Positions 1-64,000 of a DNA stretch of 64,000 bases are shown here, in pieces. Positions within the stretch are counted from its first letter, which is position 1. Every line of letters starts with the position of its first letter. A model generated the notes under the pieces. That model saw only the letters and a list, made by a program, of their open reading frames with translations, had not been told where the DNA came from and did not search any database. Origin of the DNA: Thalassotalea marina (GTDB lineage: Bacteria > Pseudomonadota > Gammaproteobacteria > Enterobacterales > Alteromonadaceae); contig NZ_BNCK01000001.1 in the NCBI RefSeq assembly GCF_014656435.1, positions 620,001 through 684,000 of the forward strand, written 5' to 3'. The position numbers were made by a program, and so were the translations under genes.

Positions 1-135
1 CCAAGCGCGTAAAAATGTTTCTTGCACTAAGTCTTCCGCTACTTGCGGGTCGTGGGTCAGCCAATAGGCATAGCGATAAAGATCGCCATGTAATGCCTTC
101 ACGAGTGCTTCGTATCTAACTTGTTTTGTCGCCAT
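1..135 (-). CDS. ECF-type RNA polymerase sigma factor, N-terminal fragment
   Basis: Translating the minus strand from the ATG at 133-135 gives 45 open codons that run off the left edge. The sequence carries the region-2 signature of extracytoplasmic-function sigma factors: a YRYAYWLTHD segment followed by AEDLVQETFLRAW, the core-RNA-polymerase and -10 binding helices. The family redirects RNA polymerase to stress or envelope regulons. Only the first quarter of the protein is present, so subgroup and any anti-sigma partner cannot be seen. It lies 126 bp downstream of the bat operon, in the same orientation, behind a hairpin, so it is probably a separate unit. Confidence 0.8.
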   Translation of the reverse strand, partial: MATKQVRYEALVKALHGDLYRYAYWLTHDPQVAEDLVQETFLRAW

Positions 136-223
136 GATTGAACAGACCCGAACGAGTGAAAAAAACTTTCTTAAAAATTTTAATTTAACTGAGGTTTATT
201 TCAAGTTGAGGTATAGAAAGGCT

Positions 224-251
224 CTGCCGCACTTTGATGATAGTGCGGCAG
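224..251 (-). terminator. Hairpin after the bat operon
   Basis: A perfect 10-bp inverted repeat (CTGCCGCACT at 224-233, AGTGCGGCAG at 242-251) with an 8-nt loop begins about 10 nt past the batD stop codon. Read on the minus strand it is followed by a pyrimidine-rich but interrupted tract (AGCCTTTCT). It is a plausible but weak intrinsic terminator separating the bat operon from the sigma-factor gene. Confidence 0.55.
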
Positions 252-261
252 TTTAGTGAAA

Positions 262-1908
262 TTAAGGGTTGAGAGATATTTTAGTGGGTGCTTTTTTTTG
301 TATACCCGATTTATTAATTTCTTGAATTGCTTTTGCCAAGCCTTGGCCTTGCCATGGTTTTGGCTCTTTGCCAAATTGTGTCGCCTGTAATTCACTAATT
401 TCAAAGTTTAGTGTTGTAGACGCTGCTTGGTTTTGTATTTGGGCAATCGTTGATACTTTGTCAACAGAAATGGAATTATACCAAGGAACAAGTAGGCTCA
501 AAGCCTGTTCAGCCTGATGCTTTTTACACGCTGCTAGCAATGCTAGGTAAGCGTCATTAACTTTAACATCCGTTTTATTTTGCCTTGATTGAGCATTTCT
601 TTTTGCTGAATAAATCCAAGCCGCTAGTGTTAATAGCCATAGTGCTAAAAACACCCATTGTAACCATAGTGTTTGTTGTTGTACTACCAGCGTAGGGGCT
701 GCTTCAACATTGGCTGAAGTCGGTTGTTCAATAGGTGCACTTGGTACAGGTGCTTGGTCAGGGTTTGGCTCAACGACAATCGTTTGAGCTGGGATCACGG
801 CTTCTTGGTATTGATTGGTTTTGGTATTCCACCAAGGGATAACAATTTCAGGAATGTTATAAGTGCCTGCTTGGTTAGCAACAATGGCAAAGTTACGAAC
901 TTTTTGACTAACTAATCGATTACTGTTTAAGCCGGTATGTAACTGTGCTTGGTCAGGGTAAACTTTTAAGCCGTCAGGAAGTGGCATGTCTATTTCTGGC
1001 AGCTGTTCTTCTGACAAGCCCGCAGCGGTCAATGTAATAACTCGGGTAATTGGCTCGCCGACAATGAAATTACCATCTTCTGGCTGCCATTCTTGATGAA
1101 CAGATAATAGTTCACTTGGTAACCACATGCCTTGATATTGTGCCGGAATTGCTTTTACTACAATTGGGATTTCATCACCAATTACACTGACGGGTTTGGT
1201 ATCAGCAAAACTCAAGAAGCTATTGCGGCGGGTCGATGGCATCATTATTTCACCAGAAAAAATTGGCGATTTTAAAACAAACTCACCACTCTCTTGTGGA
1301 CTAATGGCGTAGGCTCTTTCTATCACTCTATAGCGACGACCATTAATGATGGTTTCACTTTCTTTGTCTTTACCAATTTGGTTGATGTTGGCGCCATCAA
1401 GTGCTGGCTCTGTTAGGCTTCCTCGTTTTAATTCTGCGGCAAAATGCAGTTTTACTGTTAGTGTTAGTTGCTGTTGAACATACACTTCTTTGCTTGATAC
1501 TTCAGAGGTGATAAATAACTCTTGTTGTGTAGAGCTGTCGGTTTCACTCGCTTCTATAACCTTTAGGTTAATTGGCGCTGTACTTTTATCTTCAAGGGTT
1601 AGTGCTGGAATAGTGACTTCACCTGGCTTTCTGGCAATAAGTACAATGCTCCATTTTGTGGTGCGAGTTGTCTTAAAGTTCACCATGCTGGTTTGAGAAC
1701 TAACAGAAGTTCTGCCAACAATAAAGTCTCGACCTAACGCTGAAGTATCTAATGCATTTGTATCAATATCATCGTCTGCAATAACCGTTAACACAAAAGA
1801 CTCGTTTACGATAACCGGGTTTTTGTCTACAGATGCTGTCACTTCAGTAAGCGCCTGAGAACCAAAGGAGATGGTTAATCCGATTAGAAAAATAATTGCC
1901 TTTACCAC
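262..1908 (-). CDS. batD: BatD family protein
   Basis: This 548-residue protein is the last gene of the Bat operon. It has a signal peptide ending near residue 19 (hydrophobic run then SQA), a long extracytoplasmic region rich in beta-strand segments typical of BatD (oxygen-tolerance) proteins, a Pro-rich linker near residue 400, one transmembrane helix at about 425-445 (LWLQWVFLALWLLTLAAWI), and a cytoplasmic tail of about 100 residues. BatD proteins are thought to act in an inner-membrane complex with the VWA proteins BatA and BatB; the molecular role is not established. Its start overlaps the end of the upstream VWA-TPR gene by 7 nt, which indicates translational coupling. Confidence 0.88.
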   Translation of the reverse strand: MVKAIIFLIGLTISFGSQALTEVTASVDKNPVIVNESFVLTVIADDDIDTNALDTSALGRDFIVGRTSVSSQTSMVNFKTTRTTKWSIVLIARKPGEVTIPALTLEDKSTAPINLKVIEASETDSSTQQELFITSEVSSKEVYVQQQLTLTVKLHFAAELKRGSLTEPALDGANINQIGKDKESETIINGRRYRVIERAYAISPQESGEFVLKSPIFSGEIMMPSTRRNSFLSFADTKPVSVIGDEIPIVVKAIPAQYQGMWLPSELLSVHQEWQPEDGNFIVGEPITRVITLTAAGLSEEQLPEIDMPLPDGLKVYPDQAQLHTGLNSNRLVSQKVRNFAIVANQAGTYNIPEIVIPWWNTKTNQYQEAVIPAQTIVVEPNPDQAPVPSAPIEQPTSANVEAAPTLVVQQQTLWLQWVFLALWLLTLAAWIYSAKRNAQSRQNKTDVKVNDAYLALLAACKKHQAEQALSLLVPWYNSISVDKVSTIAQIQNQAASTTLNFEISELQATQFGKEPKPWQGQGLAKAIQEINKSGIQKKAPTKISLNP

Positions 1909-3722
1909 TTTTTCTTTGCTCCTAAACTAATTTGGCGTTGACGACGTTTTTGATATTCAAGCTGCATTTTATTTCGTAGCAACAAATAGGGATCATCAGT
2001 TACTTTGTTTAATAGTTGCTGATGTTTTAGTTCCATTTCTTTTTCTTGCTGATCTTGGCTTAACTCTGCTTGCTGCTGTTCGACTTCACCTTGTTTTTCT
2101 TCTTGTTTGTCGTTTTGCTGTTGTTCTTGTGCCTGCTCTTGTTCTGGCTCTTGCTCTGGTGGCTTTTCGTCAGCGTTTCGCTCGTCAGCAGTTTGAGATT
2201 GTTGCTGCTGGTCATTTTTATTTTGCTGATCATCGCTAGCTTCATTACTTTGCTGATCTTGGCTTTCCTGTTGATCACCTTCGTTTTGCTGACCATCTTG
2301 TTGTTGCTGGTCATCTTGCTGTTGTTGATCTTGATTCTGTTGCTGTTCTTGCTGTTGCTTCAACTTTTCCAGCAATTCTTTGTTTGCTTTGGCATCTTTG
2401 TGGTCGGGATTTAGCTCTAGTGCTTTATCATAAGCCGCCAAGGCTTGATCAAATTGTTGTAGTTTGGCAAAAGTATTCCCAATGTTGTATTGAGTGTCTG
2501 CATTGGTTTGTGCATCTTTACTTTGCATAAAAGCGGATAACGCATCCTCATATTCACCAGCACGGTAATGAGCGCTGCCTTTCCATGAAGGATGTTCAAA
2601 TGCTGTTGCTGCGTCTTTATATTGCTCTGCGTTGTAAAGAGACTGCCCTTGTTGATCTTTGGTTTTCCATAAGTCGCTCCAAAAATCTGCTTGTGCTTGA
2701 GGTGTAGGAAATAATAAAACGGCTGCAGGTAATATTATAAGTAGGTTACCACGTCTAAAATACGGTAATAGCAAAAGCATTACCGGGATCAATAGGTAAG
2801 GACCAAATTCTTGCCATTGATCACCTGTTTGATTCGCTTCTGATTTTTTGTCTTCATCTGTATGTATAGGTGGCTTTACTAAAGCTTCTATATCAGTATT
2901 GTTATTAGACATACGGGCATAAGTGCCTGAGCCCTGAATTGCTGCAGTGTTTAGCAAGCTTTCACTGAGTTTAGGGATGACAATGGAACCATCATCGTCC
3001 TTTAACAGCTGCCCATTGGGAAGTTTGATTGGCGCACCAGTTGTTGTACCAACACCCATAATATTTAAGCGATAAGATGATTCTCGTTGCCAATCAACTA
3101 TATCTTGTAAATCTTCGTCATCGATACCGTCGGTAAACCAGTATATATCACCTTCAATGTGACCTGCATTTTGCAGTGTTTGTGCTGCAAGTACTAAAGC
3201 GGCGTAGGGATTACTGCCGAGCTCTGGCATTAATTCTGGGCTAAGTGACGGCAGTAACAACTCAATATTGTTAACATCTTCGGTTAATGGGCTTATCGTA
3301 AAAGCATCACCTGCGTAGGCGATTAAACCCATTTCGCCTTCATTTAATTGGTTGAGTAAATCAATAGCTTTATAACGTGCTCTGGTAAGTCGGTTAGGTG
3401 ATACATCAGTAGAATACATGGAGTATGACATGTCCATGATTAACACTGAACCTCTAGCCATTTGATAAACCGGTTGGGGGAGTTTTTTCCAGGTTGGGCC
3501 AGCAAGAGCTACAATAGCTAATACACCGATAATAAACGGCAACAATACAGAGGCAGACTTATGCTCGGTTTTGCCATCAATTAATACATGTGCAAGGTGC
3601 TCTGGGATCAGTTTATGCCAACCAGATTGACTGATGCGATATTTCTTCAGTAAATGTAGCGCAAAAATAAGAGCGACGATTGCCAGTAACCAGTACGGAC
3701 GAATAAAGTGAAAATCAGCCAC
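1902..3722 (-). CDS. VWA domain plus TPR protein (BatB-BatC fusion)
   Basis: At 606 residues this combines two Bat proteins. Residues 1-80 hold two membrane helices. A von Willebrand A domain follows with an intact MIDAS start (D97-x-S-x-S, seen as DMSYS), then two more membrane helices near 310-345, then tetratricopeptide repeats at about 365-450 (AEQYKDAATAFEH, AAYDKALELNPDHKDA). The tail from about 455 to 575 is extremely rich in Gln, Glu and Asp and probably disordered. BatB-type VWA domains bind metal and mediate protein contacts; BatC-type TPRs scaffold partners. It overlaps the neighbouring gene on each side by 7-8 nt. The low-complexity tail creates long spurious ORFs on both strands. 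Confidence 0.88.
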   Translation of the reverse strand: MADFHFIRPYWLLAIVALIFALHLLKKYRISQSGWHKLIPEHLAHVLIDGKTEHKSASVLLPFIIGVLAIVALAGPTWKKLPQPVYQMARGSVLIMDMSYSMYSTDVSPNRLTRARYKAIDLLNQLNEGEMGLIAYAGDAFTISPLTEDVNNIELLLPSLSPELMPELGSNPYAALVLAAQTLQNAGHIEGDIYWFTDGIDDEDLQDIVDWQRESSYRLNIMGVGTTTGAPIKLPNGQLLKDDDGSIVIPKLSESLLNTAAIQGSGTYARMSNNNTDIEALVKPPIHTDEDKKSEANQTGDQWQEFGPYLLIPVMLLLLPYFRRGNLLIILPAAVLLFPTPQAQADFWSDLWKTKDQQGQSLYNAEQYKDAATAFEHPSWKGSAHYRAGEYEDALSAFMQSKDAQTNADTQYNIGNTFAKLQQFDQALAAYDKALELNPDHKDAKANKELLEKLKQQQEQQQNQDQQQQDDQQQQDGQQNEGDQQESQDQQSNEASDDQQNKNDQQQQSQTADERNADEKPPEQEPEQEQAQEQQQNDKQEEKQGEVEQQQAELSQDQQEKEMELKHQQLLNKVTDDPYLLLRNKMQLEYQKRRQRQISLGAKKKW

Positions 3723-4737
3723 TATGTTTCTCCGTTAATGTTGTTGATCGTTTTAAAATGCCACCTGGGAAATAACTGATAAGCGTGATATACGCCAACG
3801 CTAATAGCAAGGCAATGGCCAGCGGGTAATAGAATAATGCTGTTAACGGACGCATTTGTTGCTGTTCTTGTTCGACGGGTTCAAGTTGATCAAGCAACTG
3901 ATAGATTTGCTCCATATCACTACCGCTGCGAGCCCTAAAGTATTTACCACCTGTTTGTTCAGCAAGTTTAGTTAGTGTCTCTTCATCAAGTTCACTTGAA
4001 GGATTTACTCTGCGCTTGCCAAATAATGAACGTTGAATCATTACGTCGGCACCAATACCAATCGAATAGATAGTAACTTTTTTAGCTATGGCTAATTCGA
4101 GCGCTTGCTCTGGCAGTATTTTACCTGCGGTGTTTTGGCCATCTGTTAGTAAAAGTAATACTCGATTTGACGTTTTCTTTTCATCAAAACGTTTCACTGC
4201 AAGGGCAATTGCATCACCTATCGCTGTTTGTTTACCCACTAAGCCAAGAACGGTTTCATCAAGCATTTGTTTTACTGTTTCACGATCAAAGGTCATAGGT
4301 GTTTGCATGTAAGCATCGTCACCAAACAGTATCAAACCAATTCTGTCGCCGACACGGCGCTCGATAAATTCGCCAAGTAATATTTTTAGCATATCTAGTC
4401 GATTTACCTGTCGGCCTTGTAGTTCCATATCTTCAACTTGCATACTGCCTGATAAATCAACGGCTACCATCATTTCTCTGCCTTCTGTTGGTATACTAAC
4501 AGGGTCGCCAAGCCATTGTGGTTGACTCGCCGCAGCAACCAATAAACACCAAAGTAGCATGAGTAAACTAACCGGAGTTTTTCTTCCTTGTGAATGTGAT
4601 TTTTCGCTGTTTACTCCTGGCAGCATGGTTGGCATCCGCAAGGCTGCAGCTTCACCGTTGTTTTTTGCAGGAAGCAAATAAATCAAAAAAGGTAGAGGTA
4701 AGGCAATTAAGGCCCAAGGTAAGGCAAATTCAATCAT
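3715..4737 (-). CDS. batA: VWA domain membrane protein, BatA type
   Basis: The 340-residue protein has N-terminal membrane helices at about 5-22 and 55-72, a von Willebrand A domain with a full MIDAS (D94-L-S96-G-S98; later LLLLTDGQNTAGK), and a C-terminal membrane helix near 305-325. That is the layout of BatA in aerotolerance operons. Known family role: metal-dependent protein interactions at the inner membrane, with a MoxR ATPase acting on the complex. It overlaps the DUF4381 gene upstream by 4 nt and the VWA-TPR gene downstream by 8 nt, so the VWA proteins are translationally coupled. Confidence 0.9.
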   Translation of the reverse strand: MIEFALPWALIALPLPFLIYLLPAKNNGEAAALRMPTMLPGVNSEKSHSQGRKTPVSLLMLLWCLLVAAASQPQWLGDPVSIPTEGREMMVAVDLSGSMQVEDMELQGRQVNRLDMLKILLGEFIERRVGDRIGLILFGDDAYMQTPMTFDRETVKQMLDETVLGLVGKQTAIGDAIALAVKRFDEKKTSNRVLLLLTDGQNTAGKILPEQALELAIAKKVTIYSIGIGADVMIQRSLFGKRRVNPSSELDEETLTKLAEQTGGKYFRARSGSDMEQIYQLLDQLEPVEQEQQQMRPLTALFYYPLAIALLLALAYITLISYFPGGILKRSTTLTEKHSG

Positions 4738-5219
4738 TTAACTTCTCCCACATTCGATTTTGGTTTTGCTTTGGGAGGTAAAGCATGCTGAAGCCAATAA
4801 ACAATCTGTTGTTGCAACTGTTCTTGCGTCTGATGATCGGTTTCTTTTCTATAATGAGTATCTAGTAATTTGCCGATATTTTCGTTTAAGCCAGACTGCT
4901 TTTTTTCTGGTAGGGCTTGTCGTAAGAAGCTCGCCAATTGGTCACCGTATTGATTGGCGACATCTGTTCTTGGGAAGTAATGCATACATGCCCATTTTAA
5001 AATTTTTATCAACTCAGCGGGCGAGTGTTGTTCGCTAACAAGCAAATTTAGTGCTGTTTGTTTTATCTTATTAATTCTTTTTAGTTTGACATATCGCCAA
5101 ATAAAATAGCTTACAGCGATTAACACAGTTGCTGCTAACAGCCACCACCCAAGTGCTACAGGCCAGCCATGTACTTGTTGTGGTATATGAATATCATTTA
5201 ATTGGGCTAACGGATCCAT
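4734..5219 (-). CDS. DUF4381 domain-containing protein
   Basis: A 161-residue protein with one transmembrane helix at about 22-44 (ALGWWLLAATVLIAVSYFIW) followed by a basic cytoplasmic domain. It matches DUF4381, a family found almost only between DUF58 and VWA genes in MoxR/Bat operons. Its biochemical function is unknown; by position it is a membrane component of the Bat complex. The start overlaps the DUF58 gene by 13 nt and the end overlaps batA by 4 nt. Confidence 0.82.
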   Translation of the reverse strand: MDPLAQLNDIHIPQQVHGWPVALGWWLLAATVLIAVSYFIWRYVKLKRINKIKQTALNLLVSEQHSPAELIKILKWACMHYFPRTDVANQYGDQLASFLRQALPEKKQSGLNENIGKLLDTHYRKETDHQTQEQLQQQIVYWLQHALPPKAKPKSNVGEVK

Positions 5220-6211
5220 GGTGCTACCCCATTTTTAATTTGTTGTTCTAACGATTGGCCCGCGCTGAAATGAATCAATCGAGCACCCGCTTTACTTAAT
5301 AATGATTCGTTGTCGCTGATAAATTGTGAAGCTTTGTTGTGGTATTCCCTAGCGGTTTTTTCATCGCCTAAGGTTAAGCTTTGTTTACTACTACCATCGG
5401 TTACGCTGACATTCATTTTTCCGTCAATTTGTGGAAGCTCAAGCTCTAATGGGTCTGAAATTAAGCAAACAACAAGTTCACAATGTTGACTTATATTTGA
5501 TAAATGGCGAATTGCATCTTTTGAGGTATGATGGCCATCTGTGATCAAATATACCAAGCTGCCAGGGCGAGCTACTTGTCTGATCCGCATGCAATTTTCA
5601 GCAAAGCATATTGTTTTATTTTCGCTTATTTGTCCAATATTGAGCGCGTCAATCGTTGCCTGATGTGTGGTGGTCAGTGCGTGTAAATAGTGCAAAACAC
5701 CTTGGTGTCTGCTGCGCGGCTTAAGTTCTAAATGCTGATTATCATTAAAAACAATACCACCAAATCGATCGCCACGTTGCTTTGTATGCCATGCGATTAA
5801 CGCGGCTAAATGAGCAGCTTGTACTGATTTAAACAGCAATCGACTGCCAAAAGCCATGTTAGCGCTTAAATCTGTGGCAACAATTACTGGGCGCTCAATT
5901 TCTTCGCGAAATAGTTTGGTATGAGTTTTACCAGTACGAGCAGTGACTCGCCAATCAATGGTTCGGATATCGTCACCTGTTTGGTAATGACGTACCTCAT
6001 CAAACTCCATGCCTCGGCCTTTGGTGCGTGCCAGATAGTTGCCAGCTAATTGTCCGTGCATGTTTTTGGTCGACGTTAAGTTGATTAACGATGCTTTGTT
6101 TTGATAATTAATTAGCTCTTCAATAGACAGTGAAACCCCTGTGGTTTGTAACGATGATAATAGTTCACCGGTACTACATGGGGTTTTGTCTTGTTGTGCT
6201 CTAGACCACAT
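5207..6211 (-). CDS. DUF58 domain-containing protein
   Basis: This 334-residue soluble protein carries the DUF58 hallmark EFDEVRHYQTGDDIRTIDWR (about 72-91), followed by the conserved REEIERPVIVATDLSANM segment. The latter resembles a degenerate VWA/MIDAS motif (D-x-S-x-N). DUF58 proteins accompany MoxR AAA+ ATPases and VWA proteins, apparently as adaptors or substrates in complex assembly. The gene starts 11 nt after moxR and overlaps the DUF4381 gene, fitting a single operon. Confidence 0.87.
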   Translation of the reverse strand: MWSRAQQDKTPCSTGELLSSLQTTGVSLSIEELINYQNKASLINLTSTKNMHGQLAGNYLARTKGRGMEFDEVRHYQTGDDIRTIDWRVTARTGKTHTKLFREEIERPVIVATDLSANMAFGSRLLFKSVQAAHLAALIAWHTKQRGDRFGGIVFNDNQHLELKPRSRHQGVLHYLHALTTTHQATIDALNIGQISENKTICFAENCMRIRQVARPGSLVYLITDGHHTSKDAIRHLSNISQHCELVVCLISDPLELELPQIDGKMNVSVTDGSSKQSLTLGDEKTAREYHNKASQFISDNESLLSKAGARLIHFSAGQSLEQQIKNGVAPWIR

Positions 6212-6222
6212 TGAATTAAACC

Positions 6223-7179
6223 TTAACCTACAGCAACAAGGTTCAGTAAATGATCCAGTAATTGATTGGTCGTTATACCTTCAGCTTCCGCTTGGTATGT
6301 CAGTAAAATTCTGTGACGTAGCACATTATGAAATACCGCTTGTACATCTTCTGGACCAACAAAGTCACGACCATGTAACCATGCACGTGCTCTGGCACAG
6401 CGATCGAGTGCGATAGTTGCACGAGGGCTGGCACCATAGGCTAACCAAAGTTTTAATTTGTCGTCATATTTTTCTGGTTGGCGAGTTGCGATGATTAAAT
6501 CAACGATATATTTCTCAATAGCTGGCGCCATATGAATTTGCAAAACTTGTTCACGTGCGGCAAAAATATCAGCTTGAGAAATTTGGCTAACATTGACTTT
6601 TTCTTTGCTTAAAGCTTCACCACGATTAACTTTTAAAATTTCTAATTCACTTTCAGCATTAGGGTAGTCTATCTCTAAATGCATCAAAAATCGGTCAAGC
6701 TGAGCCTCAGGTAGCGGATAAGTACCTTCTTGCTCGATCGGGTTTTGTGTTGCCATCACTAAAAATAAGTCAGGTAATTTGTAAGTATTTCGCCCAACCG
6801 TAATTTGCCCTTCTGCCATCGCTTCTAAAAGAGCTGACTGTACTTTAGCTGGTGCACGGTTTATTTCGTCTGCTAAAACCAAGTTTCGAAATAGCGGTCC
6901 AGCCTGAAAGGTAAAACTAGCATCTTCAGGTCGATAAATATCAGTACCTGTTAAATCAGCAGGTAAAAGGTCAGGGGTGAACTGAACACGATGAAAGTCA
7001 GCTTCTAATCCTTGGGCAAGGGCATTTACTGCACGTGTTTTTGCTAGTCCTGGAGGCCCCTCAACAATAAGATGACCATTGGCTAGTAGTGCAATTAATA
7101 AGTTTTCGACCAAAGATTCTTGACCAATAATTTGTGAAGATAAATGTTCTTTAAGCGAAGAAAAGTACTCAATAGCCAT
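6223..7179 (-). CDS. MoxR family AAA+ ATPase
   Basis: The 318-residue protein is a typical MoxR ATPase. It has a Walker A-like loop GPPGLAKT (41-48), the Walker B/sensor region LVLADEINRAPAKVQSALLEAM, the conserved MATQNPIEQEGTYPLPEAQLDRF segment with the arginine finger region, and the C-terminal lid with GASPRATIAL. MoxR proteins are chaperone-like ATPases that mature or remodel VWA-protein complexes. It is the first gene of the six-gene bat operon. Transcription starts in the 290-bp gap shared with the divergent fadI gene. The lead position and order moxR-DUF58-DUF4381-VWA-VWA/TPR-BatD are standard for gammaproteobacteria. Confidence 0.93.
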   Translation of the reverse strand: MAIEYFSSLKEHLSSQIIGQESLVENLLIALLANGHLIVEGPPGLAKTRAVNALAQGLEADFHRVQFTPDLLPADLTGTDIYRPEDASFTFQAGPLFRNLVLADEINRAPAKVQSALLEAMAEGQITVGRNTYKLPDLFLVMATQNPIEQEGTYPLPEAQLDRFLMHLEIDYPNAESELEILKVNRGEALSKEKVNVSQISQADIFAAREQVLQIHMAPAIEKYIVDLIIATRQPEKYDDKLKLWLAYGASPRATIALDRCARARAWLHGRDFVGPEDVQAVFHNVLRHRILLTYQAEAEGITTNQLLDHLLNLVAVG

Positions 7180-7394
7180 AATGATTTCGTTCTTTGTTGT
7201 TAAAATTTTGTAATTGGATTGTCAGACCTATGAATTGATATATGGTTCATGATCTTAAACACAAGTGCTACGACAAAATTGTAAATAATTTTTAGTGTTA
7301 TTAATTTAATCTAGCTATAACTAATGCTTATAGCTGGGTAAACGTGTTTTCTGCGAATAATTTAAATGACAATTGTGTTACGCAGATATAGCGG

Positions 7395-7422
7395 TTGAAT
7401 TCTATATAAATCTGGTTAGAAT
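7395..7422 (+). promoter_or_regulatory. Candidate sigma-70 promoter for fadIJ
   Basis: TTGAAT (7395-7400) and TAGAAT (7417-7422) are separated by 16 bp, and transcription would begin near 7429. The predicted start lies just upstream of the palindromic operator at 7436-7452, so a bound repressor would block initiation or clearance. Assigned by eye from consensus only. Confidence 0.5.
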
Positions 7423-7435
7423 GAAACCAAACAAT

Positions 7436-7452
7436 AAGAGGTCAGACCTCTT
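7436..7452. promoter_or_regulatory. FadR-like operator upstream of fadI
   Basis: AAGAGGTCAGACCTCTT is a perfect 8-bp inverted repeat around a central A. Its core GGTCAGACC matches the GGTCNGACC centre of the FadR operator known from E. coli and related bacteria (consensus about NNCTGGTCNGACCNGNN). It lies 18 bp before the fadI start codon and just after the predicted transcription start. FadR represses beta-oxidation genes and is released by long-chain acyl-CoA, so its place before fadIJ fits. The outer positions differ from the E. coli consensus, so FadR as the protein bound is an inference. Confidence 0.6.
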
Positions 7453-7469
7453 TGTATTGAGGAAATGTC

Positions 7470-8774
7470 ATGTCATTAAAGTTACAAACTGCAAGCGGTG
7501 AAAGAATTGCTGTTGTTGCTGGTCTTCGTACTCCTTTTGCGAAACAGGCTACAGCGTTTCATGGTGTACCTGCTGTAGACCTAGGTAAGATCGTAGTTAA
7601 CGAATTGGTAAATCGCACGGAAATTGACCCTAAACTCATTGACCAATTGGTTTTTGGTCAGGTTGTGCAAATGCCGGAGGCACCAAACATTGCCCGTGAA
7701 ATTGTTCTTGGCACAGGCATGCACGTCAACACTGATGCTTATAGTGTATCAAGAGCTTGCGCAACTAGCTTTCAATCAACCGTTAATGTTGCGGAATCTA
7801 TTTTATCTGGCGTCGTTGATATCGGTATTGCCGGTGGTGCAGATTCCTCATCTGTTGCGCCCATTGGCGTGTCTAAGAAATTTGCCCGTATGTTGTTAGA
7901 TCTAAGTAAAACGAAAACTTTAGGTCAAAAAATGGCGATTTTGAAACACTTAAGGTTTAAAGATTTATTGCCAGTACCGCCAGCAGTAGCAGAATACTCA
8001 ACAGGTCTTTCGATGGGGCAAACGGCGGAACAAATGGCCAAAACCCATGGAATTTCACGTGCTGATCAAGACGCGCTAGCGCATCGTTCTCATCTATTGG
8101 CAACTCAGTCATGGCAGGAAGGCAAACTTGCTGGTGAAGTGATGGCAGCCCATGTTGAGCCATACAAATCTTTCATTGATAAAGATAATTGTATCCGTGA
8201 AAACTCTGACTTGGCAGGGTACGCAAAGTTAAAACCTGTATTTGACCGTAAACACGGCACAGTTACCGCAGCGAATAGTACAGCCTTAACCGATGGCGCT
8301 TCAGCAATATTACTCATGCGAGAAGGTCGAGCAAAAGAGTTAGGATATAAGCCTCTTGGTTATATTAGAAGTTTTGGCTTTGCTGCAATAGATGTTTGGC
8401 AAGACATGCTGATGGGGCCAAGCTACGCAACGCCTATCGCTTTAAAACGTGCGGGTATGGAATTAAAAGACTTAGATCTTGTTGAAATGCACGAAGCATT
8501 TGCCGCACAAGCTTTAGCCAACGTAAAAATGTTTGCCAGTAAAAAGTTTGCTAACGAGCACTTAGGCCGCGATCAGGCGATTGGTGAAATTGATATGGAT
8601 AAATTTAATGTCATGGGAGGCTCTTTAGCATATGGGCATCCTTTTGCGGCAACAGGTACTCGTCTAATTACTCAAGTTCTAAATGAACTAAATCGACGAG
8701 GTGGCGGTGTTGGTTTGACCACAGCATGTGCCGCAGGTGGTTTAGGTGCTGCTATGATTTTGGAGACGGAATAA
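7470..8774 (+). CDS. fadI: Acetyl-CoA C-acyltransferase FadI (3-ketoacyl-CoA thiolase)
   Basis: At 434 residues (E. coli FadI is 436) this is the thiolase of the second fatty acid oxidation complex. It cleaves 3-ketoacyl-CoA with CoA to acetyl-CoA and a shortened acyl-CoA. The nucleophilic cysteine is in [10 protein letters not shown] (about C97), and the C-terminal catalytic motifs [16 protein letters not shown] and CAAGGLGAA are intact. A good ribosome binding site (TGAGGAA, 7458-7464) precedes the ATG. It overlaps fadJ by one base (TAATG), the usual translational coupling of thiolase and multifunctional subunits. Confidence 0.96.
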
Positions 8775-10915
8775 TGACAGATAACGCAAATAAGACATTT
8801 ACCTTAACGGTAAAGGAAAACAAAATTGCGCATGTGGTCATGGATGTACCTGGTGAGTCCATGAATACGTTAAAAGCAGAATTTGCCGACGAAATTTCAG
8901 CAATTTTAACTCAGTTAAAAGAAAACCGAGATTTACTTGGTGTAGTGTTATCAAGTGGCAAAAAAGACTCTTTTGTCGCGGGTGCAGATATTTCTATGTT
9001 AGCTAATTGTACAAGTGCTCAAGAAGCGACAGCATTGTCTCGCCAGGGACAAATGATGTTTGATCAGTTAGCGTCACTTTCCATCCCGGTTGTTGCCGCT
9101 ATTGATGGTCCTTGTTTAGGTGGTGGACTAGAGCTGGCAATGGCATGTCATGCTCGAGTTTGTAGCGATAACCCTAAAACAGTGCTTGGTTTGCCTGAAG
9201 TACAGCTAGGATTATTGCCTGGCAGCGGTGGTACACAAAGATTACCTAAGCTGGTTGGGATTCAAAAAGCATTGGACATGATGCTAACCGGTAAGCAACT
9301 TCGTGGCATACAAGCGTTAAAAGCAGGTTTGGTCGATGATATGGTACCAAACTCAGTTCTAATTGACGTTGCAGAAAAACTTGTTTTATCAGGTAAAGTC
9401 AAAGCGGGAAAAAATCACTACAAGCCCGTAAAACTAAACCTAGTGGGTAAGCTACTTGAAAAAACGTCATTTGGGCGCAAAGTCTTATTCGATCAAGCGG
9501 GTAAAACTGTAGCTAAAAAGACAGCGGGTAACTATCCTGCACCTGAAAGAATTATTGAATGTGTAAAAGTAGGGGTAGAGCAATCACCTGCTATGGGTTA
9601 TCAATTAGAAGCTGATCATTTTGGCCATTTAGTGATGACCCCAGAATCATTTCAGTTGAGACAAATCTTCTTTGCGACAACAGAAATGAAAAAAGAGCAA
9701 GGTGTGGCAGGAGTTGAACCCAGAACACTGAGCAAAGTTGGTGTGTTGGGCGGTGGTCTGATGGGAGGCGGTATAGCATTTGTTAGTGCAACAAAAGCAA
9801 AGTTACCTGTACGCATTAAAGATATCGCTCACCAAGGTATTCAAAATGCACTTAAATACAGCTTCGACCTGTTAAATAAAAAAGTAAAACGTCGCTTTAT
9901 TCGAAAAACAGAAATGCAAAAGCAAATGTCAATGATCACAGGTACAACTGACTATAGTGGTTACCACGATGTTGACCTTGTTATTGAAGCTGTTTTTGAA
10001 GATTTACCATTAAAACAACGCATGGTGGCAGATATAGAAGCGAATTGTTCACAAGACACTATTTTTGCCAGTAATACCTCGAGTTTACCCATTGGGCAAA
10101 TTGCAGAGCAGGCTAAACGTCCAGAAAATGTAATTGGCTTACATTATTTTTCACCTGTAGATAAAATGCCGCTTGCTGAAATTATTCCTCACGAAGGTAC
10201 TTCAGACCAGACAATCTCTACAACGGTTGCCTTAGCGAAAAAACAGGGTAAAACACCAATCGTAGTTAAAGACAAAGCCGGCTTTTATGTGAACAGGATT
10301 TTGGCTCCTTACATGAATGAAGCTGCCATTATGCTGCTTAACGGCGAACCTATTGATAAGCTAGATAAAGCACTGGTTAAATTTGGTTTTCCTGTAGGAC
10401 CGATGCAACTGTTAGATGAAGTTGGTATTGACGTAGGCTCTAAAATTGGTCCAATTCTTCAAGCGGAACTCGGTGATAGATTTGCACCGCCGCCAGCATT
10501 TGATTTATTGCTTAAAGATGGTCGTTTAGGTAAAAAATCTAAAAAAGGTTTTTACCGATATGATGTTAAAAAGAAAGAAGTTGATGAAAGCATCTATAAC
10601 TTGTTAAACATTAGACCACAAGGCAAATTGCAAAATGATGAACTTGCAACTAGATGTGTTTACATGATGTTAAATGAAGCTGCTCGCTGTTTAGATGAAG
10701 GTATCATTAGAAATGCTCGAGATGGTGATATAGGTGCCATTTTTGGTATCGGATTCCCGCCGTTTTTAGGTGGTCCGTTCCGCTACATGGATAGTGTAGG
10801 GATTGAAACCGTGGTACAAAAACTAAATCGCTGGAAGGCAGAACATGGAGAGCGTTTCGAGCCTTGCCAATTACTGGTTGATATGGCAACTAAAGGTGAC
10901 AAATTTTACCCATAA
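8774..10915 (+). CDS. fadJ: Fatty acid oxidation complex subunit alpha FadJ
   Basis: The 713-residue protein has an N-terminal enoyl-CoA hydratase (crotonase) domain with the oxyanion-hole segments [10 protein letters not shown] and [13 protein letters not shown]. Next is the NAD-binding 3-hydroxyacyl-CoA dehydrogenase domain beginning near residue 320 ([14 protein letters not shown]), with [14 protein letters not shown], then the C-terminal dehydrogenase domains. It performs hydration and oxidation of enoyl-CoA in beta-oxidation together with FadI. I chose the ATG overlapping the fadI stop rather than an in-frame ATG 48 nt upstream, because that extension lies inside fadI and has no family similarity. 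FadJ (not FadB) is supported by the thiolase-first gene order. Confidence 0.95.
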
Positions 10916-10960
10916 CATAGGCAAATAATTGCCATGTTTTAACATGATAAATGTCGTTAA

Positions 10961-10986
10961 AAAGAGCACATTGGTGCTCTTTTTTT
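10961..10986 (+). terminator. Intrinsic terminator of fadIJ
   Basis: AAAGAGCAC (10961-10969) and GTGCTCTTT (10974-10982) form a perfect 9-bp stem with a 4-nt loop that runs into a T tract. It ends transcription about 45 nt after the fadJ stop codon. Confidence 0.9.
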
Positions 10987-11081
10987 AATGCCTTTTTTAA
11001 ATGTGGGAGGTGAACAGAGTAATACGTCAAACAATGGGGAACAGGTAAAAAGTTAACAATAGGATATTTACTCTAAATGTG

Positions 11082-11109
11082 TTGAATAAATGCTCTAAGT
11101 GGTTATAAT
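11082..11109 (+). promoter_or_regulatory. Sigma-70 promoter for the 66-residue peptide gene
   Basis: TTGAAT (11082-11087) and a consensus TATAAT (11104-11109) are 16 bp apart. The predicted start near 11116 leaves a leader of about 30 nt before the GTG at 11147. The promoter strengthens the case that this short ORF is expressed. Confidence 0.65.
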
Positions 11110-11146
11110 GTGCGCGATTCTGGGTTGTAACTAGGTTTTTATTATT

Positions 11147-11347
11147 GTGCTGTTTTTAATTCCGTTTTTAGCTTTTGTTTCTTCTGCTTTTTTCTATTGT
11201 CAGGCTTTATCTAGTGGTTTAGGGCGTAAACGTTGGGCATTTGCAGGATTTATTTTTGGCCCATTGATTTGGCCAATGTTTTGTATGAATAAAAGAATGA
11301 AAGTAAATCGCCAATTTGGCTTTGATTATTTGCTCTTTAGAGCGTAA
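11147..11347 (+). CDS. Small hypothetical membrane protein
   Basis: A 66-residue ORF with a GTG start about 30 nt downstream of a near-consensus promoter. The N-terminal half is hydrophobic (FLIPFLAFVSSAFFY), a basic loop GRKRW follows, then a second hydrophobic stretch (FAGFIFGPLIWPMF), then a basic tail. Two short transmembrane helices with a cytoplasmic basic end are likely. I do not recognise a named family and assign no function. It stands alone between the fadIJ terminator and the minus-strand repeat gene. No clear Shine-Dalgarno sequence is visible, so the exact start is uncertain. Confidence 0.6.
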   Translation: MLFLIPFLAFVSSAFFYCQALSSGLGRKRWAFAGFIFGPLIWPMFCMNKRMKVNRQFGFDYLLFRA

Positions 11348-11414
11348 GGGTATTTTATCCTTAAAATATAGCCGCTAACTTCCTTGTAGCGAATATAGTC
11401 AAAATGGTGCGCTG

Positions 11415-11516
11415 TTAAAGCGACTTAGCTGCAGGCATTTCTGAAATAGTAATTTTGGCAGCGATAGCGTTTTCTTTTGGACCTATTGCAAACAGTGATT
11501 TTAATAATTTAATCAT
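11415..11516 (-). CDS. 33-residue ORF downstream of the repeat-protein gene
   Basis: An ATG at 11514-11516 opens 33 codons ending in TAA at 11415-11417. A strong ribosome binding site (AGGAGAG, 11521-11527) lies at proper spacing, and the gene begins 17 nt after the stop of the repeat-protein gene, as expected for a second cistron. The peptide starts with a basic/hydrophobic MIKLLKSLFAIG segment, then a mixed AAKITISEMPAAKSL tail. I do not recognise it. The evidence for it being a gene is the ribosome binding site and position; codon conservation would be needed to prove it. Confidence 0.4.
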   Translation of the reverse strand: MIKLLKSLFAIGPKENAIAAKITISEMPAAKSL

Positions 11517-11532
11517 ATTGCTCTCCTAACAT

Positions 11533-11886
11533 TTAGAAGTCTGTTGTTAACGAGTAAGATACACGGATACCTTCGCCACGGTTTTTACCAACACGGATGC
11601 CTTCGCCACGGTTTTTACCAACGCGGATGCCTTCGCCACGGTTTTTACCAACACGGATACCTTCACCACGGTTTTTACCAACACGGATACCTTCACCACG
11701 GTTTTTACCAACACGGATACCTTCACCACGGTTTTTACCAACACGGATACCTTCACCACGGTTCTTGCCAACGCGGATACCTTCACCACGGTTTTTACCT
11801 GCCTGTTCAACAATAAAGTCGTTCAAGTCAGTAACTGGAGCTGGTGAAGTATTGATTGCTAGAGATAAAATAATTGAGCTAAGCAT
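11533..11886 (-). CDS. Tandem-repeat protein (eight copies of GKNRGEGIRV)
   Basis: The 117-residue product has a short hydrophobic N terminus (MLSSIILSLAINTSPAPV), a linker NDFIVEQA up to residue 29, then eight identical copies of the 10-residue unit GKNRGEGIRV (residues 30-109) and the tail SYSLTTDF. The DNA copies differ from each other only at synonymous third positions (for example GGT/GGC, CGT/CGC, AAA/AAG), which shows that this frame is the translated one. GAAGGAA lies upstream of the ATG as a ribosome binding site. The N terminus could be a weak signal peptide or a leader peptide. I do not know the family; a multi-core peptide precursor or a secreted basic repeat protein are both possible. 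Confidence 0.7.
   Translation of the reverse strand: MLSSIILSLAINTSPAPVTDLNDFIVEQAGKNRGEGIRVGKNRGEGIRVGKNRGEGIRVGKNRGEGIRVGKNRGEGIRVGKNRGEGIRVGKNRGEGIRVGKNRGEGIRVSYSLTTDF
11560..11799 (-). repeat. Eight tandem 30-bp direct repeats
   Basis: 240 bp made of eight 30-bp units in exact phase with codons of the repeat-protein gene. Units are nearly identical, with only silent changes. There are no spacers between units, so this is a coding minisatellite and not a CRISPR array. Because the unit length is a multiple of three, other frames on both strands stay open through it. Confidence 0.97.
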
Positions 11887-11974
11887 TTTTTATTATTCCT
11901 TCGATTATTGTTGTAAAATCGATGTTAATAAAGCGATATGCGTGCCAACTTTTTGATCAAAAAATTATCAATTG

Positions 11975-12054
11975 TAGTGCCCTGTTTTTAAAGGGCGGGG
12001 ATATGGGTGTCATTAATATGGCACTAGGTCGTTCAGCTTAATTAACTGAACGAC
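11975..12054. other. Cluster of inverted repeats between sensor gene and repeat gene
   Basis: TAGTGCC (11975-11981) pairs with GGCACTA (12020-12026), while GCCC (11979-11982) can instead pair with GGGC (11993-11996). A further 9-bp stem, GTCGTTCAG (12028-12036) with CTGAACGAC (12046-12054), spans the stop codon of the sensor gene. No T tract follows on the minus strand, so these are not clear terminators. They lie in the leader of the repeat-protein gene or in the 3' end of the sensor transcript. Confidence 0.35.
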
Positions 12055-15000
12055 GTAGATTTGTCGGTGATCTGGTGAGAAAACAAATAACTGCGGAAGT
12101 TGTTTGTTGAGAGAGGCTTACTATATAAATAGCCTTGTAACTGTTCACATCTTAAACCGGACAAAAAGCTCAATTGTTGATTGGTTTCCACACCTTCGGC
12201 TACTACTTGTAGACCTAAGTTATGTGCAATGGTGACAATTGTGGCAACCATATTTCTACCTTGTTCAGAATGTTCAATATCATCAACAAAGGCTTTATCT
12301 ATTTTAAGGGTGTTTAATGGAAACTTCTTAAGGTAAGCTAATGACGAATAACCTGTGCCAAAGTCGTCAAGAGATAGGTGTATACCCATCGCCCTAAGCT
12401 GCAACATAGTGTCAATTGCTTGTTGTGGAGAATTCATTACCGTGCCTTCGGTGATTTCTAATTCCAAATATTTAGAAGGTAAGTTTGCTTCTTTCAATAT
12501 GTCTGTGATCATGCCAACCAAATTAGGTTGAGTAAACTGTACTGCTGACAAGTTGACTGCACATCGGCCATCAAACAAACCTTCATCAATCCACTTTTTA
12601 GTTGCAAAACAGGCTTTTCTTAATACAACTTCACCTATTTCAATAATTTGTCCTGTTTCTTCAGAAACTGGAATAAAAGTCACTGGGCTAATAATACCCT
12701 TCGAAGGGGTTTCAAAACGTACTAGAGCTTCCATACCTGCAATTTTACCCGTAGCAATCTCAATTTTAGGTTGGTAAAACACAGAGAAGTAGTCTTCTTT
12801 TAAACCATGGCGAATTAACCCTTCAATCTGCAAACGTTTAACCGCTTGTTCGTTCATGGTGCCATTAAAGAATTTGTAACGATTGCCACCTTCATTTTTA
12901 GCATGGTACATCGCAGTATCTGCATTTTTTAGCAATTCTTGTGGCGTTGTGCCATCTTCTGGATACAGCACTATACCTATACTTGAATAAAGCACTATTT
13001 CATGATTTTTCAGTTTAAGAGGTTCGGCAATAGTACGTAGTATATGTTTAGCGATTGAAGTAATAGTATGTATATCGTTAGTATTTTCAATAATGATACT
13101 AAATTCATCACCACCCAGACGGTATACGGTATCTTGCTTACGACCAACACTTCTGATGCGCTCCGCTACTTTACATAACAAAACATCACCAACTTCATGG
13201 CCCATGGAGTCATTAACCTTCTTGAAGTTATCGAGATCAAATACTAATAAGGCGTGAGGAATTTTATTTTTTACTAAACGTGATTGGTTTGCTTGAAAGT
13301 AAGAGCGATTTGGTAAGCCGGTCAGTGTATCGGTATTAGCGAGTTTTCTTAGTTCAGCTTCTGTTTCTTTACGTTTGGTTATATCTGAAAATACCCCAAC
13401 AAAATGGCTAATGCTGTTATTTTCATCACGAATGATGTCAATGTTAAGGTCAGTTAAATAACATTCGCCATTTTCGCGTTGGCTTTCAATTTCACCATGC
13501 CAGCTGCCTTTGGTTAACAAATGCTGTTTTACGCTATTGGTAAAACTGTCGTCATATTGTCTGAAATTGAGCGGTGTGCCGATCATTTGACGTTTTGTTT
13601 TACCTGTAATGCGATGGAAGGCTTTGTTTATATCAACGACGTTAAACTGGCGGTCATAAATCACTACAGCATCAGAGATATTTTCAAAACATTTGGCAAA
13701 CAGTTTTAAGCGTTCATCTGCCTTTTTCACTTGGCTGATGTCTTTTAATGTACCTGTCATTCGAATAGGTGCATTTTTCTCATCGCGCTCTACAATTTTG
13801 CCGCGATCAAGTACCCAAATCCACTGGCCATTTTTATCTTTTACTCTATAGGTAGCTTCAAAGTGGGCGGTTTTTTCATCAAAATGGTCTTGCAATGCAT
13901 GGGTGATACGCTTTATATCAGCTTGATTGATATTGGTTTCGTTATCATTGTTATTACCAAGATTGCGTTTACCGTCTTGAGGAAACTCTAGTACTCCCCA
14001 AATATTTGAACGATATATTTTGCCTTTTTTAATATTCCAATCCCACATTTCGTCACCACTGCCCCACAGCGATAACTTTAAGCGCTCTTCACTGGTTTTG
14101 ATTTGCAAGTGATATAGGCGCTTATGACGGAACTGCTGAAGCATGTAAGCAAGGATTAACAAACACACTAAGCTATATATTAAGACTGCGCTGTTGGATA
14201 ACCACCACGGTGGCAAGATTTCGATATTAACTGAGTTAGACTTAAATTCATTGGGGTTATAAATGTCGTAAGCTTGCACTTCAAATAGATAATGACCAGA
14301 GGCCAAATTAGTATAAGTAGCACGTAAATTATGAATGGTGGTTTCTAACCACCTGTCGTCAACACCATGCAATTTATAACGATACGCCACTTGAGTACTA
14401 AGTTTTGAATTTGGGGCGATAAACTCAAAACTAAATGGTGAATGGCTGTATTGAAGGGTGATTTTTGCCAGATCACTAAAGCGTTTAGGAATGGTGAAGT
14501 TATCCGTTTTTTCAGCAGAAATTTCGACTACTTTATTGGCAATTAACAGATCTGTAAAAACGGGAAGAGTAAGTTGTTGTTTAAAATTGAGTAATAAATC
14601 CGGAGAAAAATAATCAAAACCAAGGTTTCCACCAAGGTAAATATTACCAGCCTGATCTATTGTCGAACTTTGGCTTAAGTATTCTATGTTGGTTAAAAAT
14701 TCATGATTGAAATTTCTTAATTTTTGCTGAGGTGTTAGTACTGTTATCGCTTTGTTGGTACTAAACCAAATATTATTTTGTTTATCTACAATAATGTCAT
14801 TGATGAAGTTATTTGCTAATCCGTTATGTTCATTATAAAAATAGGCATGTTTTGAGCCTTTGCTGATAACTAAAGCGCCAGTCCCATCAGTTCCAATAAC
14901 CAAATTGTCGGCAGATTCAATAATAGTTCTGGCTCTGGTCAAATCAAATTTGGTTGAATTTTTAAACGAAAATTCAGTAAACGTATTTTTTTCTATAGAA

Positions 15001-16595
15001 TAATCTAATATTTTTCCTGATTTATTCACCAGCCAAAAGCCATCTTTTGTTTTGGCGCCATTTGTAATGAACTCTTGATCTTGATTAATAACATTGAACT
15101 TTTTAGTGTTTAAATCATAGGTTGATAATTTACCACCAATGTCGATATACCAGATCAGGCCTTGGCTGTGAAAAACTCTTTTATCGTTAGCATAGCTTGA
15201 TTGTTGCTCCCAATTGGCATGAATTATTTGCTCTTGAGTTTCTGTGTTAAATTCAATTAAATCACCACTATCGGAGAACAGAATAAGATGTTCGTCGTTA
15301 TTTAAAATTTGATAAATGCTGGTATTTAAGTCTGCTTCTTTTATAACTTTTTGTGTAATGGGAGAAAATTGAAAAAGTTCATTATCACTTTCAAACCAAA
15401 CTTTGTTTTTGTAATAATGTAAAGCGTCAATGTGATCAATATGTCCTGTAATGTTGCTGTGTATATTTTTAACAACATTTTTTGAGCCTTTAACGGTAAA
15501 TAAACCGTGGAGAGTCCCAATCCAGAGGTTTTTATTTGTATCAACAGTCAAGCTGACAATCCTATCAGCCAAAGTCTCTTCATATTGATGTTTAGCAAAG
15601 GATTCATTAAGTGGATTAACTGAATAAAGGCCTTGTTCTGTTGCGACCCAATAGTGATGTTCTTCTAAAATGCTAACTTCAGTAACCAGTGAATTTTCAA
15701 GAGCAGATCCTTCAAAATTAAATTGGCTTTGTTTTTCATAATTTTTATTAAGTACATGAAGGCCAACGTCGGTGGCGAGCCAATAATAATTATTGTCTGA
15801 CTTAATATCTCTGATCGAATTAATAGGTTTACCGATACTTGCTTCTATACGTTTTTTAAACGAATCTGCAAGTGTTAAGTTTTTATTAAGAATAATAAAA
15901 CCTTGTTCATAGGTGCTTATCCAGTAAAAGCCTTTATCATCTTGAAATATGGTTTTTACCTCAGTTAACGGAATAACTTCGCTATTACTGATTTTCCTTA
16001 TTTTTATAGGGGTAAACGAATCACTTTCACTGTTGTATTTATGAAGGCCATTTTGTGTCGTAACCCAAAGATTATTTGTGTTTTGCTTTTTATCTGTTGA
16101 GTTAAAGCTAGCATATTTATCTTCATATACTGCCCAAATAAGATTATCGGATAAACTTTGATTATTGTCTTCAGACGCTCGGTAGTTAACAAAATTATCT
16201 TGTTCAGCATTATATCGACTTAAGCCATTTTGTGTGCCAATCCAAAGCGTACCATCCTGAGTGATATGCAAGTTTCTAATAAAGTTATCGGCGATAGAAT
16301 TAGGATCGTAAAAGTCATTGCGATAATGAGTAAAGCTTTGTCCATCAAACTTATTTAAGCCATCTTGGGTCGCTACCCAGAGAAAGCCTTCATGGTCTTG
16401 GACAACGTCAAAGACATAGTTTTGTGATAGTCCTTCGGCTGGAGAGAAGTGATCTGCATTGAGGTACTTACTAAAAGAAAAAGCCGGATTGGCGTGTAAG
16501 TTTGAACTGAACAGTAAGATAAGCACCAATAAGGAGGCTTTGAGACGACATAAATGACGAAGACAATTTTTAAACTTAACCAAGACCTGATGCAC
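12042..16595 (-). CDS. Membrane sensor with Reg_prop propeller, PAS, GGDEF and EAL domains
   Basis: A 1517-residue bifunctional cyclic-di-GMP enzyme candidate. Order: signal sequence (1-35); two-component-regulator propeller repeats (about 50-700, e.g. GFLWVATQDGLNKFDG, GTLWIGTQNGLSRYN) in the periplasm; a Y_Y_Y-like domain (about 730-795); one membrane helix near 800-820; two PAS/PAC units (about 835-1080); GGDEF domain with intact GGDEF near 1161 and an upstream inhibitory RxxD site; EAL domain with EALVRFE near 1289, LEITEG, DDFGTGYSSL, AEGVET. Both catalytic motifs look complete, so synthesis and hydrolysis are both possible. It probably senses an extracellular glycan or other ligand through the propeller; the ligand is unknown. 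Confidence 0.93.
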   Translation of the reverse strand: MHQVLVKFKNCLRHLCRLKASLLVLILLFSSNLHANPAFSFSKYLNADHFSPAEGLSQNYVFDVVQDHEGFLWVATQDGLNKFDGQSFTHYRNDFYDPNSIADNFIRNLHITQDGTLWIGTQNGLSRYNAEQDNFVNYRASEDNNQSLSDNLIWAVYEDKYASFNSTDKKQNTNNLWVTTQNGLHKYNSESDSFTPIKIRKISNSEVIPLTEVKTIFQDDKGFYWISTYEQGFIILNKNLTLADSFKKRIEASIGKPINSIRDIKSDNNYYWLATDVGLHVLNKNYEKQSQFNFEGSALENSLVTEVSILEEHHYWVATEQGLYSVNPLNESFAKHQYEETLADRIVSLTVDTNKNLWIGTLHGLFTVKGSKNVVKNIHSNITGHIDHIDALHYYKNKVWFESDNELFQFSPITQKVIKEADLNTSIYQILNNDEHLILFSDSGDLIEFNTETQEQIIHANWEQQSSYANDKRVFHSQGLIWYIDIGGKLSTYDLNTKKFNVINQDQEFITNGAKTKDGFWLVNKSGKILDYSIEKNTFTEFSFKNSTKFDLTRARTIIESADNLVIGTDGTGALVISKGSKHAYFYNEHNGLANNFINDIIVDKQNNIWFSTNKAITVLTPQQKLRNFNHEFLTNIEYLSQSSTIDQAGNIYLGGNLGFDYFSPDLLLNFKQQLTLPVFTDLLIANKVVEISAEKTDNFTIPKRFSDLAKITLQYSHSPFSFEFIAPNSKLSTQVAYRYKLHGVDDRWLETTIHNLRATYTNLASGHYLFEVQAYDIYNPNEFKSNSVNIEILPPWWLSNSAVLIYSLVCLLILAYMLQQFRHKRLYHLQIKTSEERLKLSLWGSGDEMWDWNIKKGKIYRSNIWGVLEFPQDGKRNLGNNNDNETNINQADIKRITHALQDHFDEKTAHFEATYRVKDKNGQWIWVLDRGKIVERDEKNAPIRMTGTLKDISQVKKADERLKLFAKCFENISDAVVIYDRQFNVVDINKAFHRITGKTKRQMIGTPLNFRQYDDSFTNSVKQHLLTKGSWHGEIESQRENGECYLTDLNIDIIRDENNSISHFVGVFSDITKRKETEAELRKLANTDTLTGLPNRSYFQANQSRLVKNKIPHALLVFDLDNFKKVNDSMGHEVGDVLLCKVAERIRSVGRKQDTVYRLGGDEFSIIIENTNDIHTITSIAKHILRTIAEPLKLKNHEIVLYSSIGIVLYPEDGTTPQELLKNADTAMYHAKNEGGNRYKFFNGTMNEQAVKRLQIEGLIRHGLKEDYFSVFYQPKIEIATGKIAGMEALVRFETPSKGIISPVTFIPVSEETGQIIEIGEVVLRKACFATKKWIDEGLFDGRCAVNLSAVQFTQPNLVGMITDILKEANLPSKYLELEITEGTVMNSPQQAIDTMLQLRAMGIHLSLDDFGTGYSSLAYLKKFPLNTLKIDKAFVDDIEHSEQGRNMVATIVTIAHNLGLQVVAEGVETNQQLSFLSGLRCEQLQGYLYSKPLSTNNFRSYLFSHQITDKSTSFS

Positions 16596-16639
16596 GAATA
16601 TTTCCAGTATTTAACTATTTTATTATTGTTATCTCGCCC

Positions 16640-16668
16640 ATTACAAAACAAGCGTGCAAGTAAGTCAA
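16640..16668 (-). promoter_or_regulatory. Candidate sigma-70 promoter for the GGDEF/EAL sensor
   Basis: On the minus strand TTGACT (16663-16668) and TGTAAT (16640-16645) are spaced by 17 bp, giving a start near 16633 and a leader of about 38 nt. Assigned from consensus by eye. Confidence 0.55.
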
Positions 16669-16740
16669 CTTTTTGACAATCATTTACTGCTTCCTTGTGT
16701 TTGCCTTCTGGCGCACTCCCTTTTTGATGTATCGGCTAAG

Positions 16741-19497
16741 CTAATATTTTATTGAGCAATTTTTTAAAATATCGTGAACTTTTTCAAGGCTAGTGTCTTG
16801 TTTTTGTTTGATAGACATCAAACAAACTCTATCTTTGACACCTGTCATATTACTAAGCTTTTCAAATAAAAAGGCTCGAATATCTTGTTTATTAATTTGT
16901 TTGATTATCTCAATTAATTTAGCTTTTTGATCAAAAGTATATTCTTCATTACAAATACAGCTCCAAAACCGCTGACTTTTTATTCGTAAGCTGGTGTCTT
17001 TTTCTTGTAACTGACTGGCAAGGCCATGTTGTAGGTGTTGCCAATCCTGATCACTCATGGCATCCGCTAATAAATGGCTTTCATCGATAAATTCACAAAT
17101 GGCGTTAACTAATATCGAGGCGTCAAATTTTGGTGATTGAATGTAAAAAGCAATGCCAGGATAGCGGTTAATGGGAACAAAACCCACGCCAACCAAATAA
17201 CCATATTGACGTTCAGTTCGCATTTGATGGAAAAATTGCGGAGAAAGAATCTGGCTAACAATCATAGTAAGTGCAACTTGTTGCAGGTTTTTTTCGGCGA
17301 TGGGGTAATACAGCACTGCAGCGTGGTCATGATGCGGTAAAACCAATGGGTAGTCTAAACTGCCTTTTCCACTGATATCTAACATATAGCTTTGTTCTTT
17401 AAAGCAGCTCTTTGCATGGTTTGCAAAGGTTTGAGTGATCACAGATTCAATGTCGCGCGCGTGTTTAATTTGCCAATTACCGTGAATTAATACCTCAATA
17501 TTAACTTGTTCAAATATTCTTTTACTGTGTTCGATAAATTCTTTGAAGCTAACAGGCTCTAGCGCTTCTGTTAGCTCTTCTGGGCTAGGGTTTTTAGGTT
17601 GTAAATTAGAACTCAATGCAGAAAACAACTGAGATATTGACTTACTTGTATCTGTGTTTCGCCAATGATTAATTAGTTGTCGCTTTAACAAGGTAAATTT
17701 ATTTTCATTAAACTGGCAACTCGTTAGTTCACTTAAAAGTTGCTTTAACAGCAGATTTTGTTTCGTACTAATGCCTGATAATTGCAATGTAAGCCCACCT
17801 TGATGGGCGTACAAGTGATAGTGAATACCTGCTAACTCGGCATCGTAATGTTGTTCAATAACCGCATCAGTGTATAAGTCGACAAAGAGCCGAGTCATGG
17901 CAATATGTTGACTTGAAATTAAAGTATAAGGGCTGTCTATACCAATATATATATAACCTTTAGGTACTTTAAAAGTTTGGTCTTGTTTATACCAAACCTT
18001 AATGCCATCTTTTTCAGTGATACATTGTGGTATCGCACATACTGCTTGTTCATCAGCGTAAACCTTAGGCGAAGAAACAATATATTGATTAGGCTCTGGT
18101 AAGGATAAAGAAAACTCTTTATCACTAACTTGCCATTGCTTTAATAAAGCGGGCTCTATCGGGGAAACTCTGTAAGGAACCCGATACCAACGGGTTGTAA
18201 GGTCACCGTCAACCTTTTTGCTTACATGAGTATAGCGAAAGTTCGCAGGCGAAAAATAACTTAAAAGTTCGTTAAGCAGATCCGCTGAAATATCTTCCAT
18301 CATGTAATCGCCATAAATATAGTGCTGCTCATCGTAGTGCTGCATATTGATGACAAGTTGGCAAACAGAATCTAATGGCTTTATCTTTTCATGATAATTG
18401 AAGGACAATTCAGCAATAGCCTTTTTTTCTTGAAAGTAATGTTTGGCTAACGGCTGTTTTTTTAACAAGCCAATGTAGCAAAAAACAATACTGATAATTT
18501 CATTGATATGTTGCTCACCTGATTCGGTGAGGCGAATGCTGATATTAAAATCTTTAAAGTTATAACCGTTTATCCCTGATCCCGCAGTGAGTGCCAATGC
18601 CCATTGCTTTTGTTTTAAAAGCGATAAAATACTGCCTTTTCCCTCATGACCAATCAAGTATGCTAACAAAGATTCTGGTTTTTGCTGATAGTATTTATCT
18701 AAACTTGGTAGAGCAAAATTAATAATTAATTGGCGATCATTTTTTACCGGTTGAACGTGAATAGCAACTCCTTGTTGTTCTGGTAAATAAAGCGGGGTAT
18801 CCGGTAATTCATAGGTTTTTGGCGTGCCAGAAACAGCAGAAAAGTATTGAGTCGCTAAATCATTTAGCTCAGCTAGAGACTGAGGACCTTCCAGTACCAA
18901 GGTCATTGACGAAGCAACATAATGTTGTTGGTAAAACGTTTCAACTTCATCACGCAGTGAGTGATTGGGAAGATCAGCTAATGTTTCTGTATTACCAACA
19001 GAGAATTTAGAAAATGGATGTTGCGGGTTTATGGTTTCTTTGTGAACATCGTACAGACGTCTGATCTCGTCTTTTAATTTGAGCTTAAATTCAGCATCAA
19101 TGTTTTTTCGTTCTTTGTTGACAAATTCTTCTGATAGCAATGGTGCGATAAAAAACTGGCTGAAACGGTCTATCGCTTGTTCAAAATGACTAAAATGAAT
19201 GTCGAAGAAAAAACAGGTATGTTCGGTAGCGGTCCAGGCATTGTTTGCGCCACCATATTGACTAATAAACTTTTGGTATTCGCTACCATCTGGGAACTTT
19301 TCCGTGCCCAAAAAAAGCATGTGCTCTAGGAAGTGAGCTAAACCTTGACGATGACAAGGATCGCTAAAGTGACCAACATTTACAGCGAGAGCAGCGGCTG
19401 ACTTTTGTGTTTCGCCATTATGTACCAATAGCACCTTAAGTCCGTTCTGTAACTTTATGTTTTGGTACTGCTTGGTGTCATTGGGGCTTTGTATCAC
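16741..19497 (-). CDS. M16 family zinc metalloprotease (insulinase/pitrilysin type)
   Basis: The 918-residue protein has the inverted zinc motif HFLEH (HxxEH) in GLAHFLEHMLFLGTEKFP at about residues 54-58 and the downstream Glu ligand in the NIDAEFKLKLKDE segment. Its length and order of N-terminal catalytic and C-terminal M16C-like domains match insulin-degrading enzyme and E. coli protease III. Unlike periplasmic protease III it begins directly with the M16 fold (YQNIKLQNGLKVLLV) and has no signal peptide, so a cytoplasmic peptide-degrading role is likely. It uses a GTG start with GAGGGAGCGG upstream. It lies 145 bp upstream of the sensor gene on the same strand but is probably a separate unit. 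Confidence 0.92.
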   Translation of the reverse strand: MIQSPNDTKQYQNIKLQNGLKVLLVHNGETQKSAAALAVNVGHFSDPCHRQGLAHFLEHMLFLGTEKFPDGSEYQKFISQYGGANNAWTATEHTCFFFDIHFSHFEQAIDRFSQFFIAPLLSEEFVNKERKNIDAEFKLKLKDEIRRLYDVHKETINPQHPFSKFSVGNTETLADLPNHSLRDEVETFYQQHYVASSMTLVLEGPQSLAELNDLATQYFSAVSGTPKTYELPDTPLYLPEQQGVAIHVQPVKNDRQLIINFALPSLDKYYQQKPESLLAYLIGHEGKGSILSLLKQKQWALALTAGSGINGYNFKDFNISIRLTESGEQHINEIISIVFCYIGLLKKQPLAKHYFQEKKAIAELSFNYHEKIKPLDSVCQLVINMQHYDEQHYIYGDYMMEDISADLLNELLSYFSPANFRYTHVSKKVDGDLTTRWYRVPYRVSPIEPALLKQWQVSDKEFSLSLPEPNQYIVSSPKVYADEQAVCAIPQCITEKDGIKVWYKQDQTFKVPKGYIYIGIDSPYTLISSQHIAMTRLFVDLYTDAVIEQHYDAELAGIHYHLYAHQGGLTLQLSGISTKQNLLLKQLLSELTSCQFNENKFTLLKRQLINHWRNTDTSKSISQLFSALSSNLQPKNPSPEELTEALEPVSFKEFIEHSKRIFEQVNIEVLIHGNWQIKHARDIESVITQTFANHAKSCFKEQSYMLDISGKGSLDYPLVLPHHDHAAVLYYPIAEKNLQQVALTMIVSQILSPQFFHQMRTERQYGYLVGVGFVPINRYPGIAFYIQSPKFDASILVNAICEFIDESHLLADAMSDQDWQHLQHGLASQLQEKDTSLRIKSQRFWSCICNEEYTFDQKAKLIEIIKQINKQDIRAFLFEKLSNMTGVKDRVCLMSIKQKQDTSLEKVHDILKNCSIKY

Positions 19498-19681
19498 TAT
19501 CCGCTCCCTCTAAAAGCCAACAGGCTTTTGTCAAAATGTTCAGGTCAGAATATCTAAATTACCCTATGGAATATAGAGAGTCCATTTTATTCTTAACTGA
19601 TGTTACAATAATTCGTTGTATTCCTTTACTATAGCCGCAATTTTACGGTTTATTTACAATTTATTGTCTGTTGGTATTATT

Positions 19682-20158
19682 ATGCAGCTTTATGTTATGC
19701 GTCACGGACAGGCGTCAAATTCTGCGTCGAGCGATGCTCAGCGCCAATTAACAGAGCAAGGCTTTTTAGAAGCTAAAGTTATGGCAAAGTGGGCTAAAGA
19801 GCAAAAGCTTTGCTTTGACAGAGTTATTGTCAGTCCATTTATTCGAGCGCAACAAACGGCTCAAGCGTTTATCAAAGAACTTGATCAAGTTGTAGAAATG
19901 CAAACCGTAAGCTTTATAACCCCAGAAGGCCAAGCAAACGAAGTGCACGATTACATTGATGGCATATGCCAATTGGAAAAGTTATCGAGCGTGTTGATTG
20001 TGTCACATATGCCTTTGGTGAGTTATTTAGTTGCTGAAATGACCTTTGAGCATAATGCACCTATTTTCCCAACTGCTGGCATAGCACATATTGATTATGA
20101 CTTGCAGCGAATGAAAGGTGATTTAAAGTCATTCACCTCTCCGTACGATCTTTGTTAG
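19682..20158 (+). CDS. sixA: Phosphohistidine phosphatase SixA
   Basis: A 158-residue histidine phosphatase (E. coli SixA is 161). The catalytic RHG motif is at residues 7-9 (LYVMRHGQAS), matching His8 of the E. coli enzyme. Other family motifs are VSPFIRAQQTA and LIVSHMPLVSYL with the second catalytic His. SixA dephosphorylates histidine phosphotransfer domains such as those of ArcB and the nitrogen PTS. I chose the ATG giving the RHG at position 7-9; an upstream in-frame ATG at 19616 adds 22 hydrophobic residues without family support. Its stop overlaps the convergent smrB stop by 4 nt. Confidence 0.9.
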   Translation: MQLYVMRHGQASNSASSDAQRQLTEQGFLEAKVMAKWAKEQKLCFDRVIVSPFIRAQQTAQAFIKELDQVVEMQTVSFITPEGQANEVHDYIDGICQLEKLSSVLIVSHMPLVSYLVAEMTFEHNAPIFPTAGIAHIDYDLQRMKGDLKSFTSPYDLC

Positions 20159-20703
20159 TCACTTTTTATCATGAGTTTATCGTGAATATCGAGCAGTACT
20201 AATAAAGCGCCATTTCCTCCATATTCTAATGGTGCTTGGTGAAACGCTATGACATCAGGATGTTGAACCAACCAGTGAGGTACTTTATTTTTTAGTATAT
20301 GTTGCCCTAGGCCATGAACAATACAAACACATTGTGCGTGTTCTTTTTGACTTTCATACAGTAGTGCGGCTATTTCTTGTTTGGCGCTGTGCTGATCTAG
20401 GCCGTGTAAATCTAAGATAAGTTCAGGGTGATATATACCCCGGCGCAAGTTCTTCGCTTCATAACTACTAGCACCATCTCTAACGTATTGCATAGGGCCA
20501 TTATTTGATAAGTCTGGCTCAAATTCATCAGAAAAATGGAATGTCGCTTTTTGTTTGGCGACTTTTTCTTTAATAATCTGTTGTTGGGGCTTGATGCTTT
20601 GTTTATGCGGGTGTATTGTGTCCTGCACCATAGGTTTAACCTTACCTACAGCATCTTTAAACAACTGTTTGTCTTGCGCGTTAACGGGATTTTTCTCTTT
20701 CAT
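20155..20703 (-). CDS. smrB: Endonuclease SmrB
   Basis: 182 residues with a C-terminal Smr domain: LDLHGLDQHSAKQEI, then VCIVHGLGQHILKNKVPHWL and APLEYGGNGALLVLLD. SmrB is known in E. coli to cut mRNA between collided ribosomes and so act in ribosome rescue. The N-terminal basic extension (about 1-70) matches the ribosome-binding part of SmrB. The gene is divergent from prmB with only 28 bp between them, and it ends tail to tail with sixA, overlapping by 4 nt. The smrB/prmB/aroC neighbourhood is conserved in gammaproteobacteria. Confidence 0.92.
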   Translation of the reverse strand: MKEKNPVNAQDKQLFKDAVGKVKPMVQDTIHPHKQSIKPQQQIIKEKVAKQKATFHFSDEFEPDLSNNGPMQYVRDGASSYEAKNLRRGIYHPELILDLHGLDQHSAKQEIAALLYESQKEHAQCVCIVHGLGQHILKNKVPHWLVQHPDVIAFHQAPLEYGGNGALLVLLDIHDKLMIKSD

Positions 20704-20731
20704 GGTGGAAGTCTAAAAATAACGCGTCACA

Positions 20732-21721
20732 ATGACAAGTAAAACCACAAACTGTTTATCAACGAATTGGATTATTTCTGTGACTCAAGAGCATCATCAA
20801 GACCTAAGTGAGCAATTAATAACTATTGGCGATTTTATTCGATATGCCACCAGCGAGTTTAATCGCGCTGATTTGTATTTTGGTCATGGCAGTGATAATG
20901 CGTGGGATGAAGCTATTACCTTGATTATGTACGCTTTAGAACTTCCCAACGCATTAACAGAACATGTTATGCAGTGCCGTTTAACGCGAGACGAAAAATT
21001 GCATTGTTTGTCGCTTATAGAGCGTCGAGTAACCGAGCAGATCCCTGTTTCGTATATTACCAACCAAGCAAACTTTGCTGGACTACCGTTTTATGTTGAT
21101 GAACGAGTACTTGTGCCTCGCTCGCCAATTGGTGAGTGGATTGAAAAGCGTTTTGAGCCCTTGGTTGCACCTGATAAAGAAGTGAGTCGTATTTTAGATT
21201 TGTGTACAGGCAGCGGTTGTATCGCAATTGCCTGTGCACATTATTTTCCTGAAGCAGAAGTTGACGCACTGGACCTATCGCTAGATGCGTTAGAAGTTGC
21301 ACAAATCAATATTGAAAATCATGGGCTTAGCGAACAAGTTATTCCAATTCAATCTGACATCTTCTCTTCAATCCCTGAGCAAAAATATGATTTAATTGTC
21401 ACTAACCCACCTTATGTTGATCAAGAAGACGTAGACAATTTGCCACAGGAATACTTGCATGAGCCTGAAATGGGGCTGGGTAGTGGTCCTGACGGTTTAG
21501 ATATAACACGAGTGATATTGGCACAAGCGGCAGAGCACTTGAATGAAAACGGCATATTGGTTTGTGAAGTTGGTAATTCAATGGTTCACTTGGAAGCAGC
21601 ATATCCAGAAGTGGACTTTCAGTGGTTGTCTTTTGAACGTGGTGGGCACGGTGTTTTCTTTATTACTAAGGAACAATTAGAGCAATTTCAAACAATATTT
21701 GAAGAACGAGTGAAGCGATAA
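20732..21721 (+). CDS. prmB: 50S ribosomal protein L3 N5-glutamine methyltransferase PrmB
   Basis: At 329 residues this is slightly longer than E. coli PrmB (310). It has the family N-terminal helical domain (DLYFGHGSDNAWDEA), the ERVLVPRSPIGEWIE segment, the SAM-binding LDLCTGSGCIAIACA motif and the catalytic NPPY (VTNPPYVD). It methylates a glutamine of ribosomal protein L3. The extra length is N-terminal; a GTG at 20780 would give a product of 313 residues close to the family length, so the start is not certain. It is followed by aroC after 3 bp, forming an operon. Confidence 0.94.
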   Translation: MTSKTTNCLSTNWIISVTQEHHQDLSEQLITIGDFIRYATSEFNRADLYFGHGSDNAWDEAITLIMYALELPNALTEHVMQCRLTRDEKLHCLSLIERRVTEQIPVSYITNQANFAGLPFYVDERVLVPRSPIGEWIEKRFEPLVAPDKEVSRILDLCTGSGCIAIACAHYFPEAEVDALDLSLDALEVAQINIENHGLSEQVIPIQSDIFSSIPEQKYDLIVTNPPYVDQEDVDNLPQEYLHEPEMGLGSGPDGLDITRVILAQAAEHLNENGILVCEVGNSMVHLEAAYPEVDFQWLSFERGGHGVFFITKEQLEQFQTIFEERVKR

Positions 21722-21724
21722 ATT

Positions 21725-22819
21725 ATGTCGGGTAATACTTTTGGTAAGTTGTTTACTGTTACAACATTTGGTGAAAGCCACGGTTTAGGTTTAGGAGCAA
21801 TTATTGATGGTTGTCCTCCTGGCTTAGAAATCACAGAAGCCGATCTACAACACGATCTCGATCGCAGGCGTCCAGGTACTTCTCGTTATACCACTGCACG
21901 ACGTGAACCAGATCAAGTGAAGATCATGTCTGGTGTTTTTGAAGGGAAAACCACAGGCACCCCAATTGGTCTTGTTATTGAGAACACTGATCAACGTTCA
22001 AAAGACTATAGTGAAATTGCTCAAAGTTTTAGACCTGGCCACGCAGATTATACCTACTGGCATAAATATGGCTTGCGAGATTACCGAGGCGGTGGTCGTT
22101 CTTCCGCTCGCGAAACAGCAATGCGCGTAGCAGCAGGGGCAGTGGCTAAAAAGTTCTTAAAACAAAAGTTTGGTATTGAAATTAACGCCTGTGTTACTCA
22201 AATTGGCGCGGTCAAAGCTGAGAAAATTGATTGGGATGTAGTGGAAGGTAACCCTTTCTTTTTTCCTGATGACACTAAACTAGAGGCATTAGACGAGCTA
22301 CTTCGCGATATCATCAAACAGAAAGATTCTATCGGCGCTAAATTAACGGTAGTTGCTAGTAATGTACCGGTTGGTTTAGGTGAGCCTATTTTTGACCGTT
22401 TAGACGCTGACATCGCACATGCTTTAATGGGAATTAATGCAGTTAAAGGTGTTGAAGTAGGTGATGGATTTGATGTGGTAACTCAAAAAGGCTCAGAGCA
22501 TCGTGATGAATTAACACCTGACGGCTTTGCTTCCAACCATGCTGGAGGTGTACTAGGTGGAATATCTTCAGGTCAACCGATTGTTGCACACCTTGCGCTT
22601 AAACCAACATCAAGTATTGGTGTTAGTGGTAAAACCATCGATTTAGAGGGTAATCAAGCAGATATCATTACCCGCGGCCGCCATGATCCATGTGTTGGCA
22701 TCAGAGCTGTGCCAATTGCAGAAGCCATGTTGGCTTTAACCTTGATGGATCATTTTATGCGACATCGAGCACAAAATGCTGATGTGCATTGTTCAACCCC
22801 GGATATTTCAAAACCTTGA
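21725..22819 (+). CDS. aroC: Chorismate synthase
   Basis: The 364-residue enzyme converts 5-enolpyruvylshikimate-3-phosphate to chorismate, the last step of the shikimate pathway, using reduced FMN. Signature motifs are present: [19 protein letters not shown] near the N terminus, [29 protein letters not shown] and [18 protein letters not shown]. It is co-transcribed with prmB (3-bp gap), the conserved order in gammaproteobacteria. Confidence 0.97.
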
Positions 22820-22865
22820 TCAAGTCTAGTTTAAAGGTGAACTCTATGTTGAGACGTATAACATC

Positions 22866-24020
22866 ATGAGTTCACCTAAGTTTTACACTTTTTCTTTTTC
22901 CTATTTCACCTACTTTTCTGTACTGGCACTTGTTGTACCATTTTTAGCTTTGTTTCTAGATGGTCGAGACTTTAACTCGCGTGAAATAGGTGAGCTTTTA
23001 GCCATATTTACTGCCACCAAAATTATTGGTCCTACCATGTGGGCAAATGCGGCAGACAAATCAGGTAATCTTAAGGGCATAATTCAACTGGGCTCACTGT
23101 TAGCTCTGTTGTCTTTTAGTTTTCTATTCTTTGTTCAAAGCTATTGGCCAATTGCTTTTGTATTGGCGGTATTTAGTTTGTTTTGGACGGGAATACAGCC
23201 ACAGTTAGAGGTTATGACACTTGCCAGTATAAGACGCAGTGCACATATTTATGCTCGCATACGTTTATGGGGGAGCATAGGTTTTATTATTACGGTGACA
23301 CTCGCTGGCGAAGTTTTAGTGTCGTATCACAGTGAAGCCTTTGTTTATATGGGGTGGTTTATATTGCTTGCCCTCTTTGTTTCAAGTTGTTTGCTTGAGC
23401 AAAAAGCTAAAGCTACCGCTAAAACTACTCAGGTAAATGAGGAAATTTGGGGGCGTTTAAAAGAGCAAAGCTTTGTTTTATTTTTTATTGCAGGCTTGTT
23501 ATTGCAGCTCAGTTTTGGGGTTTATTACAGTTTCTTTGCCCTTTACCTAAGAGATTTAGGTTACCCCAGTATAAGTATTGGTTTGTTTATTAGTTTAGGG
23601 GCAGTTGCGGAAATTGGCATATTTATCATAGCCGGTAAATTGTACCAATTATTTGGTCCTAGAATTTTATTGGCATTTAGCTTGTTAGTAACGGCTTTAC
23701 GTTGGTACTTAACCGGAAATTTTGCAGATTCTGCGCTTATTTTATTTGCTGCTCAATTAATTCATGCTGCTAGCTTTGGTCTTTACCACACCGCATCGAT
23801 TCAATATTTGCAGCAGCATTTTACGGTTAGACAACAAAATAGGGCACAAGCAATATATATCGCCGGTGTCTACGGTATTGGTGGTGCGCTAGGCGCTTAT
23901 CTGGCTGGTGTATTCTGGAATAACGGTCAAGGTGCAACTCTAACATTTGAGCTAGCAGCCTATTGTTCTTTGGTCGCAGGGCTATTGATTCTCTTTATGC
24001 GAGAGAAACAAAGATGTTAA
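22866..24020 (+). CDS. MFS transporter, HcaT-like (MFS_1_like)
   Basis: A 384-residue, twelve-helix membrane transporter. The N terminus (FSYFTYFSVLALVVPFLALFL) and the first cytoplasmic loop (ATKIIGPTMWANAADKSGNLK) match the MFS_1_like group that includes the 3-phenylpropionate transporter HcaT and related proteins. The substrate cannot be deduced; no catabolic genes adjoin it. It starts 46 bp after aroC on the same strand and may be read through from it. Confidence 0.82.
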   Translation: MSSPKFYTFSFSYFTYFSVLALVVPFLALFLDGRDFNSREIGELLAIFTATKIIGPTMWANAADKSGNLKGIIQLGSLLALLSFSFLFFVQSYWPIAFVLAVFSLFWTGIQPQLEVMTLASIRRSAHIYARIRLWGSIGFIITVTLAGEVLVSYHSEAFVYMGWFILLALFVSSCLLEQKAKATAKTTQVNEEIWGRLKEQSFVLFFIAGLLLQLSFGVYYSFFALYLRDLGYPSISIGLFISLGAVAEIGIFIIAGKLYQLFGPRILLAFSLLVTALRWYLTGNFADSALILFAAQLIHAASFGLYHTASIQYLQQHFTVRQQNRAQAIYIAGVYGIGGALGAYLAGVFWNNGQGATLTFELAAYCSLVAGLLILFMREKQRC

Positions 24021-24085
24021 TCAATTAGATAATTTTCAAAAACTTAAGTAGTATTAAATTATCGTGAAGTAAAAATTACCTTAAT

Positions 24086-24835
24086 GTGAAAAATACTTTT
24101 CTTTTAGTACTACTTAGTGCTTTTGTTTTTCGAATAGGTTTTGCCCAAGAACAACAGATAGTTACTGTTGGCCTAGAGCCATTTCCGCCTTTTATTGATA
24201 AAAGTGGTCAAGGGCTGACAGTTAATATGTTTAAGGAAATTGAACAGCTAACCAACCTTAAATTTGAAGTCAATATCATGACTTACGCACGTGCTAAATA
24301 TCAGTTGAGCCGTAACATGCTGACTATAGCAGGACACACGCCTAAAAATTTAGAATCCGATGATTTTTATCAATATGCCATCGAATTAGACTGGAAAATT
24401 GATACTACTTCCGACCTGTTTACTTTTGACGAGAAGTATTTCGATTTATCAAATGTAGCATCGGGCAAAATAGGGACAACGACAGGTAATGCCGGGTTTT
24501 TAGCTGAAATTTTAAAGATTGACCAATCACGCTTTATCGAAGTGAAAGAGCTGAATCACTTAGTCAGCATGTTTGTTTCAGGCAGAGTTGATGTTTTGGT
24601 ATTTGAACGGGCGTCAGTCATGCACTTGTTACAGGAACGTAACGTTAAAAATGTGTTTTATAAATCGATAGGGCAAGTTCCAGCGAGTATTGCGGTTGCC
24701 AATACTGATCAAGGTAAGCGATTGAAAAAGATACTCGATGATGCAATTAGGCAACTAGACACAGATAAAATCTTTGCTAGTTACCTAAAGTACACTAAAT
24801 TACCAGAGACTGGCGTAGTGCCAGAATCTGAGTAG
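24086..24835 (+). CDS. Periplasmic substrate-binding-like protein (SBP_bac_3 type)
   Basis: 249 residues with a signal peptide (LLVLLSAFVFRIGFA, cleavage near residue 20) and the start of a type-3 solute-binding fold: VTVGLEPFPPFIDKSGQGLTVNMF, then SGKIGTTTGNAGFLAEIL and DVLVFERASVMHLL. No ABC permease or ATPase genes are nearby, which is common in Alteromonadales for orphan binding proteins. The ligand is unknown. The start is a GTG at 24086; the ATG two bases earlier is out of frame and hits an immediate stop. No strong ribosome binding site is visible. Confidence 0.78.
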   Translation: MKNTFLLVLLSAFVFRIGFAQEQQIVTVGLEPFPPFIDKSGQGLTVNMFKEIEQLTNLKFEVNIMTYARAKYQLSRNMLTIAGHTPKNLESDDFYQYAIELDWKIDTTSDLFTFDEKYFDLSNVASGKIGTTTGNAGFLAEILKIDQSRFIEVKELNHLVSMFVSGRVDVLVFERASVMHLLQERNVKNVFYKSIGQVPASIAVANTDQGKRLKKILDDAIRQLDTDKIFASYLKYTKLPETGVVPESE

Positions 24836-24837
24836 AT

Positions 24838-25806
24838 TTATTTAACTTCTTCACCAGCAGCTTGTTTGTCTGCATGGTAAGAAGAGCGCACTAGTGGTCC
24901 ACATGCCGCATGCTCAAAGCCCATTTTCATGGCTTCATCATGGAACATTTTAAACTCATCAGGATGCACATAACGTTCAACGGGTAAATGGTCTTTACTA
25001 GGTTGTAAGTATTGGCCGATAGTTAACATAGTCACGCCATGAGCACGTAAGTCACGCATGACCTCTAGAATTTCTTCGTTGGTTTCACCTAAGCCTACCA
25101 TTAAGCCTGACTTGGTTGGAACATCAGGGTTTGCTTCACCAAATTTCTTTAATAAATCTAATGACCACTGGTAGTTAGCACCAGGTCGTGCCTTGGTATA
25201 CAAACGTGGCGCTGTTTCCATGTTATGGTTAAACACATGTGGTGGGTTTTGGTTTAAGATCTCCAACGCTCGGTCCATACGACCACGAAAATCTGGAACT
25301 AAAATTTCAACTTTAGTGTTAGGAGAATGTTCTGCAATTTCAGTAATACAGTCAGCAAATTGCTGTGCGCCACCATCACGAAGATCGTCTCGGTCAACCG
25401 ATGTAATAACAACGTATTTAAGTGCCATATCTTTTAGCGTACGGGCTAATTTTTTAGGCTCTTCTGGATCTACCTTAAGTGGTCTGCCGTGTGCAACGTC
25501 ACAGAAAGGACAGCGTCTTGTGCAGATAGCACCGAGTATCATGAAAGTTGCCGTACCGTGGTTAAAACACTCAGATAAGTTAGGACAAGATGCCTCTTCA
25601 CATACTGAGTGTAAATCGTGTTTACGCAGAGCAGCTTTAATACTGTCAATGCGCTCACTGCTGCGTGGTAATTTAATGCGTAACCATTCAGGCTTACGTA
25701 GCATTTTTTCACGTTCTGATGGTACAACTTTGATCGGGATGTGCGCCATTTTATCGGCGTCTCTTAATTTTACTCCCGCTTCCATACGTGATGATTTAAT
25801 GGTCAT
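24838..25806 (-). CDS. lipA: Lipoyl synthase
   Basis: This radical SAM enzyme (322 residues) inserts two sulfurs into octanoyl chains on lipoyl domains. The auxiliary cluster cysteines are C69, C74 and C80 ([12 protein letters not shown]); the radical SAM cluster is C95-x3-C99-x2-C102 (CTRRCPFC). The C-terminal RSSYHAD serine ligand is present. I chose the ATG at 25804-25806, which aligns with E. coli LipA ([17 protein letters not shown]), rather than one 42 nt upstream. The start lies inside the end of lipB, overlapping it by 11 nt, so the pair is translationally coupled. Confidence 0.95.
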
Positions 25807-26476
25807 GTAATGACTCCAAACCGTGTTGGTATTCAATAGGGGCTGCACTCAATAGCGAAGCCATATGTTCTGTTAAAGATTTTCCCGCTTGTTCAACCGA
25901 TGTAAGTGAACTTATTGCGGCACTTTGCACCATTTCCAATCCTGCATAGCCACATGGGTTTATGCGTAAAAATGGTTCCATATCCATGGCGACGTTAAGT
26001 GCTAAACCATGAAACGAGCAGCCTTTTCTTACCCGTAACCCTAAAGATGCTATTTTTTTCTCATCAACGTAAACACCTGGAGCGTCAGGCTTTGCATAAG
26101 CGGTTACACCAAAATCTGCTAAGGTGTTGATTATGCCGTTTTCAATTAAGGTAACGAGTGCACGTACTCCTAACTTTCGACGTTTAAGGTTGATCAAAAA
26201 ATACATCACTTGTTGACCCGGGCCGTGATAGGTAACTTGACCACCTCGGTCTGCTTGTACAACAGGAATGTCGCCGGGCATCAGCAAGTGTTCTTCTTTA
26301 CTGGCTTGTCCTAGGGTAAATACTGCAGGGTGCTCTACCAGCCAAAGCTCATCAATGGTTGATTCATCACGTTGATCAGTGAAATCTTTCATCGCTTGCC
26401 AAACGGTAACATAGTCCATTTGATCAAGTTGCCGAACAATTAGCGATTGGCTCAAAGTGTTATCTGCCGAGGTCAT
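25796..26476 (-). CDS. lipB: Octanoyltransferase LipB
   Basis: The 226-residue enzyme moves octanoyl from acyl carrier protein to lipoyl domains, the first step of lipoate synthesis. Catalytic residues sit in the conserved motifs [19 protein letters not shown] (Lys) and [13 protein letters not shown] (Cys), and the [12 protein letters not shown] substrate motif is intact. It follows ybeD with no gap and overlaps lipA, the classic ybeD-lipB-lipA arrangement. Confidence 0.95.
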
Positions 26477-26740
26477 CTAAAGTACGTATCTGACTTGTTC
26501 AATGTCATTTAACGTTTTATAAATTAGCTCTATGTGCTCTTTGCTTGTTACTGTCACTGCGATAGAAACCGAGTGATAGTTGCCTTTTGAACTTGGCTTT
26601 ATTCTTGGTGAATAATCACCAGGTGTGTGTTTTTGTAGTTCAGCGACAACCAGATCAGGTAACTCATCACAAGCTATGCCCATCACTTTGAAATTTAAAA
26701 CGGTTGGAAAGTCCAACAATTCGTCAAATTTGGTATTCAT
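26477..26740 (-). CDS. ybeD: DUF493 family protein YbeD
   Basis: An 87-residue protein, the same length as E. coli YbeD. It has the ferredoxin-like alpha/beta fold sequence of DUF493 ([45 protein letters not shown]). The biochemical role is not settled; its constant position before lipB suggests a link with lipoate metabolism or allosteric control. It is directly adjacent to lipB. Because a terminator lies between it and dacA, it probably has its own promoter. Confidence 0.92.
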
Positions 26741-26849
26741 CTATTACTGCTCTTGTCATCAGGTTGGCGTGTTAGCCAACAAATTGCGGGTATTTTATCA
26801 TTGTTTATTGTTGAGCAAAATGGTGGCGTTTGTTTTAATTTCAAGCATA

Positions 26850-26886
26850 GTAAAAACAAAAAGCCTTGCACAGTGGCAAGGCTCTT
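26850..26886 (-). terminator. Intrinsic terminator after dacA
   Basis: AGCCTTGC (26862-26869) and GCAAGGCT (26876-26883) form an 8-bp stem with a 6-nt loop. Read on the minus strand it is followed by TTTTTGTTTTT. It ends the dacA transcript before ybeD-lipB-lipA. Confidence 0.88.
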
Positions 26887-26924
26887 CAAAAGTATTACTT
26901 GTAATAACTTGAATTAATTAAATG

Positions 26925-28118
26925 TTATTCGGCAAACTGCAGTTTTACGTAGTCAACTAAGCGGTCAAATAACCCACCTTCAGTAATTTCTTGTAAAGTA
27001 ACAAGTGGGTATTGCCCGATGTCTTCGCCGTCAAGTTGAAGGAAAACAGTACCAACAACTTCACCTTTTGCTAAAGGTGCAATTAACTTTTTGTTTAATT
27101 CAAAGTTAGCTTTTAAGTTTTTGCGTTGTCCACGAGGAATAGTAATAGGTGTATCTTGCATTATGCCTAATTCCACTTCTTTACTATTACCCATCCAAAC
27201 GCGATCAGTGACGAATTTTTCTCCCGCTTTGTACGGCGTATAAGTTTCAAAGAATCGGAAACCGTAGTTGAGTAGTTTTTTACTTTCTACTTTACGAGCT
27301 CGTTCACTTTCTGTACCCATTACTACCGCTACTAAGCGCATATCACCTTTGGTTGCTGAGGTTACTAAACTGTAGCCAGCTTGCGCAGTATGGCCAGTTT
27401 TTAACCCGTCAACATTCATACTTTTATCCCAAAGTAAGCCATTGCGGTTAATTTGTTTAATATTGTTGAAGGTAAATGATTTTTGCTTGTAAAGCGCATA
27501 CTCTTCAGGAACGTCGCGAATAATAGCACTCGCTAAGGTAGCCATGTCTCTTGCTGTGGTTTTGTGTTCAGTACTGTCTAAACCATGGCTGTTTTCAAAA
27601 TAGCTGCTGCTCATCCCTAGTTGTTCGGCATGTGCATTCATCAAGTCGGCAAAAGCATCTTCACTACCGGCTATGTGTTCAGCCATCGCGATACAAGCAT
27701 CGTTACCTGAGGCAATGATTATGCCTAGATTAAGCTCAGAAACAGGCACTTCTTTGCCTACTTCTAAAAACATCAGTGAAGAGCCTTTTAACACTGGGTT
27801 TCCCGTTGCCCATGCTTTGGCACTGATTTTCACCATGTCTGTATTAGTGATATTTCCCGATTGCAACTCTTTACCTATGATATAACTTGTCATCATTTTG
27901 GTTAAGCTAGCTGGTGCTAATAAGATGTCAGCATTACCTTCGGCAATAACTTTACCTGTCGTGTAATCAATAAGTATATGACCTTTGGCGTTTACTTCAG
28001 GTGGGGAAGGAATGATGGTATTTGCACTTGAATATGAAGAAAATGAAAATGCAATGCATCCGATTAAAGAGAGTAGTTTCTGTTTGTTGGTTAATTTTTT
28101 CACCAGTGTTTTGGGCAT
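26925..28118 (-). CDS. dacA: D-alanyl-D-alanine carboxypeptidase (PBP5/6 type)
   Basis: The 397-residue penicillin-binding protein trims the terminal D-Ala of peptidoglycan side chains. It has a signal peptide (about 1-32), SLTK active site (S71, K74), SGN (137-139), KTG (LKTGHTA, about 240) and a C-terminal amphipathic segment (LFDRLVDYVKLQFAE) that anchors the protein to the inner membrane. It follows rlpA after 142 bp in the elongation gene cluster and is closed by an intrinsic terminator. Confidence 0.95.
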   Translation of the reverse strand: MPKTLVKKLTNKQKLLSLIGCIAFSFSSYSSANTIIPSPPEVNAKGHILIDYTTGKVIAEGNADILLAPASLTKMMTSYIIGKELQSGNITNTDMVKISAKAWATGNPVLKGSSLMFLEVGKEVPVSELNLGIIIASGNDACIAMAEHIAGSEDAFADLMNAHAEQLGMSSSYFENSHGLDSTEHKTTARDMATLASAIIRDVPEEYALYKQKSFTFNNIKQINRNGLLWDKSMNVDGLKTGHTAQAGYSLVTSATKGDMRLVAVVMGTESERARKVESKKLLNYGFRFFETYTPYKAGEKFVTDRVWMGNSKEVELGIMQDTPITIPRGQRKNLKANFELNKKLIAPLAKGEVVGTVFLQLDGEDIGQYPLVTLQEITEGGLFDRLVDYVKLQFAE

Positions 28119-28260
28119 AATTTACCTTATAAAAATTCTTAAAAATGTATTGAACAACATGACAGCGAGCATGTTTAAATCATATTTTCCGTCAGAGTAT
28201 ACCAGCTTTGATATTGAATTCTATGGCTTAGCCAAATTGAAATTGTATCTTTTTTTTAAA

Positions 28261-29040
28261 TTAAAAAATTACTCTAAAAGCTTCAGGGTAACCTTGAGAT
28301 TTTAGTTGCTCCAAGATTGACTGTAATTCCTGAGAGTCTTCAATTGGACCTACTTTTACTTTGTACAATTGACTAATCCGCATAATCTCAGTCGGGTATT
28401 TATATAAGCTACTAATGGCCTGAGATGTTTTCTTGGCAACATCTTCATTTGAAGTAGCAAATACTTGGATGTAATTGCCTTTAATATTGGATTTTTTGAC
28501 TAATGGTGGTGATACTGTTTGTTCGGTAATTGCCTGGATCTGAACTTTTGTTGTGCCGGTTTTTAACATATCGAGTTTATAAGCGGCACTGTAGGATAAA
28601 TCAATAATTCGATCTTGGTGGAATGGGCCTCTGTCGTTTACTCGCACAATAACTGACTTGTCGTTCGCTAAGTTTGTCACTTTGACATATGTAGGTAAAG
28701 GCAGGTTTTTATGCGCTGCAGACATACCATACATGTTATAAATTTCACCATTAGACGTTAGATGACCGTGAAACTTTTTCCCGTACCAAGACGCTTCACC
28801 AACTTCAGTAAACCCTTCAGCGCTCTGTAAAACTTTGTAGTATTTGCCCCTAACGGTATAGTGTCTGTTACCGCCTCGGCTTTTTACTTCTGTACGAGGT
28901 ACGGCATCTTGCAGCTCAACAGCGGTTGGTTTACGTGTTGGGGTGCTGTCATGTTTTTGCTGATAACGTCCATAGTTAGCACTACAACCACTAATGACAA
29001 TGATAAGAAAAAGTAGAACAATATAATTCATGTTAAGCAT
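28261..29040 (-). CDS. rlpA: Septal ring lytic transglycosylase RlpA family lipoprotein
   Basis: 259 residues with a lipobox (VISGC, Cys19), a double-psi beta-barrel RlpA domain (EASWYGKKFHGHLTSNGEIYNMYGMSAAHKNLPLPTYV, shown in short: ASWYGKKFHG and VRVNDRGPF) and a C-terminal SPOR-like domain (YIQVFATSNEDVAKK). RlpA proteins cleave or bind denuded glycan strands; the SPOR domain targets them to the division site. The start overlaps the rodA stop by 8 nt; a second ATG at 29031 would avoid the overlap and keeps the lipobox. Confidence 0.92.
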   Translation of the reverse strand: MLNMNYIVLLFLIIVISGCSANYGRYQQKHDSTPTRKPTAVELQDAVPRTEVKSRGGNRHYTVRGKYYKVLQSAEGFTEVGEASWYGKKFHGHLTSNGEIYNMYGMSAAHKNLPLPTYVKVTNLANDKSVIVRVNDRGPFHQDRIIDLSYSAAYKLDMLKTGTTKVQIQAITEQTVSPPLVKKSNIKGNYIQVFATSNEDVAKKTSQAISSLYKYPTEIMRISQLYKVKVGPIEDSQELQSILEQLKSQGYPEAFRVIF

Positions 29041-30148
29041 TGAAACGTCGTCGAGTACTGATAGACATTAAAATACCGAAGCCTGCCATTAATGTCACCA
29101 TTGATGTACCGCCGTAGCTGACCAAAGGTAATGGCACACCAACGACAGGTAATAGGCCTGAAACCATACCGATATTAACAAAAACATAGACAAAAAATGT
29201 CAGTGTTAAGCTGCCAGCAAGCAGCTTGGTAAACGCTTGTTGCGCATTTATCGCAATCCAAAGACCACGTATAACAATGGCAAGGTACACAGTTAACAGT
29301 AGAGCGACGCCGATTAAGCCAAACTCTTCACTGAAAACAGCAAAAATGAAGTCAGTGTGTCGCTCCGGTAGAAACTCCAACTGTGATTGGGTACCTTGCA
29401 TCCAGCCTTTACCCTGCAAACCACCTGAGCCAATGGCTATCTTTGATTGAATAATATGATAGCCACTACCTAATGGGTCTTGTTCGGGATTAAGAAAGGT
29501 TAATACTCGTTGTTTTTGATAATCTTTCATCAAAAACGTCCACAAAATTGGGGCAAATGCCGACGCTAATACAGCGCAACTGCCGATCAATTTCCAGCTT
29601 GCACCGGCTAAAAAAATAACAAATATGCCTGAACTGGCAATTAATAAAGATGTGCCCAAATCGGGTTGTTTTGCGATTAACAACGTTGGTATCAATACGA
29701 TAATGAAGGCGATGATAATATGTTGTAGCTTGGTGGGTAAGTCATATTGGCTGACGTACCAAGCTGTCATCATAGGCACTGCAAGCTTCATTATCTCTGA
29801 GGGTTGAAACATGGTAAAACCCAAATTTATCCATCGTTTAGCTCCTTTACCCACATGGCCAAACAGTAGTACGGCCACCAGTAAAGCAACACCAGCGATA
29901 AAGGCAGGTACTGCCCACTTGCGCCAAAATTGCGGTGGTATCTGGGCTATGACGATCATGGCTGTAAAGGCAAAACCTAGTCGTTTACTATGTCGAATTA
30001 CCATGTCCATGTCGCCGCCGCTAGCGCTGTAAACTACACAGATACTCAAGGTTAACAAACACAATAAACCTGCAAGAAGCGGAATATCGATGTGGAGACT
30101 TTGCCAAATGGTTTTTCGTTTTTGTTGGTCATGTCCCGTAGAGCGCAT
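29033..30148 (-). CDS. rodA: Peptidoglycan glycosyltransferase RodA
   Basis: A 371-residue SEDS-family membrane protein with about ten helices. Diagnostic segments are QPDLGTSLLIASSG (catalytic Asp region), GSGGLQGKGWMQGTQSQLEFLPERHTDFIF (in part) and the C-terminal PLPLVSYGGTSM. RodA polymerises glycan strands of the lateral wall as partner of PBP2. It shares one base with the end of mrdA (ATG/TGA type overlap) and is followed by rlpA. Confidence 0.95.
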   Translation of the reverse strand: MRSTGHDQQKRKTIWQSLHIDIPLLAGLLCLLTLSICVVYSASGGDMDMVIRHSKRLGFAFTAMIVIAQIPPQFWRKWAVPAFIAGVALLVAVLLFGHVGKGAKRWINLGFTMFQPSEIMKLAVPMMTAWYVSQYDLPTKLQHIIIAFIIVLIPTLLIAKQPDLGTSLLIASSGIFVIFLAGASWKLIGSCAVLASAFAPILWTFLMKDYQKQRVLTFLNPEQDPLGSGYHIIQSKIAIGSGGLQGKGWMQGTQSQLEFLPERHTDFIFAVFSEEFGLIGVALLLTVYLAIVIRGLWIAINAQQAFTKLLAGSLTLTFFVYVFVNIGMVSGLLPVVGVPLPLVSYGGTSMVTLMAGFGILMSISTRRRFNA

Positions 30149-32130
30149 TAACGACTTCCTCGTACACTTGCTGGAATAGTTTTAAGGTGTTGCTCGCCAT
30201 AGGTTTCTTCATGCAATAAATGGGGGTGTTCACTGACGATTACGCGGTCACCAAAATATTGATCGAGTATCTGGCGAGCGACTGGAGCTGCGTTGGCCGC
30301 ACCACCACCTTTGGCAACGTTTTCAATAGCTACAGCAACGACAATTTCTGGGTTTTCATAGGGAGCAAAAGCAACAAACATTGCATTATCACGTTGACTC
30401 TCTGCGGTACTTTCTGCGTCATACCTTTCGTCCTGAGCTAGGTTGGCGGTTTGTGCAGAGCCGGTTTTACCTGCTGCATCATAAGTGTGGCCTTTGAACG
30501 CGTTATAGCCTGTTGCGCCTTTTTTCTGCACTGTGTTGTGCATTGCATCTAAGACTATTTCCCAATTTTTATTATCTTTTAAAACAATAGGGGGCTTATG
30601 ATCGACAGGCACTTCTTCAAATATGCTGGTTCGCTCACCAGTTTCAGGGTTAACTTGATCATAACTGGTTTTGGCTTTAACTAAGTGTGGCACTTTAATA
30701 TCACCACGGTTAACCAAAATTGATATAGATTGCGCAAGTTGTAATGGCGTTACAGTCCAAAAACTTTGACCGATACCAACAGACAGTGTTTCACCTGTAT
30801 ACCATGGCTGATTGTATCGAGCACGCTTCCATTCCACGCTTGGCATAATGGCACTGTTTTCTTCATGAATATCGATACCGGTATAATCACCAAAACCAAA
30901 TTTTTCCATCATACGAGCAATACGTGTAATGCCTAACTTAAACGACAAGTCGTAATAATAAACATTGCAAGACTGTTCTAATGATTTTGTTAGGTTAACT
31001 TTACCATGCCCCCAACGTTTCCAATCTCGGCGTCTATTTTCTACCCCTTTTAACTGGTAAAAGCCAGGATCGTATATTTCGGTTTCAGGAGTAACAATGC
31101 CTTCTTCAAGTCCGGTTAAAGCCAGTAATGGTTTAATGGTTGACGCGGGTGGGTACCCTTGAACTGTCCTGTTAATGAGTGGCCTGTGTCTTGATTTTAA
31201 AAGTTTATTGTAATTTTTGCTGCTAATTCCATGGACAAACAGATTACCATCGTAAGCAGGGTTAGAGTACATTGCTAAAACGCCACCGTCTCTTGGGTCA
31301 ATGGCAACAATTGCCCCTCGATGGCCGGCTAATGCTCTTTTAGCAACCATTTGTAGTTCTATATCTAAAGTTAAGGTTAAATCTTTTCCAGGTTTTGGCG
31401 GCGTAAAATCAAGTGTGCGGATAACCCGCCCTTGATTGTTAATTTCAACCTCTTGGTGGCCCACTTCACCATGTAACTCGTCTTGGTAATATTTTTCTAA
31501 GCCTAATTTGCCGATATTGCGAGTAGCAGCGTAGTTCTCGTCTTTGCCTTGTTCTTCGAGTTTGATGGCATCTCGTCGGTTAATACGTGCAACATATCCG
31601 AGAGAATGCGTGGTTAAATCTGCAAATGGGTAATAGCGCTTTAAACGCGCATCAATAAATACACCAGGAAATTTGTGTTGGTTTACGGAAAAAAGTGCAA
31701 CTTGTTGTTCACTAAGTCGAGATTTCAATTCAATAGGTTTAAAACGTCGTTTACTACGCAGAGCGTTAAAAAACTTCGCCTGATGATCTTGTGAAATATC
31801 CAGTAATTCACTGATTTCGCCCACAGTTTGCGACAAGTCTTCAACCTGTTCTGGAATAATCTCAATACTGTAAATAGGTTTGTTATCGGCTAATAATACG
31901 CCGTTTCTATCGTAGATGAGCCCACGATTAGGTGCTACCGGAAGTAATTTAATGCGGTTTGAGTTAGAACGCGTTTGATATTTCTCATACGAACTGACTT
32001 GTAAGTTATAAGCTTTACTAAACAAGAGCAGTAGCATGGCTGTTACAGCCATTAAAGCAATAAATGCCCGTCGGGCAAACAAGTTTGCTTCCGCGGTATG
32101 ATTCCTAATCGAAACGCGTCGTTGTTTCAC
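30148..32130 (-). CDS. mrdA: Penicillin-binding protein 2
   Basis: The 660-residue transpeptidase of the elongasome. It has one N-terminal membrane helix (AFIALMAVTAMLLLLFSKAYNL), a PBP dimerisation domain, and a transpeptidase domain with the active-site STIK at about residue 328 (YPPASTIKPLLAL), SCN (LEQSCNVYYYD) and KTGSAQ near 553. It cross-links peptidoglycan during cell elongation with RodA. The gene is 5 bp downstream of rlmH and overlaps rodA by one base. Confidence 0.96.
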   Translation of the reverse strand: MKQRRVSIRNHTAEANLFARRAFIALMAVTAMLLLLFSKAYNLQVSSYEKYQTRSNSNRIKLLPVAPNRGLIYDRNGVLLADNKPIYSIEIIPEQVEDLSQTVGEISELLDISQDHQAKFFNALRSKRRFKPIELKSRLSEQQVALFSVNQHKFPGVFIDARLKRYYPFADLTTHSLGYVARINRRDAIKLEEQGKDENYAATRNIGKLGLEKYYQDELHGEVGHQEVEINNQGRVIRTLDFTPPKPGKDLTLTLDIELQMVAKRALAGHRGAIVAIDPRDGGVLAMYSNPAYDGNLFVHGISSKNYNKLLKSRHRPLINRTVQGYPPASTIKPLLALTGLEEGIVTPETEIYDPGFYQLKGVENRRRDWKRWGHGKVNLTKSLEQSCNVYYYDLSFKLGITRIARMMEKFGFGDYTGIDIHEENSAIMPSVEWKRARYNQPWYTGETLSVGIGQSFWTVTPLQLAQSISILVNRGDIKVPHLVKAKTSYDQVNPETGERTSIFEEVPVDHKPPIVLKDNKNWEIVLDAMHNTVQKKGATGYNAFKGHTYDAAGKTGSAQTANLAQDERYDAESTAESQRDNAMFVAFAPYENPEIVVAVAIENVAKGGGAANAAPVARQILDQYFGDRVIVSEHPHLLHEETYGEQHLKTIPASVRGSR

Positions 32131-32135
32131 CGAGT

Positions 32136-32606
32136 TTACTCTCTGTGGTAGGGGTGGTTATTATTGACGCTCCAAGCGCGGTATAAGCTCTCTGCCACAA
32201 TTATTCTTACCATTGGGTGAGGTAAGGTTAAAGCAGATAATGACCATTTTTGTTCAGAAGCTTGAATGCATGCAGGTGCTAATCCTTCAGGACCACCTAC
32301 TAAAAGCGCAACATCTCTGCCATCTAATTGCCATTTTTCCAAGTTTTGAGCTAGATCTGGTGTTGTCCAAGGTTTGCCAGTGACTTCCAAAGTCACTATA
32401 CGGTTGCCTTTTGGAATAGCAGCGAGAGTTTGCTGTCCTTCTTTTTCCAAGATGCGGGCGATGTCCGCGTTTTTCCCTCGCTTTCCTGGTGGGATTTCGA
32501 CAAGGTCAAAGGTTAAATCACGCGGAAAGCGACGGCTGTACTCATTAAAGCCTTGGGTAACCCAGGCTGGCATTTTATTGCCAACGGCATACAAGGTAAT
32601 GCGCAT
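32136..32606 (-). CDS. rlmH: 23S rRNA (pseudouridine1915-N3)-methyltransferase RlmH
   Basis: A 156-residue SPOUT methyltransferase (E. coli 155). The SAM-binding knot is seen in [14 protein letters not shown] and the C-terminal [20 protein letters not shown] motif is intact. It methylates pseudouridine 1915 in helix 69 of 23S rRNA on the assembled 70S ribosome. It lies 9 bp after rsfS and 5 bp before mrdA. Confidence 0.96.
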
Positions 32607-32615
32607 CGGAAGTTA

Positions 32616-32933
32616 TTACTCCCAAAGTTGTTCTAGTTGATATTTATCACGCATTTCGTCGGTCATGATATGCACGACGATATCGCCAAGGTCTACTAAA
32701 GACCATTCGCCAATATCAACACCTTCAACACCCAAAGGCTCAATACCTTGGGCACGACATTCTGTAGTAACATTTTGTGCGATTGATTTTACATGGCGGG
32801 TTGAGTTGCCTGATGCGATGATCATGTAATCCGCGAAGTCGGACTTTTCTGCAACATTGATGGAAGTAATATCTCGGCCTTTCATATCATCAATTTTTTC
32901 GACGATAAAATCAGCTAGTGCGTCTATTTGCAA
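32616..32933 (-). CDS. rsfS: Ribosome silencing factor RsfS
   Basis: A 105-residue protein matching E. coli RsfS/YbeB, with the signature DYMIIASGNSTRHVKSIAQNV and the WSLVDLGDIVVHIM segment. It binds ribosomal protein L14 and blocks subunit joining in stationary phase. It sits between nadD (89-bp gap) and rlmH (9-bp gap), the conserved order. Confidence 0.95.
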   Translation of the reverse strand: MQIDALADFIVEKIDDMKGRDITSINVAEKSDFADYMIIASGNSTRHVKSIAQNVTTECRAQGIEPLGVEGVDIGEWSLVDLGDIVVHIMTDEMRDKYQLEQLWE

Positions 32934-33022
32934 CGTTAAATCTCTTTTTGAAAAATATTAGCGGAATAATAGCACTATTATTTACTAAGGTTAATAGCCT
33001 AGGGGCATGTGTCTGTGGGATT

Positions 33023-33685
33023 TTAGCGATATAAATTGTGACGTTTTATGTAGTCTATTACTGATTTTGGCTGTAATGACTCGTCGAAACAATTGTTTGT
33101 AATAGCGCTTCGTAGTTCTGTTGAAGAAACGTCAATACTTGGTTGATTGAGTAAGACGATTTTTCCTGCATGGTGATGCACTAGCGATTCGGTTGAATCA
33201 CAGAAGTAAGGTGCTAACGCTTGTTGATCTTGTTCGTTTAATAAAGCTTTGTCATAGCCAGGACGCACTGACACGACTAAATGACAATACGTTAGGATCT
33301 CTTGCCATTTATACCAACGAGTAAAGCTAAGTAAAGAGTCCATGCCAACTAAAAAGAATAGTTGAACATTGGGGCGCTCTTGTCTTATTTGTGCAAGGGT
33401 ATCTACGGTATATGATGGCGTATTACGTGTAAGCTCACGGTTATCTACTGTGATAGATGCTCCTTCTTTTGCTGCCAGTTCAGTCATTTTTAACCTGTGC
33501 ATCGCATCAGCATGAGTTCCCTGTTTGTGCGGCGGAATATGTGCAGGCATCAAACTTAGTTCATCAAGCTTCAATTGCTTAGCGATATCGAGAGCTGGCT
33601 TTATATGGCCGTAGTGAATAGGGTCGAATGTGCCACCCAAAATACCAACGCGGTAAGGAGCTAAAACGTTAGTGGTTGAACTCAT
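33023..33685 (-). CDS. nadD: Nicotinate-nucleotide adenylyltransferase NadD
   Basis: The 220-residue enzyme makes deamido-NAD from nicotinate mononucleotide and ATP. The nucleotidyltransferase motif GGTFDPIHYGHI is at the N terminus (T/HxGH class) and the C-terminal SSTELR motif is present (VSSTELRSAI). The start overlaps the end of holA by 17 nt, so translation is coupled. Length is normal for the family. Confidence 0.96.
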   Translation of the reverse strand: MSSTTNVLAPYRVGILGGTFDPIHYGHIKPALDIAKQLKLDELSLMPAHIPPHKQGTHADAMHRLKMTELAAKEGASITVDNRELTRNTPSYTVDTLAQIRQERPNVQLFFLVGMDSLLSFTRWYKWQEILTYCHLVVSVRPGYDKALLNEQDQQALAPYFCDSTESLVHHHAGKIVLLNQPSIDVSSTELRSAITNNCFDESLQPKSVIDYIKRHNLYR

Positions 33686-34715
33686 AATCTAATGCAAATT
33701 GTTGAGTTAACTGGCCATGATATAAAGTGATAATGGTGTCGCTTAGCAAAATAAAGGGGTTAAAATCACTGGACGTCTTCGAAATTAAATCGGTATCTGC
33801 TAAGCGTGCTTGCGCGATAGCAAGGTTGCTTGGTGATATATTGCTTAATGCCTTTTGATACATGGGCTTTCGCTTATCCCAGATTCGGTATTCTTTACAA
33901 AGATTTGTGAAATCTTGTCCGCTTTGCATTTTTTCTTGCATGTCGGCCAGCTGTTTTATTTCTTTGTGAATAAACCAAACCAGTTGTTGAAATGGCGTAC
34001 CATCATGTTGTAATTGATCTAACATGTTGATGCATTTCGTGATATCACCTAATAACAAAGCGTCGATAATTTGAAATGGATTAAATTTTGCCTGTTTGAT
34101 AAGCAGTTGTTGTGCTTGCTCTGCGGTGATCAATTGTTGGCCAAATAAAATAGCGAACTTTTGTAATTCTTGGTCTAGGGCGTTTAAGTTACCTTCAAAT
34201 AACTCTGCCAATAGAAAAACTACATCGGGCAACATATTGACTTGATATTGCCTTGCCTGCTTTTGTATCCACTGTTGTAAATGTTTTCCTTCGATATCGT
34301 AAAGTGGCAAAAATACACCATCTTTGTCTAAAGCTTTAAACCATTTACGTTTTTGAGTGGCGGCATCAATTTTGTCGCCGTGCAGTAATAACAATACATC
34401 AGGCGAGGGAGAGGCCATTAGATCAACTAAAATTTTGGCAGCAGTTTCGTTTAATTTTAGCGTCATCAAATCTAATTCAATGATGCGTCTGCTGGCAAAC
34501 AAGCTTAATGCTTGATACTCCTGAGCGACCAATGACCAATCAAATTTATCGTCAACCGTTAGCTGAATAACTTCATCAAAACCTTGCTGCAAATAATGTT
34601 GTTTTATTTGCTGTAGGCTGTTGAGTTTTTGCCAAGGTTCATCACCAAATATCATCCAAACAGGCGCTAAGCTTTTGTTTAGTGTATTAGATAGTTGGTT
34701 ATGATAAATCCGCAT
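33669..34715 (-). CDS. holA: DNA polymerase III subunit delta
   Basis: A 348-residue clamp-loader subunit (E. coli 343). Recognisable features are the N-terminal MRIYHNQLSNTLNKSLAPVWMIFGDEPW region (in part), the clamp-opening segment, and LFEGNLNALDQELQKFAIL of the AAA-like lid domain. Delta opens the beta sliding clamp. As usual for delta, no functional Walker A motif is present. It starts 14 bp after lptE and overlaps nadD. Confidence 0.93.
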   Translation of the reverse strand: MRIYHNQLSNTLNKSLAPVWMIFGDEPWQKLNSLQQIKQHYLQQGFDEVIQLTVDDKFDWSLVAQEYQALSLFASRRIIELDLMTLKLNETAAKILVDLMASPSPDVLLLLHGDKIDAATQKRKWFKALDKDGVFLPLYDIEGKHLQQWIQKQARQYQVNMLPDVVFLLAELFEGNLNALDQELQKFAILFGQQLITAEQAQQLLIKQAKFNPFQIIDALLLGDITKCINMLDQLQHDGTPFQQLVWFIHKEIKQLADMQEKMQSGQDFTNLCKEYRIWDKRKPMYQKALSNISPSNLAIAQARLADTDLISKTSSDFNPFILLSDTIITLYHGQLTQQFALDYEFNH

Positions 34716-34729
34716 GAATTGCCTTCAAT

Positions 34730-35245
34730 TTATAGCTGTATGCTGGCCATATTACGCAAAATTTTATCAGCCGCTTCCATACGCATTTCTTTTAGCATTA
34801 GTGATAATTCGCGACTTTTTGCTAATGCGATATCCGGATCGTCTTGATAATCGCGGTTAAGCTCAAAAGTAAATGTTTGAGGTGTTTTACCGTCCATGCG
34901 CAATTGATACTTTACCGTATAAATCAATTCATACTCGGCGACTTGGCCATTAGGGAATACAGACAAAGTACGACGGTCTAGTGAATCTTTTAAAATACGT
35001 AGTTCTGGATGACTAATTTCATAATTTGCCAACAGAGTGACTTTATTACGCTGTAGGTGTTTTTTGGTTAAACGGGTAAGTTCTCCGTGTTTGTCGGCAG
35101 AACTTAGGTAGATGGTTTGCAATTGAGGATCAAGCAGGTAATCACCACGCAACTTAAAACCACAAGCACTTAGCAATAAAGCGCATAGCACGAGGCTATA
35201 CGCTTTAGCTAACTTAAAAAAACGAGTTTTGTTTTTTTTAGTCAT
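34730..35245 (-). CDS. lptE: LPS assembly lipoprotein LptE
   Basis: 171 residues with a signal peptide and lipobox (LLSAC, Cys28), followed at once by the diagnostic GFKLRGDYLL of LptE. LptE plugs the LptD barrel and helps to insert lipopolysaccharide into the outer leaflet. It sits 5 bp after leuS and 14 bp before holA, the position it holds in E. coli. Confidence 0.94.
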   Translation of the reverse strand: MTKKNKTRFFKLAKAYSLVLCALLLSACGFKLRGDYLLDPQLQTIYLSSADKHGELTRLTKKHLQRNKVTLLANYEISHPELRILKDSLDRRTLSVFPNGQVAEYELIYTVKYQLRMDGKTPQTFTFELNRDYQDDPDIALAKSRELSLMLKEMRMEAADKILRNMASIQL

Positions 35246-35250
35246 GTCAA

Positions 35251-37845
<2,595 letters not shown>

Positions 37846-37991
37846 TTATTTGATGTGATGCGAAATGCGCGTCAAATATGTGCTTAAAATAATCGCCATA
37901 GAATACATGATTTGCCGCATTAACGACAAGTTTAATACCTGTTTTATGCACATTTTTATAGCAGGTCACTTCGCTATTGTTTTGTCGCTAC

Positions 37992-38000
37992 TGCTATACT
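37992..38000 (+). promoter_or_regulatory. Extended -10 promoter for the YbeL-like gene
   Basis: TGCTATACT is an extended -10 element (TGN plus TATACT). It places a start near 38007, about 22 nt before the ATG. No good -35 box is seen, as is common with extended -10 promoters. Confidence 0.5.
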
Positions 38001-38028
38001 GAATTTATACGCAACAAATTGGAGTGAA

Positions 38029-38511
38029 ATGATGGATAAAGATCGCTTCTCAGACTTCTACCAAGGCATGGCGCAATGGCTAACTGATGTCAAAAAACAT
38101 GAAGTAACTCAAATTGTTGAATTGGTTGAACAAGCTAAAGCATTACTTGTTGCTATGGAGCAATTACCTGAAGAAAAAATGAAGCAGTTTGTTGATAATT
38201 TTACCTATGATTTACATGAGTTTTATTTACAAAATCAAGAACAGGCTAAACACTCGATTTATTTAGCTTTAATGCGTGAATCTTTTTGGGCATTGATGGC
38301 AAAAATAACCGATCAATCACAAGTAGAATGGGCTGAGCTGACTGATGATTTTAAACATCATGGTGTATACAAATCGGGTGATGTTATTGGTTTTGGCTTG
38401 TTGCAATGCAGACAATGTCGACAGTCTACGCCTGTGACTCATATGGCTAAAGTGGTTGATTGCATACATTGCGGTCACAATGAATTTACCCGAATTAGCT
38501 TAACACCTTAG
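38029..38511 (+). CDS. Zinc ribbon-containing protein, YbeL type (DUF1451)
   Basis: A 160-residue protein with an alpha-helical N-terminal part (about 1-110) and a C-terminal zinc ribbon with two CxxC pairs (CRQCRQ and CIHCGH). It matches the DUF1451/YbeL family, which in E. coli also lies next to the leuS region. Function is unknown. TTGGAGTG lies before the ATG as ribosome binding site; a second ATG follows directly, so the start could shift by one codon. Divergent from leuS with a 198-bp intergenic region. Confidence 0.85.
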   Translation: MMDKDRFSDFYQGMAQWLTDVKKHEVTQIVELVEQAKALLVAMEQLPEEKMKQFVDNFTYDLHEFYLQNQEQAKHSIYLALMRESFWALMAKITDQSQVEWAELTDDFKHHGVYKSGDVIGFGLLQCRQCRQSTPVTHMAKVVDCIHCGHNEFTRISLTP

Positions 38512-38656
38512 TAATGTGCAAATGATAAGCTATTGATTAAATTATGACAGTTTGAGAGAAAACTTTGCTTCAAACGGATAGTTGCGAGTAAACTTGGCAG
38601 TAAAGATAACAATTATCCATTGTGTATTACACTTCTCTATTCTTAGGTAGTCTGCT

Positions 38657-41050
38657 ATGACCCCAACTTTGAGCCAATACAAATTGGCATCTGCACAGCT
38701 TACAGCGCAATTAGAGCCTTCTATTTTTGCACAATCAGAATATGATCCTCAGCAGTCAAAAATATTTCTAGGGCACCAAAGAGCAAAGGAAGCGCTAGAG
38801 TTTGGCTTATCAATGCAGGCTAGGGGATTCAACGTTTATGCCATGGGCGATCATGGCACGGGCAGACAAACACTTATTATGCAAATGTTGGCTAAAACAG
38901 CAGCCAATCAACCAACGCCTGACGAATGGTGTTATACCAATAACTTTGATGATGCACATTCGCCGCTAAAGCTATATTTGAGTCCTGGTGTTGGTAAGCA
39001 GCTACTTACTCGCATGAATACCTTCATTGATGAATTGATGGGGCTATTTCCTGAAATTTTTGACAACCCTGGGTATCAACGTCAAAAAGCAGCAATTGAT
39101 CGAGAATTTAATCAAAAATACGACCAAGCAATCGCTAATGTTGAAGCGACGGCGCTAAGCCACGAAGTAGTGCTTTTTGAAGAAGCGGGTGAAATTGGAT
39201 TTGCACCATTAGTGGAAGGTAAACCACTCAATGACAAAGAGTTTGCAAATTTAGATGAAGAACAGCGCACAGCGTTTTATGAGCTATTAGAAAAATTAGA
39301 AAACTTATTATCAGAACAGTTAATTGAATTACCTCAGTGGAAGCGTATTTCTTCCGACAAAATGCGTCGCCTTAAACATGAAACTGCTGAGCAAAATATT
39401 AGACCGCTGCTAAAAGAACTTGAACACGAGTTTTCCAGTAATATTGGAGTACTTAAGTACTTATCAACAGTCAAAGAACACGTTGTTGACGCTGTGTTAG
39501 AAATTTTGTGTGATGAAACAAATGACGCATTAGTCAAAGATAAAGACTTGCGCAAACTCATGGTAGAGCGCTTTTTACCTAATTTAATTGTGCCAAGAGC
39601 GGTAGATTCAGGTGCACCTGTGGTGTATGAAGAAAATCCAACCTTTCAAAATTTGTTTGGACAAGTGGATGTAGCTTCATTTCAAGGTGCAACATATACC
39701 AGTTATCGTTTGATTAGACCGGGTGCATTACATCGAGCAAATGGTGGCTATTTGTTGCTTGATGCTGAAAAATTATTGAATCAACCTTTGGTGTGGTCAC
39801 GTTTAAAACTGGCGTTGAAAACCCAACAAATTACTATTGAAAATCCATACAACGAATACTCTCAACCTGGTGCACTGAGTTTGCAACCAGAGAAAATTCC
39901 TTTGCAAGTCAAAGTGGTATTGCTGGGAGATTCTAGTTTGTATTATATGTTGCAAGATTACGATCAAGAGTTTACTGAGTTATTTCGAGTGTTAGCCGAT
40001 TTTGATCGCCACCTAGATAACACTGAACATAACTTAAAAGAATATGCACAGCTTATTCGACAACGCGCTTACAAATATAATTACGCTAACGTCAGTGACA
40101 AAGCCGTCATTGAGTTGGTACGTTATGCGTTAAGAAAAGCCGAACATCAACATAAAATTTCTGCCAATATCGTGCAAGTAAATGACCTGCTTGATGAGGC
40201 TAATTATTTATGGCGCAACGATGGCGCGCAAGGTGAACTTACTGAGAAGTATGTGAAAAATGCCATGTTAGCCAAAGATAAACGCATTGGTCGTATCAGT
40301 GAAACTTGGCTCAATGAAATTAAAGAAGAGCAGGTGCTAATCAGTACATCAGGTAAACATGTTGGCAAAGTTAATGGCTTAACGGTATTGGAAATTGGCG
40401 ACAGTGTTTTTGGCACACCAGCACGTATTACCGCGACTGTTTACGCAGGTAGCCATGGTATTACTGATATTGAGCGTGAAGTTGATTTGGGCAAATCTAT
40501 TCACTCAAAAGGTGTATTGCTACTTTCTGGATATTTAGGTCATAAATATGGTCAGGATTTTCCTGTCTCCATTTCGGCCAATATTGCCATTGAACAGTCA
40601 TATGGACACATCGACGGTGATAGCGCTTCGATGGCTGAGCTGTGTGCGCTAATATCGGCAATTTCGCAAATTCCAATTGATCAGAGTATCGCGATAACTG
40701 GCTCAATGAACCAGCATGGTGAAGTGCAATCAATTGGTGGCGTCAATGAAAAAATTGAAGGCTTTTATCGGTTATGCAAGGACGAAGGGTTGACGGGACA
40801 GCAAGGTGTTATTATCCCTAAAACCAATGTGATTAACTTAATGTTGTCAGAAGAAGTGATCACCGCTGTAGAAGCCGGGCAGTTTCATATTTATGCAGTA
40901 GAAAATGTCGAGCAATCCATGGAAATCTTAATGGGCATAACGGCAGGTAAAATTAATAGTGTTGGTCGTTACCCTCGTAAATCAATTCATGCTCAAGTCC
41001 TTGATAAATTGAATAAACTTTCAGAGCTTATTAACGGCATGGAAGAGTAA
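38657..41050 (+). CDS. Lon-family ATP-dependent protease (AAA_32/Lon_C type)
   Basis: This 797-residue protein joins an N-terminal AAA-like ATPase region to a C-terminal Lon peptidase domain. The catalytic dyad is Ser in GDSASMAELCALISA (about residue 656) and Lys in GGVNEKIEGFYRLC (about 699), some 43 residues apart as in classic Lon. The nucleotide loop reads GDHGTGRQT (about 62-70), with Arg where Walker A normally has Lys. It belongs to the Lon-related family that includes E. coli YcbZ (LonH-like) but is full length. Probably a cytoplasmic quality-control protease; substrates are unknown. Confidence 0.9.
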   Translation: MTPTLSQYKLASAQLTAQLEPSIFAQSEYDPQQSKIFLGHQRAKEALEFGLSMQARGFNVYAMGDHGTGRQTLIMQMLAKTAANQPTPDEWCYTNNFDDAHSPLKLYLSPGVGKQLLTRMNTFIDELMGLFPEIFDNPGYQRQKAAIDREFNQKYDQAIANVEATALSHEVVLFEEAGEIGFAPLVEGKPLNDKEFANLDEEQRTAFYELLEKLENLLSEQLIELPQWKRISSDKMRRLKHETAEQNIRPLLKELEHEFSSNIGVLKYLSTVKEHVVDAVLEILCDETNDALVKDKDLRKLMVERFLPNLIVPRAVDSGAPVVYEENPTFQNLFGQVDVASFQGATYTSYRLIRPGALHRANGGYLLLDAEKLLNQPLVWSRLKLALKTQQITIENPYNEYSQPGALSLQPEKIPLQVKVVLLGDSSLYYMLQDYDQEFTELFRVLADFDRHLDNTEHNLKEYAQLIRQRAYKYNYANVSDKAVIELVRYALRKAEHQHKISANIVQVNDLLDEANYLWRNDGAQGELTEKYVKNAMLAKDKRIGRISETWLNEIKEEQVLISTSGKHVGKVNGLTVLEIGDSVFGTPARITATVYAGSHGITDIEREVDLGKSIHSKGVLLLSGYLGHKYGQDFPVSISANIAIEQSYGHIDGDSASMAELCALISAISQIPIDQSIAITGSMNQHGEVQSIGGVNEKIEGFYRLCKDEGLTGQQGVIIPKTNVINLMLSEEVITAVEAGQFHIYAVENVEQSMEILMGITAGKINSVGRYPRKSIHAQVLDKLNKLSELINGMEE

Positions 41051-41110
41051 ATAGTCAATTTTTAGCGCTTTTGTGTATATACACTGAATTTTTACTGTTT
41101 TGGTTATGCA

Positions 41111-41143
41111 TGTTGTTATCACTTAGTTAAGTTGATAACAACA
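41111..41143. other. 11-bp inverted repeat upstream of nuoA
   Basis: TGTTGTTATCA (41111-41121) and TGATAACAACA (41133-41143) are perfect inverse copies. The 11-nt loop itself contains CTTA and TAAG, so the hairpin can extend with one bulged T to about 15 bp. No T tract follows on the plus strand, so it is more likely a binding site or RNA structure than a terminator. Confidence 0.6.
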
Positions 41144-41377
41144 TCAACAGCCAGACTGCGTGCAATTAATTAGGGAAAAAGGAAAATTGAGCGCTATTTG
41201 TATACCTTTTAAACTTGCCTTTGGCTGCTCATTGTCGCCCTGAACACTTCTTTAAACAATCTCATCGCAAAACGGCTTTGCTTAAGTGTATTAGCGTGTT
41301 CTAAACAGGCTAATCAAACGCTAAGTTGCCAAAATATTTAATAGTATTGCTATGAGCCACTTGATTTATTACTGATA

Positions 41378-41406
41378 TTTGCAAATTGCAAAAGCTGTCT
41401 TATGCT
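41378..41406 (+). promoter_or_regulatory. Candidate nuo promoter
   Basis: TTTGCA (41378-41383) and TATGCT (41401-41406) at 17-bp spacing could form a sigma-70 promoter with a start near 41413. That would leave a leader of about 108 nt before nuoA. Match to consensus is only moderate. Confidence 0.35.
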
Positions 41407-41418
41407 TTAATTATTGTC

Positions 41419-41435
41419 TGTTCATTAAATGAACA
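41419..41435. promoter_or_regulatory. 17-bp palindrome, candidate operator of nuo
   Basis: TGTTCATTAAATGAACA is a perfect 8-bp inverted repeat around a central A, just downstream of the candidate nuo promoter. The left half GTTCATTAA is one base from the ArcA core GTTAATTAA, and ArcA represses nuo in E. coli, but full symmetry is more typical of a dimeric helix-turn-helix repressor. The protein bound is unknown. Confidence 0.5.
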
Positions 41436-41520
41436 CGTTGAGTAAAACCATAATAAATTGTCGATAAGTGGGCCGTCTATCGCGTAGCTAGTAATGCACT
41501 AGCGATTAGGGGGCGAATGC

Positions 41521-41946
41521 ATGACGGTTTCAACTCAGTTAACACAAGCTTGGCCAATTGCTGCTTTTTTTCTGATCTTAGTATTAATGCTAATTGGCAT
41601 GATGATTTTGTCTTATTTACTTGGAAATAAAACAAAAAGCCCCGCAAAAAATCTACCTTACGAATCGGGCATTGTTTCAGTAAATGAAAACAAAACCCGC
41701 TTTACCAGTCATTTCTTTTTGTATGCCATATTTTTTGTCATTTTTGATCTAGAAACCATTTTTTTATTTGCTTGGGTAATTGCCTTCAAAGAGTCAGGCT
41801 GGCCTGGATTTATTGAGGCAAGCATTTTTATTTTAGTGCTATTGGTTGCTTTAATTTATTTATGGCGTGTTGGTGCACTCACGTTGAAAAGGCGACACCA
41901 ACCATTTCGGGCGCAACCACATCAACAAATAAGGCGGTTACGCTAA
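41521..41946 (+). CDS. nuoA: NADH-quinone oxidoreductase subunit A
   Basis: A 141-residue membrane subunit with three helices ([42 protein letters not shown] in part, [18 protein letters not shown]). The [16 protein letters not shown] loop and the DLET acid cluster are diagnostic. NuoA lies at the junction of peripheral and membrane arms of complex I, near the quinone site. It is the first gene of the nuo operon, preceded by GGGGGCG. It overlaps nuoB by one base (TAATG). Confidence 0.95.
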
Positions 41947-42584
41947 TGGAATGGTCACTAACTAAAGCTGAGCTTGATAACCATTTCCAACAAGCAAAAT
42001 CAGAAGTGGAGCAAGAGTTGGAGCGTAATGTGTTGCTGACGAAGCTCGATGATCTGGTTAACTGGGGACGTAAAAACTCAATTTGGCCGTTCAATTTTGG
42101 CTTAAGTTGTTGCTACGTAGAAATGGCCACCAGTTTCACCTCTCGGCACGATATTGCTCGTTTTGGTGCAGAAGTTATTCGGGCCACGCCAAGACAAGCG
42201 GATTTGATGGTCATTTCTGGTACCTGTTTTCGTAAAATGGCGCCAGTTATTCAACATCTTTATCAACAGTTACTCGAGCCTAAATGGATTATTTCTATGG
42301 GATCATGTGCCAACTCCGGTGGAATGTATGACATTTATAGCGTGGTGCAAGGTGTAGATAAATTTATACCTGTTGATGTCTATGTGCCCGGTTGCCCACC
42401 GCGCCCAGAAGCTTTGCTTGAAGCCATTTTATTACTGCAACAGCAAATCGCTCATCAGCCACGAACGGTAAGTTGGATGGTCGATGGTGGTCAGATAACC
42501 GAAGTGAAAAAGCCGTCAATGCGCGATATTAAACACCCTCACCGCATCAAAACCACTAATTTAAATGAGCCTGATTCAATATGA
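41946..42584 (+). CDS. nuoB: NADH-quinone oxidoreductase subunit B
   Basis: This 212-residue subunit carries the terminal [4Fe-4S] cluster N2, which passes electrons to quinone. Its four cysteine ligands are visible: the adjacent pair in LSCCYVEMA, one in [11 protein letters not shown] and one in [11 protein letters not shown] took the ATG that overlaps the nuoA stop; an upstream in-frame ATG lies wholly inside nuoA. Its end overlaps nuoCD by 4 nt. Confidence 0.96.
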
Positions 42585-44383
42585 ACAATAGCGCGCTCAA
42601 CTTCTCAAACAGTAAAGATTGGCATCAACCCCATGCTGCGGCAATTTTTAATGAGCTGCGTGCTCACCTACCTGACGTCAGATTAACGGAGGCGTCATTA
42701 CTGGATAATATTCGAGATGATACTGCGACGTGTTGGGTTGATAGACAAGATCTCGTTACCTTGATGCAAGTAATACGGCATGAGCTGAGTATGCCTTTTA
42801 CTTTGTGTTTTGATATTACGGCAATTGATGAAACAGAGCGAGAATATAGATCAGAGCAAGTGAGCGATTTTACCGTTAGCTATCATTTGGTATCACCAGA
42901 TCGTAATCAAGATTTACGTATTAAAGTTGCTTTAACAAAAGATGACAAAACTATACCAAGTGTTTGTCTTTATTGGCCAAACGCCAATTGGTACGAACGC
43001 GAAGTTTGGGACATGTTTGGCATCGTTTTTCAAGGACACCCACATTTAACCCGCATTTTAATGCCGCATACTTGGCAAGGTCACCCATTGCTCAAAGTGC
43101 ACCCAGCACGAGCAACTGAAATGGATCCTTTTACCTTACCAGCATACAAACAAGACGAAGAGCAAGAGGCGTTAAAGTTTCAGCCAGAAGCGTGGGGGAT
43201 GAAACGCCAGCATGAAAACACCGATTTTATGTTTTTAAATCTAGGACCAAATCATCCCAGTGTTCATGGCGCTTTTCGTATTGTGTTGCAAATGGATGGT
43301 GAAGAGATTGTCGACTGTGTGCCAGATATTGGCTATCACCACCGTGGCGCGGAAAAAATGGGGGAAAGGCAATCTTGGCATAGTTATATTCCATACACCG
43401 ATCGCATCGACTATTTGGGCGGTGTGATGAATAACTTTCCCTATGTGATGGCGGTGGAACAACTGGCTGGTATTCAAGTGCCAGACAGGGCCAAAGTGAT
43501 CCGTATTATGACCGCGGAAATGTTTCGCATTTTAAGTCATTTACTTTTTTACGGCACCTTTGCCCAAGATGTTGGTGCACTATCACCGATATTTTATATG
43601 TTTATCGATAGAGAAAAGTTGTTTGGCATTATTGAAGCCTTCACTGGCGCACGTATGCATCCTAGTTGGTTTCGCATAGGTGGCATAGCGTCTGACTTAC
43701 CCAAAGGGTGGAATACGTTAGTACGTGAATATGTTAACTATTTACCAGCACGCTTAGACCAATACGAAAAAATGGTCATGCAAAACAGTATTTTGAAGGC
43801 GAGAACTCAAGGCATAGGTGCTTACTCAACACAAGAGGCGATTGACTGGGGCATCACAGGTCCAGGACTAAGAGCAACGGGGTTTGCTTGGGATCTCCGT
43901 AAACAGCGACCTTATTCTGGTTACGATCAATTTGATTTTGACGTGCCCACTGGGGCAAACGGTGATTGTTATGATAGATGTCGGGTGCGTGTAGAAGAAA
44001 TGCGACAAAGCATTCGTATCATAGAGCAATGTTTAAATAATATGCCTGAAGGACCATACAAAGCAGAACACCCACAAACTACGCCACCAGATAAATCAAA
44101 AACGATGACTGACATCGACAGCCTTATTCCACATTTTATTAACGTGTCTTGGGGGCCAAGGATCCCAGCAGGTGAAGTGAGTGTTGCCGTTGAGGCGACC
44201 AAAGGTATTATGGCGTATCACTTGGTTAGTGACGGATCAACGATCAGCTACCGAACTAGGATCCGAACACCGAGTTTCCCACATTTGCAAATGATCCCTG
44301 TGATGGCTCGTGGCCAAATGGTAGCAGACTTAATCGCCACACTGGGCAGTATTGATTATGTCATGGCCGATGTAGACAGGTGA
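42581..44383 (+). CDS. nuoC: NADH-quinone oxidoreductase subunit C/D fusion
   Basis: The 600-residue protein fuses NuoC (about 1-195, with [21 protein letters not shown]) to NuoD (from about 210, with [34 protein letters not shown] and [11 protein letters not shown]). NuoD forms the quinone-binding cavity with NuoB. The fusion is the form known from E. coli and other gammaproteobacteria (nuoCD) and supports a type I operon of this lineage. It overlaps nuoB by 4 nt and is 4 bp from nuoE. Confidence 0.96.
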
Positions 44384-44387
44384 TGTT

Positions 44388-44927
44388 ATGACCCATTCTC
44401 AGCAAATTCCCATTACCCAAGTCGACACTCTGTCAGCGGCAGAATACGAGGAAATTGACCATGAATTGACGCTATTGGAGACACGGCAAGCCGCTAGTAT
44501 TGAAGCGTTAAAAATAGTTCAGCGTCATCGCGGTTGGATAAGTGATCAATCGTTAAAGGCGATTGCAGATTATTTACAAATTCCTGTTGCTGATCTTGAA
44601 GGGGTCGCCACGTTTTATAATTTGATTTATCGCCAGCCCGTGGGAAAACACGTCATTCATGTCTGCAATAGTGTGGCATGTCATTTATGTGGTTATGACG
44701 AGGTGTTGCGCGCAATTAAGCAGCATTTGCAAATCGATTACGGTGAAACTACTGCTGATGGCAACTTTACCTTGTTATCAAATGCATGTTTAGGGGGCTG
44801 TGATAAAGCGCCCGTTCTAATGATAGGCAAAGAGCATCATGGCAATTTGACTTCAACAAGCGTCATTGACCTTCTTAATAGTGTTCAAGGGGAAAACTTA
44901 GGTGAACAAGAGGGGAGCAAGCAATGA
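44388..44927 (+). CDS. nuoE: NADH-quinone oxidoreductase subunit E
   Basis: A 179-residue thioredoxin-like [2Fe-2S] subunit of the NADH dehydrogenase module (cluster N1a). Ligands are in CNSVAC (C-x4-C) and CLGGC (C-x3-C), the family pattern. The N-terminal helical part includes LKIVQRHRGWISDQSL and GVATFYNLIYRQPVG. It overlaps nuoF by 4 nt. Confidence 0.95.
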   Translation: MTHSQQIPITQVDTLSAAEYEEIDHELTLLETRQAASIEALKIVQRHRGWISDQSLKAIADYLQIPVADLEGVATFYNLIYRQPVGKHVIHVCNSVACHLCGYDEVLRAIKQHLQIDYGETTADGNFTLLSNACLGGCDKAPVLMIGKEHHGNLTSTSVIDLLNSVQGENLGEQEGSKQ

Positions 44928-46228
44928 CCGCGCTTTCTCATCCACTAACTTACCAAGTGAACTTAACATCACCTAAAACACTCTCGGCTTATTGTGACGA
45001 TGGCGGTTATCAAGGCGCTCGTATTGCGTTAACACAATTTAGTCCTGAACAAGCGGTTGAGCAAGTTAAAGCCTCAGGTTTAAAAGGGCGGGGCGGAGCT
45101 GGGTTTCCCACGGGGATGAAGTGGAGTTTTGTACCTCGAAAGGCAACAAAAACAGAAAATGAAAACACCTACCTTGTTTGTAATGCAGATGAAATGGAAC
45201 CAGGAACATTTAAAGACCGGTTATTGTTAGAAGGAGTTCCTCATCAACTCATTGAGGCTATGGTTATCGCGGCTTATGCTATTGGTGCCAATAAAGGCTA
45301 CATCTTTTTGCGAGGTGAATACCATTTAGCAGCGCAGCGAATCACTCATGCATTAAACGAAGCCAAAACCGCCAATTGGCTGGGAGATAATATTCAAGGT
45401 ACAGGGTTTAATTTTGAACTGCATTTACACACCAGTGCTGGGCGATACATCTGCGGTGAAGAAACTGCATTAATTAACGCGCTTGAAGGTAAGCGCGCTA
45501 ACCCTCGGGCTAAACCACCATTTCCGCAAGTGGCTGGGCTTTTTGGCCAACCAACCATAGTCAACAATGTCGAAACATTATGCAATTTACCACATATTTT
45601 CAGGCATGGTATTGAGTGGTATCAAAGCCATGCGCCCGAAAGTGATGCTGGCACAAAAATTTATGGGGCTTGCGGCCGCGTTGCTAAGCCAGGGCTGTGG
45701 GAATTACCTATGGGGGCCCCCATTGGCAAGGTGCTAAATGACTGTGCTGGTGGAATGCAATCAGGATTAAAGTTAAAAGGTTTATTACCCGGTGGTGCAT
45801 CAACCGACTTTTTATTACCTCAACATTTGGATGTGCCTATGGATTATGACCATGTTGCTAAAGCTGGTAGTCGCTTAGGCACTGGCGGGCTGATTGTTTT
45901 AGACGATAAACAATGCCCTGTGGCTATGGTGCTAAATTTATTGCGCTTTTTTGCTCAGGAGTCGTGTGGTTGGTGTACACCGTGTCGAGACGGTACGCCA
46001 TGGGCGGTTCAGCTTTTAGAAAAAATCGAGCAAGGCAAGGGGCAGTTAGCTGATATTGATGAACTGTATCGTTTATGTGACTTTATGTGGATTGGTAAAA
46101 CACATTGTGCATTAGCGCCTGGTGCGGTTGAACCACTTAGAAGTGCACTCAATTATTTTAATGATGACTTTGTTCAACACATTGAATTGCATCATTGCCC
46201 CTATCACCATGGAGAACGCCATGGCTGA
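44924..46228 (+). CDS. nuoF: NADH-quinone oxidoreductase subunit F
   Basis: The 434-residue flavoprotein oxidises NADH. The glycine-rich NADH/FMN site is GLKGRGGAGFPTGMKWSF; YLVCNADEMEPGTFKDR contacts FMN; cluster N3 is held by ESCGWCTPCRDG and a distant Cys in GKTHCALAPG. Its end overlaps the nuoG start by 8 nt, with the nuoG ribosome binding site (GGAGAAC, 46211-46217) inside nuoF. Confidence 0.96.
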   Translation: MTALSHPLTYQVNLTSPKTLSAYCDDGGYQGARIALTQFSPEQAVEQVKASGLKGRGGAGFPTGMKWSFVPRKATKTENENTYLVCNADEMEPGTFKDRLLLEGVPHQLIEAMVIAAYAIGANKGYIFLRGEYHLAAQRITHALNEAKTANWLGDNIQGTGFNFELHLHTSAGRYICGEETALINALEGKRANPRAKPPFPQVAGLFGQPTIVNNVETLCNLPHIFRHGIEWYQSHAPESDAGTKIYGACGRVAKPGLWELPMGAPIGKVLNDCAGGMQSGLKLKGLLPGGASTDFLLPQHLDVPMDYDHVAKAGSRLGTGGLIVLDDKQCPVAMVLNLLRFFAQESCGWCTPCRDGTPWAVQLLEKIEQGKGQLADIDELYRLCDFMWIGKTHCALAPGAVEPLRSALNYFNDDFVQHIELHHCPYHHGERHG

Positions 46229-49019
46229 CAATCAATTAACCATCTACATTGATAATGTGCCAGTGTTAGTGAATGCCAATGATAATTTATTGGCCGGTGT
46301 ATTATCTAACAAGTTCGATTTGCCTTATTTTTGCTGGCACCCTGCAATGGGCTCTGTTGGTGCATGTCGTCAATGTGCTGTTACCTTGTTTCAAGATGAA
46401 AATGATACCCGTGGTCGTTTAGCCATGGCTTGTACCACGCCAGTATTTGATGGCATGCGCATTTCCATTAAAGATCTAGCGGCAAGTGAGTTTCGCGAAC
46501 AAGTGATTGCTGCCATGATGACCAATCATCCTCATGATTGCCCTGTTTGTGCTGAAGGAGGTGAATGTCATCTGCAAGATATGACAGTCATGACTGGGCA
46601 TACCAAACGCCAATATAGTGGTGAAAAACGTACCTTTGTAAACCAAGATTTAGGTCAATTTGTTGGTCATGAAATGAATCGCTGTATAACGTGTTATCGC
46701 TGCGTGCGTTTTTATCATGATTACGCGGGCGGGCAAGATTTTGGTGTCTTTGGCTCAAAAAACCAAGTGTATTTTGGCCGACATGAGGATGGACAGCTTG
46801 AAAGTGAATTTAGTGGCAACTTGGTGGAAGTGTGTCCAACAGGGGTATTTACCAACAAGTTGTTTTCAGAACACTATGCGCGAAAATGGGATTTGCAATC
46901 TGCACCGTCTGTATGTCATTTGTGTTCGGTAGGTTGTAATACCAGTATAGGTGAACGTTATGGCAGTGTTCGCCGCGTGGTCAATCGTTATAAGCATGAT
47001 ATTAACGGCTATTTTCTATGTGATCATGGCCGTTATGGCATTGCCCATGTTAATCAACAAAACCGAATGACAGAAACTAAAGGCATAGCAGCATCTTTGC
47101 CCACGGGAATAAGCCGCACAGATGTACTAAAAAGCCTCGCTTGGATGAATGGACAATCGCTGATTGGTATAGGTTCTTCTCGGTCAAGTTTAGAGGCAAA
47201 TGCCTTACTTAAACAGTTAGTTGGCAATGAACAGTTTAGTGCAGGATTTAGTAACAAAGCCTTTGAATTAGCGAAATATCACGCACATTATTTTGATGCG
47301 AATAAAAGTGTTAACTTGCATCAAATTGAACAGGCTGATTGTGTTTTTATAGTCGATGAAGATATTAGTCAAACAGCGCCAAGAATGGCGTTGTCAGTCA
47401 GACAGGCACTACGCAATAAAGGCATCAAAAAAGCTGAGTCCATGGGCATTCCTCAATGGCAAGACAGCGCGGTGCGCACTATTGCCGGCGAGAAAAAGTC
47501 GCCTCTTTTTATTTTATCTAGCCAACCGTCAAAATTAGATCAAGAAGCCGAACAATTATTGCTTGGCTCTCATTTGATGATCACTGAGGTGCTGCACCAG
47601 TTGATTGAGCAAGATGTGACAGCTCATCACTATTGCACATTTATCAAAGCATTTATTCACGCGTGGCAACATGCAAAATCTCCTGTGTTTATTTGTGGCT
47701 GGCAGCATCAAAACATTAAAGCCTTCACCCATACATTAGCTTGCATTGAATTTTTAATAGCGCTTAATGCCAATTCGCGCTTTGTCATTGTGCCGCCCGA
47801 TGCCAATACGTTAGGGCAGCTAACCTTATTGGATGGTAAGACGTTAACAGTGCAGCAAGCGTGGCATTTAGCGATAACTAACCCTGACATTGCTGGGGTA
47901 GTTGTTTTAGAAAATGAACTGAATTGTTTAACTGAAGCCGATCGAGACGCGCTAAAACACAGCGGTAAAAAGTTGCTGGTGATCGATCATTGTCATTCTG
48001 AACTGAGTCACATTGCAGATGTAGTTTTACCTTGTGCACCGATAAGTGAAAGCCATGGTCATTTGGTGAATTATCAAGGTGTGATTCAACATTATTTTCC
48101 TGCATTACCCACACAACGCCCTGTCCAAGAAAACTGGCAGTGGTTAGTGTTACTGGCTGAAGCGGTTACTTCATCAAAAAGTAAATGGCAAGGCATTAAG
48201 GATTTTCATCAACTGCATGAGCAATTGGCCACTGATATTGATAACTGGTCTATTTCGACTGAAGAGCTAGCAAAAAATATCGCAAGAGAAACACCAAGAG
48301 TCAGTGGAAGAACGGCAAAATCCGCCAATCAATCAGTTCATGAACCTAAAGTCACACAAAGCAATGATGATGGTTATCGATTTTCTATGGAAGGGGGCAA
48401 AGCCTCATTAGATGCCAATATGCCTTATGTTTGGTCACCAGGTTGGAACTCAAATCAAGCCATTAGTAAATATCAGCGACAAGTGAATGATGAGTTAATT
48501 CATAAAAAAGACGTAAAACAAGTGACAATTGACTATAACCCTGAGCTTTTCGAAAACAGCCATCAACATACTGCTGAGCGTCAATTGCCAATCATGCTTG
48601 CGTGGTATTGCCAACAGTATCAAAGCCAGTGTATTCCAGAATTTCAGTTGTTACATCAAGGCAATCAGTTATTGGTTTCCAATGAATGGGCACAACGAGA
48701 ACATTGGCAGCAAGGTACTTGGCTTGAACTGGATATTGACTTTAATGTTGAACGCAAAAGCATCATGGCAAAAGTTATCATTGAACCTAGATTTAGTGGT
48801 TTGCACATGGCGTTAAAACTCGACGAGTATTGCGCAGGCACCGCGGAATTAAACAGTGCCTCGATCGCGTCAACATCAGCTATAGATAAATATTTAACAG
48901 CAAAAGAAGATCAGTACCAGGCGGCATTAGCCGAAAAACAAGCAACACTTGTAAGGTTAAAGCAAAAAGATCAGTACATTCCTATTCGCCTTGTCGCGGG
49001 AGGCTTAGACGATGCCTGA
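46221..49019 (+). CDS. nuoG: NADH-quinone oxidoreductase subunit G
   Basis: At 932 residues it is close to E. coli NuoG (908). The N-terminal ferredoxin-like domain binds [2Fe-2S] N1b (CWHPAMGSVGACRQC); HPHDCPVCAEGGECHLQDM and NRCITCYRCVRF bind N5 and N4; CHLCSVGCNTSIGERYG with the later Cys of GYFLCDHGRYG supplies the extra N7 cluster. A molybdopterin-oxidoreductase-like domain without cofactor follows. I chose the ATG at 46221 (MADNQLTIYIDNVPV); a longer ORF from 46122 lies inside nuoF. It overlaps nuoH by 8 nt. Confidence 0.95.
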   Translation: MADNQLTIYIDNVPVLVNANDNLLAGVLSNKFDLPYFCWHPAMGSVGACRQCAVTLFQDENDTRGRLAMACTTPVFDGMRISIKDLAASEFREQVIAAMMTNHPHDCPVCAEGGECHLQDMTVMTGHTKRQYSGEKRTFVNQDLGQFVGHEMNRCITCYRCVRFYHDYAGGQDFGVFGSKNQVYFGRHEDGQLESEFSGNLVEVCPTGVFTNKLFSEHYARKWDLQSAPSVCHLCSVGCNTSIGERYGSVRRVVNRYKHDINGYFLCDHGRYGIAHVNQQNRMTETKGIAASLPTGISRTDVLKSLAWMNGQSLIGIGSSRSSLEANALLKQLVGNEQFSAGFSNKAFELAKYHAHYFDANKSVNLHQIEQADCVFIVDEDISQTAPRMALSVRQALRNKGIKKAESMGIPQWQDSAVRTIAGEKKSPLFILSSQPSKLDQEAEQLLLGSHLMITEVLHQLIEQDVTAHHYCTFIKAFIHAWQHAKSPVFICGWQHQNIKAFTHTLACIEFLIALNANSRFVIVPPDANTLGQLTLLDGKTLTVQQAWHLAITNPDIAGVVVLENELNCLTEADRDALKHSGKKLLVIDHCHSELSHIADVVLPCAPISESHGHLVNYQGVIQHYFPALPTQRPVQENWQWLVLLAEAVTSSKSKWQGIKDFHQLHEQLATDIDNWSISTEELAKNIARETPRVSGRTAKSANQSVHEPKVTQSNDDGYRFSMEGGKASLDANMPYVWSPGWNSNQAISKYQRQVNDELIHKKDVKQVTIDYNPELFENSHQHTAERQLPIMLAWYCQQYQSQCIPEFQLLHQGNQLLVSNEWAQREHWQQGTWLELDIDFNVERKSIMAKVIIEPRFSGLHMALKLDEYCAGTAELNSASIASTSAIDKYLTAKEDQYQAALAEKQATLVRLKQKDQYIPIRLVAGGLDDA

Positions 49020-49983
49020 TAATGTGATCAAGTTAATACAAATCACCATTATGTTGGCACTGCTCATTCCAATTGCCGCGATGTTAGTGTGGGTAGAGCG
49101 CAGGCTTATTGGTATTTGGCAAGACAGACTTGGGCCAAATCGTGTTGGACCTTTTGGGGTTTTGCAATCGTTTGCGGACCTATTAAAAATCCTTGGTAAA
49201 GAAGACTGGGTTCCACCATTTGCCGATAAATTAGTGTTTGTGTTAGCGCCTGTTATTGGAGCTGTGTGCGTGTTAATGAGCTTTGCTGTGCTGCCATTTT
49301 CCCCCGATATTTTAATTGCGGATTTAAACATTGGCTTACTTTTCTTTTTAGCCATGGCGTCGTTGGCTGTTTATTCCGTTGTGCTTGCAGGCTGGGCCTC
49401 TAATTCCAAATATGCCTTACTTGGCGGTATGCGAGCAGCGGCGCAAACGGTGAGTTATGAAGTGTTTATGGGCTTGTCGTTAATGGGCGTGGTGTTATTA
49501 GCTGGTAGTTTTAATCTAACTGAAATTGTTCTTGCCCAGCAGCACGGTTGGTTTATCCAGTCACAATTTGTTGGTTTTGTCGTGTTTTTTATTGCTGGCA
49601 TTGCTGAAAGCCATCGTTTGCCATTTGATTTACCCGAAGCTGAAACCGAGTTAACAGCAGGTTTTCATACCGAGTATTCAGGCCTTAAATTTGCCCTGTT
49701 TTTTCTGGGAGAATATTTAGGTGTCACGCTCATTTCTTGTATGTCAGTGGTGTTATTTTTTGGTGGCTGGTTAATGCCTGAGCCGCTTGATAATTGGCTA
49801 CCGCCCTTTATGTGGTTTGTCTTAAAAGTGAGCTTTTTTGTCGTCTTTTTCATTTTGTTAAGAACGGCTTTACCTAGGCCAAGGTTTGATCAGTTGTTGG
49901 GATTTGGCTGGAAAGTGATGTTACCGCTGGCGTTATTAAATTTGTTAGTTACCGCATTATTATCGTTATTGGAGGTGTTGTAA
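49012..49983 (+). CDS. nuoH: NADH-quinone oxidoreductase subunit H
   Basis: The 323-residue membrane subunit at the arm junction has about eight helices. The conserved acidic loop [20 protein letters not shown] and [17 protein letters not shown] form part of the quinone chamber and proton entry. The N-terminal [20 protein letters not shown] segment is also diagnostic. It overlaps nuoG by 8 nt and nuoI by one base. Confidence 0.96.
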
Positions 49984-50498
49984 TGTGGAGTCAATTACGC
50001 ACTATCTGGTTAGTGTTAAAACATACCTTTACTAAGGCTGATACCGTTGAGTATCCAGAGAAAAAGCCCTATTTAGCGCCTCGTTATCGTGGTCGCATAG
50101 TCCTGACCCGAGAGCCTGATGGCCAAGAGCGCTGTGTCGCTTGTAATTTATGTGCCGTTGCTTGCCCTGTTGACTGTATTGCGCTGCAACAAACAATTGA
50201 TGATGACGGCCGTAAACGTGCAGAGTTTTTCCGTATAAACTTTTCCCGCTGTATTTTATGTGGCTTTTGTGAAGAAGCCTGCCCAACTTATGCCATTCAA
50301 TTAACGCCTGATGTTGAACTCGCTGAATATGATAGGCAAAACCTAGTTTATGAAAAAGAACACTTATTAATAGATGGTGTCGGCAAATACCCAGATTATA
50401 GTTTTTATCAACATTCGGGCATTGCTATTGCTAAAAAAGGCAAAGGGCAGGGAGCTAAGGAAAAGCCACCAGTGGATGTAAAAGGACTCATGCCATGA
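49983..50498 (+). CDS. nuoI: NADH-quinone oxidoreductase subunit I
   Basis: A 171-residue ferredoxin-like subunit with two [4Fe-4S] sites (N6a and N6b): [15 protein letters not shown] and [16 protein letters not shown]. It relays electrons from NuoG to NuoB. The [16 protein letters not shown] lead-in is typical. It overlaps nuoJ by 4 nt. Confidence 0.96.
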
Positions 50499-51019
50499 AC
50501 GCTAATCCTTTGGTGATTTTATTTTATTTAGCTGCGCTGATCGCCATCGTTGCCAGTATTAAAGTCGTAACACGCAATAATACAGTTCATGCTCTGCTTT
50601 ATCTGGTTATTTCACTGGTTGCCGTGGCGGTGTGCTTTTACCTTATGGGAGCACCGTTTGCTGCTGGTCTTGAAGTGATTGTTTATGCTGGCGCTATTTT
50701 GGTGTTATTTGTTTTTGCCATTATGTTGTTTGGTTTACGTCAAGATGAAACGCGACTCGCGCCAAAAAATACTGGCTTTAGTGTTTGGCTTGGGCCTTGT
50801 GTGCTGGCGCTGTGTTTATTAGCTGAACTTGTCTATGTCTTACAACATGATGGAATTCAAGCACAATTATCGGCGACGGTTGTTGACTCAAAACAAGTGG
50901 GAATTTTACTTTATGGCCCTTATTTGTTGGCGGTAGAGATTGCCTCGTTTTTATTGCTTGCAGGCTTAATTGCCGGATTTCATTTTGCAAAACCACGTGA
51001 GCAAGGTGGTGATTTATGA
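50495..51019 (+). CDS. nuoJ: NADH-quinone oxidoreductase subunit J
   Basis: A 174-residue membrane subunit with five helices. [20 protein letters not shown] is the conserved helix 3 that carries the pi-bulge region in complex I. It links quinone chemistry to the antiporter-like subunits. It overlaps nuoI and nuoK by 4 nt each. Confidence 0.95.
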
Positions 51020-51324
51020 CGACTATCCCACTGATGCATGTATTAATCTTAGCCAGCACGCTTTTTGGTATTGGCTTTGTAGGTGTCATTGTCCGCAAAA
51101 ACGCTTTGTTTATGTTGATGAGCTTAGAAGTGATGTTAAACGCCACAGGCGTTGCTTTTATTGGGGCTGGCGCGACATGGCAACAAGCTGACGGCCAAGT
51201 GATGTTTATTTTGATATTAACTTTGGCTGCTGCTGAAGTTGCAGTGGGTTTGGCGTTACTCATTTGTTTGCAAAACAAACACCAAACCTTAGATGTTGAC
51301 GTGCTAAGTCGGTTAAAGGGGTGA
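51016..51324 (+). CDS. nuoK: NADH-quinone oxidoreductase subunit K
   Basis: A 102-residue, three-helix proton-channel subunit related to MrpC. The conserved glutamates are in SLEVMLNATGVAFI and in LAAAEVAVGLALL. It overlaps nuoJ by 4 nt and lies 4 bp before nuoL. Confidence 0.95.
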   Translation: MTTIPLMHVLILASTLFGIGFVGVIVRKNALFMLMSLEVMLNATGVAFIGAGATWQQADGQVMFILILTLAAAEVAVGLALLICLQNKHQTLDVDVLSRLKG

Positions 51325-51328
51325 GCTA

Positions 51329-53188
51329 ATGATCTTGGCACTTTTACCTTTCTACCCTCTAATAAGTGCAATGGCATTGCTAACCTTAGGTAAACGTTTG
51401 CCATGGTTCTTGGCGTCGGTGTTAAGTGTTACTAGTGTTTTAGCTTCTGCAATTTCTACTGCCATCTTGATGTCGCAATTAGCTATACAAGAACAAGGTG
51501 CAATCCAAGTAACGTTATGGTCTTGGTTTTCACTTTACGGCAATGGTGAAGTGCCGGTAAATGTTGCCTTTAACTTTGATGCACTGTCTGCGGTGATGTG
51601 TGCTGTGGTCAGTGGTGTTGGCTTCTTGATCCATTTATATGCCGCTGCCTACATGAAAACAGATGATAATTTTCATCGGTTTATGGCGTTTATGAACCTA
51701 TTTATCGTCGCCATGTTAATTTTAGTGTTAGCTGATAACTTAGTGCTTTTATATTTAGGCTGGGAAGGTGTAGGACTTTGTAGCTTTTTATTGATTGGTT
51801 TTTGGTATCAGTCAAAAGAAAATGTCGCTGCTGCGCGCAAGGCGTTTATCGTTACCCGCATTGGCGATACTTCAATGGCGATAGGTTTATTTTGGCTTTT
51901 TAACAGTTTAGGTTCTTTAAACATCGAAAGTGTTAATCAGTTAGCCATTCAAACTTGGCAAACGGGTGACAATACCGTTTTTTGGATCGCATTATTGTTA
52001 CTCGGTGGAGCCGTCGGTAAATCAGCGCAATTGCCATTACACACTTGGCTGCCTGATGCCATGGCGGGTCCAACACCTGTCAGTGCACTGATCCATGCTG
52101 CCACTATGGTGACAGCCGGTGTATATCTTATTGCTCGCTTACATGATGTTTTTATTTTAGCGCCAGAGGTAATGACAATTGTCGCTATGATAGGCGCGTT
52201 GACCTTATTACTTGCTGGAATTGCCGCATTATTTCAATACGATATTAAACGCGTACTAGCATATTCAACCATGAGCCAAATAGGCTATATGATGCTGGCA
52301 CTTGGGGCTGGTGCATGGAGCGCAGGTATTTTTCATTTAATGACCCACGCTTTTTTCAAAGCTTTACTGTTTTTAACTGCAGGCAGCATTATTTGGGCAT
52401 TGCACCATGAGCAAAATATCTATCGCATGGGCGGCATGTTTAAGCGTTTACCCGTTGAATCCATATTATTGACCATTGGGCTTGTGTGTTTGATTGCCCT
52501 TCCTGGCACTTCGGGCTTTTTTTCAAAAGAAGCAATAATTGCCGAGCTTTGGTCTTCACCAACAGCGGGCCCCGTTTTTTGGTGGGCTGCCATAATCGGG
52601 GCGTTCATTACCAGTATTTATAGCTGTCGACTGTTTTTTTTAGTGTGCTTGGGGACGGCAAGAAATACGGTAAACCTAGAGCCAACAATGCACATCGCTT
52701 TCAAGGTCGCTTTATTTACCTTGGCAATGTTGTCGTTAATAGGAAGCTGGTTTTATGCTGATTTAACGCCTTGGTTTAGCGCCGAAATTACAAAAACGAC
52801 AAATGATCCTGCTTGGCTACACGTTATTGCCATCGTAACGCCATTTATCGGGCTATTGTTTTCCTGGTTTTATTTCTCTGGCTTTAGGCAGGGCGATAAA
52901 CAGCAAATTAGCCAATCAGGTAAAAATTTAAATGAGAAAACATTTTACCTATTTTGTCATCGCGGGTTAGGTATCGATAGGCTTTACCAGGTCTTATTAG
53001 TGACACCCTATATTCGGCTAAGTCAGTTAAATCGCAAAGATATCATTGACGGCGCTGTGATGTTGTTAGCTTGGTACACTCATCTATTTAAAGAAGTATG
53101 GCAATCAAGCCAAAACGGACATTTGCGCTGGTATGCCTCTGCTTTTGCTCTTGGTTTTGTGTTACTCACTGCTGGGTGGTTGTTATGA
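51329..53188 (+). CDS. nuoL: NADH-quinone oxidoreductase subunit L
   Basis: The 619-residue distal antiporter-like subunit has about sixteen helices. Key segments are LGWEGVGLCSFLLIGFWY (conserved Glu), QLPLHTWLPDAMAGPTPVSALIHAATM, ALFQYDIKRVLAYSTMSQIGYM (Lys) and HAFFKALLFLTAGSI. The C-terminal lateral helix and end helix are present, so the protein is full length. It overlaps nuoM by 4 nt. Confidence 0.96.
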   Translation: MILALLPFYPLISAMALLTLGKRLPWFLASVLSVTSVLASAISTAILMSQLAIQEQGAIQVTLWSWFSLYGNGEVPVNVAFNFDALSAVMCAVVSGVGFLIHLYAAAYMKTDDNFHRFMAFMNLFIVAMLILVLADNLVLLYLGWEGVGLCSFLLIGFWYQSKENVAAARKAFIVTRIGDTSMAIGLFWLFNSLGSLNIESVNQLAIQTWQTGDNTVFWIALLLLGGAVGKSAQLPLHTWLPDAMAGPTPVSALIHAATMVTAGVYLIARLHDVFILAPEVMTIVAMIGALTLLLAGIAALFQYDIKRVLAYSTMSQIGYMMLALGAGAWSAGIFHLMTHAFFKALLFLTAGSIIWALHHEQNIYRMGGMFKRLPVESILLTIGLVCLIALPGTSGFFSKEAIIAELWSSPTAGPVFWWAAIIGAFITSIYSCRLFFLVCLGTARNTVNLEPTMHIAFKVALFTLAMLSLIGSWFYADLTPWFSAEITKTTNDPAWLHVIAIVTPFIGLLFSWFYFSGFRQGDKQQISQSGKNLNEKTFYLFCHRGLGIDRLYQVLLVTPYIRLSQLNRKDIIDGAVMLLAWYTHLFKEVWQSSQNGHLRWYASAFALGFVLLTAGWLL

Positions 53189-54621
53189 CGATGCTACCAC
53201 TTCTTTTAATTATGTTTGTTGGGGCTATGGCTGCGTGGCAGGGGGATAGAACAAAAAAAGGTAGCGCCCCCTGGATCGCTTTTTTTACTTTGCTTGGTGC
53301 TGCAATTTATCTATTAGTGTTTTGTTTAAGCATCGATAATTCGCTGACTCGTTTGGTCGTGACAGACAAACATATGTGGATAAGCAGCTTAAACATTTTC
53401 TTTTTACTGGCTGTTGATTATCTTAGCCTCACGCTGATCGCTTTGACCTTATTACTTGGCTTTATCGCTGTACTCATTTCCTGGCGGGAAATAAATGAAA
53501 ACCTTGGCTTTTATTATTTCAACTTACTTTTGGCAGTAGCTGGCACTGTCGGTGTCTTTCTTGCCACAGACGTTTTTTTATTTTTCTTTTTCTGGGAAGT
53601 AATGTTACTACCCATTACCGCACTTATCGCGATTTGGGGGCACGAAAACCGGCGTTTTGCCGCAATTAAGTTTTTTATATTTACCCAGTTAAGTAGCCTT
53701 TGCATGTTAGTGGCAATTGTCACTATGGCAATTCTTTATAAAAACCAAGTAGGGCATTTAAGTTGGTCTTGGTTTGATTGGCAGCAAATGGCCAAACCAA
53801 ACGCTTGGATGTTTTATATTATGCTGGGCTTTTTTATTGCCTTTGCCGTCAAATTACCCTCAGTGCCAGTTCACTCTTGGCTACCTGACGCGCACACTCA
53901 AGCACCCACAGCAGGCAGTGTATTGTTAGCTGGCATTTTATTAAAAACCGGTGCTTATGGCCTGATCCGTTTTGTCATTCAATTGTTTCCAGATGCGGCA
54001 AAAAGTTTTGCTTACGTGGCGATGACACTTGGCGCAATTAGTGTTTTGTATGGGGCGAAACTCGCCTTTGCTCAGCAAGACTTTAAACGATTAGTTGCCT
54101 ATAGCAGTATCAGTCACATGGGCTTTGTGATGATGGCAATATTTGCTTTTAACGTTAACGCTTATCAAGGAGCCATCATTACTATGATTGCCCACGGATT
54201 AAGTAGTGCGGCACTATTTTGTTTAGCAGGGATGATTTACCAGCGAATTCACTCTCGTCAACTCAACAATATGGGAGGCTTTTGGCAAAGCGCTCCTTTT
54301 TTTGCGGGGCTTTCTCTGATGTTAGTGGCAGCTGCAACAGGTTTACCGGGTTTTGCTAATTTTATTGGCGAATTTTATAGTCTTGTTGGGGTATTTAGTA
54401 AATATCCAATACATGCTACGGCTGCAGCGATGGCAATTATTGGCTCGGCTGTTTATGGTATACGGCTGTTTCAATCTACATTTCATGGGCCTTCGACTCA
54501 TGTGATTAGTGATTTAACTGTGCGAGAGTGGCTGATTCTATTGCCCTTGATATTGTTACTGGTTGTTCTTGGCTTGTGGCCAAATATATTGTTGAACCTC
54601 GGTTTTGTTGGAGGTGTTTAA
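53185..54621 (+). CDS. nuoM: NADH-quinone oxidoreductase subunit M
   Basis: The 478-residue antiporter-like subunit carries FFFFWEVMLLPITALIAIWG (conserved Glu), PVHSWLPDAHTQAPTAGSVL, AFAQQDFKRLVAYSSISHMGFV and ARG-free channel helices typical of NuoM. I used the ATG at 53185 that overlaps the nuoL stop; a longer frame from 53098 is inside nuoL. It ends exactly where nuoN begins. Confidence 0.95.
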   Translation: MTMLPLLLIMFVGAMAAWQGDRTKKGSAPWIAFFTLLGAAIYLLVFCLSIDNSLTRLVVTDKHMWISSLNIFFLLAVDYLSLTLIALTLLLGFIAVLISWREINENLGFYYFNLLLAVAGTVGVFLATDVFLFFFFWEVMLLPITALIAIWGHENRRFAAIKFFIFTQLSSLCMLVAIVTMAILYKNQVGHLSWSWFDWQQMAKPNAWMFYIMLGFFIAFAVKLPSVPVHSWLPDAHTQAPTAGSVLLAGILLKTGAYGLIRFVIQLFPDAAKSFAYVAMTLGAISVLYGAKLAFAQQDFKRLVAYSSISHMGFVMMAIFAFNVNAYQGAIITMIAHGLSSAALFCLAGMIYQRIHSRQLNNMGGFWQSAPFFAGLSLMLVAAATGLPGFANFIGEFYSLVGVFSKYPIHATAAAMAIIGSAVYGIRLFQSTFHGPSTHVISDLTVREWLILLPLILLLVVLGLWPNILLNLGFVGGV

Positions 54622-56052
54622 ATGGATGTCACTGCTTGGCTCGCTTTTACCCCACAGCTTATTGTTGCAACCGGCATTATATTTGGGATGCTTACGATTG
54701 CTTGGCGCAGAAGCCACCGCCTCATTGGTTATTTTTCTCTAGCGGTTATTACCCTAGCGATTTTGGCAACCTTGTACATTTTCCCTATACCTAGTATCGA
54801 GCTAACTCAACTTGTTAAAGTGGATTTGTTTGCTAAAACCATGTGGATATTAGTGCTAATAGCTGGCGCTATTGCCACCCTTTTAGCTATGGGAGAGTTA
54901 GAAACTGGCACTGAAGTGCACGATGAATTTTATATATTACTGTTACTGACACTACTAGGGGCAGGGGTATTAGTCACTAGTCAGCACTATGCGAGTTTGT
55001 TTTTAGGGTTTGAACTGTTAAGTATTTCGCTGGTCGGCTTAACGGGCTACTTTCGAAATAGGCAGCACAGTGTAGAAGCGAGTTTTAAATATTTAATTTT
55101 AAGCGCGAGTGCCTCAAGTTTTATGTTGCTAGGCATCGCATTTATTTACAGCCAAACAGGAACATTAAATTTTAGTTTGGCTGGTGTAACTGATATTCAA
55201 AACATGATCATGCAGCTAGGAGTTTTACTGTTATTTTCTGGTATTGCATTTAAATTATCACTGGTCCCTTTTCATTATTGGACTCCCGATGTATATCAAG
55301 GCGCAAGTAGTGCTGTAACTTTTATATTGGCTAGCGTGTCAAAAACTGCGATGTTTGTTGCGCTTTATAAATGTCTTGTCGATTCTAATTTAATAAATTT
55401 ACTTGCTGGTGAAAAAATCTTGTTGGCAATGATGTTTATTAGTATTGCGTCAATGATAGTGGGAAATTGCTTAGCCCTTGGTCAACAATCAATAAAACGT
55501 TTATTGGCTTATTCGTCGATTGCACATATGGGCTATCTTGTAGTATTGCTTATGGTCTTGGGCAAGCAACATCACTCCATGATCCAATACAGTGCCTCGT
55601 ATTATTTATTTGCCTATTTGTTGGCCAATGCAGGTCTTTTTTCAGTGTTATGTTGGCAAGAAAAACAAAACAAAAACGAACCGGATATTCATTTATGTCA
55701 TTGGCGTGGTTTGATTTGGCGTAACCCTAGCCAAGGAATCGTTGTGCTGGTATCTGTGTTAGGACTGGCTGGTATCCCATTAACTGCAGGCTTTATTGGT
55801 AAATTTTATTTAATAATCTCGGCAAGTCATGGGCAGTTATGGTGGATGTTAAGTGCACTAATTGTGGGGAGTGGAATCGCTTTAGGTTACTACATGCCAT
55901 TAATATTTGCTTTGTTTAAAGATGATGAAGTACAACAACCTTCAACGTTAGTAACAAGTGCCGGGCAAAGAATTTTCTCAATGTTTATTGTTGTAACAAC
56001 CTTAGTGTTTGGTCTTTACCCCGACGTATTCGCCAATTTTTTAGCAAATTGA
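54622..56052 (+). CDS. nuoN: NADH-quinone oxidoreductase subunit N
   Basis: The 476-residue third antiporter-like subunit, with FLGFELLSISLVGLTGYFR, FHYWTPDVYQGASSAVTFIL and QQSIKRLLAYSSIAHMGYL. It is the last gene of the operon, abutting nuoM without a gap. After its stop there is only a weak AT-rich hairpin (AATAAA/TTTATT, 56055-56070), so termination may be Rho-dependent or leak into the lipoprotein gene. Confidence 0.95.
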   Translation: MDVTAWLAFTPQLIVATGIIFGMLTIAWRRSHRLIGYFSLAVITLAILATLYIFPIPSIELTQLVKVDLFAKTMWILVLIAGAIATLLAMGELETGTEVHDEFYILLLLTLLGAGVLVTSQHYASLFLGFELLSISLVGLTGYFRNRQHSVEASFKYLILSASASSFMLLGIAFIYSQTGTLNFSLAGVTDIQNMIMQLGVLLLFSGIAFKLSLVPFHYWTPDVYQGASSAVTFILASVSKTAMFVALYKCLVDSNLINLLAGEKILLAMMFISIASMIVGNCLALGQQSIKRLLAYSSIAHMGYLVVLLMVLGKQHHSMIQYSASYYLFAYLLANAGLFSVLCWQEKQNKNEPDIHLCHWRGLIWRNPSQGIVVLVSVLGLAGIPLTAGFIGKFYLIISASHGQLWWMLSALIVGSGIALGYYMPLIFALFKDDEVQQPSTLVTSAGQRIFSMFIVVTTLVFGLYPDVFANFLAN

Positions 56053-56184
56053 CGAATAAATTGGTTTATTTAGTTAGTTAAAATTTATATTAATAATTAA
56101 GTTGTTGAAAAATAATGTTTTTGATAGTTGGTTTGAACATTGCTGTAGTTTGGGAAACTTATAAAAACTAAATTAGGAAGCCAT

Positions 56185-56955
56185 ATGAATTTATTAAAGT
56201 CTTTAATTGCATTAAGTGTAGTGACCACAGTGTCAGGTTGCGTGGTTATTGCTGGAACTCCTTCCAAAGCTGATTTTCATCAGCAAAAAACGTTAGATAT
56301 ACAGGCAAGTGATTTGACTGCGTTAAATGTTGAAGCTGGTGCTGGCTTTTTAAAAATTAAAGGCGTTGAAGGGCTAGACACGATTCAAGTAACTGCTGAT
56401 ATTTATACTGATAAAAAGGCCCGTGATGATTATCAACTGACACTTGTTAAACAAGGTGATAGCGCTAAATTGGTTGCGAAAAATGGCAACACTAGTGGTA
56501 TTTGGAATGGCCAATCTCCAAAAATAGATTTAACAGTTCAGGTGCCACAAAGCATGATGCTTGATATTGAAGATGGCTCAGGTGCATTAACAATTGATAA
56601 TATTGTCGGTGATACCAAGATAAAGGATGGCTCTGGTGGTATTGCAATTAACAATGTTAAAGGTAATTTAAAGATTGACGATGGTTCAGGTTCAATCAAT
56701 GTTCAAGACGTCAATGGTGATGTGCAAATAAATGATGGCTCAGGCAGTATTTTACTTGAGCAAGTCGCGGGAAATGCTGAAATAGAAGACGGCTCAGGCT
56801 CGCTAACAGTAAAACAAGTTACAGGTCATGTAAAAGTAGATGATGGTTCTGGTGGCATTGTCATTGATAATGTCGGCTCTTTAACTATTGTTGAGTCTGG
56901 CTCAGGTGGTTTATCTGTTAAAAACGTTAAAGCTGGGTTTGAAATTGACAGCTAA
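56185..56955 (+). CDS. Lipoprotein with DUF4097-like DGSG repeats
   Basis: 256 residues: signal peptide and lipobox (TVSGC, Cys19), an N-terminal beta-sandwich-like part, and from about residue 130 six repeats of about 20 residues, each containing DGSG (for example KIKDGSGGIAINNVKGNL), ending with a degenerate ESGSG copy. Such repeats form a right-handed beta-helix or roll in the DUF4097/DUF2807 adhesin-like group. Aspartate/glycine turns could bind calcium. It is exported and probably anchored in the outer membrane. Function is unknown; it is not related to the nuo genes beyond position. Confidence 0.8.
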   Translation: MNLLKSLIALSVVTTVSGCVVIAGTPSKADFHQQKTLDIQASDLTALNVEAGAGFLKIKGVEGLDTIQVTADIYTDKKARDDYQLTLVKQGDSAKLVAKNGNTSGIWNGQSPKIDLTVQVPQSMMLDIEDGSGALTIDNIVGDTKIKDGSGGIAINNVKGNLKIDDGSGSINVQDVNGDVQINDGSGSILLEQVAGNAEIEDGSGSLTVKQVTGHVKVDDGSGGIVIDNVGSLTIVESGSGGLSVKNVKAGFEIDS

Positions 56956-56989
56956 ATTGCCCTCGTGTTTAAAAAATATGCATTAAAAC

Positions 56990-57017
56990 TTGTATATTCA
57001 CTGAACCTCTGTATAAT
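56990..57017 (+). promoter_or_regulatory. Sigma-70 promoter for deaD
   Basis: TTGTAT (56990-56995) and consensus TATAAT (57012-57017) are spaced by 16 bp, with a start near 57024. This gives an mRNA leader of about 177 nt before the deaD ATG. Confidence 0.7.
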
Positions 57018-57023
57018 GCGCGC

Positions 57024-57200
57024 CTCACTGTTAAAGGTAGTCCTTTAACACGAAACGAGTGGGGCGATCCCAATAGACTTAGCTGATGTTTGCAGTATAT
57101 AAAAACATCAGATCCTGTGATGAGTCTTCCTGGTGATTTCCTCTTAATATCACGTAAAGCGCAGTTAGCTATATCTCGCTTTACCTTGGGAAGACAATTT
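57024..57200 (+). promoter_or_regulatory. Structured 5' leader of deaD
   Basis: Four perfect short stems and one longer-range pairing can be drawn. Stem 1: TGTTAAAGG/CCTTTAACA (57029-57037, 57042-57050). Stem 2: TGATGTTT/AAACATCA (57084-57091, 57103-57110). Stem 3: GTGAT/ATCAC (57133-57137, 57149-57153). Stem 4: GTAAAGCG/CGCTTTAC (57154-57161, 57177-57184). Outer stem: GTCTTCC/GGAAGAC (57124-57130, 57189-57195), enclosing stems 3 and 4 as a three-way junction. The 3' strand of the outer stem contains the Shine-Dalgarno GGGAAG, so the fold could control translation. Long leaders are known for E. coli deaD; this structure is my inference. Confidence 0.6.
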
Positions 57201-58961
57201 ATGTTAAATATTGACAATGCCGAAACCGGCTTTGCTAGCCTCGGCTTGCCTGAAAATATCCTTTCTGCTGTTACTGAACTTGGTTTTACACAAGCAACTC
57301 CTATTCAAGCGAAAACTATTCCTTCATTACTTGAAGGTTATGACGTGTTAGGTGAGGCACAAACCGGTACTGGTAAAACAGCGGCATTCAGTTTACCTGC
57401 ATTAACTAAAATCGACGTTCAATTACGTAAACCGCAAATGCTTGTATTAGCACCTACGCGTGAATTAGCAATTCAGGTAGCAGAAGCTATCGAAGCTTTT
57501 GCTAAAAATATTCGAGGTTTGCGTGTTGCTACTTTATATGGTGGTCAATCATATGGCCCACAATTCCAACAGCTAGAGCGCGGTGCGCAAGTTGTTGTTG
57601 GTACACCTGGGCGTTTAATGGATCACTTACGTCGTAAAAGCTTAAAGCTTCAAGACGTTTCTGTTTGTGTGTTAGATGAAGCCGATGAAATGTTAAACAT
57701 GGGCTTTTTAGAAGACATTGAATGGATTTTAGAACATTTACCAGAATCGACTCAAATGGCGCTATTTTCTGCAACTATGCCAAGCCAGATTAGAAAAGTA
57801 GCCAATAGATTTTTAAAAGATCCTGTTCATGTAAAAATTGCTGCAGTTAAACAAGAAAAAGCTAATATTGAGCAACTTGCTTGGAAAGTAAGTGGCATCA
57901 ATAAAGTAACAGCATTAGAGCGTATCGCTGAAACACAAGATTATGATGCGATGATCATTTTTGTTCGTACACGTAGTGATACGGTAGAAGTCGCTGAAAA
58001 ACTTGAGCGTTCAGGTTACCCCGCACTTGCGTTAAATGGTGACATGAACCAGGCGCAACGTGAGCGTGCAGTTGATCAAATTAAATCGGGTAAAGCATCT
58101 ATTTTAATTGCAACAGATGTTGTTGCACGTGGTTTAGACATTCCAAGAATTTCATTAGTTATCAACTATGACTTACCAGGTGATAATGAATCATATGTAC
58201 ATCGTATTGGTCGAACAGGTAGAGCAGGTCGCACAGGTACTGCTATTTCTTTTGTACGTCCAAGAGAGATGTATTTATTGCGTCAATATGAGCGATTAAC
58301 TTCTGGCGTAATTGGAGTGTTTGAATTACCAACAATTCAAGCCATAGGTGAAACGCGTATTGAACGCACAAAAAATGCTTTGGCTAAATTAGTGGCAGAA
58401 CACGATTTATCTGAGATGCGTGAGATTTTAGAGTCAATGGCAAACGAAAGTGAATTGTCAATGACAGATCTTGCTGCAGCCTTGTTGTATAACAACCAGT
58501 TAAAGCAACCTCTGAGACCAAAAGAAGATCCACGTCCACGTCGTGAAAATCGTGAAAGCCGTGACCGTGATCAAGGTCGTCGAAGAGATGATAGAAGTCG
58601 TGAGAATAGAGCTGGTAAAGAAAGAGCACCTCGTAAAGCTAAATCTTTACGTAGCGATGTTGATTGGGAAACTTATCGTTTAGAAGTTGGTAAAGAGCAT
58701 GGCGCTAAGCCAGGTGACATTGTTGGTGCTATTGCAAATGAAATTGCATTAGACAGCAGTTACATTGGTCAAATCAACTTACACGATAGACACAGCTTAG
58801 TTCAGCTACCGAAAGGTATGCCTGACAAAGTGTTTAGTCAATTGAAACGTGTTCGCGTTCGTCGTCAGGCGTTGGAAATTTCAGTCGCAGGTGCTCCTGT
58901 GATTAATGACAAGCCAAAACGTCGAAGTGACAAACCAAGAAAGTCACCAAGAGTTTCTTAA
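57201..58961 (+). CDS. deaD: DEAD-box ATP-dependent RNA helicase DeaD (CsdA)
   Basis: The 586-residue helicase has the Q motif (FTQATPIQAKTIP), Walker A AQTGTGKT (53-60), DEAD box (VLDEADEMLNMGF), SAT, and HRIGRTGRAGRTG. It also has the C-terminal extension of CsdA: a basic Arg/Asp/Glu-rich tract (about 480-510) and a DbpA-like RNA-binding domain (WETYRLEVGKEHGAKPGDIVGAIANE, in part). It unwinds RNA in ribosome assembly and mRNA decay at low temperature. I chose the ATG at 57201 because GGGAAG precedes it and the family begins there; the frame is open upstream to 57090, which is leader. Confidence 0.95.
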   Translation: MLNIDNAETGFASLGLPENILSAVTELGFTQATPIQAKTIPSLLEGYDVLGEAQTGTGKTAAFSLPALTKIDVQLRKPQMLVLAPTRELAIQVAEAIEAFAKNIRGLRVATLYGGQSYGPQFQQLERGAQVVVGTPGRLMDHLRRKSLKLQDVSVCVLDEADEMLNMGFLEDIEWILEHLPESTQMALFSATMPSQIRKVANRFLKDPVHVKIAAVKQEKANIEQLAWKVSGINKVTALERIAETQDYDAMIIFVRTRSDTVEVAEKLERSGYPALALNGDMNQAQRERAVDQIKSGKASILIATDVVARGLDIPRISLVINYDLPGDNESYVHRIGRTGRAGRTGTAISFVRPREMYLLRQYERLTSGVIGVFELPTIQAIGETRIERTKNALAKLVAEHDLSEMREILESMANESELSMTDLAAALLYNNQLKQPLRPKEDPRPRRENRESRDRDQGRRRDDRSRENRAGKERAPRKAKSLRSDVDWETYRLEVGKEHGAKPGDIVGAIANEIALDSSYIGQINLHDRHSLVQLPKGMPDKVFSQLKRVRVRRQALEISVAGAPVINDKPKRRSDKPRKSPRVS

Positions 58962-58965
58962 AAAT

Positions 58966-58992
58966 AAAGCGCCGTTAAGGCGCTTTTTTTTT
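58966..58992 (+). terminator. Intrinsic terminator of deaD
   Basis: AAAGCGCC (58966-58973) and GGCGCTTT (58979-58986) form an 8-bp stem with a 5-nt loop and a run of Ts, just after the deaD stop. Confidence 0.93.
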
Positions 58993-59065
58993 CCTATAAT
59001 GTCGGTGTTAATTAAGCAAATAATGGCTTTAATTCACGCTTAATTCTTATGTGTATCCAAAAGTT

Positions 59066-59098
59066 TACAGGCCGGCGCTATGCAGTGTATGGCCTGTA
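59066..59098. other. 8-bp inverted repeat upstream of hpd
   Basis: TACAGGCC (59066-59073) and GGCCTGTA (59091-59098) are perfect inverse copies separated by 17 nt, in the roughly 240-bp region between the deaD terminator and hpd. It is preceded by TGTGTA...TTTACA, loosely like a TyrR box but with the wrong spacing. Purpose unknown; a control site for tyrosine-dependent expression is possible. Confidence 0.35.
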
Positions 59099-59235
59099 TT
59101 TGAGTGTAATAATTAATAATCAAAAGTGACGTACATTTTGATTTACGCCTGATTTTAATTTCACTGATCGGCAATGCTTTTCCCGCAACCGTTAGCTGGT
59201 AATAATAGGAGCATAACTGTTGGAGAGATAAAACA

Positions 59236-60279
59236 ATGACTGAAGTGACTAACCCTCTTAAACTATGCGGTATTGAGTTTACCGAATATGCAACTCCTGA
59301 TTCGGATTTCATGGAAAAAGCTTTTTATGGCTTTGGCTTTTCTAAAACTAAAAAGTTTAAAGGACGTGACATTGTTTACTTTAATCAAAACGATATTCAC
59401 TTTTTATTAAACAATGAGCAAAAAGGTTTTTCACGTGAGTTTGCTAAATCTCATGGTCCAGCGATTTGCTCAATGGGTTGGCGTGTAGAAGACGCAGCTT
59501 TTGCTTTTGAACAAGCGATTGCTCGTGGTGCAAAATCTGCACAGCAAGAAGAAAACAAATTACCTTACCCTGCTATTTATGGCATTGGCGATAGTTTGAT
59601 TTATTTTATCGACAAGTTTGGCGCAGCGGGTAATATCTATCAAGATGACTTTGAAGATTTAGCTGAGCCAGTAATTGTTGAAGACAAAGGCTTCAAGGCT
59701 GTAGATCATCTAACTAATAACGTTTACCAAGGCACAATGGAGCACTGGGCTAACTTTTACAAAGATGTATTTGGTTTTACTGAAGTACGTTACTTTGATA
59801 TCAAAGGTGAAAAAACAGCGCTTGTTTCATATGCCCTACAATCTCCGTGTGGAAACTTTTCTATTCCAATCAACGAAGGTAAAGGCACTAATAATAACCA
59901 GATTGATGAGTACTTAGACGAGTATAATGGTCCTGGTGTACAACATTTAGCATTCATCACTGATGACTTAGTTGGTTCTTTGGATAAAATCGATAAATCG
60001 ATTATCGATACATTAAACATTGTGCCAGAGTACTATGATGACGTTTTTGACCGTATTCCATGGGTTAAAGAAGACAAAGAGCGTATTAAAGAGCACCAAA
60101 TTTTGGTAGATAGTCAAAAAGAAAATTCTTACTTGTTGCAAATCTTCACTAAGAACATTTTTGGCCCTATCTTTATCGAGATGATCCAGCGTGTAGACGA
60201 TAAAGGATTTGGTGAAGGTAACTTTACTGCACTGTTTAAGTCAATTGAACTTAACCAAATGGAACGTGGCGTCTTGTAA
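59236..60279 (+). CDS. hpd: 4-hydroxyphenylpyruvate dioxygenase
   Basis: The 347-residue non-heme iron enzyme converts 4-hydroxyphenylpyruvate to homogentisate in tyrosine catabolism. Two vicinal-oxygen-chelate halves are visible; the iron ligands fall in VDHLTNNVYQG (His), GVQHLAFITDD (His) and PIFIEMIQRVDD (Glu). Length is normal for the bacterial enzyme. GGAGAG lies before the ATG. It is a single gene here, closed by a terminator; the homogentisate pathway genes are not in the window. Confidence 0.94.
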   Translation: MTEVTNPLKLCGIEFTEYATPDSDFMEKAFYGFGFSKTKKFKGRDIVYFNQNDIHFLLNNEQKGFSREFAKSHGPAICSMGWRVEDAAFAFEQAIARGAKSAQQEENKLPYPAIYGIGDSLIYFIDKFGAAGNIYQDDFEDLAEPVIVEDKGFKAVDHLTNNVYQGTMEHWANFYKDVFGFTEVRYFDIKGEKTALVSYALQSPCGNFSIPINEGKGTNNNQIDEYLDEYNGPGVQHLAFITDDLVGSLDKIDKSIIDTLNIVPEYYDDVFDRIPWVKEDKERIKEHQILVDSQKENSYLLQIFTKNIFGPIFIEMIQRVDDKGFGEGNFTALFKSIELNQMERGVL

Positions 60280-60298
60280 GCTACAACCATATTAGTTT

Positions 60299-60325
60299 TT
60301 AAGCCGGCATATTGCCGGCTTTTTA
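60299..60325 (+). terminator. Intrinsic terminator of hpd
   Basis: AAGCCGGC (60301-60308) and GCCGGCTT (60314-60321) form an 8-bp GC-rich stem with a 5-nt loop, followed by a short T run. It lies between hpd and the convergent carbonic anhydrase gene. Confidence 0.9.
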
Positions 60326-60341
60326 ATGGGAATATTTAGGA

Positions 60342-60989
60342 TTATTTACTGCTGCTTTTTGTGTGGAATTTGAGGGTGTCACTTTGATAAGTTTCATTTG
60401 ATACAGTTACGTTTAAATTTCGTAGTAACCCATCCGTTAGTTTGTAAACCAATCCATGAACAGTAAGTTCTTGATTTCTTTTCCATGCGTCAATTACCGC
60501 TGTAGTTTTACTTACATTAGCAACTTGTTCAACAACATTCAGTTCACATAACAAGTCCCATTTCTGTTGCGGATCTGACACCGCATTTAGCTCTTCCATA
60601 TGCATACGTTGAACGTCTTCTAAATGCCTGAGCCAATTGTCCATTAATCCATAACTTTTATCATCTAATGAAGCTTGAACACCACCACAGCCGTAATGCC
60701 CACACACAATAATGTGCTTAACTTTTAAGTACTCCACGGCAAACTGTATTACCGATAAGCAGTTGATATCGGTATGTACTACTTGGTTTGCAATATTGCG
60801 ATGAACAAATATCTCACCGGGCATTAACCCTAGTAACTGGTTTGCTGGGACTCTTGAGTCTGAGCAGCCTATCCATAAATATTCGGGAGATTGTTGTTTG
60901 GAAAGGGTATCAAAAAACGTAGGATCTTCTTGATTAATTTTATCTGCCCAATTGCGATTATTTTCAAATAGCTGTTCAATATATGACAT
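60342..60989 (-). CDS. can: Beta-carbonic anhydrase Can
   Basis: With the ATG at 60987-60989 the product has 215 residues and its zinc ligands fall at C42, D44, H98 and C101, the same numbers as in E. coli Can (WIGCSDSR, CGHYGCGG). It interconverts CO2 and bicarbonate for carboxylation reactions. An in-frame ATG at 61020-61022 adds 11 residues and has a better ribosome binding site (TAAGG), so the longer form is possible. The gene is convergent with hpd and divergent from ppiC. Confidence 0.92.
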   Translation of the reverse strand: MSYIEQLFENNRNWADKINQEDPTFFDTLSKQQSPEYLWIGCSDSRVPANQLLGLMPGEIFVHRNIANQVVHTDINCLSVIQFAVEYLKVKHIIVCGHYGCGGVQASLDDKSYGLMDNWLRHLEDVQRMHMEELNAVSDPQQKWDLLCELNVVEQVANVSKTTAVIDAWKRNQELTVHGLVYKLTDGLLRNLNVTVSNETYQSDTLKFHTKSSSK

Positions 60990-61119
60990 GGGGTATTGGA
61001 TTATGATGAAAAAGTAACGCATTGTAGCCGCCTTAGAAATGATAAGTAAATGTTTTACTGCGAATTGCTTTGTTAAACCGCTATAATGGCTACTTGACCT
61101 CGTTTATTGGAGTTTAGGC

Positions 61120-61398
61120 ATGTCTACAGCATGTGCTCGACATATTTTAGTAAAAACGGAAAAGCAGGCTAAAGAACTTATTGAAAAGCTGCACAATGGT
61201 GCTGATTTTGGCCAGCTTGCTAAAAAGTTTTCAACGTGTCCGTCGGGTAAAAAAGGTGGTGATTTAGGGGAGTTTCGACGTGGTCAAATGGTTAAGGCAT
61301 TTGATGATGTGGTATTTAAAAAGGAAGTCTTGAAATTTCATGGTCCAGTAAAAACCCGATTTGGCTTTCATATTATTCAAACCATTTACCGCTCTTAA
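61120..61398 (+). CDS. ppiC: Peptidyl-prolyl cis-trans isomerase C (parvulin)
   Basis: A single-domain parvulin of 92 residues (E. coli PpiC is 93). Motifs: [39 protein letters not shown] (in part) and [13 protein letters not shown]. It has no signal peptide and acts in the cytoplasm on prolyl bonds. TTGGAGTT precedes the ATG as ribosome binding site. It is monocistronic. Confidence 0.95.
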
Positions 61399-61415
61399 TA
61401 CTGCTTATCAAATGA

Positions 61416-61444
61416 AAAAGCCGCTAAATATGTTAGCGGCTTTT
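61416..61444. terminator. Bidirectional terminator between ppiC and the TonB receptor
   Basis: AAAAGCCGCTAA (61416-61427) and TTAGCGGCTTTT (61433-61444) form a perfect 12-bp stem with a 5-nt loop. The A and T ends give a T tract on both strands, so it can end both convergent transcripts. Confidence 0.93.
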
Positions 61445-61463
61445 GATTGATTAATTATCTAAC

Positions 61464-64000
61464 CTAAAAGCGAGCTTCTAGGTTAAGTGTCGCATAACGT
61501 GGCGTTTGCCATGCTAGTGGTGCATTGTAGAACTGGTTGCGAGAACCTGCGGTCCAGAATGCTTCATAGTTATCTACATAACTTGTTGGTTGGCTGCTAT
61601 CTAACACGTTGAAGATATCCAATGATGCTTTCATGTCAACACCTTTGAATTCAAACGAGTAACTTGCCGATAGATCCAACTTAAAGGTCCATGGCGTTGT
61701 GCCATTACTACCTCTAGGGTGGTAAGTAATCGTGCCATCATCTTGTGTTACGTAGTAAGTATCACCATAGCTGCCATATAAGTCTGGATCATCACTCCAA
61801 TAGCTACCACCAACAACAGAGCGTGGACGACCACTAGCTAATGTTGAGTTCCAACCAACAACAAAGTTTTCGGTTAGATTGTAACTACCAAAGAATTTAA
61901 ATACATGACGTCTATCATTTGGCAGATTACCGTATGAACCATCCATTAGTGCTGGGAAGTCAAAATCAGTCGTAATACCAGCGTCTTGCTGACCATTATC
62001 TGATTTAACAGCACCTTCAAAGTTTCCATAGCTGTGTGACCAGGTATAACTTGCAGTCCAAGCGAAGTCATCAACACGGTAATTCAATGTTGTTTCTAAC
62101 GCATAGTACTTATTCTCACCTTTTGGTAATCGAACAGTCGTTTTGTTGTCGTAGGTTACAGGGGTGTCGGTATCAGCTAGGCCATCATCATCAGCGTCTA
62201 CGTAAAAAATAGCATCTTTACCAGGGTTGATCATTAAACAGTGTGCGTTGGAATATGCACCACAATAATCATCTAATGCTGAGTCTACGTAGCGATATGT
62301 ACCTTTAACTAACATGGTATATTCGTCAGTTAAGGTGGTTTCGTAGCCTAAAATATATTCAATTTTAGAGAAAGGCTCCGCATTATTCGATACAAACGTT
62401 TTCTCTTCTGGGAAGGTTGCAATTGAGTTTACTACTTGTGAGTTTTCCATTGTTCCGTTGACAGGTGTTGCACCAATTGGCTCACCGTTAGCATCAATAC
62501 CAGTAAACGTGTAGTGCGTGGTTCTATCGTCAACCCCTGACGCGGCGCGGTAAATTGTGTTATTAGCAATCGGCAAGTAATACTGACCAAAAGTACCAAA
62601 CAATTTACTTTCGCCATTTCCTGTAGGATCCCAAGAGAAGCCCAAGCGTGGAGCAACGTCTGTAGTAAATGAACTGATGACACGACCAGTAACCCCTGTG
62701 TTGGTGAAATCATCAACACGTAAGCCTAGAGTTAGAGTCAAGTCGTCAGAAACTGTCCAAACATCCTCAATAAAGTAAGCTTTAATATCACTGGTAAATC
62801 CGCCGCCTTTTTCAGCATTAGAAAATACGCGATCTTGAACGTAGTCTTGTGGTTGGTCACTGGTATTAGTGAATAACACGCCATCAGTACCCTGAATCGA
62901 AGCACCTGGTTGAACTGTGTAGTATGTATATGAGTGGCCGCCGCCAGGACCAGTTGGTATCGTGAACCTTGTTGTATCACGTTCTTGTTTTTCATAACCA
63001 GCAGTGATGGTATGGTTACCAATGGTGTATTCTAAATCCAACGCATACTGTGTATTGGTGTCGTTGTTTTCACCAAATGAACCACCAGGGCCACAACTTA
63101 CAGCAGGGTTAGCCGGATTAGTGCGTCCATCGTTAACAGTTGAACATTCAATATTCGATGCACTGGTTTCATATTCAGTTTCAATACGGCCAGCCATTGC
63201 GGTAACAATTAAATCGTCAGTGATATAACCTGTATAACTAATACTGTGTGTTTCACCACCACGACTACGAAGTTGTGTACCAGTAACGTCGCCAATACCT
63301 TCTTTACCTAAATTAGCATTGTATGCATAGATGGTTTCAAGTGAGTCAGTTCGATTAGAATAACCAAAATAGCTTAAACGGTGGTTGTCATTAATATCCC
63401 AATCTACTGTTGCACCCCAGAACAAATTATCGCTACCAGACGCTTCGCGCTTAATGTATTGACTGTTTGCTAAGTAGTGATTCCAAAATGATGGTTGGAA
63501 AGTTAATGTGCGGGTATCATCTTTAGGGTTGATAATCGCATAGAAGAACAACTTATCTTCGATGATTGGACCACCAACTGAAAAAGTCATTTCTTTGTTT
63601 GTTTGTTCATTGAGCGTATCGTCACGATAAATTGTTCCGGTACCTCCATTAGCGCGGGCTATTTGCTCATTATCACTGCGCCAAGCATCTGGTGTGTATG
63701 TACCTGTTACAGCAAATTCCCACTCATTAGTACCTTTTTTAGCTGTCGCGTTAATAGCACCACCTGTTGCACGCCCATAGCGAGCTGAATATCCGCCGGT
63801 TTTTACTTGGAATTCTTTATAAAATTCGAATGGTAGTTCCCCGCAACCTAAGCCGTTACGTGTGTTAGTAACTTCCATACCATTGATGTAACATATGTTC
63901 TCTGCGACCGACGAACCACCAAAAGATGCTGTGTTAGCACCAAACGCTTGGTCACCACCGATAACACCAGGTGCTAATAGTGCAACAGAAGTTAAAGTAC
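61464..64000 (-). CDS. TonB-dependent receptor, Oar-like (partial)
   Basis: The frame is open to the right edge, so the N terminus (signal peptide and probably a carboxypeptidase-like regulatory domain) is missing; 844 residues are visible. The first part is the plug domain (YINGMEVTNTRNG, YKEFQVKTGGYSARYGRATGG), followed by a 22-strand type outer-membrane barrel and the C-terminal strand YATLNLEARF ending in Phe. The plug and barrel resemble Oar/OmpA-related TonB-dependent receptors, common in marine Alteromonadales for peptide or glycan uptake. The substrate is unknown. An internal ATG at 63876-63878 is not the start, since plug sequence continues upstream of it. Confidence 0.92.
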   Translation of the reverse strand, partial: TLTSVALLAPGVIGGDQAFGANTASFGGSSVAENICYINGMEVTNTRNGLGCGELPFEFYKEFQVKTGGYSARYGRATGGAINATAKKGTNEWEFAVTGTYTPDAWRSDNEQIARANGGTGTIYRDDTLNEQTNKEMTFSVGGPIIEDKLFFYAIINPKDDTRTLTFQPSFWNHYLANSQYIKREASGSDNLFWGATVDWDINDNHRLSYFGYSNRTDSLETIYAYNANLGKEGIGDVTGTQLRSRGGETHSISYTGYITDDLIVTAMAGRIETEYETSASNIECSTVNDGRTNPANPAVSCGPGGSFGENNDTNTQYALDLEYTIGNHTITAGYEKQERDTTRFTIPTGPGGGHSYTYYTVQPGASIQGTDGVLFTNTSDQPQDYVQDRVFSNAEKGGGFTSDIKAYFIEDVWTVSDDLTLTLGLRVDDFTNTGVTGRVISSFTTDVAPRLGFSWDPTGNGESKLFGTFGQYYLPIANNTIYRAASGVDDRTTHYTFTGIDANGEPIGATPVNGTMENSQVVNSIATFPEEKTFVSNNAEPFSKIEYILGYETTLTDEYTMLVKGTYRYVDSALDDYCGAYSNAHCLMINPGKDAIFYVDADDDGLADTDTPVTYDNKTTVRLPKGENKYYALETTLNYRVDDFAWTASYTWSHSYGNFEGAVKSDNGQQDAGITTDFDFPALMDGSYGNLPNDRRHVFKFFGSYNLTENFVVGWNSTLASGRPRSVVGGSYWSDDPDLYGSYGDTYYVTQDDGTITYHPRGSNGTTPWTFKLDLSASYSFEFKGVDMKASLDIFNVLDSSQPTSYVDNYEAFWTAGSRNQFYNAPLAWQTPRYATLNLEARF

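What the first reader, a model, noticed from the sequence alone, without database searches (positions are those of the whole stretch)
11533..11886. Gene for a protein of eight perfect decapeptide repeats
Two thirds of the 117-residue product is GKNRGEGIRV repeated eight times without one amino acid change, although the DNA copies carry several silent changes. Perfect protein identity with silent DNA differences points to selection on the peptide (or gene conversion with purifying selection). The layout, short hydrophobic or leader-like N terminus, linker, identical units and short tail, resembles multi-core precursor peptides or secreted repeat proteins. No processing enzyme is adjacent. I cannot name a family for it.
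Basis: partly seen in the sequence, partly recalled or inferred. Interest (0 to 1): 0.72.

Follow-up and report, generated by a model that had tools for sequence, protein, structure and literature searches.

The report
Repeat-peptide gene paired with propeller sensor
The gene makes an apparently exported protein that carries the same short peptide eight times; its relatives carry species-specific versions, and the gene comes and goes together with the outer sensing domain of the neighbouring protein that controls the second messenger c-di-GMP, so it looks like an unrecognised peptide-signal and receptor pair.

Summary
In detail: eight exact GKNRGEGIRV copies, six DNA variants, no amino-acid difference. 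It belongs to a large gene family that no library searched here names. Relatives share a hydrophobic, signal-peptide-like start, but the repeated unit differs between species (56 different units in 63 genes) while staying identical within a gene (58 of 63). 77 of 82 upstream regions have a sigma-54 promoter. A second small gene follows in many lineages.

The key result lies outside the given coordinates. The gene upstream encodes a predicted periplasmic beta-propeller sensor joined to GGDEF and EAL (c-di-GMP) domains. In the window's family, 36 of 36 further loci with a full-length sensor hold the peptide gene; 0 of 16 with a propeller-less sensor and 0 of 18 without a sensor do. Three genomes whose peptide operon has moved keep the sensor elsewhere. 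The propeller is the fastest-evolving domain measured, and its divergence tracks that of the unit. In other families of the order 26 of 38 full-length sensors have such a gene beside them; 12 do not.

Best reading: a species-specific peptide ligand, made as a multi-copy precursor, for a c-di-GMP receptor. Export, binding, processing and cell-to-cell action are inferred, not shown.

The parts
11533..11886 (-). gene 1: repeat-peptide precursor, 117 aa
11800..11886 (-). hydrophobic, signal-peptide-like N terminus and linker, residues 1-29
   Evidence: N terminus conserved in relatives; export is inferred, no signal-peptide program was available
11560..11799 (-). eight units GKNRGEGIRV
11415..11516 (-). 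gene 2: 33-residue protein MIKLLKSLFAIGPKENAIAAKITISEMPAAKSL
   Evidence: conserved directly downstream of gene 1; most relatives end in WW plus one residue, this copy does not
11933..11948 (-). sigma-54 type promoter TTGGCACGCATATCGC, first base of TGGCA 61 bases before the start codon
   Evidence: 77 of 82 upstream regions, 0.25 expected in shuffles
12007..12024 (.). palindrome GTGCC-N8-GACAC, candidate enhancer-binding site
   Evidence: at most 2 mismatches to GTGTC-N8-GACAC in 28 of 82, about 6.5 expected
11373..11391 (-). hairpin CGCTACAAGGAAGTTAGCG after gene 2, resembling a CsrA site (consensus recalled)
   Evidence: 36 of 73 loci, 0 in shuffles
12042..16595 (-). sensor: Reg_prop, Y_Y_Y, PAS, GGDEF and EAL domains, 1517 aa, proposed receptor
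   Evidence: Pfam, model, fold match, co-occurrence
14421..16463 (-). predicted periplasmic propeller region of the sensor, aa 45-725

Best explanation
Gene 1 is a sigma-54-driven precursor. Its hydrophobic N terminus sends it to the periplasm, and the repeated basic unit (6-11 residues; eight copies here, one copy in some genera) is the ligand of the periplasmic propeller domain of the sensor encoded just upstream. Bound peptide changes the GGDEF/EAL output and so the c-di-GMP level. The units are probably freed by a peptidase, since they end the protein exactly in most relatives and one copy suffices in several genera; many copies raise the dose. Peptide and propeller diversify together, so species tend to have their own pair, as in known peptide pheromones. 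Shown: peptide-level constraint, promoter, co-occurrence with the propeller, correlated divergence. Inferred: export, processing, direct binding, the effect on c-di-GMP, any action between cells, and the role of gene 2.
For: Unit copies identical in 58 of 63 genes, all 58 with silent DNA differences. Sigma-54 promoter in 77 of 82 upstream regions. Sensor adjacent in 66 of 69 gene-2 loci (65 by script, plus G284), and a full-length sensor elsewhere in the other three genomes. Further loci of the family: full-length sensor 36 of 36 with the gene, propeller-less 0 of 16, no sensor 0 of 18 real. Truncation needs at least three changes on the tree. Outside the family 26 of 38 full-length sensors have such a gene. 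Unit divergence tracks propeller divergence, not M16 or PAS divergence. Hypervariable propeller patch. The periplasmic part resembles ligand-binding sensors such as BT4663.
Against: 13 of 42 full-length sensors of the last set have no such gene next to them (8 of genus f188/g327, plus G688, G663, G696, G675, and G002 in the window's own family). The correlation is not significant in two small genus sets. Charge complementarity is weak: rho -0.21, p 0.047 over 94, not significant for the 58 tandem genes. Genes of f195 have single, acidic C-terminal ends, and only 11 of 37 carriers of the Alteromonas-like set have the hydrophobic-K/R-hydrophobic end (3.5 in shuffles), so no one motif fits the whole family. 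The proteins of this fold best known bind carbohydrates (recalled; the PDB title names heparin). No protease was found for the units. Co-loss of adjacent genes can be one deletion.
Confidence: 0.6

Rival explanations
1. Unprocessed partner: the whole repeat protein stays in the periplasm as a multivalent subunit, tether or inhibitor of the propeller sensor, without release of free peptides.
For: The same co-occurrence data. Arrays without spacers have no obvious cut site (14 of 63 genes). The single-sequence model of gene 1 shows a regular series of short strands at pLDDT about 70 in the repeats, 64 overall, so a folded repeat is not excluded.
Against: Single-unit genes work in several genera; spacers of variable sequence are tolerated between units; most proteins end exactly with a unit.
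Confidence: 0.2
2. Secreted structural or matrix protein (adhesin, surface fibre) whose expression or export is tied to the c-di-GMP sensor.
For: Very long arrays in f187 (26-29 copies in G759, G830, G858); c-di-GMP usually controls matrix proteins (general knowledge).
Against: Single-unit genes of about 50 residues; species-specific units; peptide loss goes with loss of the sensor's input domain only, the output domains being kept.
Confidence: 0.1
3. Multi-core RiPP or antimicrobial peptide precursor.
For: Leader plus repeated short cationic cores.
Against: No modification enzyme or exporter in the conserved neighbourhood; no RiPP family match above cut-off; does not explain the link to the propeller.
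Confidence: 0.06
4. Neutral tandem repeat kept uniform by slippage or gene conversion.
For: Copy number varies and units are homogeneous within genes.
Against: Homogenisation removes silent and changing differences alike; pairwise differences in units are 2157 silent to 20 changing, while spacers of the same genes show 93 silent to 92 changing variants by a column count.
Confidence: 0.02

Closest known systems
Peptide pheromone and receptor pairs of Gram-positive bacteria (ComX/ComP, Agr; recalled)
   Same: Species-specific peptide encoded next to a fast-evolving membrane receptor, the two diversifying together.
   Different: Here a Gram-negative order, a beta-propeller receptor with GGDEF/EAL output instead of a histidine kinase, tandem identical units, sigma-54 control; no evidence yet for signalling between cells.
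Yeast alpha-factor precursor (recalled)
   Same: Leader, then identical peptide copies separated by spacers that vary more than the peptides.
   Different: Unrelated sequence; no processing sites or enzymes identified here.
Hybrid two-component sensors such as BT4663 (PDB 4a2m, 4a2l)
   Same: Reg_prop propellers plus Y_Y_Y as periplasmic input domain; best fold match.
   Different: Output is GGDEF/EAL; proposed ligand is an encoded peptide, whereas BT4663 is described as a heparin and heparan sulphate sensor in its PDB title.
Multi-core RiPP precursors (recalled)
   Same: Leader plus repeated short cores.
   Different: No maturation enzyme nearby; cores of one gene are identical; linked to a sensor domain.

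Membership tests
RiPP with multi-core precursor | Modification or maturation enzyme encoded nearby | tested here: not met
   In 31 aligned loci the shared neighbours are M16 peptidase, sensor, fadJ, fadI, MoxR, DUF58; none is a RiPP modification enzyme. An enzyme encoded elsewhere was not sought.
RiPP with multi-core precursor | Match to a known precursor family | tested here: not met
   No match above curated cut-off to a precursor family in NCBIfam or Pfam.
Peptide pheromone system | Peptide gene co-inherited with its receptor gene | tested here: met
   within the family; 13 exceptions in the last set.
Peptide pheromone system | Peptide and receptor input domain co-diversify | tested here: met
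   Partial r 0.30, p 0.001 over 58 species; 0.40, p 0.002 in genus g8; not significant in two small sets. Species are related, so p-values are optimistic.
Peptide pheromone system | Peptide is released and acts on other cells | not testable with these tools
   Needs peptidomics and cross-feeding.
Reg_prop/Y_Y_Y periplasmic sensor (BT4663-like) | Domain composition and periplasmic placement | tested here: met
   Pfam; helices 2-30 and 801-829 flank the beta part; Foldseek E 1.4e-42, TM about 0.5.
Reg_prop/Y_Y_Y periplasmic sensor (BT4663-like) | Carbohydrate ligand | not tested
   Ligand unknown here; an encoded peptide is proposed.
Sigma-54 dependent gene | GG/GC elements at -24/-12 spacing upstream | tested here: met
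   77 of 82, 0.25 in shuffles, 1 on the other strand.

The most novel reading that the evidence does not exclude
A previously unknown class of Gram-negative peptide pheromone: species-specific short peptides, cut from tandem precursors under sigma-54 control, are read by hypervariable periplasmic beta-propeller receptors that directly set c-di-GMP, across several families of one gammaproteobacterial order.
Probability: 0.4. Interest if true: 0.95.

Novelty: categorically new. Interest (0 to 1): 0.88.

Why it matters
The input signals of most GGDEF/EAL proteins are unknown, and genetically encoded peptide signals are little known in Gram-negative bacteria (both recalled). Here sequence alone names a candidate ligand, spelled out in each genome, for one widespread c-di-GMP sensor, so it can be tested with a synthetic peptide and one purified domain. 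The family is also a natural example of a ligand and a receptor patch changing together, with natural losses of the input domain as built-in controls.

Tried and rejected
Family look-ups of gene 1, gene 2 and relatives in Pfam, NCBIfam and PHROGs. Matches above cut-off to long repetitive members (DUF4097 2e-9, DUF7239 3e-10 and Leader_Erm 2e-6; POMP_repeat) fall on repeats of single members and are read as repeat-driven. No tRNA and no Rfam family at gathering score in the window.

RNA or DNA repeat as the functional thing (CsrA sponge): rejected, since the constraint is on amino acids and the window's repeat array holds no GGA on its strand. Enhancer-site regulon: in 12 genomes the strict palindrome lay only at the peptide operon in G007, G239, G263 and G095, but elsewhere or nowhere in others, and the reversed control pattern was about as frequent, so no regulon could be named. 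Charge complementarity: weak. Gene 1 model: low confidence.

Limits of the counts. The unit of each gene was chosen by eye, which favours invariance. therefore accepted copies with up to about a third mismatches; the 14 arrays without spacers leave little room for choice. One search counted exact copies only, so its zero changes in units are by construction; only its spacer counts are used. Of 73 gene-2 genomes, 63 entered the unit counts; left out were six single-unit genes (G013, G061, G095, G124, G234, G284) and four loci cut by contig ends (G003, G046, G076, G248). Second set: 78 loci; less G193 (already in the first set) and seven too short or cut (G008, G057, G288, G106, G038, G080, G136) leaves 70. 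About 14 of the 36 positive loci were seen before the rule was framed, the rest after. One no-sensor locus, G020, met the promoter-plus-ORF rule twice; I call it false because it has no sensor or M16 gene and one hit overlaps a transporter gene. Peptide genes moved elsewhere were sought only. Third set: 47 loci; G764 (sensor cut by the contig end, gene present) is not counted; 42 full-length (29 with the gene) and 4 propeller-less (none). Seven of the 29 were recognised only by reading: longer than my limit (G759, G830, G858), an overlapping frame picked by the script (G673, G802), GT for GC at -12 (G733, G749). Of the 13 misses I read the downstream DNA of seven (G688, G663, G696, G675, G002, G728, G666; G663 has a small ORF with a hydrophobic start that I did not count); for the other six, all f188, I saw only the small-ORF list.

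Full report
THE OBSERVATION. The minus-strand ORF 11533-11886 encodes 117 residues with GKNRGEGIRV eight times in a row; the array scores 415 in Tandem Repeats Finder. The eight DNA copies form six variants, all differences silent. One match was found in the window's own genome, the gene itself.

A FAMILY WITH A FIXED FRAME AND A CHANGING UNIT. A search of 295 genomes of the same family found matches in 95 at E up to 1, many of the weak ones chance. The true relatives have a conserved hydrophobic start (MLSSLILSLAMS..P or similar) and then a tandem unit that differs between species: GTRKDQVRI, GKSKAEVRI, GRKVSTVRI, ARRNVRM, ASNKIRI and so on. I tallied 63 genes with two or more copies: 56 different units, net charge +1 to +5 with mean +2.7, R or K next to last in 63 of 63, and I, L, V or M last in 63 of 63. 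A few related species share a unit. Within a gene the units are identical in amino acids in 58 of 63, and all 58 carry silent DNA differences; summed over pairs of copies there are 2157 silent against 20 changing codon differences (pairs are not independent). Spacers, where present, show 93 silent to 92 changing variants. Slippage or conversion alone cannot do this; the peptide itself is selected.

A SECOND GENE AND THE CONTROL REGION. Right after gene 1 lies gene 2, about 34 residues, consensus MIKLIKxLFxxxxKENxIAAxIEIKEMPAxxWWx; 73 of 295 genomes have it at E up to 0.1. The window's copy lacks the WW. Upstream of gene 1 is a sigma-54 promoter: TGGCA-N8-GC in 77 of 82 upstream regions, against 0.25 in shuffles and 1 on the other strand; the five misses, four of g14 and G032, match 7 or 8 of 10 consensus bases. 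A palindrome GTGTC-N8-GACAC with at most two mismatches lies further upstream in 28 of 82 (about 6.5 expected; 15 against 0.7 at one mismatch or less), mostly 125-250 bases before the start codon. A hairpin resembling a CsrA site (consensus recalled) follows gene 2 in 36 of 73 loci.

THE NEIGHBOUR. In 30 of 31 loci compared the gene upstream is the same protein of about 1500 residues (the exception is G120): Reg_prop repeats, Y_Y_Y, PAS, GGDEF and EAL by Pfam. The motifs GGDEF and EAL are present in the window's copy. A model of residues 1-830 (nine sequences, pLDDT 74.8, pTM 0.48) shows helices 2-30 and 801-829 around an all-beta part; the best PDB matches are the periplasmic domains of BT4663 (E 1.4e-42), BT3049 and BT4673. 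The order M16 peptidase, sensor, gene 1, gene 2, fadJ, fadI is kept in 29 or 30 of 31, so the locus is mostly inherited vertically.

CO-OCCURRENCE. Of 69 gene-2 loci with at least 600 bases upstream, 66 have the sensor adjacent (65 by script, plus G284, whose gene 1 my script had misread). In G280, G291 and G120 the operon sits elsewhere, yet a full-length sensor (1619-1705 bits) is found in each genome, whereas ten peptide-less genomes have only paralogues of 371-496 bits. I then read the place 3' of fadJ in further genomes of the family. With a full-length sensor 36 of 36 have a sigma-54-driven small gene next to it, mostly with the start MLKAYAVALVL..APVA or similar and usually one C-terminal peptide (for example WKPGSVRI, IKVGSVRF), but two copies in G019, three in G067 and G092, five in G031. 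With a sensor lacking the propeller (747-895 residues) 0 of 16 have it. With no sensor at the locus 0 of 18 have it, after setting aside one false hit, G020. So the rule 'promoter plus ORF' gave a false hit at 1 of 34 loci. On a tree of 119 output domains the truncated forms need at least three changes of state (quick method, long branches, gains not excluded); G282, inside a genus of carriers, is the clearest case.

BEYOND THE FAMILY. A search of 217 genomes of the order with the whole sensor gave 65 with E up to 1e-180. I examined 47 of these loci, five of them in the window's family. Of 38 full-length sensors outside it, 26 have such a gene directly downstream: f187 12 of 13, f195 5 of 5, f196 5 of 5, f200 4 of 4, f188 0 of 8, and G663, G696 and G675 none. 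Within the family G023, G100 and G129 have it and G002 does not. Propeller-less sensors: 0 of 4. Many f187 products are large arrays: 26 copies of GLPNIK(F/L) in G759, 29 of GIPNVKF in G830, 28 of GLPNVKF in G858. Repeated units of f187 and f200 keep a hydrophobic, then K or R, then hydrophobic or aromatic pattern (PNIKV, PHIRY, PNVRW, IPIRF, VIIRY), as do 51 of 63 units of the first set at their very end (1.2 in shuffles); but in the Alteromonas-like set only 11 of 37 do (3.5 in shuffles), and the five f195 genes end in acidic single peptides. Gene 2 with its WW end is present in the carriers of f187 (12 of 12), f195 (5 of 5) and f200 (4 of 4) and was not found in f196 or in the Alteromonas-like loci. 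Gene-2 profile searches alone had seemed to confine the system to one family; that is a limit of the profile.

CO-DIVERGENCE. Over 58 species the propeller differs on average at 64% of sites, PAS 32%, output domains 19%, M16 43%. Unit distance correlates with propeller distance after control for the other three (partial r 0.30, p 0.001); M16 (0.06, p 0.20) and PAS (0.03, p 0.33) do not. In genus g8, 14 species and 66 pairs: 0.40, p 0.002. In two small sets, 21 pairs each, it is not significant (0.06 and 0.08). In g8 the sensor's aa 401-700 differ at 40-65% of sites against 1-16% from aa 851 on. Related species are not independent, so the p-values are optimistic.

READING. The simplest account is that the encoded peptide is the ligand, or at least an obligate partner, of the propeller, and that both diverge together. 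One copy is enough in many genera, which speaks against a purely structural repeat. Exact C-terminal ends in 48 of 63 suggest that the unit's own C terminus matters and that internal units are cut free, but no peptidase is assigned; the syntenic M16 peptidase is an unproven candidate. Why the window's protein has an extra tail is open. Whether the peptide acts within one periplasm or between cells cannot be decided from sequence; species-specific units favour the latter. I mark it categorically new because neither gene matches a named family and I know of no encoded peptide ligand for a propeller c-di-GMP enzyme; if it proves to be a pheromone it would be a new class of a known general kind.

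PRIOR WORK. Ten full-text searches of the open PMC set were made. The unit, a gene 2 motif and the alternative leader gave no paper; searches gave none; the listings showed no title or abstract start describing such a system. Subscription papers are not held, so prior description cannot be excluded.

Noticed in passing
11147-11347 (+): A convergent 66-residue ORF with hydrophobic segments is conserved between the peptide operon and fadJ in many relatives, also in several that lack the peptide genes; no Pfam or NCBIfam match.
   Followed up: partly
16741-19497 (-): An M16 (insulinase-type) peptidase without an obvious signal peptide lies upstream of the sensor in 30 of 31 loci; it could in principle handle the peptides, but it is also present where peptide and sensor are gone.
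   Followed up: partly
11373-11391 (-): Conserved hairpin with loop ACAAGGA after gene 2 in 36 of 73 loci; looks like a CsrA/RsmA site (recalled consensus), which would add post-transcriptional control.
   Followed up: partly
L028 and L048 (G193), L336 (G830): Gene 2 occurs twice in tandem in these genomes.
   Followed up: no
G162 loci L255, L266, L267, L268: The palindrome GTGTCGGCTACGCGACAC occurs four times in one genome, with related forms in G227, G025 and G124; possibly an unrelated repeat or binding site.
   Followed up: no
2115-2359: Short imperfect 18-base tandem repeats elsewhere in the window.
   Followed up: no
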